A DNA stretch of 64,000 nt, taken from positions 1 to 64,000 of the forward strand of contig JAJXWV010000030.1 in assembly GCA_021781455.1 (NCBI GenBank), written 5' to 3'. Source of the DNA: Acidobacteriota bacterium (lineage in GTDB: Bacteria; Acidobacteriota; Thermoanaerobaculia; Gp7-AA8). Shown piece after piece: positions 1 through 64,000 of the stretch; position 1 is the stretch's first letter, and the number at the start of each line of letters is the position of its first letter. Both the position numbers and the translations under genes were made by a program. Below the pieces are notes generated by a model. The model saw only the letters and a program-made list of their open reading frames with translations, searched no databases and had not been told where the DNA came from.

Positions 1-111
1 CGCATGGTCGCGACTACAGTCGCCCCCTCATCCGGCACCGCCGAAACTCACCGCACTCGACGGCTTGTCTTCAAGCTCGTGATACGCGTCGCAGACATCT
101 CCGTCGTGGCC

Positions 112-142
112 AAAAAAAAGGAAGAACCTTGCGGCTCTTCCT
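112..142 (-). terminator. Rho-independent terminator after the 283-aa membrane protein
   Basis: Read on the minus strand, a stem GGAAGAGCC pairs with GGTTCTTCC around a short GCAA-type loop and is followed by a run of eight T. It lies about 110 bp downstream of the stop at 250 and would end that transcript. The rest of 1-249 shows no gene. Confidence 0.75.
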
Positions 143-249
143 CTCTTTGAATATCGGCTACCAAAACGGGCGTCAGTCGTTAGTTCCCTTCTGAATCATC
201 GTCCCCACCTTTCTTTTCAAATGTATCAAGTATACGGATTACGTGCCTA

Positions 250-1101
250 TTAAGTTGTCGCAGCTGCGACGGCGGCCGCCTGCGTCTTCAGCGCCGCCAC
301 AGCGGATTTTGACGGGCTCACCCAGTACACCGCGTAACTATATCCAAGTAACGGCTTGTCAACCTTAAGACAGCCCCCACGCTCGGTCCGTTGGAACCCT
401 GATCGCACGCGATGCAGTTCCATATCGTCCATAACTTCTGATCGACCCATGAATACTGCTGGAAACACCTCGGGATTGTAACCAACCGGGAACACTATTT
501 CCACCTGCACCTCATCCAACGGTATCTCGATGTACACCCGTTGGTATTCATTCCTGAACGTGCCTACCGGGTACGCGTCTTCCACCTCCTCGCGGCTCAT
601 CAGGAAGCCACCACGCTGGCAGTACTGGATCTTGCAATCGAGCTTCGGGTCGTGTGACGTCAGAGTTCCTGCAACTTCGATCGCGTACTCGCACACTCGT
701 TTCTCGGCCTTTAGTAGGCGCAGCAAGACTGCTTTCGGAAAATCTGCATTCTTCTCGGCGATCCCCGGATAGTCCGTAAACTCGCCGCTCGTGATCGAAA
801 AGAAACCAGGGATGGCGGTGATCGCAGTGCCCTCCGCTACCTGTAGGCCGCGCCACTCACGCGTGCCAAGACACGAGGGCTCCAAGTCCAGCAATTCGAC
901 CTTCGTGTGCAGCGCTTGCGCGAAGAATCCGTACTTCGCTTTCTGCGCGGCTGATAGGGCCTTCGATGCGGATTGCTGTTCGCGCTGCAGTGCTTCGCGT
1001 TTTCGCTTTTCACCGATGATCCCGATGAACGCTGCGGCGATTGCGGCACCGGCGCCTATAACGGCACCGAGGATAGTGTTGTCCAACGCCAGCCTCCCCA
1101 C
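250..1101 (-). CDS. Hypothetical protein with one N-terminal membrane segment
   Basis: The protein is 283 aa and I do not recognise the family. Residues about 8-30 form a hydrophobic Ala/Gly/Ile-rich segment, followed by a basic, Gln/Ala-rich helical stretch (about 31-58, possible coiled coil). The remainder looks like a soluble, probably cytoplasmic domain of mixed composition with four Cys. The frame begins with GTG at 1101; a TTG at 1086 preceded by GGGGAGG at a 6-nt gap is an equally good start. Base composition is less GC-rich than most of the window, and the gene lies next to decayed genes and a tRNA, which suggests transferred DNA. A strong terminator follows it, so it is probably expressed on its own. 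Confidence 0.6.
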   Translation of the reverse strand: MGRLALDNTILGAVIGAGAAIAAAFIGIIGEKRKREALQREQQSASKALSAAQKAKYGFFAQALHTKVELLDLEPSCLGTREWRGLQVAEGTAITAIPGFFSITSGEFTDYPGIAEKNADFPKAVLLRLLKAEKRVCEYAIEVAGTLTSHDPKLDCKIQYCQRGGFLMSREEVEDAYPVGTFRNEYQRVYIEIPLDEVQVEIVFPVGYNPEVFPAVFMGRSEVMDDMELHRVRSGFQRTERGGCLKVDKPLLGYSYAVYWVSPSKSAVAALKTQAAAVAAATT

Positions 1102-1336
1102 TCTCTCTCGGATTCGGATGACATCTTATTGCAGCGGCGTGAAGGACGGAAAAAATTGCATGTCGCGCGCTACCGCTAGTGCGTGTCGTGCATCACAGCG
1201 GCTACGAATACAGTCGTGCACCGTCTACCGAGACCATCGCTTGCGGCTCTGCGGTCGTTCGCTTGGGAGCACGAGGTGCATGGTCGGCAAACGAGTGTGA
1301 CGAGACAGTCCCCTCGCCCCGGGCGCTCTTCAACCC

Positions 1337-1780
1337 TCAACGCACCCTGATCGTAAACGTGCGCCGACTCGACGTCGTCAGCGGTTTCGCGTCGGCGTCC
1401 AGCGCCGTCGCCGTCCACCAGTACTCAACGCCCGGCTACAGCAAGGCCCGCGTGGCCCGCGGTATCACCAGGCGCGATCCCGTGGCCTCGGTCATGTAGA
1501 TCACGTGAGTGGCGTCGCCCATCTCGATGCGGAATCGCGAAGCCGTGACTGCGCTCGACCAGACGAACTCCACCGCATCGCGATCGACCGCCCCCTGCGG
1601 CGCCAGCGCCACGACGTCTGTCCCGCGGAAGTGCAGATCGGGAACGCTCTCGCGGCGATGCCGCACGACGGGAAGGGCGATGAGACCTCGCCGGTCACGT
1701 TCTTGCCGAGGGCGGTCTCGCATCCCGATAACGTGACCAGGTCGGCGTTGAGCCGCAACCGATAGACGTCGCGAACGTCT
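1337..1780 (-). pseudogene. Decayed CHAT-domain gene fragment with a C-terminal FN3-like domain
   Basis: On the minus strand, 1778 to about 1690 encodes LRLNADLVTLSGCETALGK, the hallmark of CHAT (caspase-like) peptidase domains, where the Cys is catalytic. The frame then shifts. A second frame (to 1439) reads through FVWSSAVTASRFRIEMGDA, an amber TAG interrupts it at 1436-1438, and the same frame continues as YWWTATALDADAKPL to a TGA at 1337. The WS..ASRFR...YWW pattern resembles the beta-sandwich domains found behind CHAT and anti-sigma modules in Acidobacteria-like genomes. There is no start, and most of the CHAT domain is missing. One frameshift plus one internal stop make this a relic. 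Confidence 0.65.
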
Positions 1781-2020
1781 GGCTGAACGACACGGGCGGC
1801 GGCAACATGGGAGAGATCGGCAAGTTCAGCATGGTGAACTGCCCCGGCTCTTCGTCGATCAAACCCGATCAACAACGTCTGGGGCGCGTACAGACTGCCG
1901 ACGAACACGAACAACATCCTCGTCGTAGCCACCGAGACTGCGGGGACGGCGCAGATCCGCGGATATGTCTCGCTCAAGGACACGGTCACGAACGACGGAT
2001 CGTTCTTCTTCATGCAGTAA
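1735..2020 (+). pseudogene. 3' remnant of a secreted-protein gene
   Basis: On the plus strand, a convincing coding stretch reads VANVWLNDTGGGNMGEIGKF up to about 1860. It then needs a frame change at a short duplication (GATCAA twice, about 1856-1870) to continue as NNVWGAYRLPTNTN and ends at the TAA at 2018. The Asn/Thr/Gly-rich beta-type composition fits the C-terminus of an extracellular protein. No start or upstream part is present, and the left edge overlaps the oppositely oriented CHAT relic by about 45 bp. The family is not recognised; the relic status is inferred from the frame break and the missing 5' end. Confidence 0.5.
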
Positions 2021-2043
2021 CGCACCGGAATCCGGTAGAATCC

Positions 2044-2076
2044 GCGCCCCGCGGAATTGTCGCTGCCGCGGGGCGC
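2044..2076. other. Strong GC hairpin before tRNA-Ser
   Basis: GCGCCCCGCGG at 2044 is repeated as its exact reverse complement at 2066 with an 11-nt loop. There is no T-run on either side. It may be a transcription barrier left from the decayed plus-strand gene or a structured element in the tRNA upstream region. Confidence 0.5.
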
Positions 2077-2112
2077 ATTGTGCTGTCTGCAACCGGTTCC
2101 GTAGGCCACCGT

Positions 2113-2206
2113 GGAGAGATGGGTGAGTGGCTGAAACCAGCGGTTTGCTAAACCGCCGCAGGGCCTTAAAGCTCTGCCGAGGGTTCGAATCCCTCTCTCT
2201 CCGCCA
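2113..2206 (+). tRNA. tRNA-Ser (anticodon GCU)
   Basis: The acceptor stem GGAGAGA pairs with TCTCTCC, followed by discriminator G and an encoded CCA. The anticodon arm is CGGTTTGCTAAACCG with anticodon GCT, reading AGC/AGU. A long variable arm (GCAGGGCC...GCTCTGC) and the T-arm GGGTTCGAATCCC are present. The 94-nt length and large variable arm are typical of class II serine tRNA. It sits at the edge of the decayed region, a usual integration hotspot. Confidence 0.97.
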
Positions 2207-2218
2207 GGCCGCCCGCCC

Positions 2219-2296
2219 GGACCACAGGCCGCAGACCACAGACCGCAGACCGCAGACCGCAGACCGCAGACCGCAGACCGCAGACCGCAGACCGCG
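2219..2296. repeat. Heptamer tandem repeat (CCGCAGA)n
   Basis: About ten imperfect copies of a 7-bp unit begin 12 bp after the tRNA CCA. It belongs to the same general class as the repeats at 7641, 15571, 18880, 38548, 47806, 54788, 55518 and 62780, which have different unit sequences but the same 7-bp period. Confidence 0.9.
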
Positions 2297-2501
2297 GAAG
2301 GCGAGCACGCGCCACTCTCCCGGTGCAAGTGATTCCGTAAACAGGGACTTTACCGCCCGCGGTCTGCGGTCCTTCCTCCCCACGCCGCTCGCCGGAGTTC
2401 ATCCCTCCAGCCTCAGGCACAGTTCGTGCTCGATTTCGTCTTTGTCTCGCGAAGCACGCAGTGCCCGCAGTACCTATTTCAAGCGTTCCAAGGAGAACTT
2501 C

Positions 2502-2909
2502 ATGGCGACCAGCAAGCGCGGTTTTGCGTCGATGGATTCGAACAAGCAGCGTGAAATTGCGAGCAAGGGCGGACGGGCCGCCCATGCCAAAGGAACGGCT
2601 CACGAGTTCACGTCGGATGAAGCTCGGACCGCCGGGCGCAAGGGTGGAGAGGCAGTCAGCCGCGATCGCGCCCACATGTCGGCGATCGGCCGCGAAGGCG
2701 GCCACAGTCGCGGTGCACGCGCCCGCGCGCCCCTATCGGGACGAACCGATGTCGAGCAGAGCTTCGAACGGCAGGTGACGACCGAACGAAGTGGGTTCGA
2801 GTCGAGCAATCGCAATCCCGAACGGACCCTGAGCACGAACAGAGCCGAGCGCTCCGGCGACACGGAGCAGCGCGACCATGGCCCCTTCTCGGGCCGCGAT
2901 CGCATCTGA
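2502..2909 (+). CDS. KGG-repeat general stress protein
   Basis: The protein is 135 aa, very hydrophilic and rich in Arg, Gly, Ser and Glu. It contains three tandem stress-induced KGG motifs in residues about 12-70: ASKGGRAAHAKG, GRKGGEAV and GREGGHSRG. This is the pattern of the small YciG/GsiB-like proteins linked to desiccation and general stress. The last 60 residues are low-complexity and likely disordered. The start is ATG 2502 because AAGGAG lies 6 nt upstream; the frame stays open further upstream through repeat and tRNA sequence, which is not coding. It is a stand-alone gene; the stress role is inferred from the family. Confidence 0.88.
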   Translation: MATSKRGFASMDSNKQREIASKGGRAAHAKGTAHEFTSDEARTAGRKGGEAVSRDRAHMSAIGREGGHSRGARARAPLSGRTDVEQSFERQVTTERSGFESSNRNPERTLSTNRAERSGDTEQRDHGPFSGRDRI

Positions 2910-3026
2910 GCGGACGGTTTTTCCGGCCCGGGAGCGGCGGGTCCAACCCGTGGTCCCGTCTTCCCGGGCCGTCGACTATCCGGAGCGGAACCGGGGACAT
3001 GTTAAATCCATGACCCGGCCCGTTTT

Positions 3027-3521
3027 GTGCGGCCACAGCTGACGATGCTCAATGTTCCGTCGATCACGATCTGGGGCTTCGTCGCAACGCTCGTCCTCAC
3101 CACGCTGACCATCGCCGGCCAGTCGCTCGGCTTCACGCGCATCGACCTTCCCTTCATTCTCGGCACGATGTTCACGCCCGATCGCGACCGGGCCAAGGTC
3201 ATCGGCGCAGCCATGCACCTCATCAACGGCTGGATCTTCGCCGTGCTCTACGCGGTGGCCTTCGACCTGACTCCGCCGCACTGGTGGCTCGGCGCACTCG
3301 GGGGCGCTCTGCAGGGTCTCTTCGTCGTCGTGGTCGCCCTGCCGATCCTTCCCGGCATTCACCCGCGCATGGTCTCCGACACGCGGGGGCCCGAGCCGAC
3401 GCGCCTTCTCGAGCCGCCGGGCTTTCTCCTGGTGAACTACGGCCGCATGACACCCATCGTCATCGTCGTCGCCCATGCCATGTACGGTCTGATCATCGGC
3501 GCGCTCTACATGCCGCGGTAG
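3027..3521 (+). CDS. Conserved small integral membrane protein
   Basis: The 164-aa protein has about four hydrophobic segments (approximately residues 12-30, 58-80, 88-108 and 138-160). The central part, MHLINGWIFAVLYAVAF, and the end, HAMYGLIIGALY, have the small-residue and aromatic pattern of a compact four-helix membrane protein. No catalytic motif is visible and I cannot assign a function. The frame opens with GTG 3027; ATG 3045 is an alternative start. It is a single gene between the KGG protein and the convergent PH-like gene. Confidence 0.7.
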   Translation: MRPQLTMLNVPSITIWGFVATLVLTTLTIAGQSLGFTRIDLPFILGTMFTPDRDRAKVIGAAMHLINGWIFAVLYAVAFDLTPPHWWLGALGGALQGLFVVVVALPILPGIHPRMVSDTRGPEPTRLLEPPGFLLVNYGRMTPIVIVVAHAMYGLIIGALYMPR

Positions 3522-3561
3522 GCGCGGGCAATGCCGGCCGAGCGTTGAAGAATTTGCCGCC

Positions 3562-4098
3562 TTACACGCCCGACCGGACAGGCTGTCCCTGAACGGATGG
3601 AAAAAGATTCCGAACGTAGTCGACGAAGCTCTCCGGATTTTCCGGGCTGACGACCACCGTCCGGTTCAGCAGCGTCAGGACGACGGCGGACCCCGGGTCG
3701 GTAACGAAAGCGCGATAACGGCCGAGGGTCTTGCTCTGGAAAAGGCCGGTGATGGCGTAGAAGCCGCCGTTGCCGATCACGCGCAGCGACTTGCGCATGG
3801 CCTCGGGGTCGTACCAGATCCGCGTCAATCCGCGCATCGGAATGGAGGTCGACCAGAGCAGCCTCTGGATGCGCAGTTCGTTCCGATCGACCTCGTACCC
3901 GCGGACGATGAAGAGCAGCGCAGGAATGAGGAAGGCGAACGGGATGAGGAAGAAGACCGGCTTGAGCACCAGGCCGACGGGGTCATCGGGGATCGCCCGG
4001 CGACTGAAGAAAAAGAAGACGAAGAGCACGATCGTGGTGATCACCGAGACGGCTTTGAGGCTCGTCGGCCAGGAGGACGCTTCGAAACGCGGACTCAC
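3562..4098 (-). CDS. Membrane protein with PH-like domain
   Basis: The protein is about 178 aa from GTG 4098. Residues about 12-30 and 45-65 are two membrane helices. The following region has the beta-rich look of a bacterial PH domain: RGYEVDRNELRIQRLLWS, then a strand set ending in VVVSPENPESFVDYVRNLF. The phrase SPENPE.FV at the end of PH-like domains is common in this type of two-TM plus PH protein. The upstream extension to 4185 encodes Arg-rich shadow sequence, so the shorter start is preferred, although no clear ribosome site supports it. Function unknown. Confidence 0.7.
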   Translation of the reverse strand: MSPRFEASSWPTSLKAVSVITTIVLFVFFFFSRRAIPDDPVGLVLKPVFFLIPFAFLIPALLFIVRGYEVDRNELRIQRLLWSTSIPMRGLTRIWYDPEAMRKSLRVIGNGGFYAITGLFQSKTLGRYRAFVTDPGSAVVLTLLNRTVVVSPENPESFVDYVRNLFPSVQGQPVRSGV

Positions 4099-4262
4099 GC
4101 GACCATTCTTACACCGCCGCGGCTTCGTGATGATGCAGATGCACGTGCTCGGACGCCGCCGCGACGGCGAGCGCAATCGCCGCAAACGTATGGGCGGGCG
4201 GTGAGGGAATCAGTCGCGCGTGCGTGACGATGACAACAGGTCGGAATGACGAGATCGGCGCC

Positions 4263-4481
4263 TCACGCCGCCGACTGGGAGACGTCTTCCGCTCCGCGCA
4301 GCGTTTCGGGCGCGATATCGGCTCCATTGACCAGCAGTAACATGAACGACCTTGCCGCTGAAATCGAACGTGGCGTCTTCTCCCTGAAACTCTGCATGAA
4401 AATGGGCGGCGCATGATCATCGAAAAACATGCGGATGATGATTCCAAAAAATGTCGAGATGATCGGCACGTCAAGATCCAA
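4263..4481 (-). pseudogene. DUF4160-domain remnant
   Basis: The first 28 residues include PIISTFFGIIIRMFFDDHAP, the start of DUF4160 proteins (usually ISRFFGIIIRMYFDDH.PPHFH). After PPIFMQ the frame loses similarity; in the next frame the sequence continues EFQGEDATFDFSG, as expected for the second half of the domain, so a single-base frameshift is likely. DUF4160 genes are normally followed by DUF2442, often as toxin-antitoxin-like pairs; no DUF2442 partner is visible downstream. It is most likely an inactivated copy. Confidence 0.55.
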
Positions 4482-4503
4482 CCCAGGCTGGAAGTGCCTC
4501 GCC

Positions 4504-7500
4504 CTACGTCTTCCGTCGTCGCTTCGTTCGTTTTCGCTTGCGCCACGACCTCGACAGGGCCACCGCTCCGCCTAACAGAGCGAAGCCGCCGGCGATGGCC
4601 AGGGCCTTGCCGAGGTTCGGGACGAGCGGTTTCGGCTGGTTGTAGTTTCTTTCAGGGAAGTTGCCGGCCGGCCCGGCGGGACCCTCGCGCAGGGCCATCT
4701 GCAGCACCTGAGACAGGTGCAGGGCCTCGCGGTCTGTGGCTTGCGCGATCTGCTCGCGGCAGCTGAAACCGTCGGCGATGATCAGGGTGTCCGGTGCGGC
4801 GCCGCGAACCTTCGGCAGCAGCACGCGATCGCCGATGCGCATCGAGATCTCGTAGTTCTTCTCTTCGAACCCGAACGCGCCGGCCATGCCGCAGCATCCC
4901 GAATCGGGATGCTCGACCTCCAGGCCGATCTTCTTCATCACCGATTCCTCGGCATCGAACTTCATGACGGCGCTCTGATGGCAGTGCGCCTGCACCAGCG
5001 CCTTGCGGTTGAGCTGGGGAAGGCGGAACTGTGCGCCCTCGTGCTCGATGAACTCGCTCAGTGTCATCGCCGCCGCGGCGAGGCGTTTGGCCACCGGGTT
5101 GTTGGGGAAGAGGTTCGGCAGCTCGTCGCGGAACACCGACACACAGCTCGGCTCGAGACCGATCACGGCGATGCCTTCCTGCAGTTCAGGCCTCACCGCG
5201 TCGAGGATTTCTTCGAGCTGTCGTTTGGCCATTGCGAGGAATCCCCAGTCGTAAAGGGGCCGGCCGCAGCAGAGCTGTTTTCGCGGAATGGTGACGTGGT
5301 ATCCGGCGGCTTCGAGGACATCCACCGCGGCCTCGAGCGTCTCCGGGTGGAAGTAGTTGTTGAAAGTGTCGGGCCACAGCATCACCCGGCGGTGCGGCTC
5401 TTTCGATTCCGAATGCGCGGGCACGCGGCGGCGGAATCGCTCCACGAACGTCTCCGGAGCGTAGCGCGGCATGCGCCGCTCGGGCGCGATGCCGGTAAAC
5501 GGTTTGGCCAGCTGCATGACTACGTTCGCCACTCCGGGCGCCAGGGACGCCAGACGCGACCAGATGTGGATCCACCCCATCGTGTAAGCGCCGATCGGGC
5601 GCAATCGCCCTTTCCAGTAGTGCGACAGGAACTCGGCCTTGTACGTGGCCATGTCGACGTTGACCGGGCAATCACCCTTGCAGCCCTTGCAGGCCAGGCA
5701 GAGGTCGAGCGACTCTTTGACGGCCTCGTTTCTCCAGCTGTCCGGAATGACTTCGCCCTGGAACATCTCGAAGAGCAGGCGCGCCCGGCCGCGAGTGGTG
5801 TGCTCCTCTTCGCGCGTGGCCTGATAGCTGGGGCACATCGTGCCCCCGTCCAGCCGCCGGCACTTGCCGACGCCTACGCAACGGAGGATGGCCCTGTCGA
5901 TGCGCCCCTGATCTTCGGGAAACTGGAAGTGCGTGAGCGGCGACCAGGGATCGTAATCCGCGCCCAAGCGGAGGTTCTCGGTGGGGTGATAGGGCGCGAC
6001 GACTTTTCCCGGGTTCATCTTCCACTCGGGATCCCACACGGACTTGAACTCGCGGAAGGCCTCGACGAGCTCGTCGCCGAACATCTTCGACAGCAACTCG
6101 CCACGGGACTGGCCGTCGCCGTGCTCGCCGGAGAGCGAGCCGCCGTACTTCACGCAGAGGTCCGCCGCCTCGTCGACGTAGGCGCGGTACTTGGCGATCC
6201 CCGCTGCGGTCTCCAGGTCGAAGTTGTTGCGCGTGTGCACACAAGCCTGGCCGAAATGGCCGTACAGGTCGCCCGTGTAGTCGTATTTCTTGAACAGCGC
6301 CCGCAGGTCGCGCAGATAGGCACCCAGCTTGTCCGGCGAGACGGCAGAGTCCTCCCAACCTTCCCAGGTCCGCTGTTTGTTAGGCACATACGCGGTCGCG
6401 CCGAGTCCCGACTCGCGGACGGCCCACACCAGCCGCTGTCGCTGGGCGTCGTCGTACACGACCGGGCGCACGTGATTGCCGCGCCCCTTCACCGCATCGA
6501 CGAGCCTCTGGGCATTGCCATTGGCTTCCTCGCGCGTGCTGCCGCCGAATTCGACGAGCAGCCACCCCTTCCCTTTCGGAAGCAGGGCAATGCCTTTCGG
6601 ATTGAGGTTCTTGGCTTTGGCGTCCCTGACCAGGTGATCGTCCACGCCTTCCAGTCCGATGGGCTTGAACTCCAGGAGCCACGGCACGTCGTCGGCGGCG
6701 AGGTAGATGTCGTCGTAACCGAGGAGGACCAGCGTGCGCTGAGGCGGCGAGTTGACCAGGCGGCACTTCGCCTCCAGCACGATCGCGCACGTGCACTCGG
6801 TGCCGACCAGCGCGCGGGCCACGTTGAAGCCGTTCTCGGAAAGGAGATCGGGAAGGTTGTATCCGGAGACGCGGCGCGGAATGTTCGGGAATCGGGTGCG
6901 GATCTGTTCGGCGTACTTGTCCCGGATTGCCTTGAGGCCGCCGTAGATCTCTCCCCGCCGCCCACCCTGGCGAATGATCGATTGCAGCTCCTCCTCGCTC
7001 GTCGGGCCCACGTGCATGCGATAGCCGTCGTAGGTGAGGATCTCCAGCTCGTCGATGTTGTCGTCGGTCTTGCCAGCCATCAGCCCGTGCACGCCGCAGG
7101 AGTTGTTGCCGATCATCCCGCCTAACGTGCAGTGGGTATGCGTAGCCGGATCGGGACCGAAGGTGAGGTTGTAGCGTTCGGCGGCCTCGCGAAGGTCGTC
7201 GAGGATGATGCCTGGCTGGACGCGCGCGTACTTCTGCTTCGCGTCGAGCTCCACGACCTCGTTCATGTACTTCGAGAAATCGAGGATGACGGCCACGTTG
7301 CAGCACTGGCCGGCCAGGCTCGTGCCGCCGCCGCGGGCCAGGATCGGCGCGCCGAACTCGCGCGCCAGCTCGACGGCCGTGCAGACGTCGGCGGCATCGC
7401 GCGGGATGACGACGCCGATCGGCACCTGCCGGTAATTCGAAGCATCCGTCGCGTAGAGCGCTCGCGAACCATCGTCGAATCGCACTTCTCCGCGGAGGTT

Positions 7501-7638
7501 GTCCTCGAGCTCCGAGGCCAGAGCGGCAGCGTCGATGTTCAGCGACTGAATCCGGTCGACGTGCTCGAAGTGAGCGGCCACTCTGCGGTCGTCGTGGCGG
7601 AAAGGAATGGGCGCGTAGCGCGTGATCTCGTCTCGCAT
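4504..7638 (-). CDS. FAD-linked dehydrogenase fused to Fe-S oxidoreductase (YdiJ/D-2-hydroxyacid type)
   Basis: The protein is 1044 aa, close to E. coli YdiJ (about 1018 aa). The order is: PCMH-type FAD-binding domain (about 45-200, with ILARGGGTSLAGQC); FAD-oxidase C-terminal domain (about 280-560, with SLSGEHGDGQSRGELL); a pair of Fe-S motifs (about 585-690, CVGVGKCRR...CLACKGCKGDCPVN); two CCG domains (CCGRPLYDWG about 789, DSGCCGMAGAFGFE about 914); and a C-terminal hydrophobic helix with a basic tail (about 1010-1044). It should oxidise a D-2-hydroxyacid such as D-lactate or D-2-hydroxyglutarate and pass electrons via Fe-S clusters to the membrane. ATG 7638 is chosen because the 13 codons upstream are tandem-repeat DNA. 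The exact substrate is not visible from sequence. Confidence 0.9.
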   Translation of the reverse strand: MRDEITRYAPIPFRHDDRRVAAHFEHVDRIQSLNIDAAALASELEDNLRGEVRFDDGSRALYATDASNYRQVPIGVVIPRDAADVCTAVELAREFGAPILARGGGTSLAGQCCNVAVILDFSKYMNEVVELDAKQKYARVQPGIILDDLREAAERYNLTFGPDPATHTHCTLGGMIGNNSCGVHGLMAGKTDDNIDELEILTYDGYRMHVGPTSEEELQSIIRQGGRRGEIYGGLKAIRDKYAEQIRTRFPNIPRRVSGYNLPDLLSENGFNVARALVGTECTCAIVLEAKCRLVNSPPQRTLVLLGYDDIYLAADDVPWLLEFKPIGLEGVDDHLVRDAKAKNLNPKGIALLPKGKGWLLVEFGGSTREEANGNAQRLVDAVKGRGNHVRPVVYDDAQRQRLVWAVRESGLGATAYVPNKQRTWEGWEDSAVSPDKLGAYLRDLRALFKKYDYTGDLYGHFGQACVHTRNNFDLETAAGIAKYRAYVDEAADLCVKYGGSLSGEHGDGQSRGELLSKMFGDELVEAFREFKSVWDPEWKMNPGKVVAPYHPTENLRLGADYDPWSPLTHFQFPEDQGRIDRAILRCVGVGKCRRLDGGTMCPSYQATREEEHTTRGRARLLFEMFQGEVIPDSWRNEAVKESLDLCLACKGCKGDCPVNVDMATYKAEFLSHYWKGRLRPIGAYTMGWIHIWSRLASLAPGVANVVMQLAKPFTGIAPERRMPRYAPETFVERFRRRVPAHSESKEPHRRVMLWPDTFNNYFHPETLEAAVDVLEAAGYHVTIPRKQLCCGRPLYDWGFLAMAKRQLEEILDAVRPELQEGIAVIGLEPSCVSVFRDELPNLFPNNPVAKRLAAAAMTLSEFIEHEGAQFRLPQLNRKALVQAHCHQSAVMKFDAEESVMKKIGLEVEHPDSGCCGMAGAFGFEEKNYEISMRIGDRVLLPKVRGAAPDTLIIADGFSCREQIAQATDREALHLSQVLQMALREGPAGPAGNFPERNYNQPKPLVPNLGKALAIAGGFALLGGAVALSRSWRKRKRTKRRRKT

Positions 7639-7640
7639 TT

Positions 7641-7716
7641 CGAGTCCTGAGTCCTGAGTGCTGAGTCCTGAGTGCATGAGCGTTTGCTCAGGACTCGGGA
7701 CTCAGGACTCAGGACT
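7641..7716. repeat. Heptamer repeat (CCTGAGT)n, inverted about its centre
   Basis: CCTGAGT-type units run to about 7675. The reverse complement, GGACTCA-type, runs from about 7689 to 7716, so the block is a tandem repeat folded as a large palindrome. It directly abuts the start codon of the dehydrogenase gene (7638). Related GGACTCA blocks lie at 38548-38630 and 47806-47879. Confidence 0.9.
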
Positions 7717-7717
7717 T

Positions 7718-7806
7718 TCAGAGGATGCCGAACTTCTTCGCATCCGCTTCGTTCAACTCTATCCCGAGTGCCGGGCGTGAGGCATCGGGATGAATCGCGC
7801 CGTCGC
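7718..7806 (-). pseudogene. C-terminal scrap of an enolase-superfamily (mandelate racemase-like) gene
   Basis: On the minus strand the last about 25 codons before a TGA at 7718 read DGAIHPDASRPALGIELNEA and end KKFGIL. This matches the C-terminal signature of mandelate racemase/muconate lactonizing enzymes (...P.GPGLGIEL.E...). Sequence further upstream is repeat DNA, so only the tail survives, trapped between a heptamer repeat and a palindromic element. Confidence 0.5.
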
Positions 7807-7855
7807 GGGAGCGATGCAGCGCGCTCGCTATCCTGAGCCTGCGGAACCGCGACCA

Positions 7856-8016
7856 CCGTCACTCTGAGCCGGCGAAACCGCGGGGGTGGTGGATGGGCGG
7901 GAGCGGTGGAGCGCGGCGAAGAGTCTCTTACCGGGACGATTCGGCAGGTTTGAGACTCTTCCACGCCGCTCTATCCGCCCATCCTTCCCAGCGACTCCGC
8001 CGGCTCAGAGTGACGG
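7856..8016. repeat. MITE/REP-like palindromic element, copy 1
   Basis: The terminal inverted repeats are CCGTCACTCTGAGCCGGCG at 7856-7874 and its exact reverse complement at 7998-8016. Inside are nested arms GCGGCGAAGAGTCTC (7913) and GAGACTCTTC (7952). No protein is encoded. Relatives lie at 28829-28985, 45356-45535 and, partially, near 13148. A further TGAGCC half-copy lies just to the left, at about 7830-7852. Confidence 0.85.
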
Positions 8017-8114
8017 GGGTCGGCTGCGGTGCCTTGGGGCTCGCGGCTGCGCTCCCTGGTAATACGCCGCATTGCCAATCCGCGGCGACCGTGACAACGT
8101 TCATCACACGCGCC

Positions 8115-8741
8115 ATGCAAACGGAGACGATCTACACCCTTCGCTGCTGGAACTGCTCCGAGCCGTATGACGCGCTCGCCGCGCCATGGTGCGATTGCCT
8201 GTACAAGGACCGCACCCTGCGCTGCCCGCACTGCGCCAGGTGTTTTTGTGCGGCTCCCACCTCGGTCAAGCAGACTTTCTGGATCGAGGCGCCGCCGGCG
8301 ATGTGGGAGCGCAAGCGCGGCGAAGCTCGCGCGAAGTTCACCTTCACCAATCCCCCGCCTGAGTCGCTGACCCGGCCTCTGGTCCTGGTCGTCGACGACG
8401 AGGAGGAGATCCGCGCCGTGGCCGTCCGCGCCGTGGTCGAGTTCGGACTCTCCGTGGTCGTGGCCCGCAACGGCGAGGAGGGAATCGCCGTGGCGCGTGC
8501 TTACAAGCCGGACATCGTGGTCACCGACGCGATGATGCCGAAGCTCGACGGCCGGGAGATGGGATTGCGCATCAAGGAGGATCCGCAGACGGCCGGAGCC
8601 AAGGTCATCGTGCTGACCTCGCTGTATACCGATGCGCGCTACAAGTACGAGGCCTTGAAGACGTTCAAGGCGGATGCTTATCTGGCCAAGCCCGTCGATT
8701 CACACGTTCTTCAGGACCTCCTGCGTAAGCTGACCTCGTGA
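8115..8741 (+). CDS. Response regulator with N-terminal Cys-rich zinc-ribbon-like domain
   Basis: The protein is 208 aa. Residues 8-50 carry CWNC, CDC and CPHCARCFC clusters, an unusual multi-Cys probable zinc-binding module. Residues about 88-205 form a complete receiver domain: VLVVDDEEE (acidic pair), phospho-acceptor Asp in DIVVTDAMMPKLDG, IVLTS and YLAKPVD with the conserved Lys. There is no DNA-binding output domain. The start is ATG 8115; the longer open frame upstream is the palindromic element. Its stop overlaps the start of the histidine kinase by 4 nt (GTGA), so it is the first gene of a coupled phosphorelay operon. The zinc role is inferred from Cys spacing. Confidence 0.85.
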   Translation: MQTETIYTLRCWNCSEPYDALAAPWCDCLYKDRTLRCPHCARCFCAAPTSVKQTFWIEAPPAMWERKRGEARAKFTFTNPPPESLTRPLVLVVDDEEEIRAVAVRAVVEFGLSVVVARNGEEGIAVARAYKPDIVVTDAMMPKLDGREMGLRIKEDPQTAGAKVIVLTSLYTDARYKYEALKTFKADAYLAKPVDSHVLQDLLRKLTS

Positions 8742-11143
8742 CCATCTCGTCCGAAGCTCGCCCCGGCTTCACGCCGGCGCCGCGGCCGCCGGACGAGGCC
8801 GCGCGCCTCAAAGCGCTGCACAGCCTCTCCATTCTCGACACGCCGGCCGAACCTTCCTACGACGACCTGATCGCTCTGGCATCGTTCATCTGCGGCGTTC
8901 CGATCTCCTTCATCGGCCTGATGGATCACGACCGCCTCTGGTTCAAGGCTCGCCGCGGACTGGCGGAGCCCGAAGCGCCCCGTGATCTCGCGTTCTGCGG
9001 CTACACGATCCTGCAGAACGACATCTTCATCGTGCCCGACGCCGAATCCGATCCCCGTTTCGCGGGCAATCCACTGGTGACCGGTGCGCCGCACATCCGT
9101 TTCTACGCGGGCGTGCCATTGCGCACGGCCGCCGGCCACAACGTCGGTACGCTCTGCGTCGTCGACACGAAGCCGCGACAGCTCACGCCGCAGGAGCACG
9201 ACGCGCTGATGATGCTGGCACGCCAGGCCGCGGTCCTGCTGGACATGCAGCGGATCCTGTCGGAGCTGGGGCAGATCGCGACGGCGGAGCGGCAGACGGC
9301 CACGCGCCTGGAGGCCATCTACAACGCCGCCACGGAGGTGGCGATCATCGCCCTCGCCCCGGACGGCTTGATCACGAGCTTCAACAGCGGGGCCGAGCGG
9401 ATGCTCGGCTATTCCGCGCCGTCGCTCATCGACCGCGAATCGATGCTTCTCTTCTTCGATCCCGGCGAGCTGCATGTACGGAGCAGCGCGCTGGAACGAG
9501 TCTTCGGCCGGAGCTTCCACGGACTCGAAGCGATCGTCGAATATGCGCGCCAGGGAAGTTACGATCACCACGAGTGGACGTTCCGGCACCGCGACGGCCA
9601 CGCCTTCTTCGTGGATTTGGTGGTGACGGCGATGCGCGATGGCCTGGGAGCCATCAGCGGCTTCGTGGCCGTGGCCAAGGACATCACCGACCGCAAACGC
9701 GTGGAAGAAGCCCGGCGCGAAAGCGAAGAGTGGTTCGCCATGCTCAGCGACGCCTCGCCGGTCGGCATCTTCCGCAGCGACGAGCAGGGTCACTGCCAGT
9801 ACACGAATGCGCGCTATCAGGAAATCACCGGCCTGACTCTCGAGCAGAGCCTTGGACTGGGATGGCTCGAGGCCGTGCATCCGGATGATCGCGAGTTCGT
9901 GCTCGCCACACGAGAGCGCTCGATCCCCCGCGGCGAGGATTATGAGATGGAGCTTCGCTTCCGGCGGCCCGACGGCGCGACAGCGCTCGTCCGCAGCCGG
10001 ATCAGGCCGATCGTGGATGCCCGCGATCAGATCAACGGATTCGTCGGCGTCGTCGAAGACATCACCCTGGCGCGTCAGGCCGAAGAGACCGTACGCGCCA
10101 GTGAACAGCGGGTACGGGCCATTCTGGAGAACATGCTCGGCGGACTCATCACCATCGATCCGCACAGCATCATCACCAGCGTCAACCCGGCCGCGGAGAG
10201 GATGTTCGGATACACGGCCGAGGAGCTCGTAGGCCGGAGCCTGGCGACCCTGGTGCCCGATTCCGTCGGCGACAAGAAGGCCTATCTCCGCGCCGGTCGA
10301 GCGAGGTCGCTGGGCCGCGTCACGGAGTGGGAGGGACAGCGAAAGAACGGCGAGATCTTCCCGTTCGAGCTGTCGATGTTCGCCTTTCCCACGCCGCGGG
10401 GCGTGGAACTGGCCGGCAACGTCCGCGACATTTCCGAGACGCGCGCCGCGGAACAGGCCAAGAAGGAGTTCATCGCCACGGTCAGCCACGAATTGCGGAC
10501 CCCGTTGACGTCCATCCGCGGCTCACTGCGACTGCTGTCTTCCGGAGTGCTGGGACCGCTCGATCCGGAAGTGGGACGGATGATCGACATCGCCGAGCGC
10601 AACAGCTCGCGTTTGCTGGCACTGATCAACGACCTTCTCGATCTGGAGCGCCTCGACAGCGGACGCATGACGATTCAGATCGGCGATGCCTCGCTCGATT
10701 CCATCTTCCGAAGATCGGCGGAGAGCGTCGCCGCCTTCGCCGAGCAGGAAAACGTCCCGATCCGCATCGCCTCCACCACCGAGCACGTTCGGGCGGACGA
10801 GTACCGGCTCACCCAGGTCCTGGTGAACCTGCTCTCCAACGCCGTCAAATTCTCGCCGCCGGGTGCTGCGGTCGACGTCGAAGCGCGGCCGAAGGGCGGT
10901 TTTGTCGAGGTGCGGGTGACCGACCGCGGGCGCGGCATCCCCCCCGACTCCCGAAACGCCATCTTCGAGCGCTTCCTGCAAGTCGACGCTTCCGACTCGA
11001 AGACGAGAGGCGGCGCCGGACTCGGCCTGGCCATTTCCAAAGCGATCATCGAACAGCACGGCGGTAGTATCGGCGTTGACAGCGAGGAAGGGCGCGGAAG
11101 CAGCTTCTGGTTCCTGGTTCCCCGCGTGATGAAACAGCCATGA
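8738..11143 (+). CDS. Hybrid-sensing histidine kinase, GAF-PAS-PAS-PAS-HisKA-HATPase
   Basis: The 801-aa protein has no membrane segment, so it is likely a cytoplasmic sensor. The domains are: GAF (about 25-165); three PAS domains (about 195-315, 330-450 and 455-570), each ending in a DIT/DIS PAC-like motif; HisKA with phospho-acceptor His584 in FIATVSHELRTPLTSIRG; and an HATPase with N-box NLLSNAVKFSP, G1 DRGRGIP and G2 GAGLGLAISKAI. It should autophosphorylate on His584 and feed the receiver proteins encoded on both sides. The GTG start overlaps the previous stop, and its own stop overlaps the next ATG (ATGA). The input signal is unknown; GAF/PAS could bind a small ligand, heme or flavin. 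Confidence 0.93.
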   Translation: MTISSEARPGFTPAPRPPDEAARLKALHSLSILDTPAEPSYDDLIALASFICGVPISFIGLMDHDRLWFKARRGLAEPEAPRDLAFCGYTILQNDIFIVPDAESDPRFAGNPLVTGAPHIRFYAGVPLRTAAGHNVGTLCVVDTKPRQLTPQEHDALMMLARQAAVLLDMQRILSELGQIATAERQTATRLEAIYNAATEVAIIALAPDGLITSFNSGAERMLGYSAPSLIDRESMLLFFDPGELHVRSSALERVFGRSFHGLEAIVEYARQGSYDHHEWTFRHRDGHAFFVDLVVTAMRDGLGAISGFVAVAKDITDRKRVEEARRESEEWFAMLSDASPVGIFRSDEQGHCQYTNARYQEITGLTLEQSLGLGWLEAVHPDDREFVLATRERSIPRGEDYEMELRFRRPDGATALVRSRIRPIVDARDQINGFVGVVEDITLARQAEETVRASEQRVRAILENMLGGLITIDPHSIITSVNPAAERMFGYTAEELVGRSLATLVPDSVGDKKAYLRAGRARSLGRVTEWEGQRKNGEIFPFELSMFAFPTPRGVELAGNVRDISETRAAEQAKKEFIATVSHELRTPLTSIRGSLRLLSSGVLGPLDPEVGRMIDIAERNSSRLLALINDLLDLERLDSGRMTIQIGDASLDSIFRRSAESVAAFAEQENVPIRIASTTEHVRADEYRLTQVLVNLLSNAVKFSPPGAAVDVEARPKGGFVEVRVTDRGRGIPPDSRNAIFERFLQVDASDSKTRGGAGLGLAISKAIIEQHGGSIGVDSEEGRGSSFWFLVPRVMKQP

Positions 11144-11505
11144 AAGTTCTGCTCATCGACGACGAGGAGGACGTTCGTGAGATCGCGCGGCTCAGCCTGG
11201 GCCTCGTCGGCGGCATGGAGGTCTGCGACGCCTCGAGCGGCCGCGAAGCGGTTGCGCATGCCATCCGGGAAAGGCCCGACTTCATCCTGCTGGACATGAT
11301 GATGCCGGAAATGGACGGCCCCACCACGCTCGCTGCCCTGCGCGCCAACAGCGAAACCGCGTCGATCCCGGTCGTCTTTCTGACGGCCAAGGCCATGCCT
11401 TCCGAGGTCGAGCGCCTTCGTCAGCTCGGCGCCATCGGAATCATCACCAAACCATTCGATCCCATGACTCTGGCCGGAGAAGTACGGAGCCTCCTTGGCC
11501 GATGA
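11140..11505 (+). CDS. Single-domain CheY-like response regulator
   Basis: This 121-aa receiver domain has the acidic cluster LLIDDEEDVRE, phospho-acceptor Asp in FILLDMMMPEMDGP, Thr in VVFLTAKAM and Lys in GIITKPFDP. It lacks an output domain and is therefore a phosphate shuttle or protein-interaction regulator. It starts inside the last codons of the kinase (ATGA) and its 3' end overlaps the TTG start of the GGDEF gene by 11 nt. It probably carries phosphate from the kinase to the Hpt domain of the next protein. Confidence 0.9.
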   Translation: MKVLLIDDEEDVREIARLSLGLVGGMEVCDASSGREAVAHAIRERPDFILLDMMMPEMDGPTTLAALRANSETASIPVVFLTAKAMPSEVERLRQLGAIGIITKPFDPMTLAGEVRSLLGR

Positions 11506-13126
11506 CACCGCCGCCGCGGCGCTGAGCGACCTGCGCGAGAAATTCATTCGCGACTCGGCCGGGCGGCTGGACGACTTAACGGCACTGGTCGGCGTGCTGG
11601 CGGAGAATCCGGCAGATGCCGGCGCGCTCGACGAGACCATGCGCAAGCTGCACGGTCTGGTCGGGCTGGGGGCCACGTTCGGATTCAACGCCGTCACCAC
11701 CATCGCCCGGCGCGCGGAGATCGAATGCCAGCAGGTGCTCTCCGAAGCACGCACGGCATCCGCCGAGCTGATCGACGCCCTCGGCGAGAGCGTGAGGCTG
11801 CTGCGCCAGGAATTCGCGCGCGGTGGTTCCTCTGCGCTTGAGGTCAGCATCGGCACACCCCCTAACGATCTTCACGTCGACGTGGTCCTGCTCGAGGATG
11901 ACCCCATTGCCCACGAGATGTTGCTCGGCATCCTCGAGAAGCAGGGTTATTCGGTTCGCAGCGCTCACACGAAAGGCCACGCCCTGCGGCTCATCGACGA
12001 AAAAACTCCCGACGCGCTCGTCAGCGACGTTCTCGTCCCCGACGGCACCGGCTACGAAGTCGTCAGTCATCTCCGTGAACTGGCGGGCGGCAAAGCTCCC
12101 CCGGTGATCGTCACGAGCGCGGTGCAGGGATTTCTCGACCGCGTCGAGGCGGTGCGACGGGGAGCCGACGCATTCTTCGAGAAACCGATCGACTTCGCAG
12201 CGCTGGTTCGGACGTTGGAGAATCTGCTGGAACGCACCCGCGAGATTACGCCCCGAGTGCTTCTGGTGACCACGACCGACGCGGACACTGACTTCGTCGA
12301 ATCAGTCTTCGGCTCGGCCGGGTACAACCTGCGCGTCTGCCGCGAGCCGCGCCGGTTCGATGCGGAGCTGTCCGCGCTCAGGCCCGATCTGGTGCTGCTG
12401 TCGGCGGACCTCGCAGATGCCGCCTGCGACCTGACCCGATGGCTGCGCCAGAAGCAGGGCATGACCACGGTTCCGGTGATCGTCGTGGGCGGCGACGGCA
12501 GCGGCGAGATGCGCCTGCGCTGCGTTCGCGCCGGCGCGGACGACTGGCTCCCCGACGGCGTCTTGCCGGGCCTGCTCCTGGCCACCGCGGCGGTGCGCAT
12601 CGAGCGCGCCCGCTTCGTTCGGAACCTGATGGAGCACGACGGGCTGACCGGTCTGCTCACGCACAGCGCGTTCATGGGACACCTCCATCGCGCCTTTCAC
12701 GATCACCAGCGGCATCCCGCACGCAAACCGTCGCTCATCCTCATCGATGTCGATCACTTCAAGACGGTCAATGACCGTTACGGCCATCCGGTTGGCGATC
12801 GAGTGCTGGCGGTCCTCGGCTCGTTGCTGCGCAGGAGCCTCCGTCGTTCGGACGCCATCGGACGTTACGGCGGCGAGGAATTCGCGGTCCTGCTCGACGA
12901 TCTCGACGCTTCGGACGCGCAGCGGCTGATCGAACGCATGCGCGCCGAGGCGGCAGCACTTCCGCACAACGACGACAGCGGCTCGACGTTCCAGGTCACG
13001 TTCAGCGCCGGGATCGCCGCAGTCCCCGAGGGCGCCACGGAGCCGGAAGCCTGGACCGCCGCGGCCGACCGGGCGCTCTACACGGCCAAGAACGAGGGCC
13101 GCAATCGCGTGGTCGCGGCGAAGTAG
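11495..13126 (+). CDS. Hpt-REC-REC-like-GGDEF diguanylate cyclase
   Basis: The 543-aa protein contains: an Hpt domain (about 10-110) with His53 in KLHGLVGLG; a receiver (about 128-245, LLEDD, SDVLVPDGTG, FFEKPID); a second, degenerate receiver-like domain (about 250-365); and a GGDEF domain (about 375-540) with FDHFKTVND-type metal site (DVDHFKTVNDRYGH) and active GGEEF at about 459-463. RRSD five residues before GGEEF is a product-inhibition I-site. It should make c-di-GMP under control of the kinase encoded upstream, closing a His-Asp-His-Asp relay. The TTG start is the only one giving the whole Hpt helix; it overlaps the previous gene. Transcription probably ends in the repeat that follows. 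Confidence 0.9.
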   Translation: MADDTAAAALSDLREKFIRDSAGRLDDLTALVGVLAENPADAGALDETMRKLHGLVGLGATFGFNAVTTIARRAEIECQQVLSEARTASAELIDALGESVRLLRQEFARGGSSALEVSIGTPPNDLHVDVVLLEDDPIAHEMLLGILEKQGYSVRSAHTKGHALRLIDEKTPDALVSDVLVPDGTGYEVVSHLRELAGGKAPPVIVTSAVQGFLDRVEAVRRGADAFFEKPIDFAALVRTLENLLERTREITPRVLLVTTTDADTDFVESVFGSAGYNLRVCREPRRFDAELSALRPDLVLLSADLADAACDLTRWLRQKQGMTTVPVIVVGGDGSGEMRLRCVRAGADDWLPDGVLPGLLLATAAVRIERARFVRNLMEHDGLTGLLTHSAFMGHLHRAFHDHQRHPARKPSLILIDVDHFKTVNDRYGHPVGDRVLAVLGSLLRRSLRRSDAIGRYGGEEFAVLLDDLDASDAQRLIERMRAEAAALPHNDDSGSTFQVTFSAGIAAVPEGATEPEAWTAAADRALYTAKNEGRNRVVAAK

Positions 13127-13164
13127 GCGGGAGACGCTTGTCGCGCGGCGAAGAGTCTCCGTCG

Positions 13165-13340
13165 TTTTTCACCACAGAGCACACAGAGAACTCAGAGGCC
13201 TTCTTCTTTTGCTCTTCGGGCCTTTCAGTGCGTGATGGATCGGCGTTGAGCGCTCTTCGAGATCTCGCTGGACCCACTGAATATCCTGAAGGGCCTTTCT
13301 TCTCAGTGCTCTCTGTGTCCTCTGTGGTGAATTCCCCGGA
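13165..13340. repeat. Palindromic repeat with CACAGAG arms
   Basis: The left arm is TTTTCACCACAGAGCACACA and the right arm TGTGTCCTCTGTGGTGAA, near-perfect inverted copies about 110 bp apart. CACCACAGAG-type repeats are known as dispersed noncoding elements in many environmental genomes. Just before it (13148-13160) GCGGCGAAGAGTCTCC is a fragment of the palindromic family seen at 7856. The 280-bp gap 13127-13406 contains no gene. Confidence 0.75.
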
Positions 13341-13394
13341 CAGGCCGCCGACCACGCCGCATCCTCATCCCTCCCTCCCGGTGCGTTTGACCAC

Positions 13395-13400
13395 TAGAAT
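13395..13400 (+). promoter_or_regulatory. -10 box TAGAAT of the DUF2905 gene
   Basis: TAGAAT ends 6 nt before GTG 13407 and 15 nt before ATG 13416. If GTG is used, the transcript would be essentially leaderless. No recognisable ribosome site is present. No convincing -35 element is seen. Confidence 0.45.
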
Positions 13401-13406
13401 TCCGCC

Positions 13407-13616
13407 GTGCGCGAAATGGGCAGGCTTCTGGTCATCGTCGGAGCGATGCTCGTCATCGCAGGCCTCGTGCTGCCGTACGCGAGCCGCATCGGCCTCGGCC
13501 GCCTGCCGGGTGACTTCGTCTTCCGCCGCGGACATGTCAGCGTCTACTTTCCGCTGATGACCTCGATCCTGTTGTCGATCCTTCTCACCCTGATCTTCTG
13601 GCTGTTCCGGCGGTAA
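13407..13616 (+). CDS. DUF2905 small membrane protein
   Basis: The 69-aa protein has two membrane helices (about 5-24 and 47-66) flanking the family signature GLGRLPGDFVFRRGHVSVYF. It matches DUF2905 over its whole length (families are usually 65-75 aa). Function unknown. GTG 13407 is in frame; ATG 13416 (third codon of the recognised family sequence MGRLL) may be the true start. Confidence 0.88.
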   Translation: MREMGRLLVIVGAMLVIAGLVLPYASRIGLGRLPGDFVFRRGHVSVYFPLMTSILLSILLTLIFWLFRR

Positions 13617-13784
13617 TTGGCTGGCTCCGCGGCATTGGTCAAATGCCGGCCGGCGGAAGGATTTGCGCCTCACAGGAAGGTAGAGCTCGCTTTCCACGAT
13701 CAGGCGTACGTGCCCGTCGACGGCTGAGCGGCATTCACAATTCTGAAACCGAATTGACGTTTTGGCGTCTAATAACCAACGACC

Positions 13785-14630
13785 GTGAAACACGCCGTTC
13801 TGATCGCTGTGGTCTTCGCCCTTGCGGCGCCGCTGCTCGCCGATGTCCAGCGGCCGCTGATCATGACCTCACAGGATCATTCGCTGCTCACGATCGACGA
13901 CTGCGCGCACTTCTACACGCGAACCGTCACCTCGTTCCCGGTGCAGGCGCAGTCCGAGGAACAGCACGCGGTACCGTTGGCAGGAATCGGGACGCTCCGC
14001 GTCAAGGCCAGCGACGAAGGCGGAATCTCGGTCAAAGGATGGGATCGCCCGGTCGCTCGCCTGACCATCTGCAAGTATGCCGTCGGACTGACGCAGGTCG
14101 ATGCCGATCGCACGCTGCGCGATGTCGCCGTGACCTGGCACAACGGCGACATCCGCCCGCGCGGTCCCGAAGCCGACAACAGCCGCACCTGGTGGGTCCA
14201 CCTGATCCTGCGTGTGCCGCGGAGCGCTGCCGTCGACCTGTCGGCCTCGAATGGCGGCATCGCCATCCGCAACATGAGCGGCCGCGTGACCGCCCGCGCC
14301 ACGAACGGCGCGATCTCGATTGCCGGCTGCGACGGCGAGAGCACGCTCTCGACGGAGAACGGCGGCATCTCGCTCGAGAACATGACGGGGCGAACCCAGG
14401 CCACGACCCAGAACGGGCCGATCTCGATCAAGCTGCAGAACGGGAGCTCGCGGCCGACGATCGAAGCGCGGACCGACGACCTGGGCGACATCCGCTGCCG
14501 GGCCAAGGCCTGCATCGACACGCAGCTCACGCGGAGCGGAGGATCGAAGCTCCTGCGCATCAGCGGCGGGCTTCCGCTGATCCGCCTGTCGACGGGAACT
14601 GCTCCAATTTTCATCGAGCAGGTGCGATGA
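13785..14630 (+). CDS. Exported DUF4097-like beta-repeat protein
   Basis: The 281-aa protein begins with a clear signal peptide (KHAVLIAVVFALAAPLLA, cleavage near residue 20). The body is a series of short beta-strand repeats of the DUF4097/adhesin-like type: SASNGGIAIRNMSGRV, ATNGAISIAG, STENGGISLENMTG and TTQNGPISIKLQNGS, spaced about 20 residues and forming a right-handed beta solenoid. It is probably periplasmic or cell-surface. GTG 13785 is used. It ends 7 bp before the DedA-rhodanese gene, so the two may be co-transcribed. The function is not visible. Confidence 0.82.
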   Translation: MKHAVLIAVVFALAAPLLADVQRPLIMTSQDHSLLTIDDCAHFYTRTVTSFPVQAQSEEQHAVPLAGIGTLRVKASDEGGISVKGWDRPVARLTICKYAVGLTQVDADRTLRDVAVTWHNGDIRPRGPEADNSRTWWVHLILRVPRSAAVDLSASNGGIAIRNMSGRVTARATNGAISIAGCDGESTLSTENGGISLENMTGRTQATTQNGPISIKLQNGSSRPTIEARTDDLGDIRCRAKACIDTQLTRSGGSKLLRISGGLPLIRLSTGTAPIFIEQVR

Positions 14631-14637
14631 TCGCGGC

Positions 14638-15585
14638 TTGCTGAACCGACTGATCGCCCTCATCGTCCGCCACGGCGTTCCGTTGGTGGCGCTCAATGTC
14701 TTTCTCGAACAGATCGGCGCGCCCGTGCCCGCCATCCCGTCGCTTCTGGTGGCGGGCGGACTCTCGCGCGATGGCCGCATCTCCTCGACTCACGTCGTGA
14801 TCGCCGCGGTGGCGGCCTCGCTCGTCGCCGACTGGATCTGGTTCGTCCTGGGCCGCTGGCAGGGATATCGAGTGCTCCGGCTGCTCTGCCGGATCTCGCT
14901 CTCGCCCGACTCCTGCGTCCGCGACACGGAGAGCAACTTCGACCGTTGGGGAATGAAGTCGCTTCTGATCGCCAAGTTCATCCCGGGGTTCTCGACGGTC
15001 GCTCCGCCGCTGGCGGGCGCCACGCAGCGAAGCACGCTCGAATTCCTCGTCTATGACGCGGGCGGCGCCATTCTCTGGGCGGGCTCCGCAGTCGCCGCCG
15101 GACGGCTGTTCCACCACGCCATCGCTTCAATCCTGCGAAGACTCGAGAACCTCGGCTGGTGGGCGGTCGTCTTCGTCGTGTCGGCTCTGCTGCTCGTCAT
15201 CGCCGCGAAATGGTGGCAACGGATGACCTTCCTCAAGAGGCTTCGCGTGGCCCGCATCTCGCCCGCCGAGCTCAAGGCGATGTTCGACCGCGGCGAATCG
15301 CCGATCGTCGTCGATGCCCGAAGCGCAGGCGCTCGCAAGCGCGACCCGCGCCGCATTCCCACGGCGTTGTCGGGCGACATCAACGAGCTCAGCCATGACC
15401 TGGCCGGCCTTCCGCCCCATGCCGAGATCATCCTCTACTGCACGTGACCGAACGAAGCGTCAGCCGCCCGTGTGGCGCGCCAGTTGATGGACCAGGGATT
15501 TACCTCCGTCCGGCCACTGGCCGGAGGGTTTGAGGCATGGGTCGATGCCGAGTACCCCGTGGAGGAGCCAGCGGGTAGCGGGTAG
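14638..15585 (+). CDS. DedA membrane protein fused to rhodanese; candidate selenoprotein (in-frame TGA)
   Basis: Residues 1-200 form a DedA/SNARE-associated membrane domain (FLEQIGAPVPAIPSLLVAGG, GRWQGYR, KFIPGFSTVAPPLAG, several TM helices). Residues about 215-315 form a rhodanese domain (VDARS...). A TGA at 15445-15447 (codon 270) interrupts the frame in IILYCT-TGA-PNEASAARVA. Downstream, the same frame stays open for 45 more codons (VARQLMDQGFTSVRPLAGGF, EAW) to a TAG at 15583. In DedA-rhodanese homologues this loop is typically YCxCPNEA, so TGA replaces a Cys exactly. A hairpin with a G near the top of its loop lies 22 nt after the TGA, as in bacterial SECIS elements. Without Sec insertion the product lacks half of its rhodanese domain (269 aa). 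TTG 14638 is the most likely start. The Sec reading is inference; the coding continuity is directly visible. Confidence 0.75.
15463..15480 (+). promoter_or_regulatory. SECIS-like hairpin after the in-frame TGA
   Basis: CGCC (15465-15468) pairs perfectly with GGCG (15474-15477) around the loop CGTGT. The stem extends by GC/GC across one bulged C. The loop G at 15470 is the 23rd nucleotide after the TGA, within the distance range described for bacterial SECIS elements, which need a G among the first loop bases. The stem is short, so this is suggestive only. Confidence 0.4.
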
Positions 15586-15680
15586 CGGGTAGCGGGTAGC
15601 GGGTAGCGGGTAGCGGGTAGCGGGTAGCGGGTAGCGGGTAGCGGGTAGCGGGTAGCGGGTAGCGGGTAGCGGGTAGCGGG
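15571..15680. repeat. Heptamer tandem repeat (GGGTAGC)n
   Basis: About 15 nearly perfect 7-bp copies. The second TAG in the array (15583-15585) is the stop codon of the DedA-rhodanese frame, so the repeat encodes the last residues (AGSG). A GGGTAGC/GCTACCC block recurs at 55518-55615. Confidence 0.95.
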
Positions 15681-15712
15681 AGAGGATATTCAGATCTTCG
15701 TTGTCCGATGTG

Positions 15713-15847
15713 AATTCTGCGTTCTGACTTTCATTTCTTCATTCTCAATTCAGGCTCTCCGGGATATTCAGTGGGTCCGGCTAAATTCCGAAGAGAGCTC
15801 TCCAGCCGCGGAGCGGCGAAATCCAAGTAGAGTCAGAACGCAGAATT
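15713..15847. repeat. 135-bp element with 17-bp inverted ends; contains a dispersed CCGCGGAGCGGCG repeat
   Basis: AATTCTGCGTTCTGACT at 15713-15729 is the exact reverse complement of 15831-15847. Inside, 15799-15830 carries CTCCAGCCGCGGAGCGGCGA, followed by an AATCCAAGTAG end, a repeat that recurs at 42096-42126. The 333-bp gap 15586-15918 contains only this element and the heptamer array, with no gene. Confidence 0.75.
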
Positions 15848-15918
15848 TAGAAAGCAGAGTCGGCAATCTCCACCGCTGGCCGCTTGGACCGGCACCTCCC
15901 GTGCAATCAAGGACGGCC

Positions 15919-16731
15919 ATGGGAAGTGCCCTGCCAGCAGTGGAGCTGGACGATAACGCCCGTGATTTCTATCGCGAGGCACTCGGTCACCTCGACCGCG
16001 AAGGCGTGCAGTACCTCGTCGGTGGCGCGTATGCCCTGGGGCAGTACACCGGCATCGAGCGGCACACGAAGGACTTCGACATCTTCATCCGGCGCGAGGA
16101 TTTCGCTCGCGCCCGCAGGGTGCTGGAGGCTGCCGGATATGAAACCGAGCTCACCTTTCCACACTGGCTCGGCAAGGCATTTCACGGCGACGATTTCATC
16201 GATTTGATCTTCAGTGCCGGCAATGGAGTGGCCGCAGTCGACGACCTCTGGTTCGAGTACGCCGTGCCGGGACGCGTGCTGGACATGGACGTGCGCCTGA
16301 TCCCGGCCGAAGAGATGATCTGGTCCAAGGGCCTGATCATGGAGCGGGAACGCTTCGACGGCGCCGATGTCGCGCACGTCCTCCGAGCGCTCGGGCCGAC
16401 GCTCGACTGGCATCGCCTGATCGGCCGCTACGGTCCCTACTGGCGCGTCCTGTACTCGCATCTGGTGTTGTTCGGCTTCGTCTATCCCTCGAGTCGATCG
16501 AACGTGCCGGCCTGGGTCATGAACGAGCTCGGCGATCGCATTCGCAAAGAAAGCGCACAACCCGACGCGAGAGAAAAGATCTGCTACGGCACCATGATCT
16601 CGCGCCAGCAGTACCTGAGGGATGTCCACGAGTGGGGATACAAGGACGCGCGCGCCGAGCCGGTCGGCAGCATGACCCGCGAAGAGATCGCCCACTGGAC
16701 CGCGGGCATCGCCGAGGATGGAGCGAAGTGA
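15919..16731 (+). CDS. Nucleotidyltransferase-fold protein
   Basis: The 270-aa protein has the nucleotidyltransferase core: GGAYALGQYTG followed by HTKDFDIFI, which supplies the G-x-A and DxD metal residues, then FIDLIFSAGN as a possible third carboxylate strand. This resembles the MNT/AbiEii-like and DUF6036-like group rather than tRNA CCA enzymes. ATG 15919 is selected because AAGGA lies 8 nt upstream. The stop overlaps the next ATG by 1 nt, and the metallophosphoesterase and EgtB-like genes follow without a gap. The substrate is not known. A role with the phosphoesterase (adding and removing a nucleotide or phosphate) is speculation from context. Confidence 0.82.
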   Translation: MGSALPAVELDDNARDFYREALGHLDREGVQYLVGGAYALGQYTGIERHTKDFDIFIRREDFARARRVLEAAGYETELTFPHWLGKAFHGDDFIDLIFSAGNGVAAVDDLWFEYAVPGRVLDMDVRLIPAEEMIWSKGLIMERERFDGADVAHVLRALGPTLDWHRLIGRYGPYWRVLYSHLVLFGFVYPSSRSNVPAWVMNELGDRIRKESAQPDAREKICYGTMISRQQYLRDVHEWGYKDARAEPVGSMTREEIAHWTAGIAEDGAK

Positions 16732-17537
16732 TGGCCGCCGATCGCGGGAAAGTGCGCATCGCCGCCGTCGCCGACCTCCACGTGAAGAAGACCTCCGGCG
16801 GCGCTTTTCACGACCTGTTCGCGAAGGCGACCGAATCCGCCGACGTCCTCCTCCTCTGCGGAGACCTGACCGACTACGGCGCCCCGGAGGAGGCTCGCGT
16901 CCTGGCCAAAGAGATCACCAGTGCCTTGCGCATCCCGGCCATCGGCGTCCTCGGCAACCATGACTTCGAGACCGGCAAGCAGGACGAGATCGTGAAGATC
17001 CTCACCGACGCCGGCGTGGTCATGCTCGACGGCGATGTGCATGAGGTCCACGGCGTCGGATTCGCCGGAGTGAAGGGCTTCTGCGGCGGCTTCGGCCGGC
17101 GTGGACTCGCCGCGTGGGGCGAAAAGATCATCAAGGATTTCGTTCACGAGACGGTCGAGGAGGCGCTGAAGCTCGAGGCCGCCCTGGCGCGCCTGCGCAC
17201 GCCCCAGAAGATCGCCGTTCTCCACTACGCCCCCATTCACGCGACGGTCGTGGGCGAGCCTCCGGAGATCGAAGCCTTCCTCGGCTCGTCACGTCTGGAA
17301 GAACCAATCGACCGTTATCGCGTCAGCACGGTTTTCCACGGCCACGCCCATCGCGGATCGCCCGAGGGAAGGACCAAGGGGAACGCCCTGGTCCTGAACG
17401 TGGCCATGCCGTTGCTGGTGGCCACGTATCCCGACCGGCCGCGGTTCCGAGTCGTCGAGCTCGACGTGACCGAAGCCGCCTCGCGTAAGGCGACCGTAAT
17501 CCTCGCTTCGCAAGCCGACTTAGAATCATCGCCATGA
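16731..17537 (+). CDS. Calcineurin-like metallophosphoesterase
   Basis: The 268-aa protein carries all five metallophosphoesterase motifs in order: ADLHVKK (D-x-H, about 13), LCGDLTD (GD, about 44), LGNHDFE (GNHD, about 77), LHYAPIHATV (H, about 165) and FHGHAHRG (GHxH, about 203). Metal-dependent hydrolysis of a phosphomonoester or diester is expected; the substrate is unknown. No signal peptide is seen, so it is cytoplasmic. It is joined head to tail with the nucleotidyltransferase (1-nt overlap) and the EgtB-like gene (ATGA overlap), so the three proteins are probably made in fixed proportion. Confidence 0.9.
   Translation: MAADRGKVRIAAVADLHVKKTSGGAFHDLFAKATESADVLLLCGDLTDYGAPEEARVLAKEITSALRIPAIGVLGNHDFETGKQDEIVKILTDAGVVMLDGDVHEVHGVGFAGVKGFCGGFGRRGLAAWGEKIIKDFVHETVEEALKLEAALARLRTPQKIAVLHYAPIHATVVGEPPEIEAFLGSSRLEEPIDRYRVSTVFHGHAHRGSPEGRTKGNALVLNVAMPLLVATYPDRPRFRVVELDVTEAASRKATVILASQADLESSP
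17521..17526 (+). promoter_or_regulatory. Internal -10 box TAGAAT before the EgtB-like gene
   Basis: TAGAAT lies inside the 3' end of the phosphoesterase gene, 7 nt before ATG 17534. It could start a leaderless transcript of the EgtB-like gene independent of the upstream genes. The -35 region is not obvious. Confidence 0.35.
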
Positions 17538-18874
17538 AGCACGCGGCACTTCCCGATGGTGTATCGCGCGAGGGTCTTCTGGAATGGTTCCGCCAGGGGC
17601 GCGAGAGATCGGCGCAGCTCTTCGAGATTCCACACGAAGGTGCCTACTACGAACGACCGATCCCGCTGCGCAACCCGATCGTCTTCTACGAAGGCCATCT
17701 TCCCGCGTTCACCATCAACACTCTCGTGAAGCTCGCGCTGAATCGGCGCGGCATCAGTGAGGACTACGAAGTTCTCTTCGCGCGCGGGATCGATCCCGAG
17801 AGCGAGCACGCCGCCGGCAATGGCGCTTCGCTCTGGCCGTCGCGCGCCGAGGTTCGTGCCTACGCCGCCCAGGCGGACTCGATCATCGAGCGGGCGCTGC
17901 GCGAGGACGATATCGACTGCGACGACGTTCCCCAGCTGCGCGGAGGCGAGGCCGCGCTGGCGATCCTCGAGCACGAGCAGATGCACCAGGAAACGCTGCT
18001 CTACATGTTCCACAACATGCCACACGAAAAGAAGCGCCCGCGTCCTGCGTTCAACGCGAAGACCGCGCCGCAAACCGATGGCTCCAGCGGCAACGAGTTC
18101 ATCCCCATCCCGCGTGGTATGGCGACGCTCGGTGCGGAGCGCGAGGCCATTGGCTTCGGGTGGGATAACGAGTTCCGCTCCCATGCGGTCGACGTGGAGG
18201 AGTTCGCCATCCAGCGCCACAACGTCACGAATGCGGAATTCATGGACTTCGTGCAGCGCGGCGGGTACCAGAACGAATCGCTCTGGTCGGACGAAGCGTG
18301 GCAGTGGTTGCGCTCCACTGGAAAGACTCATCCGCATTTCTGGCTTCTTCGAGACGGCGGATGGTATTGGCGCGGGATGTTCGAGCTGATTGCTCTGCCC
18401 GCCACCTGGCCCGTGTACGTCAGCCATGCGGAAGCCGAGGCGTTCGCGCGCTGGAGAGGCATGCGCCTGCCAACGGAAGCTGAATACCACCGCGCTGCGT
18501 TCGGAACACCGGCCGGACGGGAGCGCGATTTCCCCTGGGGCAACGACATGGCCGACAGCAGCCGCGGCAATTTCAATTTTGCGCATTGGGATCCGCTGCC
18601 GGTCGGCTCGTTTCCGGCCGGCGCGAGCGCCTGGGGCGTCGAAGATCTCGTCGGCAACGGCTGGGAATGGACCTCGACTCCGTTCGACGGCTTTCCCGGA
18701 TTCGAGCCGATGGCGTCCTACCCGGTCTACTCGAACGATTTCTTCGACGGGCAGCACTATGTCCTGAAGGGAGCGTCGCCGGCGACCGCGCGTCACCTCA
18801 TCCGCCGCTCGTTTCGCAACTGGTTCCGACCGACGTACCCGTACGTGTACGCAACGTTCCGCTGCGTCGCGTGA
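17534..18874 (+). CDS. EgtB-like non-heme iron sulfoxide synthase (DinB + FGE-sulfatase domains)
   Basis: The protein is 446 aa, the usual EgtB length. The N-terminal DinB-type helical domain supplies the iron ligands: His in YEGHLPAF (about 57) and the HxxxHxE motif HEQMHQETL (about 147-152). The C-terminal formylglycine-generating-enzyme-like domain (about 190-445) contains PRGMATLGAER, VTNAEFMDFV, RLPTEAEYHRAAFG, DLVGNGWEWT and the ending YPYVYATFRCV. EgtB enzymes couple a thiol to trimethylhistidine with O2. The methyltransferase EgtD is not in this window, so an ergothioneine role is only a family-based suggestion. It overlaps the preceding phosphoesterase gene (ATGA). Confidence 0.85.
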   Translation: MKHAALPDGVSREGLLEWFRQGRERSAQLFEIPHEGAYYERPIPLRNPIVFYEGHLPAFTINTLVKLALNRRGISEDYEVLFARGIDPESEHAAGNGASLWPSRAEVRAYAAQADSIIERALREDDIDCDDVPQLRGGEAALAILEHEQMHQETLLYMFHNMPHEKKRPRPAFNAKTAPQTDGSSGNEFIPIPRGMATLGAEREAIGFGWDNEFRSHAVDVEEFAIQRHNVTNAEFMDFVQRGGYQNESLWSDEAWQWLRSTGKTHPHFWLLRDGGWYWRGMFELIALPATWPVYVSHAEAEAFARWRGMRLPTEAEYHRAAFGTPAGRERDFPWGNDMADSSRGNFNFAHWDPLPVGSFPAGASAWGVEDLVGNGWEWTSTPFDGFPGFEPMASYPVYSNDFFDGQHYVLKGASPATARHLIRRSFRNWFRPTYPYVYATFRCVA

Positions 18875-18879
18875 ACCGC

Positions 18880-19005
18880 GAACGAGAGGGCAGAGCGCAG
18901 AGCGCAGGTCGATGAACCGCAGGGAGCGAATCGCTCAGCCTCACTGAACCCGCCTGCCCTCTGCCCTCTGCGCACTGGCCTGCGATCTGCGCTCTGCGCT
19001 CTCGA
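18880..19005. repeat. Heptamer-type repeat, GCGCAGA / CTCTGCG units in inverted arrangement
   Basis: GAGGGCAGAGCGCAGAGCGC on the left and CCTCTGCCCTCTGCGC plus CTGCGCTCTGCGCTCTC on the right are imperfect 7-bp tandem units in opposite orientation. They fill the gap between the EgtB-like gene and SOD. Confidence 0.75.
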
Positions 19006-19077
19006 ATTGACATCCACACGATCCGTGACTACATGTACGGTCAGGTGCGCATCGTGCATGCACCGAGAGGTATGGAA

Positions 19078-19695
19078 ATGAAGACCTACAAGGCAAAGCA
19101 ATTCGATCTCTCCGGTCTCAAAGGCATCTCCGACAAAACGCTGGAGACGCACTTCAAGCTCTATGAGGGGTATGTCGCCAACACGAACTCGCTGACGGAA
19201 AAACTTTCCGGCTACTTCAAGAGCGGGAACGTGGAACAGTCGGATTTCGCGGCGTACTCCGAGATCACCCGCCGCCTCGGCTTCGAGTACAACGGCATGG
19301 TGCTGCATGAGTACTACTTCGGGAACATGAAGAAACAGGGGGGCGGCGATCCCGGCTCGAAATTCAAGGCGGCGATCGACAAGAGCTTCCCGTCGGTCGA
19401 CGTCTGGCGCAACGATTTCGTCGGCATCGGCAAGATGCGCGGCGTGGGCTGGGCCATCGCTTATCTCGACCCGATGACGGGATGGGTCTCGAACCACTGG
19501 ATCACGATGCACGAGACGAACAACGTCGCCGGCTTCATCCCCCTCCTGGTCATGGATGTGTGGGAGCACGCCTTCCTGCTCGACTACAAACCGTCCGAGC
19601 GGCCGAAGTACATCGAAGCGTTCCTGTCCAACGTCGACTGGAACTGCGTCGAGCGCCGCGTGCAGCAGGTCCACGTCAGCGGGGACTGGCGATAA
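19078..19695 (+). CDS. Fe/Mn-family superoxide dismutase
   Basis: The 205-aa protein has the metal ligands in order: His in LETHFKLYEGYV, His in GMVLHEYYFGN, and the Asp-x-x-x-His pair in VMDVWEHAFLLDYK. The C-terminal DYKPSERPKYIEAFLSNVDW is the usual SOD ending. The FKLYEGYV.NTN first helix matches a divergent SOD group rather than E. coli SodA/B. ATG 19078 is preferred because GAGAGG lies 7 nt upstream; ATG 19072 and 19033 are in frame. There is no signal peptide, so it is cytoplasmic. A strong terminator follows at 19720. Confidence 0.88.
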   Translation: MKTYKAKQFDLSGLKGISDKTLETHFKLYEGYVANTNSLTEKLSGYFKSGNVEQSDFAAYSEITRRLGFEYNGMVLHEYYFGNMKKQGGGDPGSKFKAAIDKSFPSVDVWRNDFVGIGKMRGVGWAIAYLDPMTGWVSNHWITMHETNNVAGFIPLLVMDVWEHAFLLDYKPSERPKYIEAFLSNVDWNCVERRVQQVHVSGDWR

Positions 19696-19719
19696 CGGCA
19701 ATCAGAACGCATTCCGCTC

Positions 19720-19755
19720 GAATCCGCCGGGCCATCCCCGGCGGATTCTTCGTTT
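19720..19755 (+). terminator. Rho-independent terminator after SOD
   Basis: GAATCCGCCGGG (19720-19731) pairs with CCCGGCGGATTC (19737-19748) over a 5-nt loop, followed by TTCGTTT. It lies just before the O-methyltransferase ribosome site (GAGGAG at 19756), so the latter could be read only by read-through. Confidence 0.8.
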
Positions 19756-19764
19756 GAGGAGACG

Positions 19765-20406
19765 ATGAAAGACGGCATCGACGCCATCCTGCAACGCAGC
19801 CAGGCCGAGTACCTCGAGAAAATCCTGCCCGCCCGCGACCCGTTGCTCGCCTCCATGGAGCAGTTCGCCAGGGAGAAAGACCACCCCATTGCCGACCCCG
19901 AGGTGGCGCAACTGGTCCGCGTTCTGCTGCGGCTCAAACGACCGCGTCATCTCATCGAGGTGGGAACGAACATCGGCTATTCGGTGATCGTGATGGGGCG
20001 CGAGCTCGACAGAACGGCTGTTCTCGAGAGCGTAGAGCTCGACCACAAAATCCTGGAGACGGCGCGGCGGTATGTCGGCGACGCCTCGCTGCCCTGCCGG
20101 GTGGTCTTCCACGAGGGGGCCGCGACCGCCGTGCTGCCGACGCTGGAGGGACCGTTCGACTTCGCCTTCATCGACTGCGTGAAGGCCGAGTACGGCCAGT
20201 ACCTCGATCAGCTTCTGCCGCAACTGGAGCCTGGCGCTCTCATCGTCTGCGACAACCTTCTCTGGGGAGGGCAGGTCGCGCAAGGCGTGCACGACGCGTC
20301 GACCGATGCGCTCCGCGAGTTCAATCGACGGATCACGTCGGATCCCCGGCTACTCACGACGATTCTCCCGGTCGGCGACGGCACGGGGGTTTCGGTCATG
20401 GTGTAG
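19765..20406 (+). CDS. SAM-dependent O-methyltransferase (COG4122 type)
   Basis: The 213-aa protein has motif I HLIEVGTNIGYSVIVM (SAM binding, about 63-77), motif II ESVELDHKILETARRY, and motif III FDFAFIDCVKAEYGQYLDQL, where the Asp and Lys correspond to the metal/catechol-binding residues of YrrM/caffeoyl-CoA-like O-methyltransferases. CDNLLWGGQV is also typical. The substrate is unknown. The start ATG 19765 has GAGGAG 3-8 nt upstream. Confidence 0.88.
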   Translation: MKDGIDAILQRSQAEYLEKILPARDPLLASMEQFAREKDHPIADPEVAQLVRVLLRLKRPRHLIEVGTNIGYSVIVMGRELDRTAVLESVELDHKILETARRYVGDASLPCRVVFHEGAATAVLPTLEGPFDFAFIDCVKAEYGQYLDQLLPQLEPGALIVCDNLLWGGQVAQGVHDASTDALREFNRRITSDPRLLTTILPVGDGTGVSVMV

Positions 20407-20448
20407 AGGAATACCGCCCACCACCGCCCTCGCCGACTTGTCATCCAA

Positions 20449-20481
20449 CTTGTCATCCCGAGCGTCAGCGAGGGATCTGGG
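20449..20481. repeat. REP half-copy (TCATCCCGAGCGTCAGCGAG)
   Basis: One arm of the 33-bp palindrome that is complete at 50519-50642. A truncated TTGTCATCC lies just before it. Confidence 0.85.
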
Positions 20482-20508
20482 TGGGTGGGGCGCGAAAAGC
20501 GTGTTCGT

Positions 20509-20543
20509 CAAAAAAGCCGCGGAGGCTCCCGCCTCCGCGGCTT
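20509..20543 (-). terminator. Rho-independent terminator of the DUF1573 gene
   Basis: GCCGCGGAGGC (20516-20526) pairs exactly with 20531-20541 around a TCCC loop. On the minus strand the stem is followed by six T. It lies 24 bp beyond the stop at 20567. Confidence 0.9.
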
Positions 20544-20566
20544 CATTTCTCTAGGGTGGGGTCTTC

Positions 20567-21667
20567 TTATTTCGATGCGGATCCGACGGCGGCCTTCACG
20601 GTCCCGCGCACTGGAACCGTCACGACCGGCACGATCTTGTCGTTTGTGAAGATCTTGACGTTGCCGTCGATGTCGCCAGCCTTCGCATCCTTGCCGACCT
20701 GCAGCGTCACTTCATACTCGCCCCTGGTGGTCGTCGGCTTCACCGAGGTCACCACACCGGGGATCGAGGACTCCACCTTGCTCACATTGAAGAGCTCCGG
20801 CGTACGGAGATTGTTCGAGTGCAGGACGATCGTCCGCGTGGCTGCCGGATCGGTCGGAGCGACTTCGCCGAAATTGATCCCGGTGGGCTCGACCATGAAC
20901 GTCGGGCGGACGACACCGGTCACACTGATGCTGTACACGGGCTGGTGCTGCGAATTGGTCATGATGTAAATCTTGTCGGCGAGAGGGCCGATCTTCGCGT
21001 CAGCCCCGCCGACCGTGATGTCGACCCGGTACTGATTCTGCCCGGGACGCCCGACGCCCGGGGCCAGCTGCGCGGGGTCGGTGATCTTCGCGTAGCTGAC
21101 CTTGATCCAGTCAGCCGGCGTCGCCACTTTGACGATGTCGAAGGGCGCTTCCTCCTCCGAATAGAGCACCACCGACTGCGTGGCGGCCTCTCCCTGCAGG
21201 AGCATGTAGCGGACGAAGCCCGCCGGATAGGCCTCGACATACGGCTTGACCACCGCCGCGATGGTCAGCTGTGAGCTCGGCACCGACGGGTCGTTGGTCT
21301 CCAGCTCGATCGTCTTGGAGATCGGGCCGGTGAAGTTCGTCGTGTCGACGTGGGCGTTGACCTTACCGGTCTGGCCAGGCTTGATGACCTTGTCGAAGTC
21401 CGCGACCGTGCAGCCGCAACTGGGCTTGGCGGCGATGATCTCGAGATCGGCGTCGCCGGTGTTCTTCACCACGAAGGACCAATCGAGCTTCTGGCCCTTC
21501 GGTATCACGCCGTAATCCTTGATCGGCTCCAGAATTGTTAGGCGCGGAGCCTTTTGGCTTTTCGCCTCGGTCGCCTTGGCGTGCTCGCCCTTCGACGTCT
21601 GAGCAGACGCCAACGACGCCACCGCCATGACCATCGCGGCCATCAGCACAACGATTCGCTTCGACAT
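20567..21667 (-). CDS. Exported DUF1573 protein
   Basis: The 366-aa protein has a signal peptide (KRIVVLMAAMVMAVASLASA, cleavage near residue 23). The first domain (about 45-150) is DUF1573: DYGVIPKGQKLDWSFVVKNT, KPSCGCTVADFDK and PGQTGKVNAHVDTTNFTG. A second Ig-like unit (about 255-360, INFGEVAPTDPAATRTIVLHS) suggests two or three MSP/ASPM-like beta domains. Such proteins are periplasmic and of unknown role. ATG 21667 has AGGAGG 9 nt upstream; ATG 21676 would leave no spacing. Confidence 0.85.
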   Translation of the reverse strand: MSKRIVVLMAAMVMAVASLASAQTSKGEHAKATEAKSQKAPRLTILEPIKDYGVIPKGQKLDWSFVVKNTGDADLEIIAAKPSCGCTVADFDKVIKPGQTGKVNAHVDTTNFTGPISKTIELETNDPSVPSSQLTIAAVVKPYVEAYPAGFVRYMLLQGEAATQSVVLYSEEEAPFDIVKVATPADWIKVSYAKITDPAQLAPGVGRPGQNQYRVDITVGGADAKIGPLADKIYIMTNSQHQPVYSISVTGVVRPTFMVEPTGINFGEVAPTDPAATRTIVLHSNNLRTPELFNVSKVESSIPGVVTSVKPTTTRGEYEVTLQVGKDAKAGDIDGNVKIFTNDKIVPVVTVPVRGTVKAAVGSASK

Positions 21668-21814
21668 GCGCAACATCCTCCTGTGTTTGGACAACCGTGA
21701 TTCGCGGACGGTTCGAACATGGTCTCCCAAATGACCATTCCCGCCGCCGGAAAGGGATTCGATTCTACAATCGGTCCCCGAACAGCATGGTTCTTGCTCA
21801 CCAGACCGACTCTC

Positions 21815-23251
21815 ATGCCTTACATTGACGATGTCACCAACGTCCGCCGTGTCTACCTGATCGGCATCTGCGGGACGGCGATGGCCTCGCTGGCCGGAAT
21901 GCTCCAGGAGCGTGGCTACACCGTCGGCGGCTCCGATGAGCACATCTATCCTCCGATGTCGACCTACCTCGAGCGGTTGGGCATTCCCGTCCTCGAGGGA
22001 TATACGAAAGAGCACCTGGAAACGTTCCGCCCCGACCTGGTGGTCGTCGGCAACGCCGCCGCCCGGACGCAAGCCGAAGCCGCGGCTACGGTCGAGCTCG
22101 ACCTGCCGTACACCTCGATGCCCGAGGCGATTTACCAGCTGTTCATCCGTGGCAAGCACTCCATCGTCATCACGGGAACGCATGGAAAGACCACCACGAC
22201 CTCACTCATGGCCTGGATGCTGGAGTCTGCCGGCCGCGATCCGAGCATGGTGGTCGGCGGCATACCGGTCAACTTCAATCAGAACTTCAAGCTCGGCCAG
22301 GGAAGCGATTTCGTCATCGAAGGCGACGAGTACAACACCGCCTTCTTCGACAAGGGAGCGAAATTCCTCCATTACCACGCCAATACGCTGCTGGTGAACA
22401 ACATCGAATTCGACCACGCCGACATCTTCCCGGACCTCGAGTCGATCGTGGACATGTTCCGCAGGGCGGTCGTTCAGGTCGCGCCCGGAGACGTCATCGT
22501 GGCCAACGGGGACGACCCACGGGTCATGTCCCTGCGGCGCGACGCCAAAGCACGCTGGCTCACTTTCGGATGGGATCGATCGCGCGACATCTTCGCCACC
22601 GACCCCGAGTTCGCGCAGGAGACGACTTCGTTCACGGCGTGGTGGGAAGGGAAGGAGTGGTTTCGCTTTCGCACCCCGCTCTCCGGACATCACAACGTGC
22701 TGAACGCTCTCGCCGACGTGGCCATCGCCCGGCTCCGTGGCCTCCGGGCCGAGGAGATCCAGAAGGGGTTGGAATCGTTTCGCGGGATCAAGCGCCGCAT
22801 GGAAGTGCGCGGCGTCGAGCGCGGCGTGACGGTGATCGACGACTTCGCACACCATCCCACGGCCATCGCCACCACGCTCAACGGAGCACACGAGCGCTAC
22901 CCCGGCCGGCGCATCTGGGCGTTGTTCGAGCCGCGCTCGATCTCCTCGAGCCGGAAGGAATTCGAGGACGGGTACATCGAGGCCTTCCATGAGGCGGACC
23001 GGGTTGTGATCGGGCCGATCTTCCATCTCGAGCGCTACAGGACGCGTTACGGTCTCGACAAGATGATGTCGGTGCCGACGATTCTCGAGCGCCTCAACGC
23101 CGACGGAATCGAAGCCGAGCAGATCGACGATTTCGACGCCATCGCCGAACGGATCGCACGCGCGGCGAAGCCGGACGACGTCGTGCTCGTCATGTCCTCG
23201 GGTGCCTTCGGCGGCGTCCACGAAAAGATCCTGGAGCGGCTGCGCGCCTAG
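21815..23251 (+). CDS. mpl: UDP-N-acetylmuramate:L-alanyl-gamma-D-glutamyl-meso-DAP ligase
   Basis: The 478-aa Mur ligase belongs to the peptidoglycan recycling branch. It shows N-terminal RVYLIGICGTAMASLAGMLQ, the ATP loop VITGTHGKTTTTSLMAW, the middle-domain NNIEFDHADIFPDL and the C-terminal IDDFAHHPTAI. The GICGTAMASLAG start and IKRRMEVRG are characteristic of Mpl rather than MurC. It joins recycled murein tripeptide to UDP-MurNAc. ATG 21815 opens the conserved domain; a TACAAT -10 box at 21766 lies in the short leader. The longer frame to 21719 overlaps the divergent promoter. Confidence 0.92.
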   Translation: MPYIDDVTNVRRVYLIGICGTAMASLAGMLQERGYTVGGSDEHIYPPMSTYLERLGIPVLEGYTKEHLETFRPDLVVVGNAAARTQAEAAATVELDLPYTSMPEAIYQLFIRGKHSIVITGTHGKTTTTSLMAWMLESAGRDPSMVVGGIPVNFNQNFKLGQGSDFVIEGDEYNTAFFDKGAKFLHYHANTLLVNNIEFDHADIFPDLESIVDMFRRAVVQVAPGDVIVANGDDPRVMSLRRDAKARWLTFGWDRSRDIFATDPEFAQETTSFTAWWEGKEWFRFRTPLSGHHNVLNALADVAIARLRGLRAEEIQKGLESFRGIKRRMEVRGVERGVTVIDDFAHHPTAIATTLNGAHERYPGRRIWALFEPRSISSSRKEFEDGYIEAFHEADRVVIGPIFHLERYRTRYGLDKMMSVPTILERLNADGIEAEQIDDFDAIAERIARAAKPDDVVLVMSSGAFGGVHEKILERLRA

Positions 23252-23356
23252 ACGAGCGAGTGCAGGGGCGCAACCGCGCAGCCTCGCTCGGATGGAATAC
23301 GCCCCCGGCATGCCCCGTTCCCAAGGCTCCTAAACGTGAAATTGTGAGGGGAAGGT

Positions 23357-23515
23357 ATGTCCGAACAGAAAGTCCACGAGCTCCTGCGGAAGCACAACAT
23401 TACACCTGATGACGTGAAGGAGCGGCGCACCTCGCTGCACCACCTTCGCCATATCGTGCGGAACGAAGAGCTTCCCTTCGACGTGTTCAAGGCGCTCGTG
23501 AAGATGCGCCATTAA
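23357..23515 (+). CDS. Small acidic/basic helical protein, 52 aa
   Basis: ATG 23357 to TAA 23513 encodes MSEQKVHELLRKHNI, then TPDDVKERRTSLHHLRHIVR, ending KALVKMRH. It is preceded by GGGGAAGG at a good distance. The composition is strongly helical and charged, with codon use like neighbouring genes. I do not recognise a family. The helix-turn-helix-like spacing of charged residues might allow nucleic-acid or protein binding, but no motif proves it. It is monocistronic between mpl and greA. Confidence 0.65.
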   Translation: MSEQKVHELLRKHNITPDDVKERRTSLHHLRHIVRNEELPFDVFKALVKMRH

Positions 23516-23568
23516 TCCGTCTTCCTCGCGCGGCAACCCCACCCGCTGCGCCCAACCTGCTACTCGCT

Positions 23569-23574
23569 TACAAT
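23569..23574 (+). promoter_or_regulatory. -10 box TACAAT of greA
   Basis: TACAAT ends 11 nt before ATG 23586. No ribosome site fits in the gap, so the message is probably leaderless or nearly so. Confidence 0.5.
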
Positions 23575-23585
23575 GTGCCGCCTCT

Positions 23586-25658
23586 ATGGCGTTTCGTGAC
23601 GACGCACAGCAGCTGATTCAGCAGAGGAAATTCGACGAGCTCGAAAGCCTCTGGATGGCCGAGCTCGATCGCGGCTCCACGGACTTCGAAGCCTTCATCA
23701 CCACGGCCAAGGCCCTGCGCAAGGCAGAGCAGCGCACCCAGTCCGACACTCTCCTGGGCCTCCTCGCCGATTCCTTCCAGGACCGCAAGCTCTGGTCCCA
23801 GCGCCTTCAGGTCCTCAAGGAGATCGGGCGGCTCTCCAAGCATCCCGCCCACCTCCGTCCACAGGTCGAGGAGGCGCTCCGCAAATCGCTGGGATCGCAC
23901 AAGAGCTTCGACCGCGCCTTCCAGATCGCGAAATTCGCCGATCCGCAGAGCAATCCTGTCGAGCGCGCCGAAAAAATCGAGACCTGGCTGATGTACGACG
24001 AGGGCGAGTGCTTCTTCATGGCGGGTCGCGGCGCCGGCTGCATCACCGAGCTGAATCCCGAGCTCGGAATCGCCCGGCTCGATTTCGAAAAGGACAAGCG
24101 CGTTTCGGTGCCTCTGGGCGCCGCGGCGAAGTACCTGGTGCCGCTGCAGGACAGCCATGTCCTGCGCGAGAAGTTCCGGGACCCGGCAAAGGTACGGCAG
24201 GAAGCCTTGAGCTCTCCGCCGCAGTTCTTCGCCCGGATTCTGCAGAGCTTCGGCCGGCCCATGATGATGGGCGAAGTGCGCGACGCGGTGATCGGAATCG
24301 TCCCCGACGAAAAGTGGACGTCCTGGTGGACCTCGGCACGGAAGAATCCTCAGATCGTCGTGAGCGGTACCGGCGCCAAGGCAACGTATTCATGGAACGC
24401 CTCGGCCGGCGATGCCGAGAAGACCGTCCGGCGCGACTTCGAGCGTGCCGAGGTCAAGACCCAGCTCGATCTCGCCCGCAAACACAGCGGCCGCAGCAAG
24501 GAGCTGGCGGATTTCTTTTCTTCGACACTCGCTGCCGAGGCAGGCCGGCTGTCGCGCACCGACGGAGCGCTGGCCTGGCAAATCCTGACAACCCTCGAGT
24601 CGCTGCCCGGCTCGTACGCCGCGCCCGTCGAGCCGGCCTCGCTGCTCACCGGACCGATGGCTTCACGGACCGTCGCCGCGATCGGGGACAAGCCGATGCG
24701 TGAGCGCGCGCTGCAGGTCGTTCGCGAACACCACCCCGACTGGCCGAAGGTCTACAGCGAGCTCTTCTTCCTCGAGGACGAGCCGCGCATCCTCACCACG
24801 ATCTTCTCCACCCTGGAGAAGGAAGGGCAGGCCGAGATTCGCGACCGTCTCATCGACGAGACCCTTCGCTATCCGCGGCGCCATCCGCGCGCCTTCTATT
24901 GGTATGTCAAGCGAGTGGCCGAGGACGAGTCGTGGAGCGAGCGCACGACGTATGCGCTGCTGTTCCTGATCCTCGACGCTCTGACGCACGACGAGTTCGC
25001 ACCCGTTCGCGCACGCCTCAAGGACTTCTTCGACAAGGGGGGGCTGGCGGTCCGGATCATCAACGACCAGGCCAACGAAGAACAGGCGCGGAAGCTCGTC
25101 GACACGCTGGATCGTTATGGCGCCGTCGAGGAGTACCGCCGCGAGATCGTCAAAGCCGCCGCGCTGATGAAGCACCCCGGCCTGCGCGAGCCGCAGGCTG
25201 AAGCGATCTACGCGACCGCCGATTCGTTCGAGAAGAAGCGCGCGGAGCTCGAGCACATGCGCAGGGTCGAGATTCCCGCCAACAGCAAGGCCCTCCAGGC
25301 CGCTCGCGAGCTGGGCGATCTCAGCGAGAACTTCGAGTACAAGTCGGCACGCGCACGCGCCGAATACCTGGCGGCCCGCGCGGCGAAGCTCAGCTCCGAG
25401 CTCTCCCACACGCGCGTGCTCGATCCGGCGTCGATCGACGTCTCTCAGGTGCGAGTCGGCACGAAGATCCGTCTCAGCAATGGGGACCTCAGCCGCGACG
25501 TGACCATCCTTGGACCATGGGAATCGGAACCGGAGCACGGCGTTTACTCGAACCAGTCGGACGTGGCCAAGGCGCTCGTGGGGCATACCGCGGGCGACAT
25601 CGTGAGCTTCATGGGCAACGACTACACGATCGAGTCCATCCGGCGCTGGACGGAGTAG
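23586..25658 (+). CDS. greA: GreA-type transcript-cleavage factor with a 500-residue N-terminal extension
   Basis: The 690-aa protein ends in a complete GreA/GreB module (about 530-690): a coiled coil with the acidic tip AARELGDLSENFEYKSARAR, matching the catalytic D/E pair of GreA, then the C-terminal domain GDLSRDVTILGPWESEPEHG...GDIVSFMGNDYTIESI. The first about 500 residues are helical, TPR/HEAT-like in appearance (LESLWMAELDRGSTDFEAF). The total length is near that of the chlamydial long GreA (about 715 aa), whereas E. coli GreA is 158 aa. It should rescue backtracked RNA polymerase; the extension's function is unknown. Confidence 0.88.
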   Translation: MAFRDDAQQLIQQRKFDELESLWMAELDRGSTDFEAFITTAKALRKAEQRTQSDTLLGLLADSFQDRKLWSQRLQVLKEIGRLSKHPAHLRPQVEEALRKSLGSHKSFDRAFQIAKFADPQSNPVERAEKIETWLMYDEGECFFMAGRGAGCITELNPELGIARLDFEKDKRVSVPLGAAAKYLVPLQDSHVLREKFRDPAKVRQEALSSPPQFFARILQSFGRPMMMGEVRDAVIGIVPDEKWTSWWTSARKNPQIVVSGTGAKATYSWNASAGDAEKTVRRDFERAEVKTQLDLARKHSGRSKELADFFSSTLAAEAGRLSRTDGALAWQILTTLESLPGSYAAPVEPASLLTGPMASRTVAAIGDKPMRERALQVVREHHPDWPKVYSELFFLEDEPRILTTIFSTLEKEGQAEIRDRLIDETLRYPRRHPRAFYWYVKRVAEDESWSERTTYALLFLILDALTHDEFAPVRARLKDFFDKGGLAVRIINDQANEEQARKLVDTLDRYGAVEEYRREIVKAAALMKHPGLREPQAEAIYATADSFEKKRAELEHMRRVEIPANSKALQAARELGDLSENFEYKSARARAEYLAARAAKLSSELSHTRVLDPASIDVSQVRVGTKIRLSNGDLSRDVTILGPWESEPEHGVYSNQSDVAKALVGHTAGDIVSFMGNDYTIESIRRWTE

Positions 25659-25833
25659 CGGTCGAGCGCCCGCACCGCTCGCCGTGACGCGCGGGCGATG
25701 GTAAAGTGTTGAAAACGGACGGGTACACTCGGCGGTGACGATCGTCACTGGGCGTCGTGCCCGAAGGCGCTCTCCCGGCTGTCCGACCCTGTACAATTGC
25801 CGCCACTTCAGGATCCGGAGGTTTGACTCCCCT

Positions 25834-26100
25834 ATGGCCTACGTAATCGCAGAACCCTGCGTCAACACCAAAGACACCGCGTGCGTCGACGTCTGCCCGG
25901 TCGATTGCATTCACCCGCGCAAAGACGAAGAGAACTTCGCCAAGGAGACGATGCTCTACATCGATCCGGAAGTCTGCATCGACTGTGGAGCGTGCGAGCC
26001 GGCCTGCCCCGTGCAGGCGATCTTCCCGGCCGATCTCGTTCCCGAGAAGTGGGCGCACTACACCGCAATGAATGCAGATTGGTACAAAGCGAAGGTTTAG
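25834..26100 (+). CDS. 7Fe-8S-type ferredoxin
   Basis: The 88-aa protein has a first cluster CVNTKDTACVDVCPVDC, with non-canonical spacing giving a [3Fe-4S] or adapted cluster, and a canonical second CIDCGACEPACP for [4Fe-4S]. The C-terminal part KWAHYTAMNADWYKAKV resembles the small ferredoxins of the FdxA group. It is a soluble low-potential electron carrier; the partner is not identifiable. GGAGG lies 11 nt before ATG 25834, a TACAAT box lies at about 25793, and a strong terminator follows at 26188, so it forms its own transcription unit. Confidence 0.92.
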   Translation: MAYVIAEPCVNTKDTACVDVCPVDCIHPRKDEENFAKETMLYIDPEVCIDCGACEPACPVQAIFPADLVPEKWAHYTAMNADWYKAKV

Positions 26101-26187
26101 AAGAATTTGTGACGCAGCTCACCTGCTTTGGCGGCGCTGCGATATAGTTTTCATCCAGGCATCAAACCGCGCCGCGTGGACGGCAAC

Positions 26188-26210
26188 AAAGGGGCGTAAA
26201 GCCCCTTTTT
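26188..26210 (+). terminator. Rho-independent terminator after ferredoxin
   Basis: AAAGGGGC-GTAAA-GCCCCTTTTT is a short GC stem followed by a T-run. The remaining sequence to 26369 contains no gene. Confidence 0.92.
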
Positions 26211-26369
26211 CGTTCTTTGGGAAATCCTGCGAGACCCTTCAGCTTCGCGCCCACCTCGGACCCAACCACGGCAGAGCGGGCGAATGGGCGTGCCTCCGTG
26301 GACAATTGCTGAAGCTACCTCTCTCTCTGCAACGCGGGCCGGAGGGTCTCGTCGGATTTCCCAGATACG

Positions 26370-27893
26370 TCAGCGGCCCTTGAGCAAGCCGAATAGTCCC
26401 CGCACAACCTGCTGAGTGACCGTTCGCGCCGCCTGGTTAGCGGCGCCCCGCACGGCGCGGCTCGAGAGCACTTCCCCGATCATCGACTTCGGTTGCGCTG
26501 CGCGCGCACCGCGCTGAGCACGCGGTGCCGGCGCTTCGGCCGGCTGCTCTGCCGCGCTCGCGGCGATCTTCTTCTGGAGGATCTCGTGGGCGCTCTCGCG
26601 GTCGATGGCGTTCGCGTATTTCGGCGTGAGAGACGAGGCAGCCAGCACCTGCTGATAGACCGAGTCGTCGACGGCGCTCATCGACGAGGACGGCGGGAGA
26701 ATCTGCACTGGCGCGGCGGGGGTCGGGATGCCTCGCGGATCGAGAACGCTGACCAGTGCCTCGCCCGTACCGAGCGCGGTCAGGGTCTTCTCGACGGAAA
26801 AGAATTCGCTCGGCGGAAACGTCGATGCACTGGCCTTCAGGTTCTTGGCGTCCTTGGGCGTAAACGCGCGCACGGCGTGCTGGGCGCGATTGCCGAGCTG
26901 CGCGAGCACGTTGTCTTCGATGTCGCCGGGCGTCTGGGTAATGAAGAAGACTCCGATGCCTTTGGACCGGATCAGCCGCGCCACCTGCTCGATGTGCTCG
27001 ACCAGAGCCGACGACGCGTCCTCGAAGAGCAGATGGGCTTCGTCGAAGAAGAAGGCCAGCCGCGGCTTCTCCGGATCGCCGACTTCCGGCAGCCTGTAAT
27101 AGAACTGGCCGAGGAGCCACATCAGAAACGTCGACCAGAGCCGCGGCTTGTCCTGGACGTCGGAGAGGCTGAGGACGTTGACCATTCCGCTCCCGCCGAC
27201 GGTGCGCATCAGGTCATTGATGTCGAGCTCCGGCTCTCCGAAGAATCGCGCTGCGCCCTGCTGCTCGAGCTCGACCATCTTGCGCACGAGCACTCCGACG
27301 GTCGCCGCCGACATGCCGCCGTACTGCTTGAGCTCCTCTTTGCCATCCCCGGACAAGTACTGCAGCACATCACGCAGGTCGGTGAAATCGAGCAGCGGCA
27401 TGTGGCGGTCGTCGCAGAACTCGAAGACCATGGCCAGCACGCCCTGCTGAGCATCGGTCAGGTCGAGCACTTTGCCGAGGAGAATCGGTCCGAAGGAAGA
27501 GACGGTAGCGCGCAGCTGAATGCCGTGCACCCCGGTCAGGCTGAAGAACTCGACCGGGAACGACTCGGGCACGAACTGCCGCTTCACGCTGGCCGCGCGG
27601 GCCGCGATTCGATCGTTGGACTGGCCGGGACGCGCCATTCCCGCCAGATCTCCTTTCACGTCTGCCAGAAAGACCGGCACCCCATTTCGGGACAAGCCTT
27701 CGGCGAGCACCTGCAGCGTCCGCGTCTTGCCGGTGCCCGTCGAGCCGGCGATCAGGCCGTGGCGGTTCATGAGGCCGAGCGGAATCCGCACCGGAAGGTC
27801 GGGCTGCGGTTTTCCGTCGCGGAGAACGTGGCCGATGTCGATGGCCGCGCCGCTGAACGCGAACGCCTTGCCGAAGGTCTCTTCGAAGGTCAT
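26370..27893 (-). CDS. HerA-like DUF853 ATPase
   Basis: The 507-aa ATPase has Walker A GSTGTGKTRT (about 50), VFLADVKGDLAGMARPG, Walker B LAFFFDEAHLLFED and the sensor FFITQTPGDIEDNVLAQLGNR typical of the YjgR/DUF853 group in the HerA/FtsK class. The C-terminus (about 435-507) is Ala-rich and basic. Proteins of this family form hexameric rings; the role in DNA processing is inferred. It is divergently transcribed from the beta-hydroxyacid dehydrogenase. Confidence 0.9.
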   Translation of the reverse strand: MTFEETFGKAFAFSGAAIDIGHVLRDGKPQPDLPVRIPLGLMNRHGLIAGSTGTGKTRTLQVLAEGLSRNGVPVFLADVKGDLAGMARPGQSNDRIAARAASVKRQFVPESFPVEFFSLTGVHGIQLRATVSSFGPILLGKVLDLTDAQQGVLAMVFEFCDDRHMPLLDFTDLRDVLQYLSGDGKEELKQYGGMSAATVGVLVRKMVELEQQGAARFFGEPELDINDLMRTVGGSGMVNVLSLSDVQDKPRLWSTFLMWLLGQFYYRLPEVGDPEKPRLAFFFDEAHLLFEDASSALVEHIEQVARLIRSKGIGVFFITQTPGDIEDNVLAQLGNRAQHAVRAFTPKDAKNLKASASTFPPSEFFSVEKTLTALGTGEALVSVLDPRGIPTPAAPVQILPPSSSMSAVDDSVYQQVLAASSLTPKYANAIDRESAHEILQKKIAASAAEQPAEAPAPRAQRGARAAQPKSMIGEVLSSRAVRGAANQAARTVTQQVVRGLFGLLKGR

Positions 27894-27955
27894 GCGGTGA
27901 CTTTAGCACTGCGATCAGCGGCGGGGCGGCATAGAATGCGCCGCCGGAGAAAAGC

Positions 27956-28828
27956 ATGAAGATCGCATTTATCGGACTTGGCGCCATGGGAACTCCGATG
28001 GCGCGCCACCTGGCCAAGCACCACGAAGTCACAGTCTGGAACCGCACCCGCGAGAAGGCCGAGCGGCACGCGCGCGAGCACGGGACGAAAGTTGCTGCGG
28101 ACCTCGCCCAGTGCGCCGCGGCAGAGGCCATCATCACCATCCTGCCGACGAGCCGCGAAGTCGACGAAGTCGTCGAACAGCTGATGCCGCATCTCCGCAA
28201 GGGAACGCTGTGGATCGATGCCACCAGCGGCGACCCGAACGTCAGCCGCGAGACGGCCTGCCGCCTGGCTGCCAGGGGCGTTGCCTTCGTCGACGCGCCG
28301 GTCACGGGTGCCGTCGTCGGAGCGGAGAACGCCACGTTGACGATCATGATCGGAGGGACCGCGGAAGACTTCGAGAAAGCAAAGAAGATCCTCGAGCACA
28401 ACGGGAAGACGATCATCCACGTCGGTCCCGTCGGCGCAGGTCACGCCATCAAGGTGCTGACTAACTCGATCATGGGCGCCACCGTCTGGATCACCAGCGA
28501 GTGCCTGCTCGTGGCGAAGCGGTATGGGATCGACATCAAGACCGCGCTGGCGGTGACCAACGCCGGCAGCGGACGGTCGAATGCCTCCGAGAACCTCCTG
28601 CCGATGCGGCTGGCGGACCACAAGTGGCCGCTCGTCTTCAAGCTCGCCCACCATGACAAGGACATCCGCATCGCCGCTTCGATCGCACACCAGCAGCATG
28701 CCTCGACCCCGATGCTGGCGCTGACGCAGCAGCTCTTCACCGCCTCTCTGAACGAGCTCGGCGATCAGGCCGACTACATCGAGGTCGCGAAGATCGTCGC
28801 GCAGATGAACGGCACGAGCTGGGAGTGA
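27956..28828 (+). CDS. Beta-hydroxyacid dehydrogenase (3-hydroxyisobutyrate dehydrogenase-like)
   Basis: The 290-aa protein has the NAD(P)-binding motif FIGLGAMGTPMARHLA with WNRT at the end of the second strand (Arg favours NADP). It also has substrate-site DAPVTGAVVGAENATLT and catalytic Lys in GAGHAIKVLTN. The family includes 3-hydroxyisobutyrate, tartronate semialdehyde and succinic-semialdehyde/glyoxylate reductases; the exact substrate cannot be read. A TAGAAT -10 box sits at 27932. The gene is followed immediately by a palindromic repeat. Confidence 0.9.
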   Translation: MKIAFIGLGAMGTPMARHLAKHHEVTVWNRTREKAERHAREHGTKVAADLAQCAAAEAIITILPTSREVDEVVEQLMPHLRKGTLWIDATSGDPNVSRETACRLAARGVAFVDAPVTGAVVGAENATLTIMIGGTAEDFEKAKKILEHNGKTIIHVGPVGAGHAIKVLTNSIMGATVWITSECLLVAKRYGIDIKTALAVTNAGSGRSNASENLLPMRLADHKWPLVFKLAHHDKDIRIAASIAHQQHASTPMLALTQQLFTASLNELGDQADYIEVAKIVAQMNGTSWE

Positions 28829-28985
28829 TGAGAGCCGGCGGAGCCGGGAAGGGCGGCCGGGTGGAAGCCGTGCAGCGCGGCGAAGAGTCTCCATCCGACA
28901 AATCGTCCCGGTAAGAGACTCTTCGCCGCGCTGCACCGCTCCCGCCACCGGCCGCCCCGCGGTTACGCCGGCTCAGAGTGACGGG
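28829..28985. repeat. MITE/REP-like palindromic element, copy 2
   Basis: The right end CGCCGGCTCAGAGTGACGGG (28966-28985) is identical to copy 1. The centre has GCGGCGAAGAGTCTCC (28877) and GAGACTCTTCGCCGCGC (28915) as inverted arms. The left end AGAGCCGGCGGAGCC is degenerate and begins directly after the dehydrogenase stop. Confidence 0.85.
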
Positions 28986-29016
28986 TGCGCGGTTCCGTCG
29001 GGATGAAGGCGAAGAT

Positions 29017-29805
29017 CTAGAACGTCGAGCGGATGATGCCGCCGTCGACCTGGATGCTCGCGCCGGTGAGGTAGCTCGCCCTTTCGCTGCAGAGGAAGGT
29101 GACGACGTCGCCGAGCTCGCGCGGCTCGCCGAAGCGGCCCATGGGAATCGCACCGACTGACTTGTCGAGAACCTGCTGCGGCGTGATCCCCTGCTCCCGG
29201 GCCCGGATGTCGGCGAGATGCCGCTGCCGGTCGGTGAGGTAGTGGCCGGGGAGAACGGCGTTCACCGTGATGCCGTCGCTGGCCACCTGGTCGCCGAGGG
29301 TCTTGGTCAGCGCGGACAATCCCGCGCGCAACGTGCTGCTGATCGTCAGCAGCCCGGTGGGCTGCTTCGCCACGAGCGAAGTGATGTGGACGATGCGCCC
29401 CCACCTCCGCTGCTGCATTCCCGGAATGACGAGATTGCAGAGCCGGACGACGTTCATCAGTGTCGAGTCGATTCCCGACTGCCACTGCTGCTCATCGAGC
29501 TCCAGGAACGGGGCAGCCGGAGGTCCGCCGGTGTTCGTCACCAGGATGTCGACCTGGCCAAAGCGCTCGATTGTCTTCTCGTACCAGCGCTGCAGGTCGG
29601 CGGCCTTCGACACGTCGCAGGCGATCGCCAGGACGTCGCCGCCCGCGGATTCGATCGACTTCCGCGCCTCCTCGAGCGACTCGAGCGTTCGCGAGCAGAT
29701 CGACAGGCGGACACCCTCGGCGGAAAGAGAGCTTGCGATCGCCCGCCCCAGCCCCTTGCTCGCAGCGGAGACCATCGCTACGCGATTGCGAATTCCAAAG
29801 TCCAT
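29017..29805 (-). CDS. SDR-family oxidoreductase with atypical active site
   Basis: The 262-aa Rossmann enzyme has [16 protein letters not shown] (cofactor loop), [22 protein letters not shown] and C-terminal [14 protein letters not shown]. The usual YxxxK catalytic motif is absent; the aligned segment is [17 protein letters not shown], as in a subgroup of FabG-like SDRs that carry Ser/Arg there. The reaction may therefore differ from ordinary ketoreduction. The start ATG 29805 overlaps the icd stop by one base, indicating translational coupling. Confidence 0.88.
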
Positions 29806-31037
29806 CAGATGTTCTCGACGATCGCTTTTCCGAAGGCGCTGGTCGACAGCTTCGTGGCGCCCTGCATCTGGCGCTCCAGGTCGTAGGTGACCTTCTTCTG
29901 CCGGATCGTTTTCGCGATCGCCTGCTCGATCGCGTCCGCCGCCTCCCACCATTTCATGTGCCGCAGCATCATCACGCCGGAGAGGATCAGCGAGCCGGGG
30001 TTGATCATGTCCTTGTTTGCGTACTTCGGCGCAGTGCCGTGCGTGGCCTCGAAGATCGCCACTTCGTCGGACTCGTTGGAGCCCGGAGCCATGCCCAGGC
30101 CGCCCACCTGTGCCGCGAGGGCATCCGAGATGTAGTCGCCGTTGAGGTTCGTCGTGGCGAGAACGGAGTACTCCGAAGGCCGCAGCAGCGCCTGCTGAAA
30201 CATGGAATCGGCGATGCGGTCCTTGATCACGATCTTTCCCGCCGGTGCCGGGCCGTCGAGCTCCGACTCCGGAATCGTCATGCTCCCGAACTCTTCCTTC
30301 GCCAGCTGATAGCCCCACTCCTTGAACGCGCCTTCGGTGAACTTCTGGATGTTGCCCTTGTGAACGAGCGTGACGGAGTCGCGCTTCGCCGCGATCGCGT
30401 ACTCGATCGCCTTGCGGATCAGGCGCTTCGATCCGAACTCCGAGACCGGCTTGATTCCGATCGCGGAGCCCGGGCGGATCTTGTCCTTCCGCCGCTCGAG
30501 CAAGTTCACCGTCTCGATGATCTTGTTCGCTCCTTCGCTTCCGGCAGGCCACTCGATGCCCGCGTAAACATCCTCGGTGTTCTCGCGGAAGATGATCATG
30601 TTCACCTTCTGCGGTTCCTTGACCGGCGAGGGGACACCTTCGAAGTAGCGCACCGGGCGGACACACGCGTAGAGGTCGAGGACCTGGCGCATCGTGACGT
30701 TCAGCGAGCGGATGCCGCCGCCGACCGGAGTCGAAAGCGGGCCCTTGATCGAGACGCGATACTCGCTGATCAGGTCGAGGGTTTCCTGCGGCAGATACTC
30801 GTCGAACCTCTCCTTCGCCTTATCGCCGGCGAAGACTTCGTGCCAGTGGATCTTTTTCTTCCCGCCGTAGACCTTCTCGACGGCGCCGTCGATGACGTGA
30901 CTGGTGGCGCGCCAGATGTCGGGACCGGTGCCGTCGCCTTCGATGAACGGGACGATCGGATCGTCGGGTACGACGATGTGACCGTCCTCGTAATCGATGT
31001 GGGAGCCTGACGTGGGCTTTGGAATGCGATCAGCCAT
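29805..31037 (-). CDS. icd: NADP-dependent isocitrate dehydrogenase
   Basis: The 410-aa TCA-cycle enzyme has substrate loop [20 protein letters not shown] with the Ser and Arg residues, [18 protein letters not shown], and catalytic Lys/Tyr in [16 protein letters not shown] and [14 protein letters not shown]. The cofactor region [18 protein letters not shown] plus TYDLER retains the Lys-Tyr and Tyr/Arg that specify NADP in E. coli Icd. It oxidatively decarboxylates isocitrate to 2-oxoglutarate. It is the first gene of a two-gene unit with the SDR. Confidence 0.96.
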
Positions 31038-31121
31038 TCATTCACCTTCGCGCGGAATTCGGCGGCGAGAGTAGCCGAGGGCACTGGAAAAAGCGAGATC
31101 GTCGCGCCTCTCTGGAGCGTA

Positions 31122-32030
31122 TCAGCCGGCCGATGCGACGGACACTTCTTCCCGTTCGATCAGCGACCGCAACGTGTTGATGTTCTTTCGGTCGGACTCG
31201 GTCTCGATCGTTTTCGGGGTCTCGAGAATCTTCGGGATGGCGGCGAATCGCGGATCGTTGAGCAGCAGCCGGAAGGCTTCCAGCCCGATCTGTCCTTCGC
31301 CGATGTGCTCGTGGCGATCGACCCGGGAGCCGAGCCCCTTCTTCGAATCGTTGAGGTGGAACGCTCCGACGTTCTCGACTCCGACGTGGCGTTCGGCCTC
31401 CTCGATCATGCGCTCGTATCCATCGCCCGTCCGGATCTCGTATCCCGCCGCGAAGACGTGGCAGGTATCGATGCAGATGCCGACCCGTTGTTTGTCATCG
31501 ACGAGCTTGATGATCCGGCCGAGCTCTTCGAACGTGCAGCCGAGGCACGAGCCCTGGCCCGCCGCGGTCTCGAGGAGCGTCGCCACGCGATGCTGTGGCA
31601 GCGCGGCGTGGATGCGGTCGAGGCTGCGCGCGATCTGGTCGATGCCGGCATCGGCTCCGGCGCCGAGGTGAGCGCCGGGATGGAGGACGACGGCGTGGAT
31701 GCCGAGCCGCTCGGCGCGGTCGAGCTCGTCGATCATCGCCTCGATCGACCGGCGATGGAACTCCTCGTTTGTCGTGGCGAGATTGATCAGGTAGGACGCG
31801 TGCGTGAGCAGCGGCTCGACGTTACGCGATTTCCGGAATCGCGCGACATCTTCGACCGTGAGCTCTTTCCCTTTCCACTGGTTCGAGTTCTTCGCGAAGA
31901 TCGCGGCTGCCGTGGCGTTGATCGCCGTGCCGCGCTCGAAGGCGGTGTGGAGCCCACCTTTCGTCGAGAGGTGGGCTCCGATGAGGTCGCCTGAGGCTTT
32001 GGGGAACTTGAAGCGGTTTTTGCGAGGCAC
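31122..32030 (-). CDS. nfo: Deoxyribonuclease IV (endonuclease IV)
   Basis: The 302-aa AP endonuclease contains GAHLSTKGGLHTA, VVLHPGAHLGAG, LLETAAGQGSCLG, CIDTCHVFAAGY, FHLNDSKKGLGSRVDRHEHI and GEGQIGLEAF, covering the three-zinc site. It incises abasic sites in base-excision repair. It begins 1 bp after the stop of the OmpA-like gene, so it is likely the last member of the minus-strand run from 34289. Confidence 0.95.
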   Translation of the reverse strand: MPRKNRFKFPKASGDLIGAHLSTKGGLHTAFERGTAINATAAAIFAKNSNQWKGKELTVEDVARFRKSRNVEPLLTHASYLINLATTNEEFHRRSIEAMIDELDRAERLGIHAVVLHPGAHLGAGADAGIDQIARSLDRIHAALPQHRVATLLETAAGQGSCLGCTFEELGRIIKLVDDKQRVGICIDTCHVFAAGYEIRTGDGYERMIEEAERHVGVENVGAFHLNDSKKGLGSRVDRHEHIGEGQIGLEAFRLLLNDPRFAAIPKILETPKTIETESDRKNINTLRSLIEREEVSVASAG

Positions 32031-33227
32031 CTATTTGCAGTCCGTCCGCTTCACCTCAACGCGGCGGTTCTTGAACCGATTCTCGTCCGACGTGTTCGGA
32101 ACGAGCGGCTGTGTGTCGCCATAGCCGTGCGAGGTCAGCCGTGACGCGGCGATCCCGTGCGCGACGAGCCACTGCTTCACGGCTGCCGCGCGCTCATCGG
32201 AAAGCTTCAGGTTGTAATCCGGCTTGCCGACGTTGTCTGTGTGTCCGCCGATCTCCACGACGAGCTTCGGCTCCTCCTTCAACAGCGAGAGAAGCTGGTT
32301 CAGTGCCGGCTCGGCATCGGGGCGCAGCGTGGCCTTGTTGAAATCGAAGTTCACGCCGTAAAGCGCGGCCTTGCAGTTCTGCTTCAACTGCGCGCGAAGG
32401 CCGGCGCCAGTGTCGACGACCTCGACTGTGTAACTCGGCGCGAAATCCTGCGAAGCGATGTAGACGCCTATGTCGCGGCCGTTCTTCGTATAACGAGCGT
32501 CCATCTCGTGACTGGTCGTCAGGCAGACCGCGCTCCATCCGGCCGCCCGGAACGCCGCTTCGTAGGCTTCTACCAGCGCGTAATCCGAGATCCCGGCCGG
32601 CGCGTCGTATTCGCGCGTGATCTTCTCAGTGCCCCGGGCCTCGGTCTTCGTGCAATCGGGCTGCTCCCAAAGATCGCCAGTCTCGTTCTTTCCCGACGTC
32701 ATCCTGCTTCCGGGAAGCGGTGAGACGTACGGGATGTCGGCTTTCTCGCCGAAGGTCTCCGGCGTGGCTGCTGGCGCCTTCAGCGTCACGTGAAACGGAT
32801 TCGGCCCGGGCTCGACGATGACCCCGGCGTTGCAGCACTGCCAGAACGCAACGTAGACAGCGTGATCGCCTTCGCCCTTCTGCAGCGTCGACGACGACTT
32901 CGCGCTCTCCATGTCGCCGTACACAAACTTGAATCCCTGCTGCTGCAGACGCTTGATCGTCGAGGTCCAGGCGTCGGGCTTCGCATCGTCGAGCGTGAAT
33001 CTCCACACTTTCCCGGCGACCGGCACGTAGCCGCCCGAGTTTCTCTTCATCGTGGTCTTGTCGATGTTGAGGTCCCATTCGTTGTACGCGTAGTACTTCA
33101 GGTCGCTGACCTTATAGAGTCCGTCAGGGGACGGGAACCACGACGGGAGTGCGGGCTTTGGTTGTTCGGCGGCAATTGCGGAAAACGAAAAGAGAGACAG
33201 AAACAGCACGGCTGCAAAACGAGGCAA
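32031..33227 (-). CDS. OmpA-family outer-membrane/periplasmic protein
   Basis: The 398-aa protein has a signal peptide (FAAVLFLSLFSFSAIAAE). The N-terminal two thirds have no recognisable family and contain WQCCNAG. The C-terminal 110 residues are an OmpA peptidoglycan-binding domain: VNFDFNKATLRPDAEPALNQ, VVEIGGHTDNVGK with the DAP-binding Asp, and LSDERAAAVKQWL with the Arg. It anchors the envelope to murein and lies between nfo and the SH3-TonB gene. Confidence 0.9.
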   Translation of the reverse strand: MPRFAAVLFLSLFSFSAIAAEQPKPALPSWFPSPDGLYKVSDLKYYAYNEWDLNIDKTTMKRNSGGYVPVAGKVWRFTLDDAKPDAWTSTIKRLQQQGFKFVYGDMESAKSSSTLQKGEGDHAVYVAFWQCCNAGVIVEPGPNPFHVTLKAPAATPETFGEKADIPYVSPLPGSRMTSGKNETGDLWEQPDCTKTEARGTEKITREYDAPAGISDYALVEAYEAAFRAAGWSAVCLTTSHEMDARYTKNGRDIGVYIASQDFAPSYTVEVVDTGAGLRAQLKQNCKAALYGVNFDFNKATLRPDAEPALNQLLSLLKEEPKLVVEIGGHTDNVGKPDYNLKLSDERAAAVKQWLVAHGIAASRLTSHGYGDTQPLVPNTSDENRFKNRRVEVKRTDCK

Positions 33228-33242
33228 GGCATCCTCCTTTGA

Positions 33243-34289
33243 TCAGTGCAGTCGGAAATTTACGGTGACCGTATAGTAAACGTCGATCGGCTCGCCGTGG
33301 AAGGTGGCCGGGTGGAAGCGCCACCGCTCGACCGCTTCGCGGGCCGCCTCGCCCAGACCGTACGGAAGGTCGCGGATGATCTGGACGTCGTCGATGCGCC
33401 CGTCCTTCCGCACGATGCCGCGGATGACCACGGCGCCGCCGACTCCGGCCATCCGCGCGGTCGCCGGATATCGTGGGATGACCCGATCGATCTCTTCCGG
33501 CTGCGTTCCGCCGGGCGGTACCGCCGCGTACACCCCGCTCTGGTCCTCGGTCGCGGGGACGGAGGTCTCGGGAGCCGCGATCGGCGGAACCTCCGGCGCT
33601 GGCGCCGCTGCGGTCTCGGTCGGCGGTGGTGCTGCTGACGCAGTGGTCTCGGTCGGCGGAGGAGCGGTGGTGGTCGTCGCGACGTCGAGCTGCGGCGCGC
33701 CGGTTGCCGTCACGTCGACGGCATCGACGTCGGCGTACGCCACTTCGCCGTTGTAGTCGATCGCGTAGAAATCGTGATCGCGGGTGAAGACCTTCGCGGC
33801 ACTGCCCTCGGCGAGCTCGCCCACGATCGGGTAGAAGATCCCCGGCCCCGCGTAGAGGATCGTGTGTTGTGTGACCACGCCCTGCAGCGGCGGCAGCTTG
33901 CGGATGGCGGCGAACCGGGCCAGCCTCTGGTTGCGCTCGGCAGTCCGCTCCAGCAGGCCGCGCTCGGCCCAGCCCGTCAGGCCGTCAGGGTCCTGAACGC
34001 GCACCCACGTCCCGCGGTCTTCGAGCAGCACCAGGTTTTCGCCCGCCGTGGCCGTGGCCACGACGGGTGCCCTGGCGTTGGGCTCGGTGCGCATGCGGAT
34101 GCGCGGCGGGAGCACGGTGAGCGTGTCACTCTGCACCGGCGTGCTGGCCGGATGCCGTCGGCCACTGGTGAAGATCAAGAGCCCGATCAAGACGAAAAAA
34201 ATGCAGCCCAGAAAGATGACGACAATGACGCCGGCCGTATGTCGTTTCGGTCCGGCGGCCGTTCTGAGCTGTGGATTCGTTCGGGCCAT
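33243..34289 (-). CDS. Membrane-anchored SH3 protein with TonB-like C-terminal domain
   Basis: The 348-aa protein has a cytoplasmic basic N-terminus, one membrane helix (about 20-42), two bacterial SH3 modules (about 58-115, RMRTEPNARAPVVATATAGE, and about 140-195, LYAGPGIFYPIVGELAEG), a Pro/Thr/Ala-rich linker (about 200-255) and a TonB C-terminal domain (about 260-348, RYPATARMAGVGGAVVIRGI, RWRFHPATF). It could link the inner membrane, murein and outer-membrane receptors. No ExbB/ExbD genes are nearby. The SH3-TonB combination is unusual compared with canonical TonB. Confidence 0.87.
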   Translation of the reverse strand: MARTNPQLRTAAGPKRHTAGVIVVIFLGCIFFVLIGLLIFTSGRRHPASTPVQSDTLTVLPPRIRMRTEPNARAPVVATATAGENLVLLEDRGTWVRVQDPDGLTGWAERGLLERTAERNQRLARFAAIRKLPPLQGVVTQHTILYAGPGIFYPIVGELAEGSAAKVFTRDHDFYAIDYNGEVAYADVDAVDVTATGAPQLDVATTTTAPPPTETTASAAPPPTETAAAPAPEVPPIAAPETSVPATEDQSGVYAAVPPGGTQPEEIDRVIPRYPATARMAGVGGAVVIRGIVRKDGRIDDVQIIRDLPYGLGEAAREAVERWRFHPATFHGEPIDVYYTVTVNFRLH

Positions 34290-34301
34290 GAGGAGTGGCG
34301 G

Positions 34302-35231
34302 TCAGCGCTTCCGGTCGTTCATCAGGGTGTGCATGATCGCCTTCTGGATGTGCAGGCGATTCTCGGCCTCGTCGTAGATCACCGACCGGTCGGAGTCGAT
34401 GACTTCCGCGGCGACTTCCTCGCCGCGATGCGCGGGAAGGCAGTGCATGAAGATCGCGTCCTTGTTGGCCATCGACATCATCTTCCGGTCGACGATCCAG
34501 CCGGCGAAGTCGCGCCGCCGCTTCTCGGCTTCCGCTTCCTGACCCATCGAGGCCCAGACATCGGTCTCGACGATGTCGGCTCCTTTCACCGCCTCTTCGA
34601 TGGAGGTGGTGACGACGACCTTGGTCCCCGCGGAGTCTGCATCGGCCTGTGCCTCGCCGACGACCGTCGGATCGGGCGCATACGCCGGCGGCGTGGCCAC
34701 GGCGATGTTCATCCCGACTTTCGGCGCTCCGTACATCAGGGAGTGGGCCATGTTGTTGCCGTCTCCGACGTACGCAATTTTCCGGCCTTTGAGGTTCCCG
34801 AATTTCTCCCAGGCGGTAAAGTAGTCGGTCATGACCTGGCAGGGATGGGAGAGGTCGGTCAGGCCGTTGATCACCGGAACGGAGGCGTACTCGGCCAGGT
34901 CGGTGACGGTCTTGTGAGCGAAGGTGCGGGCCATGATGCCGTCGACGTAGCGCGAGAGGACGCGGGCCGTGTCGACGATCGGCTCACCGCGTCCCAGCTG
35001 AATGTCCCGAGCGGAGAGGAAGAGTGCGTGTCCGCCCAACTGGAACATGCCCACCTCGAACGAAACGCGCGTCCGCGTCGACGACTTTTCGAAAATCATC
35101 GCCAGCGTCTGTCCCTCGAGTGACTCCCTGAACTCGTCAGGATGCGCCTTCATTCGTTTGGCGAGCTCGAAGATCTGCATCACTTCGGCGGCGCTGTAGT
35201 CGTGGATCTCGATGAAATCTTTATGTGTCAC
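34302..35231 (-). CDS. argF: Ornithine carbamoyltransferase
   Basis: The 309-aa enzyme shows the carbamoyl-phosphate loop FEKSSTRTRVSFEVG, HPCQVMTDYF, YVGDGNNMAHSLMYG, ETDVWASMGQE and the ornithine loop HCLPAHRGEEV. It makes citrulline from ornithine in arginine synthesis. No other arg genes are nearby. A TAGAAT box lies about 30 bp upstream (35262). It is followed at 12 bp by the SH3-TonB gene. Confidence 0.95.
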   Translation of the reverse strand: MTHKDFIEIHDYSAAEVMQIFELAKRMKAHPDEFRESLEGQTLAMIFEKSSTRTRVSFEVGMFQLGGHALFLSARDIQLGRGEPIVDTARVLSRYVDGIMARTFAHKTVTDLAEYASVPVINGLTDLSHPCQVMTDYFTAWEKFGNLKGRKIAYVGDGNNMAHSLMYGAPKVGMNIAVATPPAYAPDPTVVGEAQADADSAGTKVVVTTSIEEAVKGADIVETDVWASMGQEAEAEKRRRDFAGWIVDRKMMSMANKDAIFMHCLPAHRGEEVAAEVIDSDRSVIYDEAENRLHIQKAIMHTLMNDRKR

Positions 35232-35264
35232 GGTGACCTCGTTTTCCTGAATTGCGCGCGTATT

Positions 35265-36041
35265 CTAGTGCCTGCCGCCGCTCCCGCCGGTCAGGCGGTA
35301 GACGCCGCCGCCTTCCCCGGCGCGCCCTTCGTCGCACAGCTTGACCAGATGGGCGGCGAGCTGGATCTCGGCGGCGCCCTCCAGCCGCGGATCGAGATCG
35401 GTGTAGATGGCGCGGCGCAGCTGGGGGATCGACTTCGCTCCTGTCTGCAGCGAGGCGAGGATCTGGCGCTCGCGATCGAGGCGGTGCGCGATGTACGCGT
35501 CGAGGAGCGCCGTCGCGTCTTCCCGCACCGGCCCGTGGCCCGGGAAGATCCGCCGCGGAGAACGTCCGCGCAGAAGGCGCAGCGAGTCGATGTAGCGGCC
35601 CATGTTCCCGTCCGGCGGGAAGATCGCCGTCGTCCCCGCTCCCAGCACGGTGTCGCCGGTGAACAGATCGCCCTCGGCGGTCAGATAGCAGACGTGCTCG
35701 TCGGTGTGGCCAGGGGTCGGGAGCACTTCGACGGCCGTCTCCTCGACGGCAATCGATTCGCCGCCGCCGAGGCGCAGGTCAGCCGAATCGAGCACGCCGC
35801 GGGGCGCGAGAATGCGCGCACCGGTTCGCTCCCGCAGCGGCAGGGCGGCCGGGGCGTGATCGGCGTGGCGGTGCGTGACCAGGATCGTCTGCAGACGCGG
35901 CATGGCCGCCGCAATCGCCTGAACATGCGAGTCGATGGCCGGTCCGGGATCGATGACCGCGGTTTCGCCGAGGAGATACGTGCGAGTGCCGTCCAGGGTG
36001 AAGGGACCGGGATTCGGAGCGGTGATGGAGCGGATGTTCAC
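35265..36041 (-). CDS. Metallo-beta-lactamase-fold hydrolase (LACTB2-like)
   Basis: The 258-aa protein has the HxHxDH zinc motif in VTHRHADHAPA, GHTDEHVCYL, LFTGDTVLG and FPGHGPV. The C-terminal helical segment (RERQILASLQTGAKSIPQLR) is typical of the LACTB2/RNase-like and glyoxalase-like group. The start GTG 36041 overlaps the NUDIX stop (GTGA). The substrate may be a thioester or RNA; not resolvable here. Confidence 0.88.
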   Translation of the reverse strand: MNIRSITAPNPGPFTLDGTRTYLLGETAVIDPGPAIDSHVQAIAAAMPRLQTILVTHRHADHAPAALPLRERTGARILAPRGVLDSADLRLGGGESIAVEETAVEVLPTPGHTDEHVCYLTAEGDLFTGDTVLGAGTTAIFPPDGNMGRYIDSLRLLRGRSPRRIFPGHGPVREDATALLDAYIAHRLDRERQILASLQTGAKSIPQLRRAIYTDLDPRLEGAAEIQLAAHLVKLCDEGRAGEGGGVYRLTGGSGGRH

Positions 36042-36739
36042 GGCAGCACGATTCTCTTTCCCTCTCCTTCGCCGACGATGAGCGGCTCGATGGCGTCGAT
36101 CTCCGCGCCGCGGCGCGACTCGATCAGACCGTCGATCGACTCGAACCCGACGAGGGCCTCCAGGTTCTTGACCGTCGGGAAGACCATCTCGAACTCGTTC
36201 GCGGAGTGGCGCGCCAGAGCCGCGGACGGCGAGATCCACACGAGGTCGACCGCCTCGTCGTTTTCGATCGTGGCAATTCCCGCCTCCGGGGCCCGCGCGA
36301 GAAAGAAGTAGGTGTCGAAACGCTTCGGCAGAGCCCGCGGCGTGATCCATCGTGAAGTCCACACGAGACGCGAGAAATCGACCGGTGCCTCGCTGAGAAG
36401 ATCGCGGAAAGGTGCGCGGCTTTCCAGGAGGTCCTTCCGCTTCTGCAGAGCGTCGAGGAGAGGAGCGCCCAGCCAGAGGCCGGCCTCTTCGAAGAGCTCG
36501 CGCACGGCGGTCACGCGCATGACGCCCGCGACCGACGCATCTCCGCCGTCGCGCGCGATCCCATAGTCGTCGTCATCGGTGGCGCCGCCGGGAAAGACCC
36601 AGGCGTTCGGCACGAACGAGCTGCGGGCGTGGCGGCGGATCATCAGCACTTCGAACGGTTCGCGCAGCACGAGAACGCTGGCCGCAGGAATCGCGCGCAC
36701 CGCGGACTGACGATCGTCTGGCGGGTCGTGGGCAGACAC
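36038..36739 (-). CDS. NUDIX hydrolase (NUDT19/CoA-diphosphatase-like)
   Basis: The 233-aa protein has WVFPGGATDDDDY followed by TAVRELFEEAGLWLG, the NUDIX box with the catalytic REXXEE core. The long insertion between the Gly loop and the helix resembles NUDT7/19-type CoA or acyl-CoA diphosphatases. It hydrolyses a nucleoside diphosphate linked to X. It overlaps the MBL-fold gene downstream and starts (GTG 36739) 14 bp after moaE. Confidence 0.87.
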   Translation of the reverse strand: MSAHDPPDDRQSAVRAIPAASVLVLREPFEVLMIRRHARSSFVPNAWVFPGGATDDDDYGIARDGGDASVAGVMRVTAVRELFEEAGLWLGAPLLDALQKRKDLLESRAPFRDLLSEAPVDFSRLVWTSRWITPRALPKRFDTYFFLARAPEAGIATIENDEAVDLVWISPSAALARHSANEFEMVFPTVKNLEALVGFESIDGLIESRRGAEIDAIEPLIVGEGEGKRIVLP

Positions 36740-36753
36740 TCAGATCTCGTCTC

Positions 36754-37170
36754 TCAGCATTTCGACTGCCAACCGACCCATTCTTCTCCGCCCGGGCCGC
36801 GCTCCTTCTTCCAGATCGGCACCGTCTCCTTGATGCGGTCGATGACGATGCGGCAGGCGGCGAAAGCCTCGCCGCGATGAGGCGAGGCGCAGACGATGGC
36901 GATGGAGGAATCGCCGACGGCGAGATCGCCCAGGCGATGCACGACCGCGACGGCCGTCTCTGAAAACTGCTGCTCGACATCGGCCACGATCTTCCCGATT
37001 TCCTTTTCCGCCATGGGGCGATAGGCGTCGTAGAAGATCGACTCGACTGCGTGGCCTTCGTGATGATTCCGCACGACCCCTTCGAAGAGCACGTACGCGC
37101 CGTCGCTCCGGCGCATGACCCGCCGGACCAGCGCCTGGGGATCGATCCGCTCGTCGGTGAGATAGCTCAT
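36754..37170 (-). CDS. moaE: Molybdopterin synthase catalytic subunit
   Basis: The 138-aa protein has GAYVLFEGVVRNHHEGHAV, FYDAYRPMAEKEI, VVHRLGDLAVGD, PHRGEAFAACR and the catalytic Lys region PIWKKERGPGGEEWVGW. It transfers sulfur from MoaD to precursor Z. ATG 37170 overlaps the moaD stop by 4 nt. No molybdoenzyme or other moa gene is in the window. Confidence 0.94.
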   Translation of the reverse strand: MSYLTDERIDPQALVRRVMRRSDGAYVLFEGVVRNHHEGHAVESIFYDAYRPMAEKEIGKIVADVEQQFSETAVAVVHRLGDLAVGDSSIAIVCASPHRGEAFAACRIVIDRIKETVPIWKKERGPGGEEWVGWQSKC

Positions 37171-37412
37171 CCGCCGGCCACCGGAGGGATGAAGGCCAGC
37201 TCGTCGCCCTCGTGCAGGACCGCGTCCGGCGAGGCGTAGCTCTCGTTGATGGCCGCCATCGGAGGCTGGTCGTAGCCGGCCAGCTTCTCGTACGAAGCGC
37301 GAAGGCGCTGCCACACCTCGCGGGGCCGTGAGCCCTCGGGTACATCGAGGTCGGATTCGGACTGGCCGGTGATGTCCCGGAGCACCGCAAAGTAGAGGAG
37401 ACGCACTTTCAT
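37167..37412 (-). CDS. moaD: Molybdopterin synthase sulfur carrier subunit
   Basis: The 81-aa ubiquitin-fold protein starts MKVRLLYFAVLRDITGQSE and ends DELAFIPPVAGG, with the terminal Gly-Gly that is adenylated and thiocarboxylated. It forms the heterotetramer with MoaE, whose gene overlaps by ATGA. ATG 37412 gives the normal family length. Confidence 0.95.
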   Translation of the reverse strand: MKVRLLYFAVLRDITGQSESDLDVPEGSRPREVWQRLRASYEKLAGYDQPPMAAINESYASPDAVLHEGDELAFIPPVAGG

Positions 37413-37440
37413 CGGATCTACCAACGACGATGGACACCCA

Positions 37441-38010
37441 TTACTTTCCGGCGACCCCGATCTCGGCAGCGACTTCCAGCAGCGCTTCGCGGATGAACGC
37501 GATGTGCTCCTCGAGATCGACACCGAGCTCCTCGACGCCGGCATAGATGTCGGCGCGGCTGACCGAGCGGGCGAAGGCTTTGTCCTTCAACTTCTTCTTC
37601 ACCGAGGCCGGCTTCACGTCAGCCATGCTCTTGCTCGGCTGCACGAGGGCACAGGCCACGAGAAAACCGCAGAGCTCGTCACACGCGAAGAGCGCCTTCG
37701 CCATCAGCGACTCCCGCGCTACGTTGGTGTAGGGAGCGTGGCCCATGATGGCGCGGCGCAGATCGTCGTCGAAACCGCGCTCCTCGAGGATTTTCGATCC
37801 GACGAACGGGTGCTGTTCGGCCGTCGGATAGGCCTCGTAGTCGAAATCATGCAGCAGGCCGCAGATGCCCCAGCGCACAGGATCTTCAGCGGGCGCGTAT
37901 TTGCGCGCGCAGGCCTTCATGGCCTGTTCGACGGCCAGGGCGTGCTTGCGCAGCGAGTCTGTCTTCGTGAATTCGTGGAGCAGGGCCAGCGCTTCGTCGC
38001 GGGTTTTCAT
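37441..38010 (-). CDS. HD-domain hydrolase
   Basis: The 189-aa protein has the HD motif ICGLLHDFDYEAYP, an earlier His in SLRKHALAVEQAM and a later HAPYT; DELCGFLVA supplies the last Asp. It is a metal-dependent phosphohydrolase related to COG2316-like predicted hydrolases; the substrate is unknown. ATG 38010 is preferred over 38019 because the conserved sequence begins KTRDEAL, and a TATACT box lies 9 nt upstream. It is followed at 28 bp by moaD. Confidence 0.86.
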   Translation of the reverse strand: MKTRDEALALLHEFTKTDSLRKHALAVEQAMKACARKYAPAEDPVRWGICGLLHDFDYEAYPTAEQHPFVGSKILEERGFDDDLRRAIMGHAPYTNVARESLMAKALFACDELCGFLVACALVQPSKSMADVKPASVKKKLKDKAFARSVSRADIYAGVEELGVDLEEHIAFIREALLEVAAEIGVAGK

Positions 38011-38019
38011 GCGCGGCAA

Positions 38020-38025
38020 AGTATA
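38020..38025 (-). promoter_or_regulatory. -10 box TATACT of the HD gene
   Basis: Minus-strand TATACT ends 9 nt before ATG 38010, leaving no room for a leader. It heads the HD-moaD-moaE-NUDIX-MBL run. Confidence 0.5.
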
Positions 38026-38540
38026 GGGTGTGCGCGTGCTTTCCAGCCTGCGCCTGGAGTGGACGAGGGGGCGCGAACAGGGTCAGAACGCCGCAGCGGA
38101 GAAGGAACTTCGTCAGGATGGCGGACAGATTTGCAACTGAGGCGCCAAAACAGGAAAAAGTTGCCGTGCTCGAGTCCGCCGGTCGCACGTGATTCTTTTC
38201 GCGAGCAGAAGGTACAAGTGCTGTGCTGTCCGCACGTTCAGTGACTTGAGCGTTCTTCGTGACGCCGCTCACCGGAAAGGGGTTGTCCAGCAGCCCCCGA
38301 TGGCGCGGTTTTAGCAGCAGTCGCTACCACGATGAATCTGGTTTCGACAGATGTCTCGGAACCGACGCGCGAGTCCAGCCTTCTTCGCTTGCGCATAGTG
38401 GCCGCTGCGGGCTCCCTCCTAGACTATTGGACCGATTTTGGACGATTAATCACCTAGCTTCCTTGCTTCCTGCCAACTGGCCGCAGCGGTCCAGCCCTTC
38501 TTCGAAGTACCACGAACGGAGCCGAAAGGCTCCGTAAGTG
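38026..38540. other. Gene-free 515-bp stretch with hairpins
   Basis: No open frame here has plausible protein composition on either strand. It has several inverted repeats, for example GGCCGCTGCGG (38400) with GGCCGCAGCGG (38479) and CTTCTTCG repeated at 38381 and 38498. It ends with a GAAA-tetraloop hairpin at 38516. It might contain a structured RNA, but no known RNA family (RNase P, tmRNA, SRP, 6S) could be recognised by eye. Confidence 0.4.
38516..38535. other. GAAA-tetraloop hairpin
   Basis: ACGGAGCC-GAAA-GGCTCCGT is a perfect 8-bp stem with a GNRA loop, followed by AAGTGTTTCT. It could be a weak terminator of an RNA transcribed rightward, or part of an RNA fold. Confidence 0.5.
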
Positions 38541-38547
38541 TTTCTAA

Positions 38548-38630
38548 GAGCAGTCCTGAGTGCCGAGTCCTGAGTCATCAGTGTCATCGGTCTCAGGACT
38601 CAGGACTCAGGACTCAGCACTCAGGACTTC
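38548..38630. repeat. Heptamer repeat (TGAGTCC / GGACTCA)n before polA
   Basis: CCTGAGT units on the left invert to CTCAGGA units on the right, which continue to within one base of the polA -10 box. The unit matches the blocks at 7641 and 47806. Confidence 0.9.
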
Positions 38631-38636
38631 TATAAT
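38631..38636 (+). promoter_or_regulatory. Consensus -10 box TATAAT of polA
   Basis: A perfect TATAAT ends 10 nt before ATG 38647. The region where a -35 element would lie is heptamer repeat DNA. A leaderless start is likely. Confidence 0.6.
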
Positions 38637-38646
38637 CGCGCCGCTC

Positions 38647-41304
38647 ATGCCCGAGAAGCGTCCCACCCTCTTCCTTGTCGACGGCTCGAACAACGTCTAC
38701 CGCTCCTACTACGCGATCCGCGGCCTCACCAACTCTGCTGGCCTGGCCACCAACGCGGTCTACGGCTTCACGCAGATGCTGCGGAAGATGCTGAAGGATC
38801 ACGATCCCGATTCCATCGCCGTGGCCTTCGACGTCGGAACGGCCAAGAGCCGTCACGAAGCCTTCGTCGACTACAAGAAAGACCGCAAGCCGATGCCGGA
38901 TGACCTTTCCGTGCAGCTTCCGTATGTCAACGAGGTTCTGGAGGGCTTCCGCATCCCCGTGATCGGCGTCGAAGACTGGGAGGCCGACGACCTTCTCGGC
39001 TCCCTGGCCTGTGCGGCCCGCGACCGCGGCTACGACGTCGTGCTCGCCACCTCGGACAAGGACTTCTTCCAGCTCGTCGGCAACGGGATCCTGCTCTACC
39101 ACACCGGCCGCGAAGTGCTCTACGACGCGAAGGGCGTCGAAGAAGCGTTCGGGCTGCCGCCCGAGAAGGTCGTCGACGTCATGGCCATCTGGGGAGATGC
39201 CATCGACAACATCCCCGGCGTGCCGGGGATCGGCGAGAAGGGAGCGAAGGCTCTGATCCAGCAGTTCGGTTCGCTGGACAGCGTCTATGAGCACCTCGAC
39301 GAGATCAAGAAGGCAGCGCAGCGGAAGGCGCTCGAGGAGAACAAAGACAAGGCTTATCTCTCGCGCGACCTGGCGCGGATCCATTGCGATCTTCCGGTGG
39401 ACAACATCGATTTCGCCGCCCTGCACCGGCAGGAGCCCGATCGGGCGAAGCTCCACGATGTTTTTTCGCGGTTGGAGTTCGCCTCTCTGATGCAGGAGTT
39501 TCTGCCCGAGGCGCCGGCGGTGGAGAAGAGCTACCGGGTGGTCACCGCCGGTGAGCTGCGCGAGCTCACCGCCCGCGAAGAGCCTCTGGCGGTGTGGTTC
39601 GAGCCGAACACGGCAGAGGGATTCGACGAACTGATTGCAGCGTCCCTGTCCATTCGCCAATCGGAAGCTCTGCTCGTTCCGATCTCCCGAGCGGTGAGCA
39701 GGGACGACGAGCTCATCGCCGGGTTGAAGCGGATCCTGCAGAGCGACCGCACGTTCATCGCCCACGATGCCAAGCTGCAGATGCGCCGGCTCCGTTCGAA
39801 CGGCTGGCCGGTGCCCCGCAACTGGGCCGACACGATGATCATGTCCTACGTGATCAATCCCGGCCTGCCCAGTCACACGCTCGGAAACGTAGCGCGCGAC
39901 CGGCTCAAGCAGGACATCCTCACGCGCAAGGACGTCGCCAAGACCGCGCCTCTATTCGCGCCGGAGCACGAGATCGGCGCCTCGCAGCTCGGCCCCTACC
40001 ATCAGTATCTCGGCGACAAGGCGGATATCACCATCGCCCTCTACGACGTGCTCGAGCCCGAGCTGCGGCGCGATCCCGCCCTCCTCGAGATTTACAGCTC
40101 CATCGAGATGCCACTCTTTCCGGTGCTGGCGCGAATGGAAGAACGCGGAATCCGCGTCGACGTCGCTCTGCTCCGTGAAATGTCGGCTTCGATGGGAGCG
40201 CAGCTGGCCGACCTCGAGGCGCACATCCACGCGGAAGCGGGCACCGAGTTCAACATCAACTCGCCGCAACAGCTCGCGCACATCCTGTTCGAGAAGCTGC
40301 AGTACCCGGTGGTGAAGAAGACCAAGACCACCAAGACATACTCGACGAGCGTGGAAGTGCTGCAGGAGCTGGCCACGCACGGCTTCGTCGTGCCGCAGCT
40401 GATCCTGCAGCACCGGGAGCTGCACAAGCTGAAGTCGACCTACGTGGACTCGCTTCCCGAGCTCGTCGACTCCGACGGGCGCGTGCACACGTCATTCAAC
40501 CAGGCGGTCGCGGCGACGGGCCGCCTCTCCTCATCCGATCCCAACCTGCAGAACATCCCCATTCGCACGGAAATGGGGCGGACCATACGCAAGGCCTTCG
40601 TCGCCGACGCCGGGTTTGCCCTGCTTTCCGCCGATTACTCGCAGGTCGAGCTGCGCATCCTCGCGCACATGTCCCAGGATCCCGACCTCATCGAGACCTT
40701 CCGGCGCGGCGCTGACATCCATCGCGCCACCGCTTCGAAGATTTTCGGCATTGCCGAGAACCAGGTCACGCCGGACCAGCGCCGGGCCGCCAAGACGATC
40801 AATTTCGGCGTGCTGTACGGCATGTCGGCCTTCCGCCTCTCCAACGAGTTGAGCATTCCGACGGCGCAGGCCAAGGACTTCATCGAGGCCTATTTCGCGC
40901 GCTATCCGAAGATCCAGCAGTTCCTCGACCGGACGCTCGAGGAGGCGCGGTCGACGGGAAAAGTGACCACGCTGTTCGGCCGCATCCGGTACATCCCGGA
41001 GATCCACAACCGTTCCTTCACTGTGCGCGGCAACGCGGAAAGGATGGCCATCAATGCTCCGATCCAGGGGACAGCGGCCGACATCTTGAAGCTGGCCATG
41101 ATTGCGCTGGACGCAAAACTGGACGAGTCCTTTGCGCGGATGCTCCTGACCGTTCACGACGAGATCGTCATCGAGGTACGGGAGAACCGGGCCGAAGAAG
41201 TGGCGGGAATCGTGAAGGATACGATGGAGAACATCTTTCCGATCGCCGTGCCGCTGGCCGTCGACACGCACTGGGGCCGGAGCTGGTATGAGGCGAAAGA
41301 ATGA
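38647..41304 (+). CDS. polA: DNA polymerase I
   Basis: The 885-aa protein has an N-terminal 5'-3' nuclease (about 1-290: LFLVDGSNNVYRSYYAIRGL, DWEADDLLGSLA, DKDFFQLV, GVPGIGEKGAKALIQQFG), a 3'-5' exonuclease-like domain (about 310-480) and a family A polymerase (about 510-885: SADYSQVELRILAHMSQDPD, RRAAKTINFGVLYGMSA, LLTVHDEIVIEV). The proofreading motifs are degraded: the DxE strand reads AVWFEPNTAEG instead of DTET, and the later YxxxD is not conserved. It therefore probably lacks proofreading, like Taq PolI. The repeat lies directly upstream; ATG 38647 opens the conserved sequence. Confidence 0.95.
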   Translation: MPEKRPTLFLVDGSNNVYRSYYAIRGLTNSAGLATNAVYGFTQMLRKMLKDHDPDSIAVAFDVGTAKSRHEAFVDYKKDRKPMPDDLSVQLPYVNEVLEGFRIPVIGVEDWEADDLLGSLACAARDRGYDVVLATSDKDFFQLVGNGILLYHTGREVLYDAKGVEEAFGLPPEKVVDVMAIWGDAIDNIPGVPGIGEKGAKALIQQFGSLDSVYEHLDEIKKAAQRKALEENKDKAYLSRDLARIHCDLPVDNIDFAALHRQEPDRAKLHDVFSRLEFASLMQEFLPEAPAVEKSYRVVTAGELRELTAREEPLAVWFEPNTAEGFDELIAASLSIRQSEALLVPISRAVSRDDELIAGLKRILQSDRTFIAHDAKLQMRRLRSNGWPVPRNWADTMIMSYVINPGLPSHTLGNVARDRLKQDILTRKDVAKTAPLFAPEHEIGASQLGPYHQYLGDKADITIALYDVLEPELRRDPALLEIYSSIEMPLFPVLARMEERGIRVDVALLREMSASMGAQLADLEAHIHAEAGTEFNINSPQQLAHILFEKLQYPVVKKTKTTKTYSTSVEVLQELATHGFVVPQLILQHRELHKLKSTYVDSLPELVDSDGRVHTSFNQAVAATGRLSSSDPNLQNIPIRTEMGRTIRKAFVADAGFALLSADYSQVELRILAHMSQDPDLIETFRRGADIHRATASKIFGIAENQVTPDQRRAAKTINFGVLYGMSAFRLSNELSIPTAQAKDFIEAYFARYPKIQQFLDRTLEEARSTGKVTTLFGRIRYIPEIHNRSFTVRGNAERMAINAPIQGTAADILKLAMIALDAKLDESFARMLLTVHDEIVIEVRENRAEEVAGIVKDTMENIFPIAVPLAVDTHWGRSWYEAKE

Positions 41305-41313
41305 CGATCAGGC

Positions 41314-42126
41314 ATGAGGAAGCACGCGACATCTGAGCACACCGCGCCGCGAACATGGCTGCAGTTCGCCGGGTGCGTGGCCTGCATCGCCGCCGCCGCC
41401 GTTTTGCCTTCCTGCCAGCAGGAGCGCCGCGCCGCACACCGCGTCATCGCCGGTGAACCCACCATTGCCGCGAACGTGATCACCATTCAGACCACCATCC
41501 AGCCCGAGAACAAGGCCTTCCTGCACTCGCTCGTCGTCGCCGGCGATCGTGCCCGCAGCGGCGACGAGGTGGACCAGTGGCGCCTCTTCGACCTTCACGA
41601 CGACCAGGTGACTTACGTCGACGACATCGCGCGCACGTACCGCCGGCAGTCGATGTCCTCGATTCTCCACGATTTCGACGACGCCCTGAAGCAGCCGCTG
41701 CCTTCCGGCATTCCCCGGGCCCGGCTGGTCAGGACCGGCTTGCACCGCGTCATTCAGGGAACGGATACCGAGGAGATCGAGCTGCGCGCCGGGAGCTATG
41801 CGCGCCAGATGTGGATCGGAAAACACCCGCTGATCCCCCCGAAGCTGTTCGCCATGATGCTGGCCAGCGCACCATCGCGATCGCCTCTGCTACCGATGAT
41901 GAAGAGCGTCGACGACATCCTCCTTGACACCGTGGGCTTTCCGCTGGCCGATCACGCAGAGCTCGGCTTCGACACGAACAGGAAACTCGTCGTCGACGCC
42001 AACGTCGTGAAAATCGAGCGCCGCAACGTGCCGCAGTCGTGGCTGAACGTGTCGCCTGCCTATCGGGACGTGACGCCGCCACCGCCCGCGCCCCACTCCA
42101 GCCGCGGAGCGGCGACATTCAAGTAG
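41314..42126 (+). CDS. Putative lipoprotein of unknown function
   Basis: The 270-aa protein has a long N-region, a hydrophobic core (FAGCVACIAAAAVLPSC) and a lipobox LPSC (Cys about 34), implying lipid anchoring. The body (ITIQTTIQPENKAFLHSLVV, DQVTYVDDIARTYRRQS) has no family I recognise. The last about ten codons (HSSRGAATFK, stop) are a dispersed repeat (42096-42126), so the natural C-terminus has been replaced or extended by repeat DNA. It begins 9 bp after polA and may be co-transcribed. Confidence 0.7.
   Translation: MRKHATSEHTAPRTWLQFAGCVACIAAAAVLPSCQQERRAAHRVIAGEPTIAANVITIQTTIQPENKAFLHSLVVAGDRARSGDEVDQWRLFDLHDDQVTYVDDIARTYRRQSMSSILHDFDDALKQPLPSGIPRARLVRTGLHRVIQGTDTEEIELRAGSYARQMWIGKHPLIPPKLFAMMLASAPSRSPLLPMMKSVDDILLDTVGFPLADHAELGFDTNRKLVVDANVVKIERRNVPQSWLNVSPAYRDVTPPPPAPHSSRGAATFK
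42096..42126. repeat. Dispersed CCGCGGAGCGGCG repeat forming a gene end
   Basis: CTCCAGCCGCGGAGCGGCGA, followed by a CATTCAAGTAG end, matches 15799-15830 with two base changes. Its TAG (42124-42126) is the stop codon of the lipoprotein gene. Confidence 0.85.
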
Positions 42127-42270
42127 CCCCCTGCGTCAGCGTTGGAATGATCGGCGCGCGATCCAGCGTGTGAGCCGATACCCATTGAAAATCGTGAAAC
42201 GCCAAGATTGATGAACCGAAGACCGCCGCGTTCGGTTCATCAATCAGCAATCTCAAATCCTAAATCGCCT

Positions 42271-42981
42271 CTAACCAAGCGTCCGGATGTACGCGATCAC
42301 GGCCTTGATCTGATCCGCGGACAGGTGCTTGCTCTTGTGAGCCGACGCGGAGATCGGACCCTTGCCATTGGCGATCACGTTTGCCAGATCGGAGTCGCTC
42401 AGCCCCTGCACGACACTGCTTCGGAAATCCGGAATGTTGTTCTTCTTTCCGATGGCCGTGTTACCGCTGGCATCGGAGCCGTGGCAGGCCACGCACTGGC
42501 TCTTGAAGATGCCCTGGCCGGTCGAGGCGAGAGAGGCCTTCGACGAAGATCCGGTTCCCGCAGTCGATGCCGACGGATTGGTGCCCATGGTCTCGTTCGC
42601 TGCTGGAGCGCTCTTCGGAGGTGGAGGCGGGTTCTTCGGCAGCCCGGCTGCGCCGGTCGACGAGGCCGTTTCGGCGGCGGCCGGACCGGAGGCTTTTTTC
42701 GCCGATTCACGTTTCTCTTTCGCCCTCGCGGAGGCCGTCGAAGTCGAGGCTGTCGCCGTGGACGGCGCGGCCGCCGTGGAGGCGCTCGTCGAGGTGGTCT
42801 CGGCCATCGCGCCCGTCGACACGGTCGTGTCGGTGAGGGGGGCCGTTGCAGTTTCCGTCGTAGTGGTCTCGGCCACGGTCGACGTGGTCTCGCTGCTGCT
42901 GGTCGTAGCTACGTTCTCCGACTGCTTGCAGCCGGCCAGCACCAGAAACAGCGCCGTGAAGAAGATCGTCGTGGTTTTCAT
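42271..42981 (-). CDS. Lipoprotein with C-terminal cytochrome c domain
   Basis: The 236-aa protein has a signal peptide with lipobox LVLAGC (Cys about 18). A 120-residue Ser/Thr/Ala-rich low-complexity linker and a Pro run (NPPPPPKSAP) follow. A single-heme class I cytochrome c domain (about 155-236) has the heme motif CVACHGSDASG and a later Met-free segment LSADQIKAVIAYIRTLG. The distal ligand is unclear, because the usual axial Met is not evident. It is a membrane-tethered periplasmic electron carrier. ATG 42981 has GAGG 6 nt upstream; codons before it are noncoding. Confidence 0.85.
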   Translation of the reverse strand: MKTTTIFFTALFLVLAGCKQSENVATTSSSETTSTVAETTTTETATAPLTDTTVSTGAMAETTSTSASTAAAPSTATASTSTASARAKEKRESAKKASGPAAAETASSTGAAGLPKNPPPPPKSAPAANETMGTNPSASTAGTGSSSKASLASTGQGIFKSQCVACHGSDASGNTAIGKKNNIPDFRSSVVQGLSDSDLANVIANGKGPISASAHKSKHLSADQIKAVIAYIRTLG

Positions 42982-43041
42982 TTGAACCTCCGTGTACAGC
43001 TCAGCACAATGCTTGCCGAAGCGAACCGTACAATAGCTTGC

Positions 43042-43372
43042 ATGATCGCGGCAATCATGACCATCGCAGCGCTCGCCAACCAGCCTCTGCTGCACGGTCA
43101 ACAGCGCCTACGCGATGTTCCGCGAAAACGACCTGGGCAGGATCGCGCCAGAGCGTGCGCGGCGACATCGTTGTCGTCTCTCACGTCCTGTCCACGATCG
43201 CGCCAAAGAAGATCGAAGAGGCCAGAGTCGATCTGACGATTCTCGACGGCGAAAGTGACGTGCGTGAGGGGTTGCCGGACGCGCCCGAGCCTCGTCACAG
43301 CGTGAGGGAAGCGCACTTCGCGTGTACCTCGGAACAGACCTCGCGACGCCTCATCCAATCGGGCCCTGTGTA
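43042..43372 (+). pseudogene. Frameshifted small exported-protein gene
   Basis: ATG 43042 begins MIAAIMTIAALA, a plausible signal peptide. In the next frame TSLCCTVNSAYAMFRENDLG and RIAPE follow, and a further shift at about 43148 gives VRGDIVVVSHVLSTIAPKKI then EEARVDLTILDGESDVREGL. Each piece looks coding, but no single frame holds all three. It is either a decayed gene or a gene carrying two indels. The family is not recognised. Confidence 0.4.
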
Positions 43373-43761
43373 AGCTCGCGGACAAATGCACCGAAGGCGC
43401 GATCGAAGGTCTGCATATGGTTGTTCACCCAGGAGCGGATTGCGGCTGCCGCTGACGGCAATGCCTTCGTATCCTCGGATGCCACGCGTTTGGTGAGCCG
43501 CCGCAGCTCCTCGAGCAGCCGGGCATGCTCGCGCTCGTGTTCTTCAGTGCCGCGGTATCCATATAGCCGCATCAGAGTCTGTTCCGACTCGAAATGCGAC
43601 TCCGTGAACTTGTCGAGTCTGGATATGAGCTCGAGTGCGACTGTCCGATTTGCTCCCTCCAGCGCCTTCTCGAGCGCGAGCAGCAGCCGGATCTGCATGA
43701 CGTGCTCGCCATCGAGCTCAGGGACGCCGGTATGGGGGGTGTCGGTAGGGGTCTCGACCAT
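43351..43761 (-). CDS. Bacteriohemerythrin
   Basis: The 136-aa hemerythrin has metal ligands visible in order: His in LDGEHVMQIRLL, His and Glu in ESHFESEQTLM, His-x3-His in EEHEREHARLL, and His...Asp in NNHMQTFDRAF. It is a di-iron O2-binding or sensing protein. ATG 43761 is chosen since the domain starts just inside it; a TACAAT box lies 6 nt upstream. It is monocistronic. Confidence 0.9.
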   Translation of the reverse strand: MVETPTDTPHTGVPELDGEHVMQIRLLLALEKALEGANRTVALELISRLDKFTESHFESEQTLMRLYGYRGTEEHEREHARLLEELRRLTKRVASEDTKALPSAAAAIRSWVNNHMQTFDRAFGAFVRELTQGPIG

Positions 43762-43767
43762 CTTTTC

Positions 43768-43773
43768 ATTGTA
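43768..43773 (-). promoter_or_regulatory. -10 box TACAAT of hemerythrin
   Basis: Minus-strand TACAAT ends 6 nt before ATG 43761, consistent with a leaderless message. Confidence 0.5.
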
Positions 43774-43917
43774 CCCGTGCCTGCCGCGGCCACGCGCGGT
43801 GGCCAATCTCTCGAGTCGCGCATTGGACCCGCTGCGCCACAGGCTTCGATGGGGGCTCGATGGTCGCCGCGGCATGCCTGCTCCGCACGCAGTGAACCAA
43901 TCGACGCCGGAGCGGCC

Positions 43918-44499
43918 TTACGGAGCGGCCGAGGCGGTGACGACATCGAGCTCGTCGATGATGTCGTTGATGGAATGGAAGCGAAGTGAGGCCGGGTCGT
44001 CGATGAGCAGGTCGAGGGCAGGAGTCGTATAGCCGGCACTCGCCAATCGGTCGCGGATGGCGATGGCTTCACTGCTGAGCTCTTCGGGCGGATGCGGCAG
44101 CGGAGCGGCGGCGGCGTTCTCGACGTACGTCTGCCGCTCGATGGCGGACTTGCGCGTTTTCAGCTTCTTCTGGAGCTCGCGAATCGCCGTGACGACCTCC
44201 TGGGGAAGCGCCACCGCGTTTTTCATCGAGGCCAGGTCGTCGCGAAGCATGTCGAAGGCCGAAGCCATCGCAGCGGCGTCGGCCGCCGGCAGATCGCCGG
44301 CGGCTCCGGCGAGATCATTGAGCGCGAATTCGATCTCGCCGACGCGCGCGGCGTTGAGCTCCGACGCGGCGCCGGCGAGAGCATTGGCCAGCACGTCCGA
44401 GGCGAGCTGGACCTGCGAGCGCGTGAACGGATCCTCGATGCCGGTGATGGCGGCGCGTACCTGGAACAGCGCCGCCTGCATCATGACGATCTCGTTCAT
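43918..44499 (-). CDS. Hypothetical helical protein coupled to the SPFH gene
   Basis: The 193-aa protein is Ala-rich, mostly helical (about 1-125, heptad-like hydrophobics, ASAFDMLRDDLASMKNAV), with a C-terminal FHSINDIIDELDVVTASA. No family is recognised, and there is no signal peptide or TM segment. Its ATG overlaps the stop of the SPFH protein gene (ATGA), so the two products likely work together at the membrane. Confidence 0.72.
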   Translation of the reverse strand: MNEIVMMQAALFQVRAAITGIEDPFTRSQVQLASDVLANALAGAASELNAARVGEIEFALNDLAGAAGDLPAADAAAMASAFDMLRDDLASMKNAVALPQEVVTAIRELQKKLKTRKSAIERQTYVENAAAAPLPHPPEELSSEAIAIRDRLASAGYTTPALDLLIDDPASLRFHSINDIIDELDVVTASAAP

Positions 44500-45257
44500 T
44501 CAGCTCCCACTTTATTGAGGAGTTTGGTGAGACCGGCGACGATGTCGATAGGCAGCGGGAAAATGATGGTGGTGTTCTTCTCGACGCCGATCTCGGTGAG
44601 GGTCTGCAGGTAGCGGAGCTGCAGAGACGTTGGCTCGACGGCCAGCACGTGAGCCGCGTCCGCGAGCCGTTGCGAGGCGGCGAATTCGCCTTCCGCATGA
44701 ATCATCTTGGCGCGCTTCTCGCGCTCGGCTTCGGCCTGCTTGGCCATGGCCCGGAGCATCGACTCGGGGAGGTCGACCTGCTTGAGCTCGACGTTGACGA
44801 CCTTCACGCCCCACGGCTCGGTGTGCGTGTCGAGAATCGACTGGACGCGGGCGTTGAGCGCGTCGCGGTGGGCGAGAAGCTCGTCGAGCTCCACCTCGCC
44901 GAGGACCGAGCGCAGCGTCGTCTGCGCGAACTGCGAGGTCTGGTAGCGGTAATCGAAGACTTCCACCACCGCCCGGCGCGGCTCGATGACGCGCAGGAAG
45001 ACCACGGCGTTCACCTTCAGGGTGACGTTGTCGCGGGTGATGATGTCCTGCGGCGGCACCTCGAACGCTTCCTGCCGCAGAGAGATCCGCACGATGCGGT
45101 CGACAGGCGCGAAGACCAGGAAAATGCCCGGTCCCTTTGCTTCGGGAAGAAGCCGGCCGAGGCGGAAGATGACACCGCGCTCGTACTCCGGCAGGATCTT
45201 GATCGAACTGAGAAGGTAGATCACGAGAATGACGACGACGATCAGCGCAAACGGCAT
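44496..45257 (-). CDS. SPFH/band 7 membrane protein (slipin)
   Basis: The 253-aa protein has an N-terminal membrane hairpin (FALIVVVILVIYLLSSI, about 3-20), then an SPFH domain: YERGVIFRLGRLLPEAKGPG, PPQDIITRDNVTLKVNAVVF, TTLRSVLGEVELDELLAHR and a coiled-coil end EAEREKRAKMIHAEGEF. Slipins scaffold membrane microdomains, often with an NfeD protease partner; no NfeD is seen, and the small helical protein follows instead. ATG 45257 has GGAGG at a good distance; a TACAAT lies farther upstream. Confidence 0.92.
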   Translation of the reverse strand: MPFALIVVVILVIYLLSSIKILPEYERGVIFRLGRLLPEAKGPGIFLVFAPVDRIVRISLRQEAFEVPPQDIITRDNVTLKVNAVVFLRVIEPRRAVVEVFDYRYQTSQFAQTTLRSVLGEVELDELLAHRDALNARVQSILDTHTEPWGVKVVNVELKQVDLPESMLRAMAKQAEAEREKRAKMIHAEGEFAASQRLADAAHVLAVEPTSLQLRYLQTLTEIGVEKNTTIIFPLPIDIVAGLTKLLNKVGAE

Positions 45258-45355
45258 GGCTAGCCTCCGATTCTGGAACGGGGCGGGATTGTAGCGCGGA
45301 CTGCGGCGCGGCGCCGGTAACGGCCAACCCATGGGCAAGTGTTAGGCGCGCCCTC

Positions 45356-45535
45356 GTCATCTTGAGCCGGCGGAACCGCAGTCCCCGTCACTCTGAGCCG
45401 GCGCAGCCGCGAGGGCGGTGGACAGGCGGGAGCGGTGGAGCGCGGCGAAGAGTCTCCGGGACGATTTGTCGGCGTAGCGGATCGCTCACGTCGGCCGTGC
45501 AATCGGGAGACTCTTCGCCTGCACCGCTCCGCCAC
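45356..45535. repeat. MITE/REP-like palindromic element, copy 3 (incomplete)
   Basis: It starts with two half-copies (CTTGAGCCGGCGGAACCGC, GTCACTCTGAGCCGGCGC), then GCGGCGAAGAGTCTCC at 45442 and the inverted GAGACTCTTCGCC at 45507. The right terminal repeat is missing. The gap 45258-45570 holds no gene. Confidence 0.8.
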
Positions 45536-45570
45536 GGGAGGGCAGGCTGGAAAACCTGCCCCACACCGAC

Positions 45571-47010
45571 TTACTTCCGCTTCTTCGGCCGGGGCGGCTC
45601 GTCTTCGTTGTCGCGGATGTACTCGGCGACCGGGGCGGGCACGTTGCGCTTGAGCAGATCGATCTCCCGGAAGGTGATCCCGCCTTCGAACTCCCAGTGG
45701 TGCTGCGGGCGGTAGACGCCGATGTCGTGAACGCGCGCACCGACCACGAAGCGGATGCAGCCGCGGCGGTAGTCGAAGGCCCGGCCGTTGCGCGTGTGCA
45801 CGGCCGCATCGATGCGATAGGAGCCGGCCACGAGATCGAGTGAACGCATGGCGAACCGCACCCGTCCGTCCCGGTCGAGGTGCTGCGGCATGAAGCCTTC
45901 CAGCTCCGTATTCGTGCCGTACACGCAGTTTCCGTCGGCATGGTAGATGCCGATGCCGAAGACGAAATCATCCTGAGGGACGCGCACCTCGACGTCGAGC
46001 TCGATCGACACCGGCGTTCCCGCGCCGAGAGCCACCAGCTCCCGGCCCTGATCATCGACCAGAGCCACCCTCCGAAGAATCACCTCGCCCGAGCCCCAGC
46101 GCTCCTCCTCGAGCGAGTCGCGCGGCGACGCTGCGTTCTCCTCGGCCTGCGCTTCAGTCTCGGGCGCGGGAACCGCAGTCGCGGAGACGACGACTCCCTG
46201 GGCGGTCCTGCTCCCCGCCACCTGCTGGAGGTACGAGTCGACGACCCGAACCGGGTCACCGACGGCCACCGCCTCGCCGTGATCCAGCCACAAGGCGCGA
46301 TCGCAGAGATTCCGGACCTGCTCGAGCTGGTGCGTTACGAACATCAGCGTCACGCCGCGGTACTTCATCTCCTGGATCTTGGCGACGCACTTCTGTGAGA
46401 ACTCCTCGTCTCCGACCGAGAGCACTTCGTCGATGAGGAGGATGTCGGGATCGACATGCACGGCCACCGCGAAACCGAGGCGGACGTACATGCCGGAGGA
46501 GTACGTCTTGACCGGCTGGTCGATGAACGGACCGATGCCGGAGAACTCCACGATGCGGTCGAAGCGCTGGTCGATCTCACGCCGCGTCAGCCCCAGCATG
46601 ATGCCGTTGATGTAGATGTTTTCGCGGCCGGTGATCTCGGGGTGGAATCCGGCGCCGAGCTCGATCAGGGCGGCCACGCGCCCGCTCACGACGACCCGTC
46701 CGCTGGTCGGCTTCAGGATCCCGGAGATGATCTTCAGCAGCGTAGACTTGCCCGATCCGTTGCGGCCGATGATCCCGAACGCCTCGCCGCGGTCGATGAC
46801 GAACGAGACCTTCTTCAGCGCAGGCACGGAAGCATCAGGCTCGAGCTTCAGATCGCGTTTCAGCAGGGCGCTCTTCAGGGTTGCGAACTGCGAGCGGCGG
46901 CCCCAGAGCCGGTAACTCTTCGAGACGTTCTCGACGCCGATGGCAAACGACGCGGCGGCCGCGCCCCGCCCGCCCCCTGCCGGACGTTGATCACCAACGC
47001 TGCGGCTCAT
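45571..47010 (-). CDS. ABC transporter ATPase with Wzt-type C-terminal domain (polysaccharide export)
   Basis: The 479-aa protein has an ABC domain about 20-260: Walker A GIIGRNGSGKSTLLK, the LSGGQ-variant signature VKTYSSGMYVRLGF typical of O-antigen and teichoic-acid exporters, Walker B ILLIDEVLSVGDEEF and switch His FVTHQL. After a charged linker (about 285-320) the C-terminal 150 residues resemble the Wzt carbohydrate-binding domain (VFGIGIYHADGNCVYGTNTE, GSYRIDAAVH). It powers export of a lipid-linked glycan and recognises its end. ATG 47010 overlaps the permease stop by 4 nt. No glycosyltransferases are nearby. Confidence 0.92.
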   Translation of the reverse strand: MSRSVGDQRPAGGGRGAAAASFAIGVENVSKSYRLWGRRSQFATLKSALLKRDLKLEPDASVPALKKVSFVIDRGEAFGIIGRNGSGKSTLLKIISGILKPTSGRVVVSGRVAALIELGAGFHPEITGRENIYINGIMLGLTRREIDQRFDRIVEFSGIGPFIDQPVKTYSSGMYVRLGFAVAVHVDPDILLIDEVLSVGDEEFSQKCVAKIQEMKYRGVTLMFVTHQLEQVRNLCDRALWLDHGEAVAVGDPVRVVDSYLQQVAGSRTAQGVVVSATAVPAPETEAQAEENAASPRDSLEEERWGSGEVILRRVALVDDQGRELVALGAGTPVSIELDVEVRVPQDDFVFGIGIYHADGNCVYGTNTELEGFMPQHLDRDGRVRFAMRSLDLVAGSYRIDAAVHTRNGRAFDYRRGCIRFVVGARVHDIGVYRPQHHWEFEGGITFREIDLLKRNVPAPVAEYIRDNEDEPPRPKKRK

Positions 47011-47801
47011 ATGGCCTCCGCGAGCACATCGCGCAGACGCTCGAACACGAGGAAGCCGAGGGCCAGCGAAGCCAGCGCATACGACACCATGAGCAGCGAG
47101 TCGGCCAGCCCTGGCAGGTGACCGAAGAAGAGCACGTCCTGATACGACACCACGAAGGGCGTCATCGGGTTGAGCCGCAGCAACGCCCGCAGCGGACGCG
47201 ATTGGATGTTGCCGATGAGATAGATGATCGGGGTGATGAAGAACCCCAGCTGCATCAGGTTCGTGATGATGTCGCGCAGATCGCGAAAGAGCACCGATGC
47301 CGACGCCACGGTCATGGCCACGCCGGCCACGAACAGCGTCTGCAGGATCATCAGCAGCGGCACCAGCGCGATGGTCCAGTGAATCGAGATCTGGTGCGCC
47401 ACCGCAAACGCTCCGGTGGCCGCAAGCAGGATGGGCATGGCCAGCGCGAAGTGCACCAGGTGCGACGACACCACGACCAGCGGCAGAGCCTCGGCCGGAA
47501 ACATCACCTTCTTGATCAGGCCGGCATTGCTGGAGATCGACGTTGTCGCCTCCAGCACCGCCGCCGAGAAGAACGTCCACGGCAGAATGCCGGCGAACAG
47601 AAACAGCGGATAGGGTCCCTTCACGGCCTGCTGTGGAAAGAAAACCGTGAATACCAGCGTGTAGACGCTGAGCAGAAGGAGGGGATTGGCCAGCGACCAG
47701 AAGAACCCGAGGATCGATCCGCGATAGCGCGCTTTGAGATCGCGCGCCGTGAGCGCAGCAATCAGCTGGCGATGGCGGTAGAGAGATTTCAGCTCGTTCA
47801 A
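47007..47801 (-). CDS. ABC-2 type polysaccharide export permease (Wzm-like)
   Basis: The protein is about 264 aa with six TM helices. The signature LTARDLKARYRGSILGFFWS near the N-terminus and PLRALLRLNPMTPFVVSYQD near the C-terminus identify the Wzm/TagG family. It is the membrane partner of the overlapping ATPase gene. The open frame continues to ATG 47861, but residues there derive from the heptamer repeat. TTG 47801 starts the natural LNELKSLYRHRQLI sequence, so it is used here with modest certainty. Confidence 0.88.
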   Translation of the reverse strand: MNELKSLYRHRQLIAALTARDLKARYRGSILGFFWSLANPLLLLSVYTLVFTVFFPQQAVKGPYPLFLFAGILPWTFFSAAVLEATTSISSNAGLIKKVMFPAEALPLVVVSSHLVHFALAMPILLAATGAFAVAHQISIHWTIALVPLLMILQTLFVAGVAMTVASASVLFRDLRDIITNLMQLGFFITPIIYLIGNIQSRPLRALLRLNPMTPFVVSYQDVLFFGHLPGLADSLLMVSYALASLALGFLVFERLRDVLAEAI

Positions 47802-47805
47802 AAGT

Positions 47806-47879
47806 CCTGAGTCCTGAGCCCTGAGTCCTGAGCCGCCGCCGTTCCACTCAGGACTCAGCACTCAGGACTCAGCACTCGT
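47806..47879. repeat. Heptamer repeat (CCTGAGT / ACTCAGG)n
   Basis: GTCCTGAGTCCTGAG units on the left invert to CACTCAGGACTCAGC units on the right. It lies between the permease start and the FHA gene stop (47879), touching both. Confidence 0.9.
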
Positions 47880-48457
47880 CATGTCTCGTCTGTGACGATC
47901 AGCATCAACACCGTCGAGCCGATCTGAAACTCCGACTTGTCCTGCAGCTCGGTGGGACCGGTGATCTTGTGTCCATCGACGAGCGTTCCGTTCGTCGACC
48001 CGAGGTCCTGGACAAGATAGCCCGTTTCGCGGATCTCCACCGCGGCGTGCTGCCGCGAGGCCTCGGTGTCGTTGATCGTAATGTCGGATCCCGACCGGCC
48101 GATGGTCACCCGCGGCTTGTCGATCCTTATTACGTTTCCCGCGTCCGGTCCGTCGATGATGGCCAGCGACAGGCGTTTGCCGATGGGCAGCTTCAGCTCG
48201 GCAGTGACCTTGCCCGTTTCGTGGTGGTGCGGGATCGGTTTCTGCTCCGTCGTGTCCTGAGGCGGCTTCTTTGGACGGGCGATGTTGGTCTCGTCGTGGC
48301 GCGAGGCCGTCGAGTCGTCACTCTTCGCGTAGGCCGGATTGACGATCTCGAAAACCGTCTGGCACTTCGCGCACTTGATCTTCTTCGACGGTTTCCGTTC
48401 GAAGCGGTCCTCGTCGTACTTGTATTTGGCGTGGCAGTTCGTGCACTCGATGATCAA
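47879..48457 (-). CDS. FHA-domain protein with zinc-ribbon N-terminus
   Basis: The 192-aa protein opens with a four-Cys ribbon IIECTNCHAKYKYDEDRF ... KIKCAKCQTVFEI of the MJ0042 finger type. After a His/Pro-rich linker an FHA domain (about 95-190) shows VTIGRSGSDITINDTEASRQ, HAAVEI and QDLGSTNGTLVDG, the phosphothreonine-binding residues Arg, Ser, His, Asn. It should bind phospho-Ser/Thr proteins; the kinase is not in view. The TTG start 48457 gives the usual ribbon start; codons further upstream have no ribosome site. Confidence 0.85.
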   Translation of the reverse strand: MIIECTNCHAKYKYDEDRFERKPSKKIKCAKCQTVFEIVNPAYAKSDDSTASRHDETNIARPKKPPQDTTEQKPIPHHHETGKVTAELKLPIGKRLSLAIIDGPDAGNVIRIDKPRVTIGRSGSDITINDTEASRQHAAVEIRETGYLVQDLGSTNGTLVDGHKITGPTELQDKSEFQIGSTVLMLIVTDET

Positions 48458-48708
48458 GTAGACCCTCGACAGGACGCGGCTCGACGATAGCACGGAGGGG
48501 GGCAGTGGTCGAGAGCCTTACTGTGCGCGCAATCTCATACAAACGCGCGGCGGCGGGCAGCGGGACGGAGCGCGATCACGACCGACAGCCTCGGTGCCCA
48601 ACCTCCAGGGACCGAGGCGGTCAGGCACTTGCATGACGGTCGTCGGAGCCGCCAGTCGATTCGCCGCACCCGAGCGGCGTGATCACTCGTGCCCGAACGG
48701 AGGAGAAC

Positions 48709-50433
48709 GTGACACGTTTCCTGATCGCGTTTGCCGCAATCGCCCTGACTGCCTGCCAGACGATCGCACCGCAAGGTTCGCCTGCACCTGCGGCACCGTC
48801 CGCTCCGCGGAGCGCTCCGGCGAAACTTACCGTCGCGCCCGACACGCCCCAACGCCTCGCACAGCTTCCACGGACGGTCATCGACTACGACCACGCCCTT
48901 CTGAACGACAACGACCGGCAGGTGGTGGCGAAGCTGATCGAGGCCTCGAAACTGATCGACGAGATCTACTGGCGGCAGGTTTCGGAAGACAATCCAGATC
49001 TCAGGACGCGGCTCTACGCGCAGGCAAAAAGCGGTTCACCGCTCGCCGTCGCCGGATACGGCTACTTCCTGCTCAACAAGGGACGCTGGGACCGGCTGAG
49101 ACAGGACGAGCCTTTCATTGCTCCATTCGGCCCCGCCGGCGCGAAGCCGCCAGGAGCTGCCTTCTACCCGGCGGACATGACCAGGGGTGAATTCGAGAGA
49201 TATGTCACCACGCATCCCGCGCAGAAGGATGAGCTCGAGGGTCTGTTCACGATCGTGCGCCGCGACGGCGTGAACCTCGTCGGCATTCCGTACTCCGCCT
49301 ACTACAAGGCCTTCCTCGATCCAGCGGCCGCCCGCCTGCGCGAGGCCGCGGCGCTGACGTCCGACTCGTCGCTGCGCACGTATCTGACGAAGCTTGCCGA
49401 CGCGTTCGCATCGAACAATTACCGCGACAGCGACATGGCCTGGATGGACCTCGACGGCAGCATCGAGGCCGTGATCGGGCCTTACGAGGTCTACGAGGAC
49501 GGGCTCTTCAACTACAAGGCTTCCTTCGAGTCCTTCGTGACCGTCGTCGACAAGACGGAGAGCGAGAAGCTCGCAATTTACGCGCAGCATCTTCCGGACA
49601 TGGAGCGCAATCTCCCGGAGCCGGAGAAGTACAAGAACCTCAGCCGCGGAACGTCGTCGCCGATCAAAGTCGTGCAGGAGATCTACACGGCCGGCGACGC
49701 ACGCCGCGGCGTGCAGACCTCCGCGTTCAACCTGCCCAACGACGAGGTAGTCCGGGAAAAGAAGGGCTCGAAGAAGGTCCTCCTCGAGAACGTCATGGAG
49801 GCGAAATTCCGCCTGAGCGGCCGCCCCATCGCCCAGCGCGTCCTCGATCCCGCGCTCACGGATCTGATCTCCTTCGATGCGTACTTCACCCACACGCTCT
49901 TCCACGAGATGTCCCACGGCCTCGGGCCGGGACTCATCACCCAGCCGGACGGCCAGCGCGTCGAAGTGCGCATTCCGCTCAAGAACCTCTTCTCCACGAT
50001 CGAAGAGTGCAAGGCGGACGTCCTCGGGCTCTGGAACATCCGCTACGCGCTCGACCGCAAGCTCATCACGTCGTTCGACGAGCGACAGCTTTATGCGACC
50101 TACGCCGGCCTGATGTTCCGATCGATGCGCTTCGGCATCGACGAGGCGCATGGACGCGGCACTGCCGTGCAGTGGAACTGGATCCGCGAACGCGGCGGAG
50201 TGGTGCCGATCGCCGGCGGCAGGTACACGATCGACGTGCCGAAATTCCGCGATGCCGTGCAGTCGCTCGCCACCGAGCTGCTCACGATCGAGGCCACCGG
50301 CGACTACGACCGCGCCCGGGCGCTGCTGGACAAGTACGGCGTGTCGACTCCGGAGATGCAGTCCGTGATCGCGACGCTCGCGGACATCCCTGTCGACATT
50401 GCTCCGGTGTTCCCGGCGGCCGGCGAGAAGTAG
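48709..50433 (+). CDS. Lipoprotein metallopeptidase related to dipeptidyl-peptidase III (M49-like)
   Basis: The 574-aa protein has a signal peptide with lipobox ALTAC (Cys about 16) and a Pro/Ala spacer. The catalytic zinc site is HTLFHEMSHGLGPG (HExxH, about 398-402), and IEECKADVLGLWN (about 428-440) supplies the downstream Glu and Asp, the arrangement of DPP III/M49-like enzymes that have lost the extra residue in HExxxH. It should hydrolyse short peptides in the periplasm. GTG 48709 has GGAGGAG 6 nt upstream; earlier codons lack this. The substrate specificity is unknown. Confidence 0.85.
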   Translation: MTRFLIAFAAIALTACQTIAPQGSPAPAAPSAPRSAPAKLTVAPDTPQRLAQLPRTVIDYDHALLNDNDRQVVAKLIEASKLIDEIYWRQVSEDNPDLRTRLYAQAKSGSPLAVAGYGYFLLNKGRWDRLRQDEPFIAPFGPAGAKPPGAAFYPADMTRGEFERYVTTHPAQKDELEGLFTIVRRDGVNLVGIPYSAYYKAFLDPAAARLREAAALTSDSSLRTYLTKLADAFASNNYRDSDMAWMDLDGSIEAVIGPYEVYEDGLFNYKASFESFVTVVDKTESEKLAIYAQHLPDMERNLPEPEKYKNLSRGTSSPIKVVQEIYTAGDARRGVQTSAFNLPNDEVVREKKGSKKVLLENVMEAKFRLSGRPIAQRVLDPALTDLISFDAYFTHTLFHEMSHGLGPGLITQPDGQRVEVRIPLKNLFSTIEECKADVLGLWNIRYALDRKLITSFDERQLYATYAGLMFRSMRFGIDEAHGRGTAVQWNWIRERGGVVPIAGGRYTIDVPKFRDAVQSLATELLTIEATGDYDRARALLDKYGVSTPEMQSVIATLADIPVDIAPVFPAAGEK

Positions 50434-50518
50434 CGCGAAGCGCTTTGGAGTGCGGTCGCTTGCGACCGCTTTCTGGAGTTTGGCACTTCTCTCTCGAGGT
50501 AACTAGTCGATCCGGACA

Positions 50519-50642
50519 CTTGTCATCCCGAGCGTCAGCGAGGGATCTGGGTGGTCGGGGGGGCGCCTAACATGTGCGGTTTCAGCATGTTTGGTGCGCC
50601 ACCCACCCTCCCAGATCCCTCGCTGACGCTCGGGATGACAAG
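50519..50642. repeat. Complete REP palindrome, 33-bp perfect arms
   Basis: The left arm (50519-50551, CTTGTCATCCCGAGCGTCAG...) and right arm (50610-50642) are exact reverse complements around a 58-bp centre. The centre itself has AACATGTGCGG and CAGCATGTTTGG. A half-copy lies at 20449. TGTCATCCCGAGCG repeats are common noncoding REP elements in Acidobacteria-type genomes (recalled, not checked). Confidence 0.9.
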
Positions 50643-50677
50643 CGTGTGCGTCAAACTCCAGAGCGCCCGCTGGCCCG

Positions 50678-52570
50678 CTACGCCAGTTTTCGGATGTCTT
50701 CCTCCAGCTGCTCGGGGCTCGGCATCAGGGGCTCGACCAGCGGGCCCTTGAACCAGTCGTACTCGCCCTCGAGGAAGTTCAAGACGAGCTTGTACGCCGC
50801 GTCGTCGTAGTCGGTGAAGAGGAAGCGGAAGTTGGTCTCGATGCGCATCTCCGCCTCGCGGCAGAAGACGTCGGCGAGATCCATGGCGTTCTGGTTGCCC
50901 TTCCTGGCCAGCATCATGGCGTAGCTGATCGAGGCCGCCATTGCGAACAGGTCCGTGCCGATGTCGACGATGCGGAAGAGCACCATCTGCTTCCGCTCCA
51001 GCCTGGCCTGGTATCGCATCATGGCGTGAAAGATCGACCGCGCCAGGTGCCGTGAGTTGCGCTCGACGAAGCGCATGTGCGTGGCCAGTTTCCCGAGCTC
51101 CGCGAACTTCGGATAGCGGCTCCAGCCGAGGTATTTCGACGGATACCAGGCCGCGTAATGAGCGCCTGCTTTGGCCGCGGCGGAGAGCTTCTCGCGGGTC
51201 GGCGTTTCGGGCTGGAGGATCTTGAAGCCGCGCTTCATGTGCGGATCGACGGCCTCGCGGGCGATGAAGAGATGCTGAATCTCGCTCGTTCCTTCGAAGA
51301 TGCGGTTGATGCGCATGTCGCGCATGATCCGCTCGACCGGATAGCCCTTCTCGCCGCGTCCCCGCAGCGATTCGGCCGTTTCGTACCCACGGCCGCCACG
51401 GATCTGCACGAGGTGGTCGATGCACTGCCAGGCCACCTCCGTGTTGAACAGCTTGGCCATGGCCGCTTCGAGCCGCAGGTCGACCTTGCCGCGATCGGCG
51501 AGGCCGGAGGTCAGCCACACGATCGCCTCCATGGCGAAGGTGTGCGAAGCCATCCAGGCGATCTTCGCCGCCACCGCTTCGTGCTTCCCGATCGGCAGAC
51601 CCCACTGCACGCGCTCGTTGGCCCACTCCTGTGCGATCTCCAGCATTCGCCGGCCACTGGCCGCACAGCCGGCGGGAATGGTCAGCCGGCCGGTGTTCAG
51701 CGTGATCAGCGCGAGCTTCAGGCCGAGGCCTTCACCCCACAGCAGGTTCTCGTTCGGAACGTAGACGTCCTTGAACCGGAGCAGGCCGTTGCCGATGCCG
51801 CGCAGCCCCATGAACTGGCAGCGGTGCTCGACGGAAAATCCCGGCGTGCTGGTCTCCACGATGAAGGCGGTGATCTGTTTCTTTTCCTTTCCCTTCACCA
51901 TCTTCGGCGGCGTCTGGGCCATCACTACGATGAGCTCGGCCTGCGTCCCGTTGGTGCACCAGAGCTTCTCGCCATTGATGATCCAGCCCTTGCCGTCCGG
52001 CGATCTGACCGCCGTCGTCTGCATCTTCGCCGGATCGGAACCGACGCCCGGCTCAGTCAGGGCAAACGCCGAGATGGCGCCGTTGGCGAGGCGCGGCAGG
52101 TACCTCTTCTTCTGTTCTTCGGTGCCGAAGAGCTTGAGCGGCTGCGGCACGCCGATGGACTGGTGCGCAGACAGCCAAGCCACGCTCGAGCCGCACCAGG
52201 TGGCCACCAGACCGATGGCGCGGTTGTAGTTGGTGGCGCTGAATCCGAGGCCGCCGTACTCCTTCGGGATCTTCATGCCCCAGGCGCCGAGCTTCTTGAA
52301 TCCGGCGAAGAGCTCGCGCGGGTACTCGCCCGTCCGGTCGATCTCGTCAGCGTCGACGTTCTCCGCGAGGAAACGCTCGAGCTTCTGGAGAAAGTCGTCG
52401 GCCTCCGCCTTGTCCTGGGGAGGCTGTTCGGGGAAGGGGTAGATCAGATCGAGGTTGAGCTTGCCGAGGAAAAGATCGCCGACAAACGACGGCTTTTCCC
52501 ACTCGGTCTGACGGGACGCTTCGGCGACCTCCATCGCCTCCACGGCGCCCTGGGTCTTGACTTCAGCCAT
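50678..52570 (-). CDS. Acyl-CoA dehydrogenase, long form
   Basis: The 630-aa flavoenzyme has ACAD core residues about 60-440: FALTEPGVGSDPAKMQTTAV, WIINGEKLWCTNG, QFMGLRGIGNGLLRFKDVYV, QIRGGRGYETAESLRG and the catalytic-base/FAD loop MRDMRINRIFEGTSEIQHLF. An extra C-terminal domain (about 470-630) is like that of VLCAD-type or FadE-type enzymes. It oxidises long-chain acyl-CoA in fatty-acid beta-oxidation. ATG 52570 has GGAG 9 nt upstream. A FadR-type operator sits in its promoter at 52641. Confidence 0.93.
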   Translation of the reverse strand: MAEVKTQGAVEAMEVAEASRQTEWEKPSFVGDLFLGKLNLDLIYPFPEQPPQDKAEADDFLQKLERFLAENVDADEIDRTGEYPRELFAGFKKLGAWGMKIPKEYGGLGFSATNYNRAIGLVATWCGSSVAWLSAHQSIGVPQPLKLFGTEEQKKRYLPRLANGAISAFALTEPGVGSDPAKMQTTAVRSPDGKGWIINGEKLWCTNGTQAELIVVMAQTPPKMVKGKEKKQITAFIVETSTPGFSVEHRCQFMGLRGIGNGLLRFKDVYVPNENLLWGEGLGLKLALITLNTGRLTIPAGCAASGRRMLEIAQEWANERVQWGLPIGKHEAVAAKIAWMASHTFAMEAIVWLTSGLADRGKVDLRLEAAMAKLFNTEVAWQCIDHLVQIRGGRGYETAESLRGRGEKGYPVERIMRDMRINRIFEGTSEIQHLFIAREAVDPHMKRGFKILQPETPTREKLSAAAKAGAHYAAWYPSKYLGWSRYPKFAELGKLATHMRFVERNSRHLARSIFHAMMRYQARLERKQMVLFRIVDIGTDLFAMAASISYAMMLARKGNQNAMDLADVFCREAEMRIETNFRFLFTDYDDAAYKLVLNFLEGEYDWFKGPLVEPLMPSPEQLEEDIRKLA

Positions 52571-52636
52571 GGCTGAGACTCCTTTGGAGGGTTGCAGTTA
52601 CACGAACTGGTTTGTGCAATGTGATGAATGTCACGT

Positions 52637-52666
52637 AGTATGAATGAACGCTCATTCAGCAGTCAA
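52637..52666 (-). promoter_or_regulatory. FadR-type operator inside the promoter of the acyl-CoA dehydrogenase
   Basis: TGAATGAACGCTCATTCA (52641-52658) has perfect 7-bp arms TGAATGA/TCATTCA, the consensus of TetR-family fatty-acid regulators such as Bacillus FadR (TGAATGANTANTCATTCA). On the minus strand it is bracketed by TTGACT (52666-52661, -35) and CATACT (52642-52637, -10) at 18-bp spacing. A bound repressor would block RNA polymerase; long acyl-CoA should relieve it. No regulator gene is in the window. Confidence 0.75.
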
Positions 52667-52727
52667 GACTTGATGTTGCAATCGGACTGCCATGGACAGG
52701 CGTGCGAATGCCGGCGGGCGGGGTTAC

Positions 52728-52772
52728 GCGGTTGCGCGGTTGCGCGGTTGCGCGGTTGCGCGGTTGCGCGGT
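52728..52772. repeat. Octamer tandem repeat (GCGGTTGC)n
   Basis: Five perfect 8-bp copies and a partial one. It is part of the noncoding gap 52571-53002, which otherwise holds the operator and the next repeat. Confidence 0.92.
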
Positions 52773-52799
52773 CGAGGACCTTCATCGATCTCACGTTAA

Positions 52800-52884
52800 C
52801 CTCGCGACCTCGTGACCTCGCGACCTCGTGACCTCGTGACCTCGTGACCTCGCGACCTCGCGACCTCGCGACCTCGCGATCTCG
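52800..52884. repeat. Octamer tandem repeat (ACCTCGTG/ACCTCGCG)n
   Basis: About ten copies of an 8-bp unit alternating T and C at position 7. The same unit appears at 53718-53765. Confidence 0.92.
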
Positions 52885-53002
52885 TAAAAGCACAACATGG
52901 TGACATTCGCGTCCACGCTGTGCTTCGCGCGTAGACTTTGCACTCCCGGCGAGAGACCCCGCTGTCACGTTTCTCGGCGCCGGCGATCGAAAGGGTGAGC
53001 GC

Positions 53003-53692
53003 ATGAAATCCGCGAAGTCGGAAGAAGGCGGTGAATCAGTGGTCCTGGCAGAAGTCGAAGCAATCGTCAACGATCGAGGCCTCCTCACCGGACCGCGTCC
53101 GACCGTCGATCGCGAAAAGCTTCAGCATCACCTGCGCGAGGTGCTGCGCCTGCTCCACGTCGACCTTCAGGACGAGAATCTCCTCGACACTCCCCGCCGC
53201 TGGTCGGAGTCGCTGGTCACGCTGACGAGCGGGTACGACTACACCGATGTCCGGAAACTGACCACGCTGTTCCGCAAGGCCTGCTCGGCCGCCGACGTGA
53301 ACTGCCAGAACATGGTCGTCATCGGCGGCACCTACAAGACTCTCTGCGCGCACCACATCCTGCCGTTCTTCGGGCAGTTCATCATCGGCTACATCCCCGA
53401 GACGATGATCATCGGCGCCTCCAAGATTCCGCGCATCGTGGAAGTGCACATGCGCAGACTGCAGTCGCAGGAACACCTGGCCCACGACGTGGCCGACACG
53501 GTGGAAAAGATCCTCGAGCCCCGCGGCCTGGCCGTCTGGATGGGCGGCGTTCACATGTGCATGATCATGCGAGGCGTCGAGCAGGAATCATCGTTCATGG
53601 AGACCAACGTCCTGCGCGGCGAGTTCCTCAACGACGAGCGCACCCGCGACGAGTTCATGTCGATCGTGAACCGGCGTGGAAAACGGGATTGA
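53003..53692 (+). CDS. folE: GTP cyclohydrolase I
   Basis: The 229-aa enzyme makes dihydroneopterin triphosphate from GTP for folate or pterin synthesis. Zinc ligands are Cys and His in TLCAHHILPFFGQF (about 113-116) and Cys in GVHMCMIMRGV (about 183). GASKIPRIVEVHMRRLQSQE carries the GTP-binding residues. AHHILPF instead of EHHLLPF and the Met-rich MCMIMRG are slight departures from the E. coli form but keep all ligands. The N-terminal extension of about 30 residues is variable. Confidence 0.95.
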   Translation: MKSAKSEEGGESVVLAEVEAIVNDRGLLTGPRPTVDREKLQHHLREVLRLLHVDLQDENLLDTPRRWSESLVTLTSGYDYTDVRKLTTLFRKACSAADVNCQNMVVIGGTYKTLCAHHILPFFGQFIIGYIPETMIIGASKIPRIVEVHMRRLQSQEHLAHDVADTVEKILEPRGLAVWMGGVHMCMIMRGVEQESSFMETNVLRGEFLNDERTRDEFMSIVNRRGKRD

Positions 53693-53694
53693 AG

Positions 53695-53766
53695 TCCTGA
53701 GTCCTGAGTCGACGGGATTGAAGGTCACGAGGTCACGAGGTCGGTCACCCATGACCTCGTGACCCG
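53695..53766. repeat. Short repeats: TGAGTCC units and octamer ACCTCGTG/CACGAGGT inverted
   Basis: GTCCTGAGTCC follows folE. GGTCACGAGGTCACGAGG then inverts to TGACCTCGTGACC. The right arm encodes the last residues and stop of the Spy-like gene at 53745. Confidence 0.8.
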
Positions 53767-54032
53767 TTTCGCACTCCGCGACCTGCCCCCTGTCTCAGCT
53801 GACGGTATTCGGCGACCTCAGCCCGGAACGAGGAGTACAGCGCCTGATTCTGCTGTCGATCCGCCTGCCGGATGGCCCGGATCTGCTGTTTCTGGTCGGC
53901 AGAGAGGTTGAGCCTTGCGAACGCGGCTCGCGCGCCGCGGGCGTGGAGGCGGGCGGGAGCCGCTGCGCCCTGCGCGAACGCGACCGGTACGAAGCTGACG
54001 GTCAGCGCAACCGCCGTGAGGAACTTTTTCAT
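53745..54032 (-). CDS. Small Spy/CpxP-like periplasmic protein
   Basis: The 95-aa protein has a signal peptide (KKFLTAVALTVSFVPVAFAQ). The mature part has LNLSADQKQQIRAIRQADRQ, the LTxxQ-type motif of Spy/CpxP metal and stress chaperones, but only one copy. The last residues (GSRGHG) are encoded by an octamer repeat, so the C-terminus seems modified. ATG 54032 has AGGAG 8 nt upstream. Stress control is not visible. Confidence 0.75.
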   Translation of the reverse strand: MKKFLTAVALTVSFVPVAFAQGAAAPARLHARGARAAFARLNLSADQKQQIRAIRQADRQQNQALYSSFRAEVAEYRQLRQGAGRGVRNGSRGHG

Positions 54033-54123
54033 CGGTTTTTCTCCTTTGGACGATGTGGCGTACGGAAACCCTGCTGCCGGCACGAAACGTTGAGCGGCCT
54101 CCGCCCGTACGAATAAACGAGCA

Positions 54124-54789
54124 ATGAATACCAAGAAAATCTTCTACGAGGTCCGGGTCTTCCTTGTGATGCTGATCGTCATCAGCTCCCTCCGCTCCGC
54201 GCTCGCCGACTGGAACGATGTGCCGACCGGGTCGATGAAGCCGACGATCCAGGAAGGCGACCGCGTCGTGGTCAACAAGCTGGCGTACGACCTCAAGGTT
54301 CCGTTTACAACGATCGAGATCGCCAAGTGGGGCAACCCGAAGCGCGGAGACATCGTGGTGCTCTTCTCGCCCGCCGATGGCGTTCGCCTCGTCAAACGGG
54401 TGGTCGCGCTGCCGGGCGACAAACTGGCCATGGTCAACAACCAGCTCTTCGTCAACGACGTGCCGGTGCCGATCTCAAAGCCGCGCGGCCCGATAACCGA
54501 CGATGAGCAGGGCGTCACCTTCATCGCCGACGAGATGCTCGCCGGCCGCGATCACGAGGTCATGTTCACGCCGCAGATCGCCGCTCTCCGCTCGTTCGGT
54601 CCGCTCGAGGTGCCGCCCGGCAAGTACTTCGTCATGGGCGACAACCGGGACAACAGCAACGACAGCCGCTACATCGGATTCATCGACCGCGACCGCATCG
54701 TCGGCAGGGCGATGGCCGTGGCCTTTTCCATCGACCATGCTCATCACTGGATGCCGCGCTTCGACCGTTTCTTCACGAAGCTGAACTGA
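54124..54789 (+). CDS. lepB: Signal peptidase I
   Basis: The 221-aa protein has one N-terminal TM region (about 8-28). Catalytic Ser lies in VPTGSMKPTIQEGDRVVVNK, and the general base Lys in GVRLVKRVVALPGDKL. The box E MGDNRDNSNDSR is followed by RIVGRAMAVAFSID. It cleaves secretory signal peptides at the outer face of the inner membrane. ATG 54124 opens the family sequence. Confidence 0.95.
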   Translation: MNTKKIFYEVRVFLVMLIVISSLRSALADWNDVPTGSMKPTIQEGDRVVVNKLAYDLKVPFTTIEIAKWGNPKRGDIVVLFSPADGVRLVKRVVALPGDKLAMVNNQLFVNDVPVPISKPRGPITDDEQGVTFIADEMLAGRDHEVMFTPQIAALRSFGPLEVPPGKYFVMGDNRDNSNDSRYIGFIDRDRIVGRAMAVAFSIDHAHHWMPRFDRFFTKLN

Positions 54790-54930
54790 GATCGCAGGTC
54801 ACGGATCGCAGGTCACAGATCGCAGATCGCAGGTCAATGGGAGCAGTGCAGACAGAACAGTAGCGCCGGAAACCGCTGGGACAGCGTTGCCTGCGATCTG
54901 CCATCTGCGATCTCCCTCTGGCATCGATCC
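54788..54930. repeat. Heptamer-type repeat (GATCGCAGGTCACA units)
   Basis: GATCGCAGGTCAC repeats with 7/14-bp periodicity after lepB. CTGCGATCTGCC and GCGATCTCC run in opposite orientation at 54891-54915, giving a palindromic layout before the lipoprotein gene. Confidence 0.75.
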
Positions 54931-54953
54931 TGCGAAATCGATCGCAGGCGGCC

Positions 54954-55520
54954 ATGAAAACGACCTCAGGAATCCTCGCTGCCGCGTGCGTGCTGGCGAT
55001 GGCGTGCCGCGGCAACGGCAATCTCACGCGGAAGAACCAGCAATACGACGTCGTCCAGGAAGGCTCGGCGAACGGCGTCACCTCGACCATCAACGCCCCG
55101 GGCGAAACGGCGCCTCCGGTCGACAACACGCCGATCACCGGAACCGGACCGAACGCGGACACGACGACCGCGTTTACCCTTCCGACAGCGACCGAGGGCG
55201 CACCCACCGGACCCGGCAATCTGGCGGGAACCCTTCCGACTTCCGACTCCAGCGGCCGGATGAGCAGCGGGATGCTCACCGTCCCGGCCTCGCCCGCGCC
55301 ACGGACGACGACCGCCGTGGTCCGACCGCGACCGAGCCAGACGACGCGAACAACACAGACGCCGCCGACACCGCCTCCGCAACAGGCGCCGCCGGCCCCC
55401 ACGACGGCAACCGCTGAGCCGCAACCGCCACCGACAAATACGGCCGTGACCAGCACGACTACCACATCGACCGACACGCAGCCGCCCCCACCGCCGCCGC
55501 CTCCCCCCCCCAGCGGGTAA
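54954..55520 (+). CDS. Pro/Thr-rich lipoprotein
   Basis: The 188-aa protein has a signal peptide with lipobox VLAMAC (Cys about 18). The mature chain is almost entirely low-complexity Thr, Pro, Ala and Ser and ends in a run of about ten Pro plus Ser-Gly. It is probably an extended spacer or surface protein. The TAA stop is contributed by the repeat unit GGGTAAC (55518), so the C-terminus is set by intergenic repeat DNA. No family is recognised. Confidence 0.65.
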   Translation: MKTTSGILAAACVLAMACRGNGNLTRKNQQYDVVQEGSANGVTSTINAPGETAPPVDNTPITGTGPNADTTTAFTLPTATEGAPTGPGNLAGTLPTSDSSGRMSSGMLTVPASPAPRTTTAVVRPRPSQTTRTTQTPPTPPPQQAPPAPTTATAEPQPPPTNTAVTSTTTTSTDTQPPPPPPPPPPSG

Positions 55521-55615
55521 CGGATAGCGGGTAGCGGGTAGGAAGAGGCGTCCTGCGCGCTGCCCGCTACCCGCTACCCGCTACTCGCTACTCGCTACTC
55601 GCTACCCGCTTTCGT
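55518..55615. repeat. Heptamer repeat (GGGTAGC / GCTACCC, GCTACTC)n
   Basis: GGGTAAC-GGATAGC-GGGTAGC on the left and CCGCTACCCGCTACTCGCTACTC on the right are opposite orientations of the same 7-bp unit found at 15571. It extends to the glyQ promoter. Confidence 0.9.
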
Positions 55616-55620
55616 TCCGC

Positions 55621-55626
55621 TATCAT
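55621..55626 (+). promoter_or_regulatory. -10 box TATCAT of glyQ
   Basis: TATCAT ends 9 nt before ATG 55636. No ribosome site is seen, and a leaderless message is likely. The -35 position falls into repeat DNA. Confidence 0.45.
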
Positions 55627-55635
55627 TCGCCTCCC

Positions 55636-56550
55636 ATGCCGCGGGTCACGTTTCAGTCGCTGATTCTCACCCTCCAGAAGTTCTGGGCGGATCGTGGATG
55701 CATGATCGAGACGCCGCTCGACATCGAGGTCGGCGCCGGCACCATGCATCCGGCAACGTTCCTTCGCGTTCTCGGTCCTGAGCCGTGGAACGTCGGATAT
55801 GTCCAGCCGTCGCGCCGTCCCGCCGACGGGCGTTACGGTGACAATCCCTTCCGGCTCGGCAAGCACTACCAGTTTCAAGTCATCCTCAAGCCGTCGCCTC
55901 TCGACGTGCAGGACCTCTATCTCGACTCGCTGCGCGCGCTGGGCCTCGACCTCACGCGCCACGACATCCGCTTCGAAGAGGACAACTGGGAAGCACCGAC
56001 CCTCGGCGCCTGGGGCGTCGGCTGGCAGATCCTCCTCGACGGGATGGAAATCACGCAGTTCACCTACTTCCAGCAGGCCGGCGGGATCGATCTGGCACCG
56101 ATGTCGGCGGAGATCACGTACGGCCTGGAGCGGCTGACGATGTTCCTGTCCCGCCAGAGCTCGATCTTCGACATCGAGTGGGGTGCAGGCTTCGGCTACG
56201 GGCCGGTGCGGAAGCAGGAGGAGTACGAGTTCTCGAAGTACTACTTCGAAGTGGCCGACATCGATCTGCACTGGAAGCTCTTCGACCAGTACGAAGGCGA
56301 AGCGAAGCGCTGTCTGGAAGCGCGGCTCGTTCTTCCGGCGTATGACTGGACCCTGAAGTGCTCGCATGCGTTCAACACGCTCGACGCACGGGGCGCGATC
56401 TCGGTGACGGAGCGGGTCGGGGTGATCAAGCGCGTCCGCGACCTGGCGGTCCGTTGTGCGCAGCAGTACCTGGAGTCGCGACGTGAGCTCGGCTTTCCGC
56501 TGCTGCCTGAAAGCGAGCGCGCGGCGCTTCCGCAGGAGGCAGCCCGCTGA
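55636..56550 (+). CDS. glyQ: Glycine--tRNA ligase alpha subunit
   Basis: The 304-aa catalytic subunit has [60 protein letters not shown] and [20 protein letters not shown]. It is the bacterial alpha2beta2 type. Its stop overlaps the glyS ATG by 1 nt. Confidence 0.97.
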
Positions 56551-58628
56551 TGGCCGAATATTTTTTCGAGCTGCTCACCGAAGAGATCCCGGCCTGGATG
56601 CACGAGGCAGCGCAGAAGACGGTGCAGGAGCGCCTGGCCCCCACGGTGCAGCAGTTAGGCGGCGATCCCGGCACGATTACCGTGACCTCGACGCCCCGCC
56701 GCATCGTCGTGTTCGTGCCGGAAATCCCGGAGCGCGAATCGGACCGGCAGCAGGAAGTGAAGGGGCCTCCGAAGAAAGTGGCCTTTGATGCTTCGGGCGC
56801 GCCGACACAGGCGTTGCTCGGATTCCTGAGGAAGAGCAACGCCGCCCTCGAGGATGTGGTCGACACCGGCGATTACGTGATGATCCGGCGCAACGTGGCC
56901 GGCCGGCCGGCGACGGAGGTCCTGGCCGAGCGGATTCCCGAGATCTTCGAATCTCTCCGCTGGCCGAAGATGATGCGCTGGGGCAAGGGCGAGTACTCGT
57001 ACATCCGCCCGATTCACTCGTTGATCTCGATGTACGGCGGGCAGCACCTGCCGCTCTCCATTTTCGGCGTGGCCTCCGGCACGTCGACGGTCGGCCATCG
57101 CACGCTCGCACCGGGTCGGATCGAGGTGACCTCGTTCAACGACTACGTGACCAAGCTCGAGCTGGCGCGGGTCGTCGTCGACGCCACGCGCCGCCGGCAC
57201 GTGATGGCCGAACGGGCGCGCGTGCTGGGGATGCAGGCTGGAGGTGCTCCAGCCCTCGACGTCTCGATCTGGTCGCAGTGGCAATACCTGACCGAATACC
57301 CGGGTATCGTCCGCGCGGAGTTCCGTCGCGACTATCTGGCCCTTCCGGAAGAAGTGCTCGTCACGGTGATGCGCGTCCACCAGAAGCAGCTCCCGATCCG
57401 CAGCGCCGACGAGAAGCTGACCAACTCGTTTCTGGCGGTGCTCGACAACGAGGGTGATCCCGACGGCAACGCCGCATACGGGAACTCGTTCGTGACGAAT
57501 GCCCGCTTCGCCGATGCGCAGTTCTTCTATGAGACCGACCGACGGAAGCCGCTGGAGGCACGTCTGGAGCAACTCGCGCACCTGCAGTTCCAGGAGAAGC
57601 TGGGCAACTATCTCGAGAAAACCCGGCGCATCGAGCGGATTGCTGCAGCGATCTGCAGGGAGGCGGGAGAGGAGCCTGCCGACGCGCTCGAAGCGGCGCG
57701 CCTCTGCAAGACAGACCTCGTCACCGAGATGGTGAAGGAGTTCACCGATCTGCAGGGAAAGATCGGCGGCATCTACGCACGCGAGGAAGGGAAGCCGGAG
57801 ATCGTCTGGCAGGCGATTTACGATCACTATCTTCCGGTCAACATTGACGACGAGCTGCCGCGGAACATCGCCGGCGCGATCGTCTCGCTCGCGGACAAAA
57901 TCGACACGCTGGCGGGGTTCTTCACCATCGGCCTGAAGCCGACCGGGTCACGCGACCCGTTCGCGTTGCGCCGGGCCGGACAGGGAGTCGTGCAGATCCT
58001 CCTGAATCGCGACAAGCGGCGGGTGTCGATCGGCATCGAGCGTCTGATCGACCTGGCGCTCGAGGCGCGGTCGGCGAAGACCGCTGCGGGCGTACGGGGC
58101 GATCTGCTGTCCTTCTTCTCCGAGCGCGTTCGCACACTGCTGGAGATGTCCCGCTACGGCTTCGCGTACGACGAGATTGCCGCGGCCATGGAAGCGGGAT
58201 GGGCCGCATCGCTGCCCGATCTGGTGGACCGGATCGAAGCGCTCAAGGCGCTGCGCGGCGAGGCAAACTTCCTCTCCATTCTCGATTCCGCGAAACGCAT
58301 CGAGAACATCACCGCGGGCCAGGCGTCGACAAAGGTGGAGGCCTCGCGACTCGAGCACGAGACCGAGAAGCGCCTGAACGAGCTTGCCGATGTCGTCACC
58401 GCTCAGATTGCAGAGCTCGTGGCTTCCCGTCACTACAGCGACGCCCTTCGCTCGTTCGCGGCCATGGCCCCGGAGCTCGAAAAGTTCTTCAACGACGTCA
58501 TGGTCATGGTCGATGATGAAGCGCTGCGGAAGAATCGCATGTCGCTGTTGCGAAAAATCGGCGGTGCCGTCTCGCAGATCGCGGACGTCACGAAAGTCGT
58601 GGTGGCCAGGCGCGACTATCGACCGTGA
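56550..58628 (+). CDS. glyS: Glycine--tRNA ligase beta subunit
   Basis: The 692-aa subunit starts [17 protein letters not shown] and contains GPPKKVAFD, FLAVLDNEGDPDGNAAYGNS, an HD-like core and ARLCKTDLVTEMVKEFTDLQ. The C-terminal anticodon-binding region ends with RMSLLRKIGGAVSQIADVTK. It forms the heterotetramer with GlyQ and is translationally coupled on both sides. Confidence 0.96.
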   Translation: MAEYFFELLTEEIPAWMHEAAQKTVQERLAPTVQQLGGDPGTITVTSTPRRIVVFVPEIPERESDRQQEVKGPPKKVAFDASGAPTQALLGFLRKSNAALEDVVDTGDYVMIRRNVAGRPATEVLAERIPEIFESLRWPKMMRWGKGEYSYIRPIHSLISMYGGQHLPLSIFGVASGTSTVGHRTLAPGRIEVTSFNDYVTKLELARVVVDATRRRHVMAERARVLGMQAGGAPALDVSIWSQWQYLTEYPGIVRAEFRRDYLALPEEVLVTVMRVHQKQLPIRSADEKLTNSFLAVLDNEGDPDGNAAYGNSFVTNARFADAQFFYETDRRKPLEARLEQLAHLQFQEKLGNYLEKTRRIERIAAAICREAGEEPADALEAARLCKTDLVTEMVKEFTDLQGKIGGIYAREEGKPEIVWQAIYDHYLPVNIDDELPRNIAGAIVSLADKIDTLAGFFTIGLKPTGSRDPFALRRAGQGVVQILLNRDKRRVSIGIERLIDLALEARSAKTAAGVRGDLLSFFSERVRTLLEMSRYGFAYDEIAAAMEAGWAASLPDLVDRIEALKALRGEANFLSILDSAKRIENITAGQASTKVEASRLEHETEKRLNELADVVTAQIAELVASRHYSDALRSFAAMAPELEKFFNDVMVMVDDEALRKNRMSLLRKIGGAVSQIADVTKVVVARRDYRP

Positions 58629-59845
58629 GAAGAGCCGTCATTGCTTTCGCCCTCGCCGCCGCCTTCTGCGGCCGGCCCGCGCCTGAGAAGGCGCAACCCG
58701 CGCCTGCTCCCGCGAAACCGCCCGCCCCTCCCAATCTGCTGGAGTTGCGGCGAGGCGCCGCAGTCGTGTCGCGCACCGGAGAAGCACTGCTCACGGCCTC
58801 TGCCGTACGCGCCATCGACGGCGACATCCACACGAAGTGGTTCTCCCCGCCGTCGGACCCGCAGCAGACGATCGTCTTCTCTCTGCCTGGCCGTTCGCGC
58901 CTCGAGCAGCTCGGCCTGCAGACCGGCACGAATGGCGCGTACACCGCAGAAGGCGTGCGCTTCGATCTATCCGCCGACGGCGAGCACTTCGTCACCGCCG
59001 CTACGGTCTCACCGAAGGAATCCGACGAGCCGCAGCTTTTTCGAATCTCGCCCACGATCGCTTCCTTCGTCCGAGTGAGCGTCCTCGGCGCGAAGTCGAA
59101 CTTTGCCCAGATCGGTTCCGTTCATGCCGTCGGCGCCTTGCTCGACTCCACCAACGCCGGCCAGCTGGACGGCTGCTTCTCGGTCAACGGATTTCCTTCG
59201 ACCTTCACTCAGAGCGGATCGACCGTGACCGGCTTCGTGGGAGGCAACGACCACACGACCTTCGAGGGGGGAACCGACGGGCATTTCTACCGGCTGGCCT
59301 GGATACGCGGTCCGCAGTTCGGGCTTGCAGCGATGACCGTCACGCCCGATGGGAAGCATCTCTCCGCGATCGTCTGGCACGAGGAAGCGGTCCAGGCGAG
59401 CCAGTTCTTCGCCGACGACCTCCTGGGCGACCGCGTGCCGTGTTCTGCGGCGCCGGAGCAGCCCGCCCTCAGCGTCTTCCGCGCCTATGTGGAGCGCTTC
59501 CACTATTTCCCGCTCTTCGGCCTTCGCTTCGATGACTCCGGCCGGCTGCTCGAAGCTGACAGCGCTGCGACACTGCTTCGCGTGACACAGTTCCTCATCG
59601 CGAATCCGGCACTCCCCGTACGCTTCGCCGCGCATGAGCTGCTGCAGTCCACGCCCGATCTGAACCGCCGGCTGGCGCAGGCGAGACTCGATTCGCTGCG
59701 CGCAGCCCTTCAGAAGAACGGCGTGAACCTCGCCCATGTCACCTTCGAAGCCTTCGGGGCGGAGAAGCCGCACCGGGAGGCGTCGATCGATCTGACCCGC
59801 GCGATGTACAGCAGTATCGATCTCGAGCTGAACGTAGCCCGGTAG
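58625..59845 (+). CDS. Exported protein with discoidin-like and OmpA-like domains
   Basis: The 406-aa protein has a signal peptide or lipobox-like start (FALAAAFCGRP, Cys about 15) and a Pro/Ala spacer. Residues about 45-150 resemble a F5/8-type or NADase-type ligand-binding beta-sandwich (ASAVRAIDGDIHTKWFSPPS, FVRVSVLGAKSN). Residues about 285-405 look like an OmpA-type end (RAYVERFHYFPLFGLRFDDS, RRLAQARLDSLRAALQKNGV, TFEAFGAEKPH). It probably connects murein to a surface ligand. GTG 58625 overlaps the glyS stop (GTGA). Confidence 0.7.
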   Translation: MRRAVIAFALAAAFCGRPAPEKAQPAPAPAKPPAPPNLLELRRGAAVVSRTGEALLTASAVRAIDGDIHTKWFSPPSDPQQTIVFSLPGRSRLEQLGLQTGTNGAYTAEGVRFDLSADGEHFVTAATVSPKESDEPQLFRISPTIASFVRVSVLGAKSNFAQIGSVHAVGALLDSTNAGQLDGCFSVNGFPSTFTQSGSTVTGFVGGNDHTTFEGGTDGHFYRLAWIRGPQFGLAAMTVTPDGKHLSAIVWHEEAVQASQFFADDLLGDRVPCSAAPEQPALSVFRAYVERFHYFPLFGLRFDDSGRLLEADSAATLLRVTQFLIANPALPVRFAAHELLQSTPDLNRRLAQARLDSLRAALQKNGVNLAHVTFEAFGAEKPHREASIDLTRAMYSSIDLELNVAR

Positions 59846-59887
59846 GCGCGTTTTGGCCATAATCCGGGCGACGTGGAGGGAAACGCG

Positions 59888-62665
59888 ATGACCTCTACAC
59901 TTCTCCAGGAAAAGCGGGCAACCGGCGAGGTCTCAATGCACACATACGTCTATTACTTCGGCGACGGGCACGCTGACGGAAACGCGAAGATGAAGAACAT
60001 CCTCGGCGGCAAGGGCGCGGGCCTCGCCGAGATGACCAACATCGGCGTCCCAGTCCCCCCCGGCTTCACGATCTCCACCGAGGTCTGCACGTATTTCTAC
60101 GCCAACAGCAAGAGCTACCCGCCGGAGCTCAAGTCCACGGTGGAGGCAAGTCTCGCCCGCGTCGAGAAGTCGGTCGGCCGCAAGTTCGGCGATCGGACGG
60201 CACCGCTGCTCGTCTCCGTCCGCTCCGGCGCCCGCGCTTCCATGCCCGGCATGATGGACACGATCCTCAATCTCGGCCTCAACGACGAGACCGTGCAGGG
60301 CCTCGCCACATCGGCCGGGGACGAACGTTTCGCCTTCGACTCGTACCGCCGCTTCATCCAGATGTACGCGGATGTCGTACTGGAGATCGACCGCGAGCAC
60401 TTCGAGCACGAGCTGTTCGCGCTGCGCGACAAAGTCGGCGTGAAGACCGACGCCGAGATTCCCGCGCAGCCTCTGCGCGGGCTCGTCGACACCTACAAGA
60501 AGATCGTCCGCGAGAAGACCGGACACGATTTCCCGCAGAACGTGCAGGATCAGCTGTGGGGCGCCATCGGGGCCGTCTTCAACTCCTGGAACAACGCCCG
60601 GGCCATCACCTATCGCAAGCTCAATCACATTCCCGATGACTGGGGCACCGCCGTCAACGTGCAGTCGATGGTCTTCGGCAACATGGGCAACGACTGTGCG
60701 ACCGGCGTCGCGTTCACGCGCAATCCGGCGACAGGCGAGAAGAAGTTCTTCGGCGAATACCTGCCGAACGCCCAGGGCGAGGACGTCGTGGCAGGCATCC
60801 GCACTCCGCTCCCGATCTCGAAGGCGCAGGTCGTGACCGAGGAGAAGTCGCTCGAAGAGACGATGCCGGGCGTCTACGCGCAGCTCGTCGACGTCTACAA
60901 GAAACTCGAGAGTCACTACCGCGACATGCAGGACATCGAGTTCACGATCCAGTCCGGGAAGCTCTATCTCCTGCAGACCCGGACCGGCAAGCGCACCGGT
61001 TTCGCCTCCGTGAAGATCGCCTGCGACATGGTCGAGGAAGGGCTGATCAACCCGCGCGATGCAGTCGAACGCGTGGAGGCCGGACAGATCATTCAGCTGC
61101 TGGCGCCCGTGTTCGACGCGGACGAGAAGAACAAGGCCCTCCAGGGCGGACGCCTCCTCGGCCGTGGCCTTCCGGCTGGTCCGGGAGCGGCGGCGGGACG
61201 CATCGCCTTCAACGCCGAGCATGCGGTGTCGATGGCCAGGGAAGGGCCGGTCGTGCTCGTGCGCATCGAGACCTCACCCGAGGACATCGCCGGCATGCAC
61301 AGCGCGGTCGGCATCCTTACCACGCGCGGCGGCCTGACGTCGCACGCGGCCGTGGTCGCGCGCGGCATGGGGCGCCCCTGCGTCGTGGGCGCCGGCGGGC
61401 TGAAGGTCGACTACAGCCGCGGCGAGCTGCGAGGCGAAGGAAAAGAACCGCTCGAAGAAGGAGACTGGATCTCCATCGACGGAACCAGCGGCCAGATCAT
61501 CGGCGGAAAACTGGCCACCCGACCCTCCGAGGTCATCCAGGTTCTCATCGAAGAAAGGATGAAGCCTCAGGACTCCGAAGTGTTCCGGAATTTCGACAGG
61601 CTCCTGAAGTGGGCCGACGAGATCCGTACGCTCGGTGTGCGGACCAACGCCGATACACCGAACGATGCCCGCGTGGCTCGCCTCTTCGGCGCCGCGGGAA
61701 TCGGGCTCTGCCGCACCGAGCACATGTTCTTTGCCGAGGACCGTATTCTGCGCGTCCGCGAGATGATCCTGGCGCGCGACGAAGCGGGCCGGCGCAAGGC
61801 CCTGGGCCTGCTGCTGCCGTTCCAGCGCGCCGATTTCGAAGGCATTTTCCGCGAGCTGGCGGGCATGCCCGTCACGGTCCGGCTGCTCGATCCTCCGCTC
61901 CACGAGTTCCTCCCGCAGAGCGAGCAGCAGATCTCTCAGGTAGCGCGTGAAATGGGGTGGGGATTCGTCGAGCTGCGTGCGAAGGTGAGCCAGCTGCACG
62001 AGATGAACCCCATGCTCGGGCATCGCGGCTGCCGGCTGGGCATCACCTTTCCCGAGATCTACGAAATGCAGGTGCGAGCGATCTTCGAGGCCGCCTGCGC
62101 GGTGAAAAAGGCAGGCATCGACGTCCATCCCGAGGTCATGATCCCGCTGGTCGGCACGTTGAAAGAGCTGCAGATCACCGCCGACATGACCCGCCGCGTG
62201 GCCGAAGAGGTGATGAAGGAACAAGGCATTCGCGTGGCCTATCTTGTCGGAACCATGATCGAGATTCCACGCGCCGCTCTCATCGCCGAGAAACTCGGCG
62301 CGATCGCGGAGTTCTTCTCCTTCGGCACCAACGACCTGACGCAGATGACCTTCGGCTATTCGCGAGATGACGCGGGAACGTTCCTGCCCGAGTACGTCGA
62401 GAAGAAGATCCTGCCGAAGGATCCGTTCGAGTCGATCGACCAGGAAGGCGTGGGCCAGCTGGTACGCCTCGGGACCGAACAGGGTCGCAGCACCAACGCG
62501 AAACTCAAAGTGGGCGTGTGCGGAGAACACGGCGGCGATCCCGACTCGATCCGCTTCTTCCGCAGCTGCAACCTGAACTACGTGTCGTGCTCGCCGTATC
62601 GCGTGCCCGTGGCCCGGCTGGCGGCCGCGCAGGCGGAACTGGAGCTGAAGGCGTACGAGGGGTGA
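59888..62665 (+). CDS. ppdK: Pyruvate, phosphate dikinase
   Basis: The 925-aa enzyme interconverts pyruvate, ATP and Pi with PEP, AMP and PPi. The nucleotide domain about 20-350 has NILGGKGAGLAEMTNIGVPV and VRSGARASMPGMMDTILNLG. The phospho-His domain has GILTTRGGLTSHAAVVARGM with His in TSHAAVV. The PEP/pyruvate TIM barrel has GLCRTEHMF, EMNPMLGHRGCRLGITFPEI, FFSFGTNDLTQMTFGYSRDD and VGVCGEHGGDP with the catalytic Cys. ATG 59888 has GGAGGG 7 nt upstream; ATG 59936 (MHTYVYYFG) is also possible. A terminator follows at 62724. Confidence 0.96.
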   Translation: MTSTLLQEKRATGEVSMHTYVYYFGDGHADGNAKMKNILGGKGAGLAEMTNIGVPVPPGFTISTEVCTYFYANSKSYPPELKSTVEASLARVEKSVGRKFGDRTAPLLVSVRSGARASMPGMMDTILNLGLNDETVQGLATSAGDERFAFDSYRRFIQMYADVVLEIDREHFEHELFALRDKVGVKTDAEIPAQPLRGLVDTYKKIVREKTGHDFPQNVQDQLWGAIGAVFNSWNNARAITYRKLNHIPDDWGTAVNVQSMVFGNMGNDCATGVAFTRNPATGEKKFFGEYLPNAQGEDVVAGIRTPLPISKAQVVTEEKSLEETMPGVYAQLVDVYKKLESHYRDMQDIEFTIQSGKLYLLQTRTGKRTGFASVKIACDMVEEGLINPRDAVERVEAGQIIQLLAPVFDADEKNKALQGGRLLGRGLPAGPGAAAGRIAFNAEHAVSMAREGPVVLVRIETSPEDIAGMHSAVGILTTRGGLTSHAAVVARGMGRPCVVGAGGLKVDYSRGELRGEGKEPLEEGDWISIDGTSGQIIGGKLATRPSEVIQVLIEERMKPQDSEVFRNFDRLLKWADEIRTLGVRTNADTPNDARVARLFGAAGIGLCRTEHMFFAEDRILRVREMILARDEAGRRKALGLLLPFQRADFEGIFRELAGMPVTVRLLDPPLHEFLPQSEQQISQVAREMGWGFVELRAKVSQLHEMNPMLGHRGCRLGITFPEIYEMQVRAIFEAACAVKKAGIDVHPEVMIPLVGTLKELQITADMTRRVAEEVMKEQGIRVAYLVGTMIEIPRAALIAEKLGAIAEFFSFGTNDLTQMTFGYSRDDAGTFLPEYVEKKILPKDPFESIDQEGVGQLVRLGTEQGRSTNAKLKVGVCGEHGGDPDSIRFFRSCNLNYVSCSPYRVPVARLAAAQAELELKAYEG

Positions 62666-62700
62666 CGGAGACAGACCACGGACCACGGACCACGGACTAC
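62666..62700. repeat. Heptamer repeat (ACCACGG)n
   Basis: Short array of ACCACGG-type units directly after the ppdK stop. Units in the opposite orientation occur at 62780-62905. Confidence 0.8.
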
Positions 62701-62723
62701 AGAGCGCAGATCGCAGTTTGATG

Positions 62724-62750
62724 AAGGGCCGGTTCATTGCCGGCCCTTTT
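62724..62750 (+). terminator. Rho-independent terminator after ppdK
   Basis: AAGGGCCGG-TTCATTG-CCGGCCCTTTT: a 7- to 9-bp GC stem with a T-run. Confidence 0.92.
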
Positions 62751-62779
62751 GCCTAACTGAGTCAATCGCCTCGACCAGC

Positions 62780-62905
62780 GGTCCGTGGTCCGTGTGGTCT
62801 GTGGTCTGCCTTCCGCGGTCCGTGGTCTGCGGTCTGTGGTCTGCCTTCCGTGGTCCGTGGTCTGCGGTCTGTGGTCTGCCTTCTGCGGTCTGCGGTCCAG
62901 CTACA
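62780..62905. repeat. Heptamer repeat (GTGGTCT/GCGGTCT/GTGGTCC)n
   Basis: About 17 degenerate 7-bp units with interspersed GCCTTCC units. The right end touches the stop region of the chemotaxis-receptor gene (62901), whose last codons (RFRV) precede it. Confidence 0.9.
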
Positions 62906-64000
62906 CCCTGAACCTCGCCACTTCCTCGGCGAATTCGCTTCCGCTGCGGACCAGCGACGAGAGCGCTTCGCTGAACTGCTCCGCGATGGCGTTGTTCTTC
63001 TGCGCAATCGTGAGTGTCACCTGCGAGGCTTTGGCAATCTCGTCCGCCTTCGAGAGCTGATGGCCGAGGCGGTCGCGGATGGCCCGGATATCGTTCGCAA
63101 TGTGCTCCATGGCCGCGGCGATTCCGCCGCTGGCGTCGGTCTGTTCGTCGGACGCGCGCTTCACGTGCAGGGCGATGTCGCGGACGCGCTCCGATTCCTG
63201 AGCGAGCAGACGGGTCGCTTCCGCCTGTCCCTTCGTGGCGCGGGAAATCTCCGTCACTGCCTCGGAGGTCTGGCTCATGACCCCGTGCAGATGCCGCGTG
63301 GCCTGGCTCTGCTCTTCCATGGCGCGGGAGATGCGCTGCGACATCTCCTGCGCGCGATCGGCGCTGTCGAGGATGCTGGCCAGCGCCTGTTCGGTCTTCT
63401 GCGCCAGATCGACGGTGGCATCGACACGCGATACACCCTCGTTGATCGCGCCGACGGCTTCCTTCGCGATCGGCTGCACGTCCCGGATGATGTCGGCGAT
63501 CTCCTTGGTCGCGCCGCGGGTGCGGTCGGCGAGCTGCCGGATCTCGTCTGCGATGACGGAGAAGCCGAAATCCTGGCTGCCGGCCTGAGCGGCGATGATC
63601 GCGGCGTTGAAGGAGAGCAGATTCGTGCGATTGGTGAGCTCTTCGATGAGCAGGAGAATCTGATCGATCTGCCCCAGGCTCTTTTGCAGCGCTTCGAACG
63701 CACCGGCCGTGCGCCGAGTCGATTCCTGCGCGCTGCGGATCCCGGTCACCGTTTCCTGCACGGCTTTGCGGCCGGAGAGCGCGTTATCGCGAACCTGATC
63801 GGCGATGCTCGCCGTCGAGGAGGCGGTGCCGTGGATGTGGTCGACCGTCGCTTCCATCTCCGCCACGAATGTGAGCAGTTCGGCGCTGAAGCCGGCCAGA
63901 TCGGTGGTGCGCCGGGAGGTCTCCCGCGCCGAGGCGTCGATCTCGGTCGTGGAGGAGGAGGTCTTTTCCACCGACTGGAAAAGCTCGTCCATCTGCCGCG
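62901..64000 (-). CDS. Methyl-accepting chemotaxis protein, 5' end outside window
   Basis: The visible 366 codons are the cytoplasmic signalling part: long helical coiled coils with two heptad-rich arms. The hairpin tip region has NRTNLLSFNAAIIAAQAG and FSVIADEIRQLADRTRGATK, the MCP signature that contacts CheA/CheW. The frame is open through the right edge, so the sensor and any TM helices lie beyond 64000; an internal ATG at 63992 is not the start. No Che genes are in view. Confidence 0.88.
   Translation of the reverse strand, partial: RQMDELFQSVEKTSSSTTEIDASARETSRRTTDLAGFSAELLTFVAEMEATVDHIHGTASSTASIADQVRDNALSGRKAVQETVTGIRSAQESTRRTAGAFEALQKSLGQIDQILLLIEELTNRTNLLSFNAAIIAAQAGSQDFGFSVIADEIRQLADRTRGATKEIADIIRDVQPIAKEAVGAINEGVSRVDATVDLAQKTEQALASILDSADRAQEMSQRISRAMEEQSQATRHLHGVMSQTSEAVTEISRATKGQAEATRLLAQESERVRDIALHVKRASDEQTDASGGIAAAMEHIANDIRAIRDRLGHQLSKADEIAKASQVTLTIAQKNNAIAEQFSEALSSLVRSGSEFAEEVARFRV

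Follow-up and report, generated by a model that had tools for sequence, protein, structure and literature searches.

A DedA-rhodanese fusion gene with an in-frame UGA in an acidobacterial genome probably encodes a selenoprotein

We conclude, with a probability of roughly 0.93, that a gene fusing a DedA membrane domain to a rhodanese domain is a real selenoprotein gene, in which selenocysteine (Sec) would be inserted at an in-frame UGA codon. The gene lies in the window, i.e., the whole stretch of 64,000 nucleotides analyzed here, which corresponds to C86:1-64000. The genome, that of a soil bacterium of the Acidobacteriota type, comprises 4.88 Mb in 90 contigs and is rated 100% complete. With its TGA read as Sec, the gene translates into 315 amino acids; annotation with the standard code would call it a truncated 269-amino-acid DedA protein or a pseudogene, and its relatives across the Acidobacteriota and Rokubacteria run the same risk of misannotation.

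The reading frame, its relatives and the Sec machinery

Translation bore out that one TGA interrupts an otherwise open frame, as the initial annotation had claimed: the single in-frame TGA is codon 270, set in IILYCT-U-PNEASAARVARQL...RPLAGGFEAW (motif YC-T-U-PNEA; the same context was also rendered as IILYCT-U-PNEASAARVARQLMDQGFTSVRPLAGGFEAW). The 45 codons past it (271-315) indeed finish the domain, RPLAGGFEAW being present, and the frame ends at a TAG (15583-15585). Both Pfam domains score above their gathering thresholds (Table 1) and, since the Rhodanese match covers residues 208-303, the rhodanese domain spans the TGA codon. The TTG at 14638 is a plausible start, since in the majority of close relatives an ATG or GTG is found no more than a few codons away. 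The final codons of the gene, together with its TAG, come from an array of 15.9 perfect tandem copies of the 7-bp unit AGCGGGT (15570-15680); close relatives terminate at about the same place.

Table 1. Positions of the features of the DedA-rhodanese fusion gene in the window.
Feature	Position	Strand	Remarks
Selenoprotein gene (candidate), DedA (VTT)-rhodanese, 315 aa, Sec270	14638..15585	+	TTG start, TAG stop
DedA/VTT domain, residues 38-156	14749..15105	+	PF09335, 44 bits vs. cut-off 33.9
Residues 84-93, with invariant fusion-specific C84 and C93	14887..14916	+	Alignment of fusions
Rhodanese domain, residues 208-303	15259..15546	+	PF00581, 44.6 bits vs. cut-off 22.2; GlpE fold match
Cys268 codon, canonical rhodanese active-site cysteine	15439..15441	+	Alignment, model
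UGA codon for predicted Sec270	15445..15447	+	Frame, codon comparison with relatives
Putative bacterial-type SECIS stem-loop	15463..15480	+	Six pairs, one bulged C; loop CGUGU 15469-15473, G 15470

Of 18 genomes belonging to the family, 12 carry a full-length fusion, and in each of these copies the only stop is a TGA. In total, 32 distinct fusions from Acidobacteriota and Rokubacteria have TGA as codon 270. The same lone TGA recurs at the same codon down to ca. 40–45% identity and is, therefore, not a matter of chance; single-TGA matches are reported down to ca. 30%. In more distant homologues, from the Oxalobacteraceae, Methylophilaceae, Rhodocyclaceae and others, TGC or TGT stands where the window gene has TGA, and the motif YCxCPNEA, which the initial annotation had given for Cys homologues, was recovered from relatives as YCACPNEA, YCSCPNEV, and YCNCPNEA.

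These comparisons bear on two other readings of the stop. A lone TGA in a 90-contig draft assembly might reflect a nonsense mutation, a pseudogene or a sequencing error, for instance a misread TGC. However, dozens of independent genomes share the TGA, every close relative retains the frame past it, the putative SECIS element is selected at the codon level (see below), and the presence of TGA tracks that of the Sec machinery; an error or pseudogene is effectively ruled out by the conservation of the TGA across genomes. Reading of the UGA as Trp or Cys by a near-cognate or suppressor tRNA, or a general change of the genetic code, is rejected as well: in the relatives TGA still serves as terminator, also of genes that are themselves TGA fusions, codon 270 is invariably Cys and never Trp in the homologues without TGA, and a tRNA-Sec(tca) is present in the genome.

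The Sec genes, for which a genome-wide search had been proposed, are all present in the host genome (selA, selB, selD, and tRNA-Sec), with matches above the curated cut-offs throughout. The tRNA-Sec is located at C63:56450-56543 (71.1 bits) and is called SeC with anticodon tca by ARAGORN; selB (C86:73154; 370 bits) lies on the same contig as the fusion gene, ca. 58 kb away, and selA (473 bits) on C75. The selD gene on C30 (L014, G000:C30:12837-13775; 355 bits) contains a TGA in frame close to its start, which would fit a Sec-containing SelD. The genome also holds two candidates for free-standing CxU rhodanese selenoproteins, L079 (G000:C64:8749; YCTUPNEG) and L081 (G000:C43:248.5 kb; YCAULQE), scoring 103.8 and 72.2 bits, respectively, against NF041203, both below the cut-off of that model, and with a SECIS core nearly that of the fusion gene.

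In the Acidobacteriota, the phylum to which named relatives assign the window, the fusion was detected in 70 of 396 genomes at E ≤ 1e-40, which split into a TGA and a no-stop group. Codon 270 was read directly in those loci whose DNA was compared; elsewhere, the presence or absence of TGA was taken from the search tally. G237, whose match stops short of codon 270, was omitted from the comparison with the Sec genes. All 37 Acidobacteriota genomes with the TGA possess selA or selB (selB in 35, selA in 36), whereas only 3 out of 39 with the Cys form possess selA and/or selB (Fisher 1.5e-18, a value that ignores the relatedness of the genomes). With strict filters, tRNA-Sec was found in 28 of the 37 and 3 of the 39, respectively. 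The three exceptional Cys genomes (G059, G084, G406) contain selA, selB and tRNA-Sec, yet their fusion is free of stops. A tree built with the trait columns removed requires at least two changes between Sec and Cys, and one acidobacterial Cys clade branches from within the Sec sequences, a position that would be fitting for a loss of Sec. Because the Fisher test ignores relatedness and the tree supports few independent switches, a one-sided rule is the safer statement: no TGA was seen in Acidobacteriota genomes that lack both selA and selB. In 3 out of 41 TGA genomes tested, selB was not found, i.e., G013, G058 and the Rokubacteria MAG carrying L054, probably due to gaps in draft genomes; among the named genomes, it is present in those of L055, L056, and L068, and in 5 of 16 proteobacterial Cys genomes. 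With this natural Sec/Cys switch, which follows the presence and absence of selA/selB, the contribution of Sec to a CxC rhodanese can be tested directly.

The stem-loop downstream of the UGA

For 60 nt from the UGA, all TGA genes align without gaps. The core of the putative SECIS element, GCC-CG[T/G]-G[T/C]G-GC, occurs in all 34 distinct TGA genes, of which 32 are fusions and two are free-standing rhodaneses, and in none of 26 Cys genes. In this core GCC and GGC close a CGNGN loop, whose G falls exactly 22 nt past the UGA, the distance already given in the initial annotation. The small apical loop with a guanosine that has been described for bacterial SECIS elements (PMC1088965) is thus matched by the core.

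The codons used in the core deviate strongly from those in the rest of the same TGA genes, which served as background. For Arg, CGT is used in 24 of 34 genes (5% in the background) and CGG in 10 (30%), while CGC, at 50% the commonest of the three in the background, is never used; for Ala, GCC is used in 34 out of 34, against 40%. At the Arg position of the TGA genes, the Cys genes carry Lys, Gln, or something else; the protein sequence, therefore, also seems to be under constraint from the RNA element. In the bulged class of stem-loops, which includes that of the window gene, C at position 21 goes with G at position 33 in 7 of 7 cases and G21 with A, C or T33 in 10 of 11 (Fisher 2.5e-4), the pattern to be expected where pairing of either C21-G33 or G21-C34 is required.

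The free energy of the window gene's own hairpin is unexceptional compared to synonymous shuffles (z 0.09). Hairpins of several relatives reach z values of -2 to -3.6, with the signal mainly in the un-bulged class. The case for an element in the window gene consequently rests on codon choice and position coupling. In the un-bulged class 91% of the cells are paired and covariation is weak, since most pairs are invariant. An Rfam scan of the region at a permissive threshold gave no SECIS match. Genome-wide, the pattern of UGA plus SECIS core matched only the fusion gene, L079, and C10:20419; the last was dropped as a further selenoprotein because a control with the reversed pattern likewise gave two matches.

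Active site, DedA half and proposed chemistry

The rhodanese half was assigned from its PF00581 score, its fold and the catalytic Cys with which its active-site loop begins. An AlphaFold2 model made without templates (pLDDT 92, pTM 0.85) places loop 268-273 between a strand (264-267) and a helix (274-285), the position of the active site in rhodaneses. In a profile alignment C268 falls on the loop Cys of solved rhodaneses, and VIA-align superimposes the model on GlpE (1gmx) with Z 14.7 and rmsd 2.1; the VIA-align matches listed cover the rhodanese half only (model residues 198-312). From these comparisons, C268 is the usual rhodanese Cys and Sec270 the second chalcogen of a C-x-U pair. The initial annotation had placed the TGA on a Cys of the active-site loop. 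This holds in that a loop Cys is replaced (CxC to CxU), but the canonical catalytic Cys is C268, which is kept. Both C268 and residue 270, as Cys or Sec, are invariant in 50 aligned fusions. By analogy with other CxU and CxC redox motifs, the expected role of Sec270 is to resolve a persulfide or disulfide formed by C268.

Recoding of UGA competes with termination, and the 269-codon frame ahead of the TGA holds the entire DedA domain. It is conceivable, therefore, that a DedA-only protein of 269 amino acids is the main product and that Sec readthrough acts as a selenium-sensing switch to the long form. Termination at the UGA would, however, cost the protein the greater part of its active-site loop and the C-terminal portion of the rhodanese domain, which is conserved to its end, and a full-length product is always made from the Cys homologues; we consider such a regulated stop very improbable.

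In the decoding that we propose, SelB and Sec-tRNA(Sec), directed by the stem-loop, would read the UGA as Sec, giving an inner-membrane fusion protein with the rhodanese loop C268-T-U270-P-N-E. The catalytic cycle that we infer from fold and motif would start with C268 taking up sulfane sulfur as a persulfide or forming a mixed disulfide. The adjacent Sec270, with its low pKa, would attack the sulfur bound to C268, releasing reduced sulfur or a thiol and leaving a transient Cys268-S-Se-Sec270 bond, to be re-reduced by a cellular thiol or by the invariant pair C84/C93. Whether the protein acts in this way, as a membrane-tethered reductase-type rhodanese for persulfides, disulfides or oxidized thiols rather than as a classical sulfurtransferase, is in our view an even bet.

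The pair C84/C93, in the motif LCxISLxPDSCVxxTE, is present in 50 out of 50 fusions and in three further Cys fusions (Xanthomonas, Burkholderia, Comamonadaceae), and is absent from 12 stand-alone DedA relatives. At the second re-entrant tip, DedA proteins have two conserved basic residues, Arg130 and Arg136 in YghB, that have been linked to phosphate binding (PMC10127716). In local alignments the paralogues L035 and L036 read ARF..GLR at this tip and the fusion AKF..GFS, so that the first basic position is Lys113 and the second is Ser. Given this change and the role of the basic residues, it is uncertain whether the DedA half acts as a flippase, the DedA/VTT family being one of undecaprenyl-phosphate flippases. 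Basic residues around 73-85 and 191-206 suggest, by the positive-inside rule, that the loop with C84/C93 may be cytosolic, as may the rhodanese domain. Tentatively, and with less confidence than in the reductase chemistry itself, we suggest that the DedA half could be a redox partner instead of a lipid flippase, with C84/C93 forming a disulfide relay with Cys268/Sec270. If so, the protein would be a membrane selenoenzyme that couples cytosolic reduction of sulfane sulfur or thiols to a membrane substrate or transport step. The connection between DedA and rhodanese domains has been called unclear (PMC10127716), and the C84/C93 pair offers a handle on why the two are fused.

Alternatively, the CxU domain could handle selenium, either binding it as a perselenide on C268/Sec270 and delivering it to SelD, or detoxifying selenite at the membrane. 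Work cited in PMC8538045 reports in vitro binding of selenium by rhodaneses, whose role as delivery proteins is debated, and the host genome makes selenoproteins, apparently including a Sec-containing SelD. However, 36 genomes that lack both selA and selB retain the fusion in its Cys form, so its core job would be independent of Sec metabolism, and neither the immediate neighbourhood nor the relative L048 shows synteny with selD, selA or ybbB. A role in selenium handling is thus unlikely, although less so than a regulated stop.

Relation to known proteins and genomic surroundings

Rhodanese selenoproteins with a CxU motif have been catalogued before, as "rhodanese-like form 3, CxU" (PMC13188914) and "COG0607 form 2, CxU" (PMC9312934). 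The best NCBIfam match of the fusion is NF041203 (rhodanese_LYCAU, "rhodanese-related (seleno)protein"), which describes the same rhodanese domain with a Y-C-x-U loop, corresponding to YCTU at 267-270. The NF041203 model represents a free-standing domain of 126 amino acids, whereas the window protein is fused to a DedA membrane domain; with 83.4 bits for the whole protein and 78.9 bits in the genome search it stays below the curated cut-off of 115 bits and was, therefore, not filed as an equivalog member. The fusion is a DedA-fused variant of the CxU rhodanese selenoproteins, which gain a membrane-fused member.

The architecture itself is also known. RefSeq entries named "DedA family protein/thiosulfate sulfurtransferase GlpE" from Xanthomonas and Burkholderia have the same full-length layout, with the YCxCPNEx loop and C84/C93 conserved. 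Such Cys fusions differ from the window protein in having Cys instead of Sec at residue 270 and, where their DNA was compared here, in lacking the SECIS core and its Arg. DedA-rhodanese fusions have been noted (PMC10127716), and PA1209 of P. aeruginosa is a DedA-rhodanese protein (PMC12893004). The rhodanese domains of NADH-dependent persulfide reductase and CoA-disulfide reductase-rhodanese (3nt6/3nta, 3icr/3ict) share the fold (Z 12.3-13.9) and are coupled to persulfide or disulfide reduction, but they are fused to a flavin reductase and not to a membrane domain, and no CxU motif is evident for them here.

Among searchable papers, none brings selenoprotein, rhodanese, and DedA together, and DedA is unmentioned in the GOS, Sargasso Sea, deep-Sep, ISME 2016 and review papers. 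A Sec-containing DedA-rhodanese fusion, therefore, appears to be undescribed, while CxU rhodaneses and Cys fusions are already known. The view that a Sec-containing, membrane-linked rhodanese would be unusual consequently stands for the fusion with DedA but not for the CxU rhodanese, which is already curated. Further selenoprotein families were reportedly named by Haft and Tolstoy in 2025.

Downstream of the fusion gene lie NTP_transf_5 and metallophosphoesterase genes (15901-17537), and a similar pair is found downstream of the fusion in L048, with a methyltransferase-like ORF in between. The ORF at 17534-18874 resembles OvoA, EgtB, and SenA (308, 256, and 243 bits, respectively, all below cut-off); a link with selenoneine was discarded as OvoA and EgtB outscore SenA. 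It is followed by an ORF resembling Fe/Mn superoxide dismutase (19033-19695).
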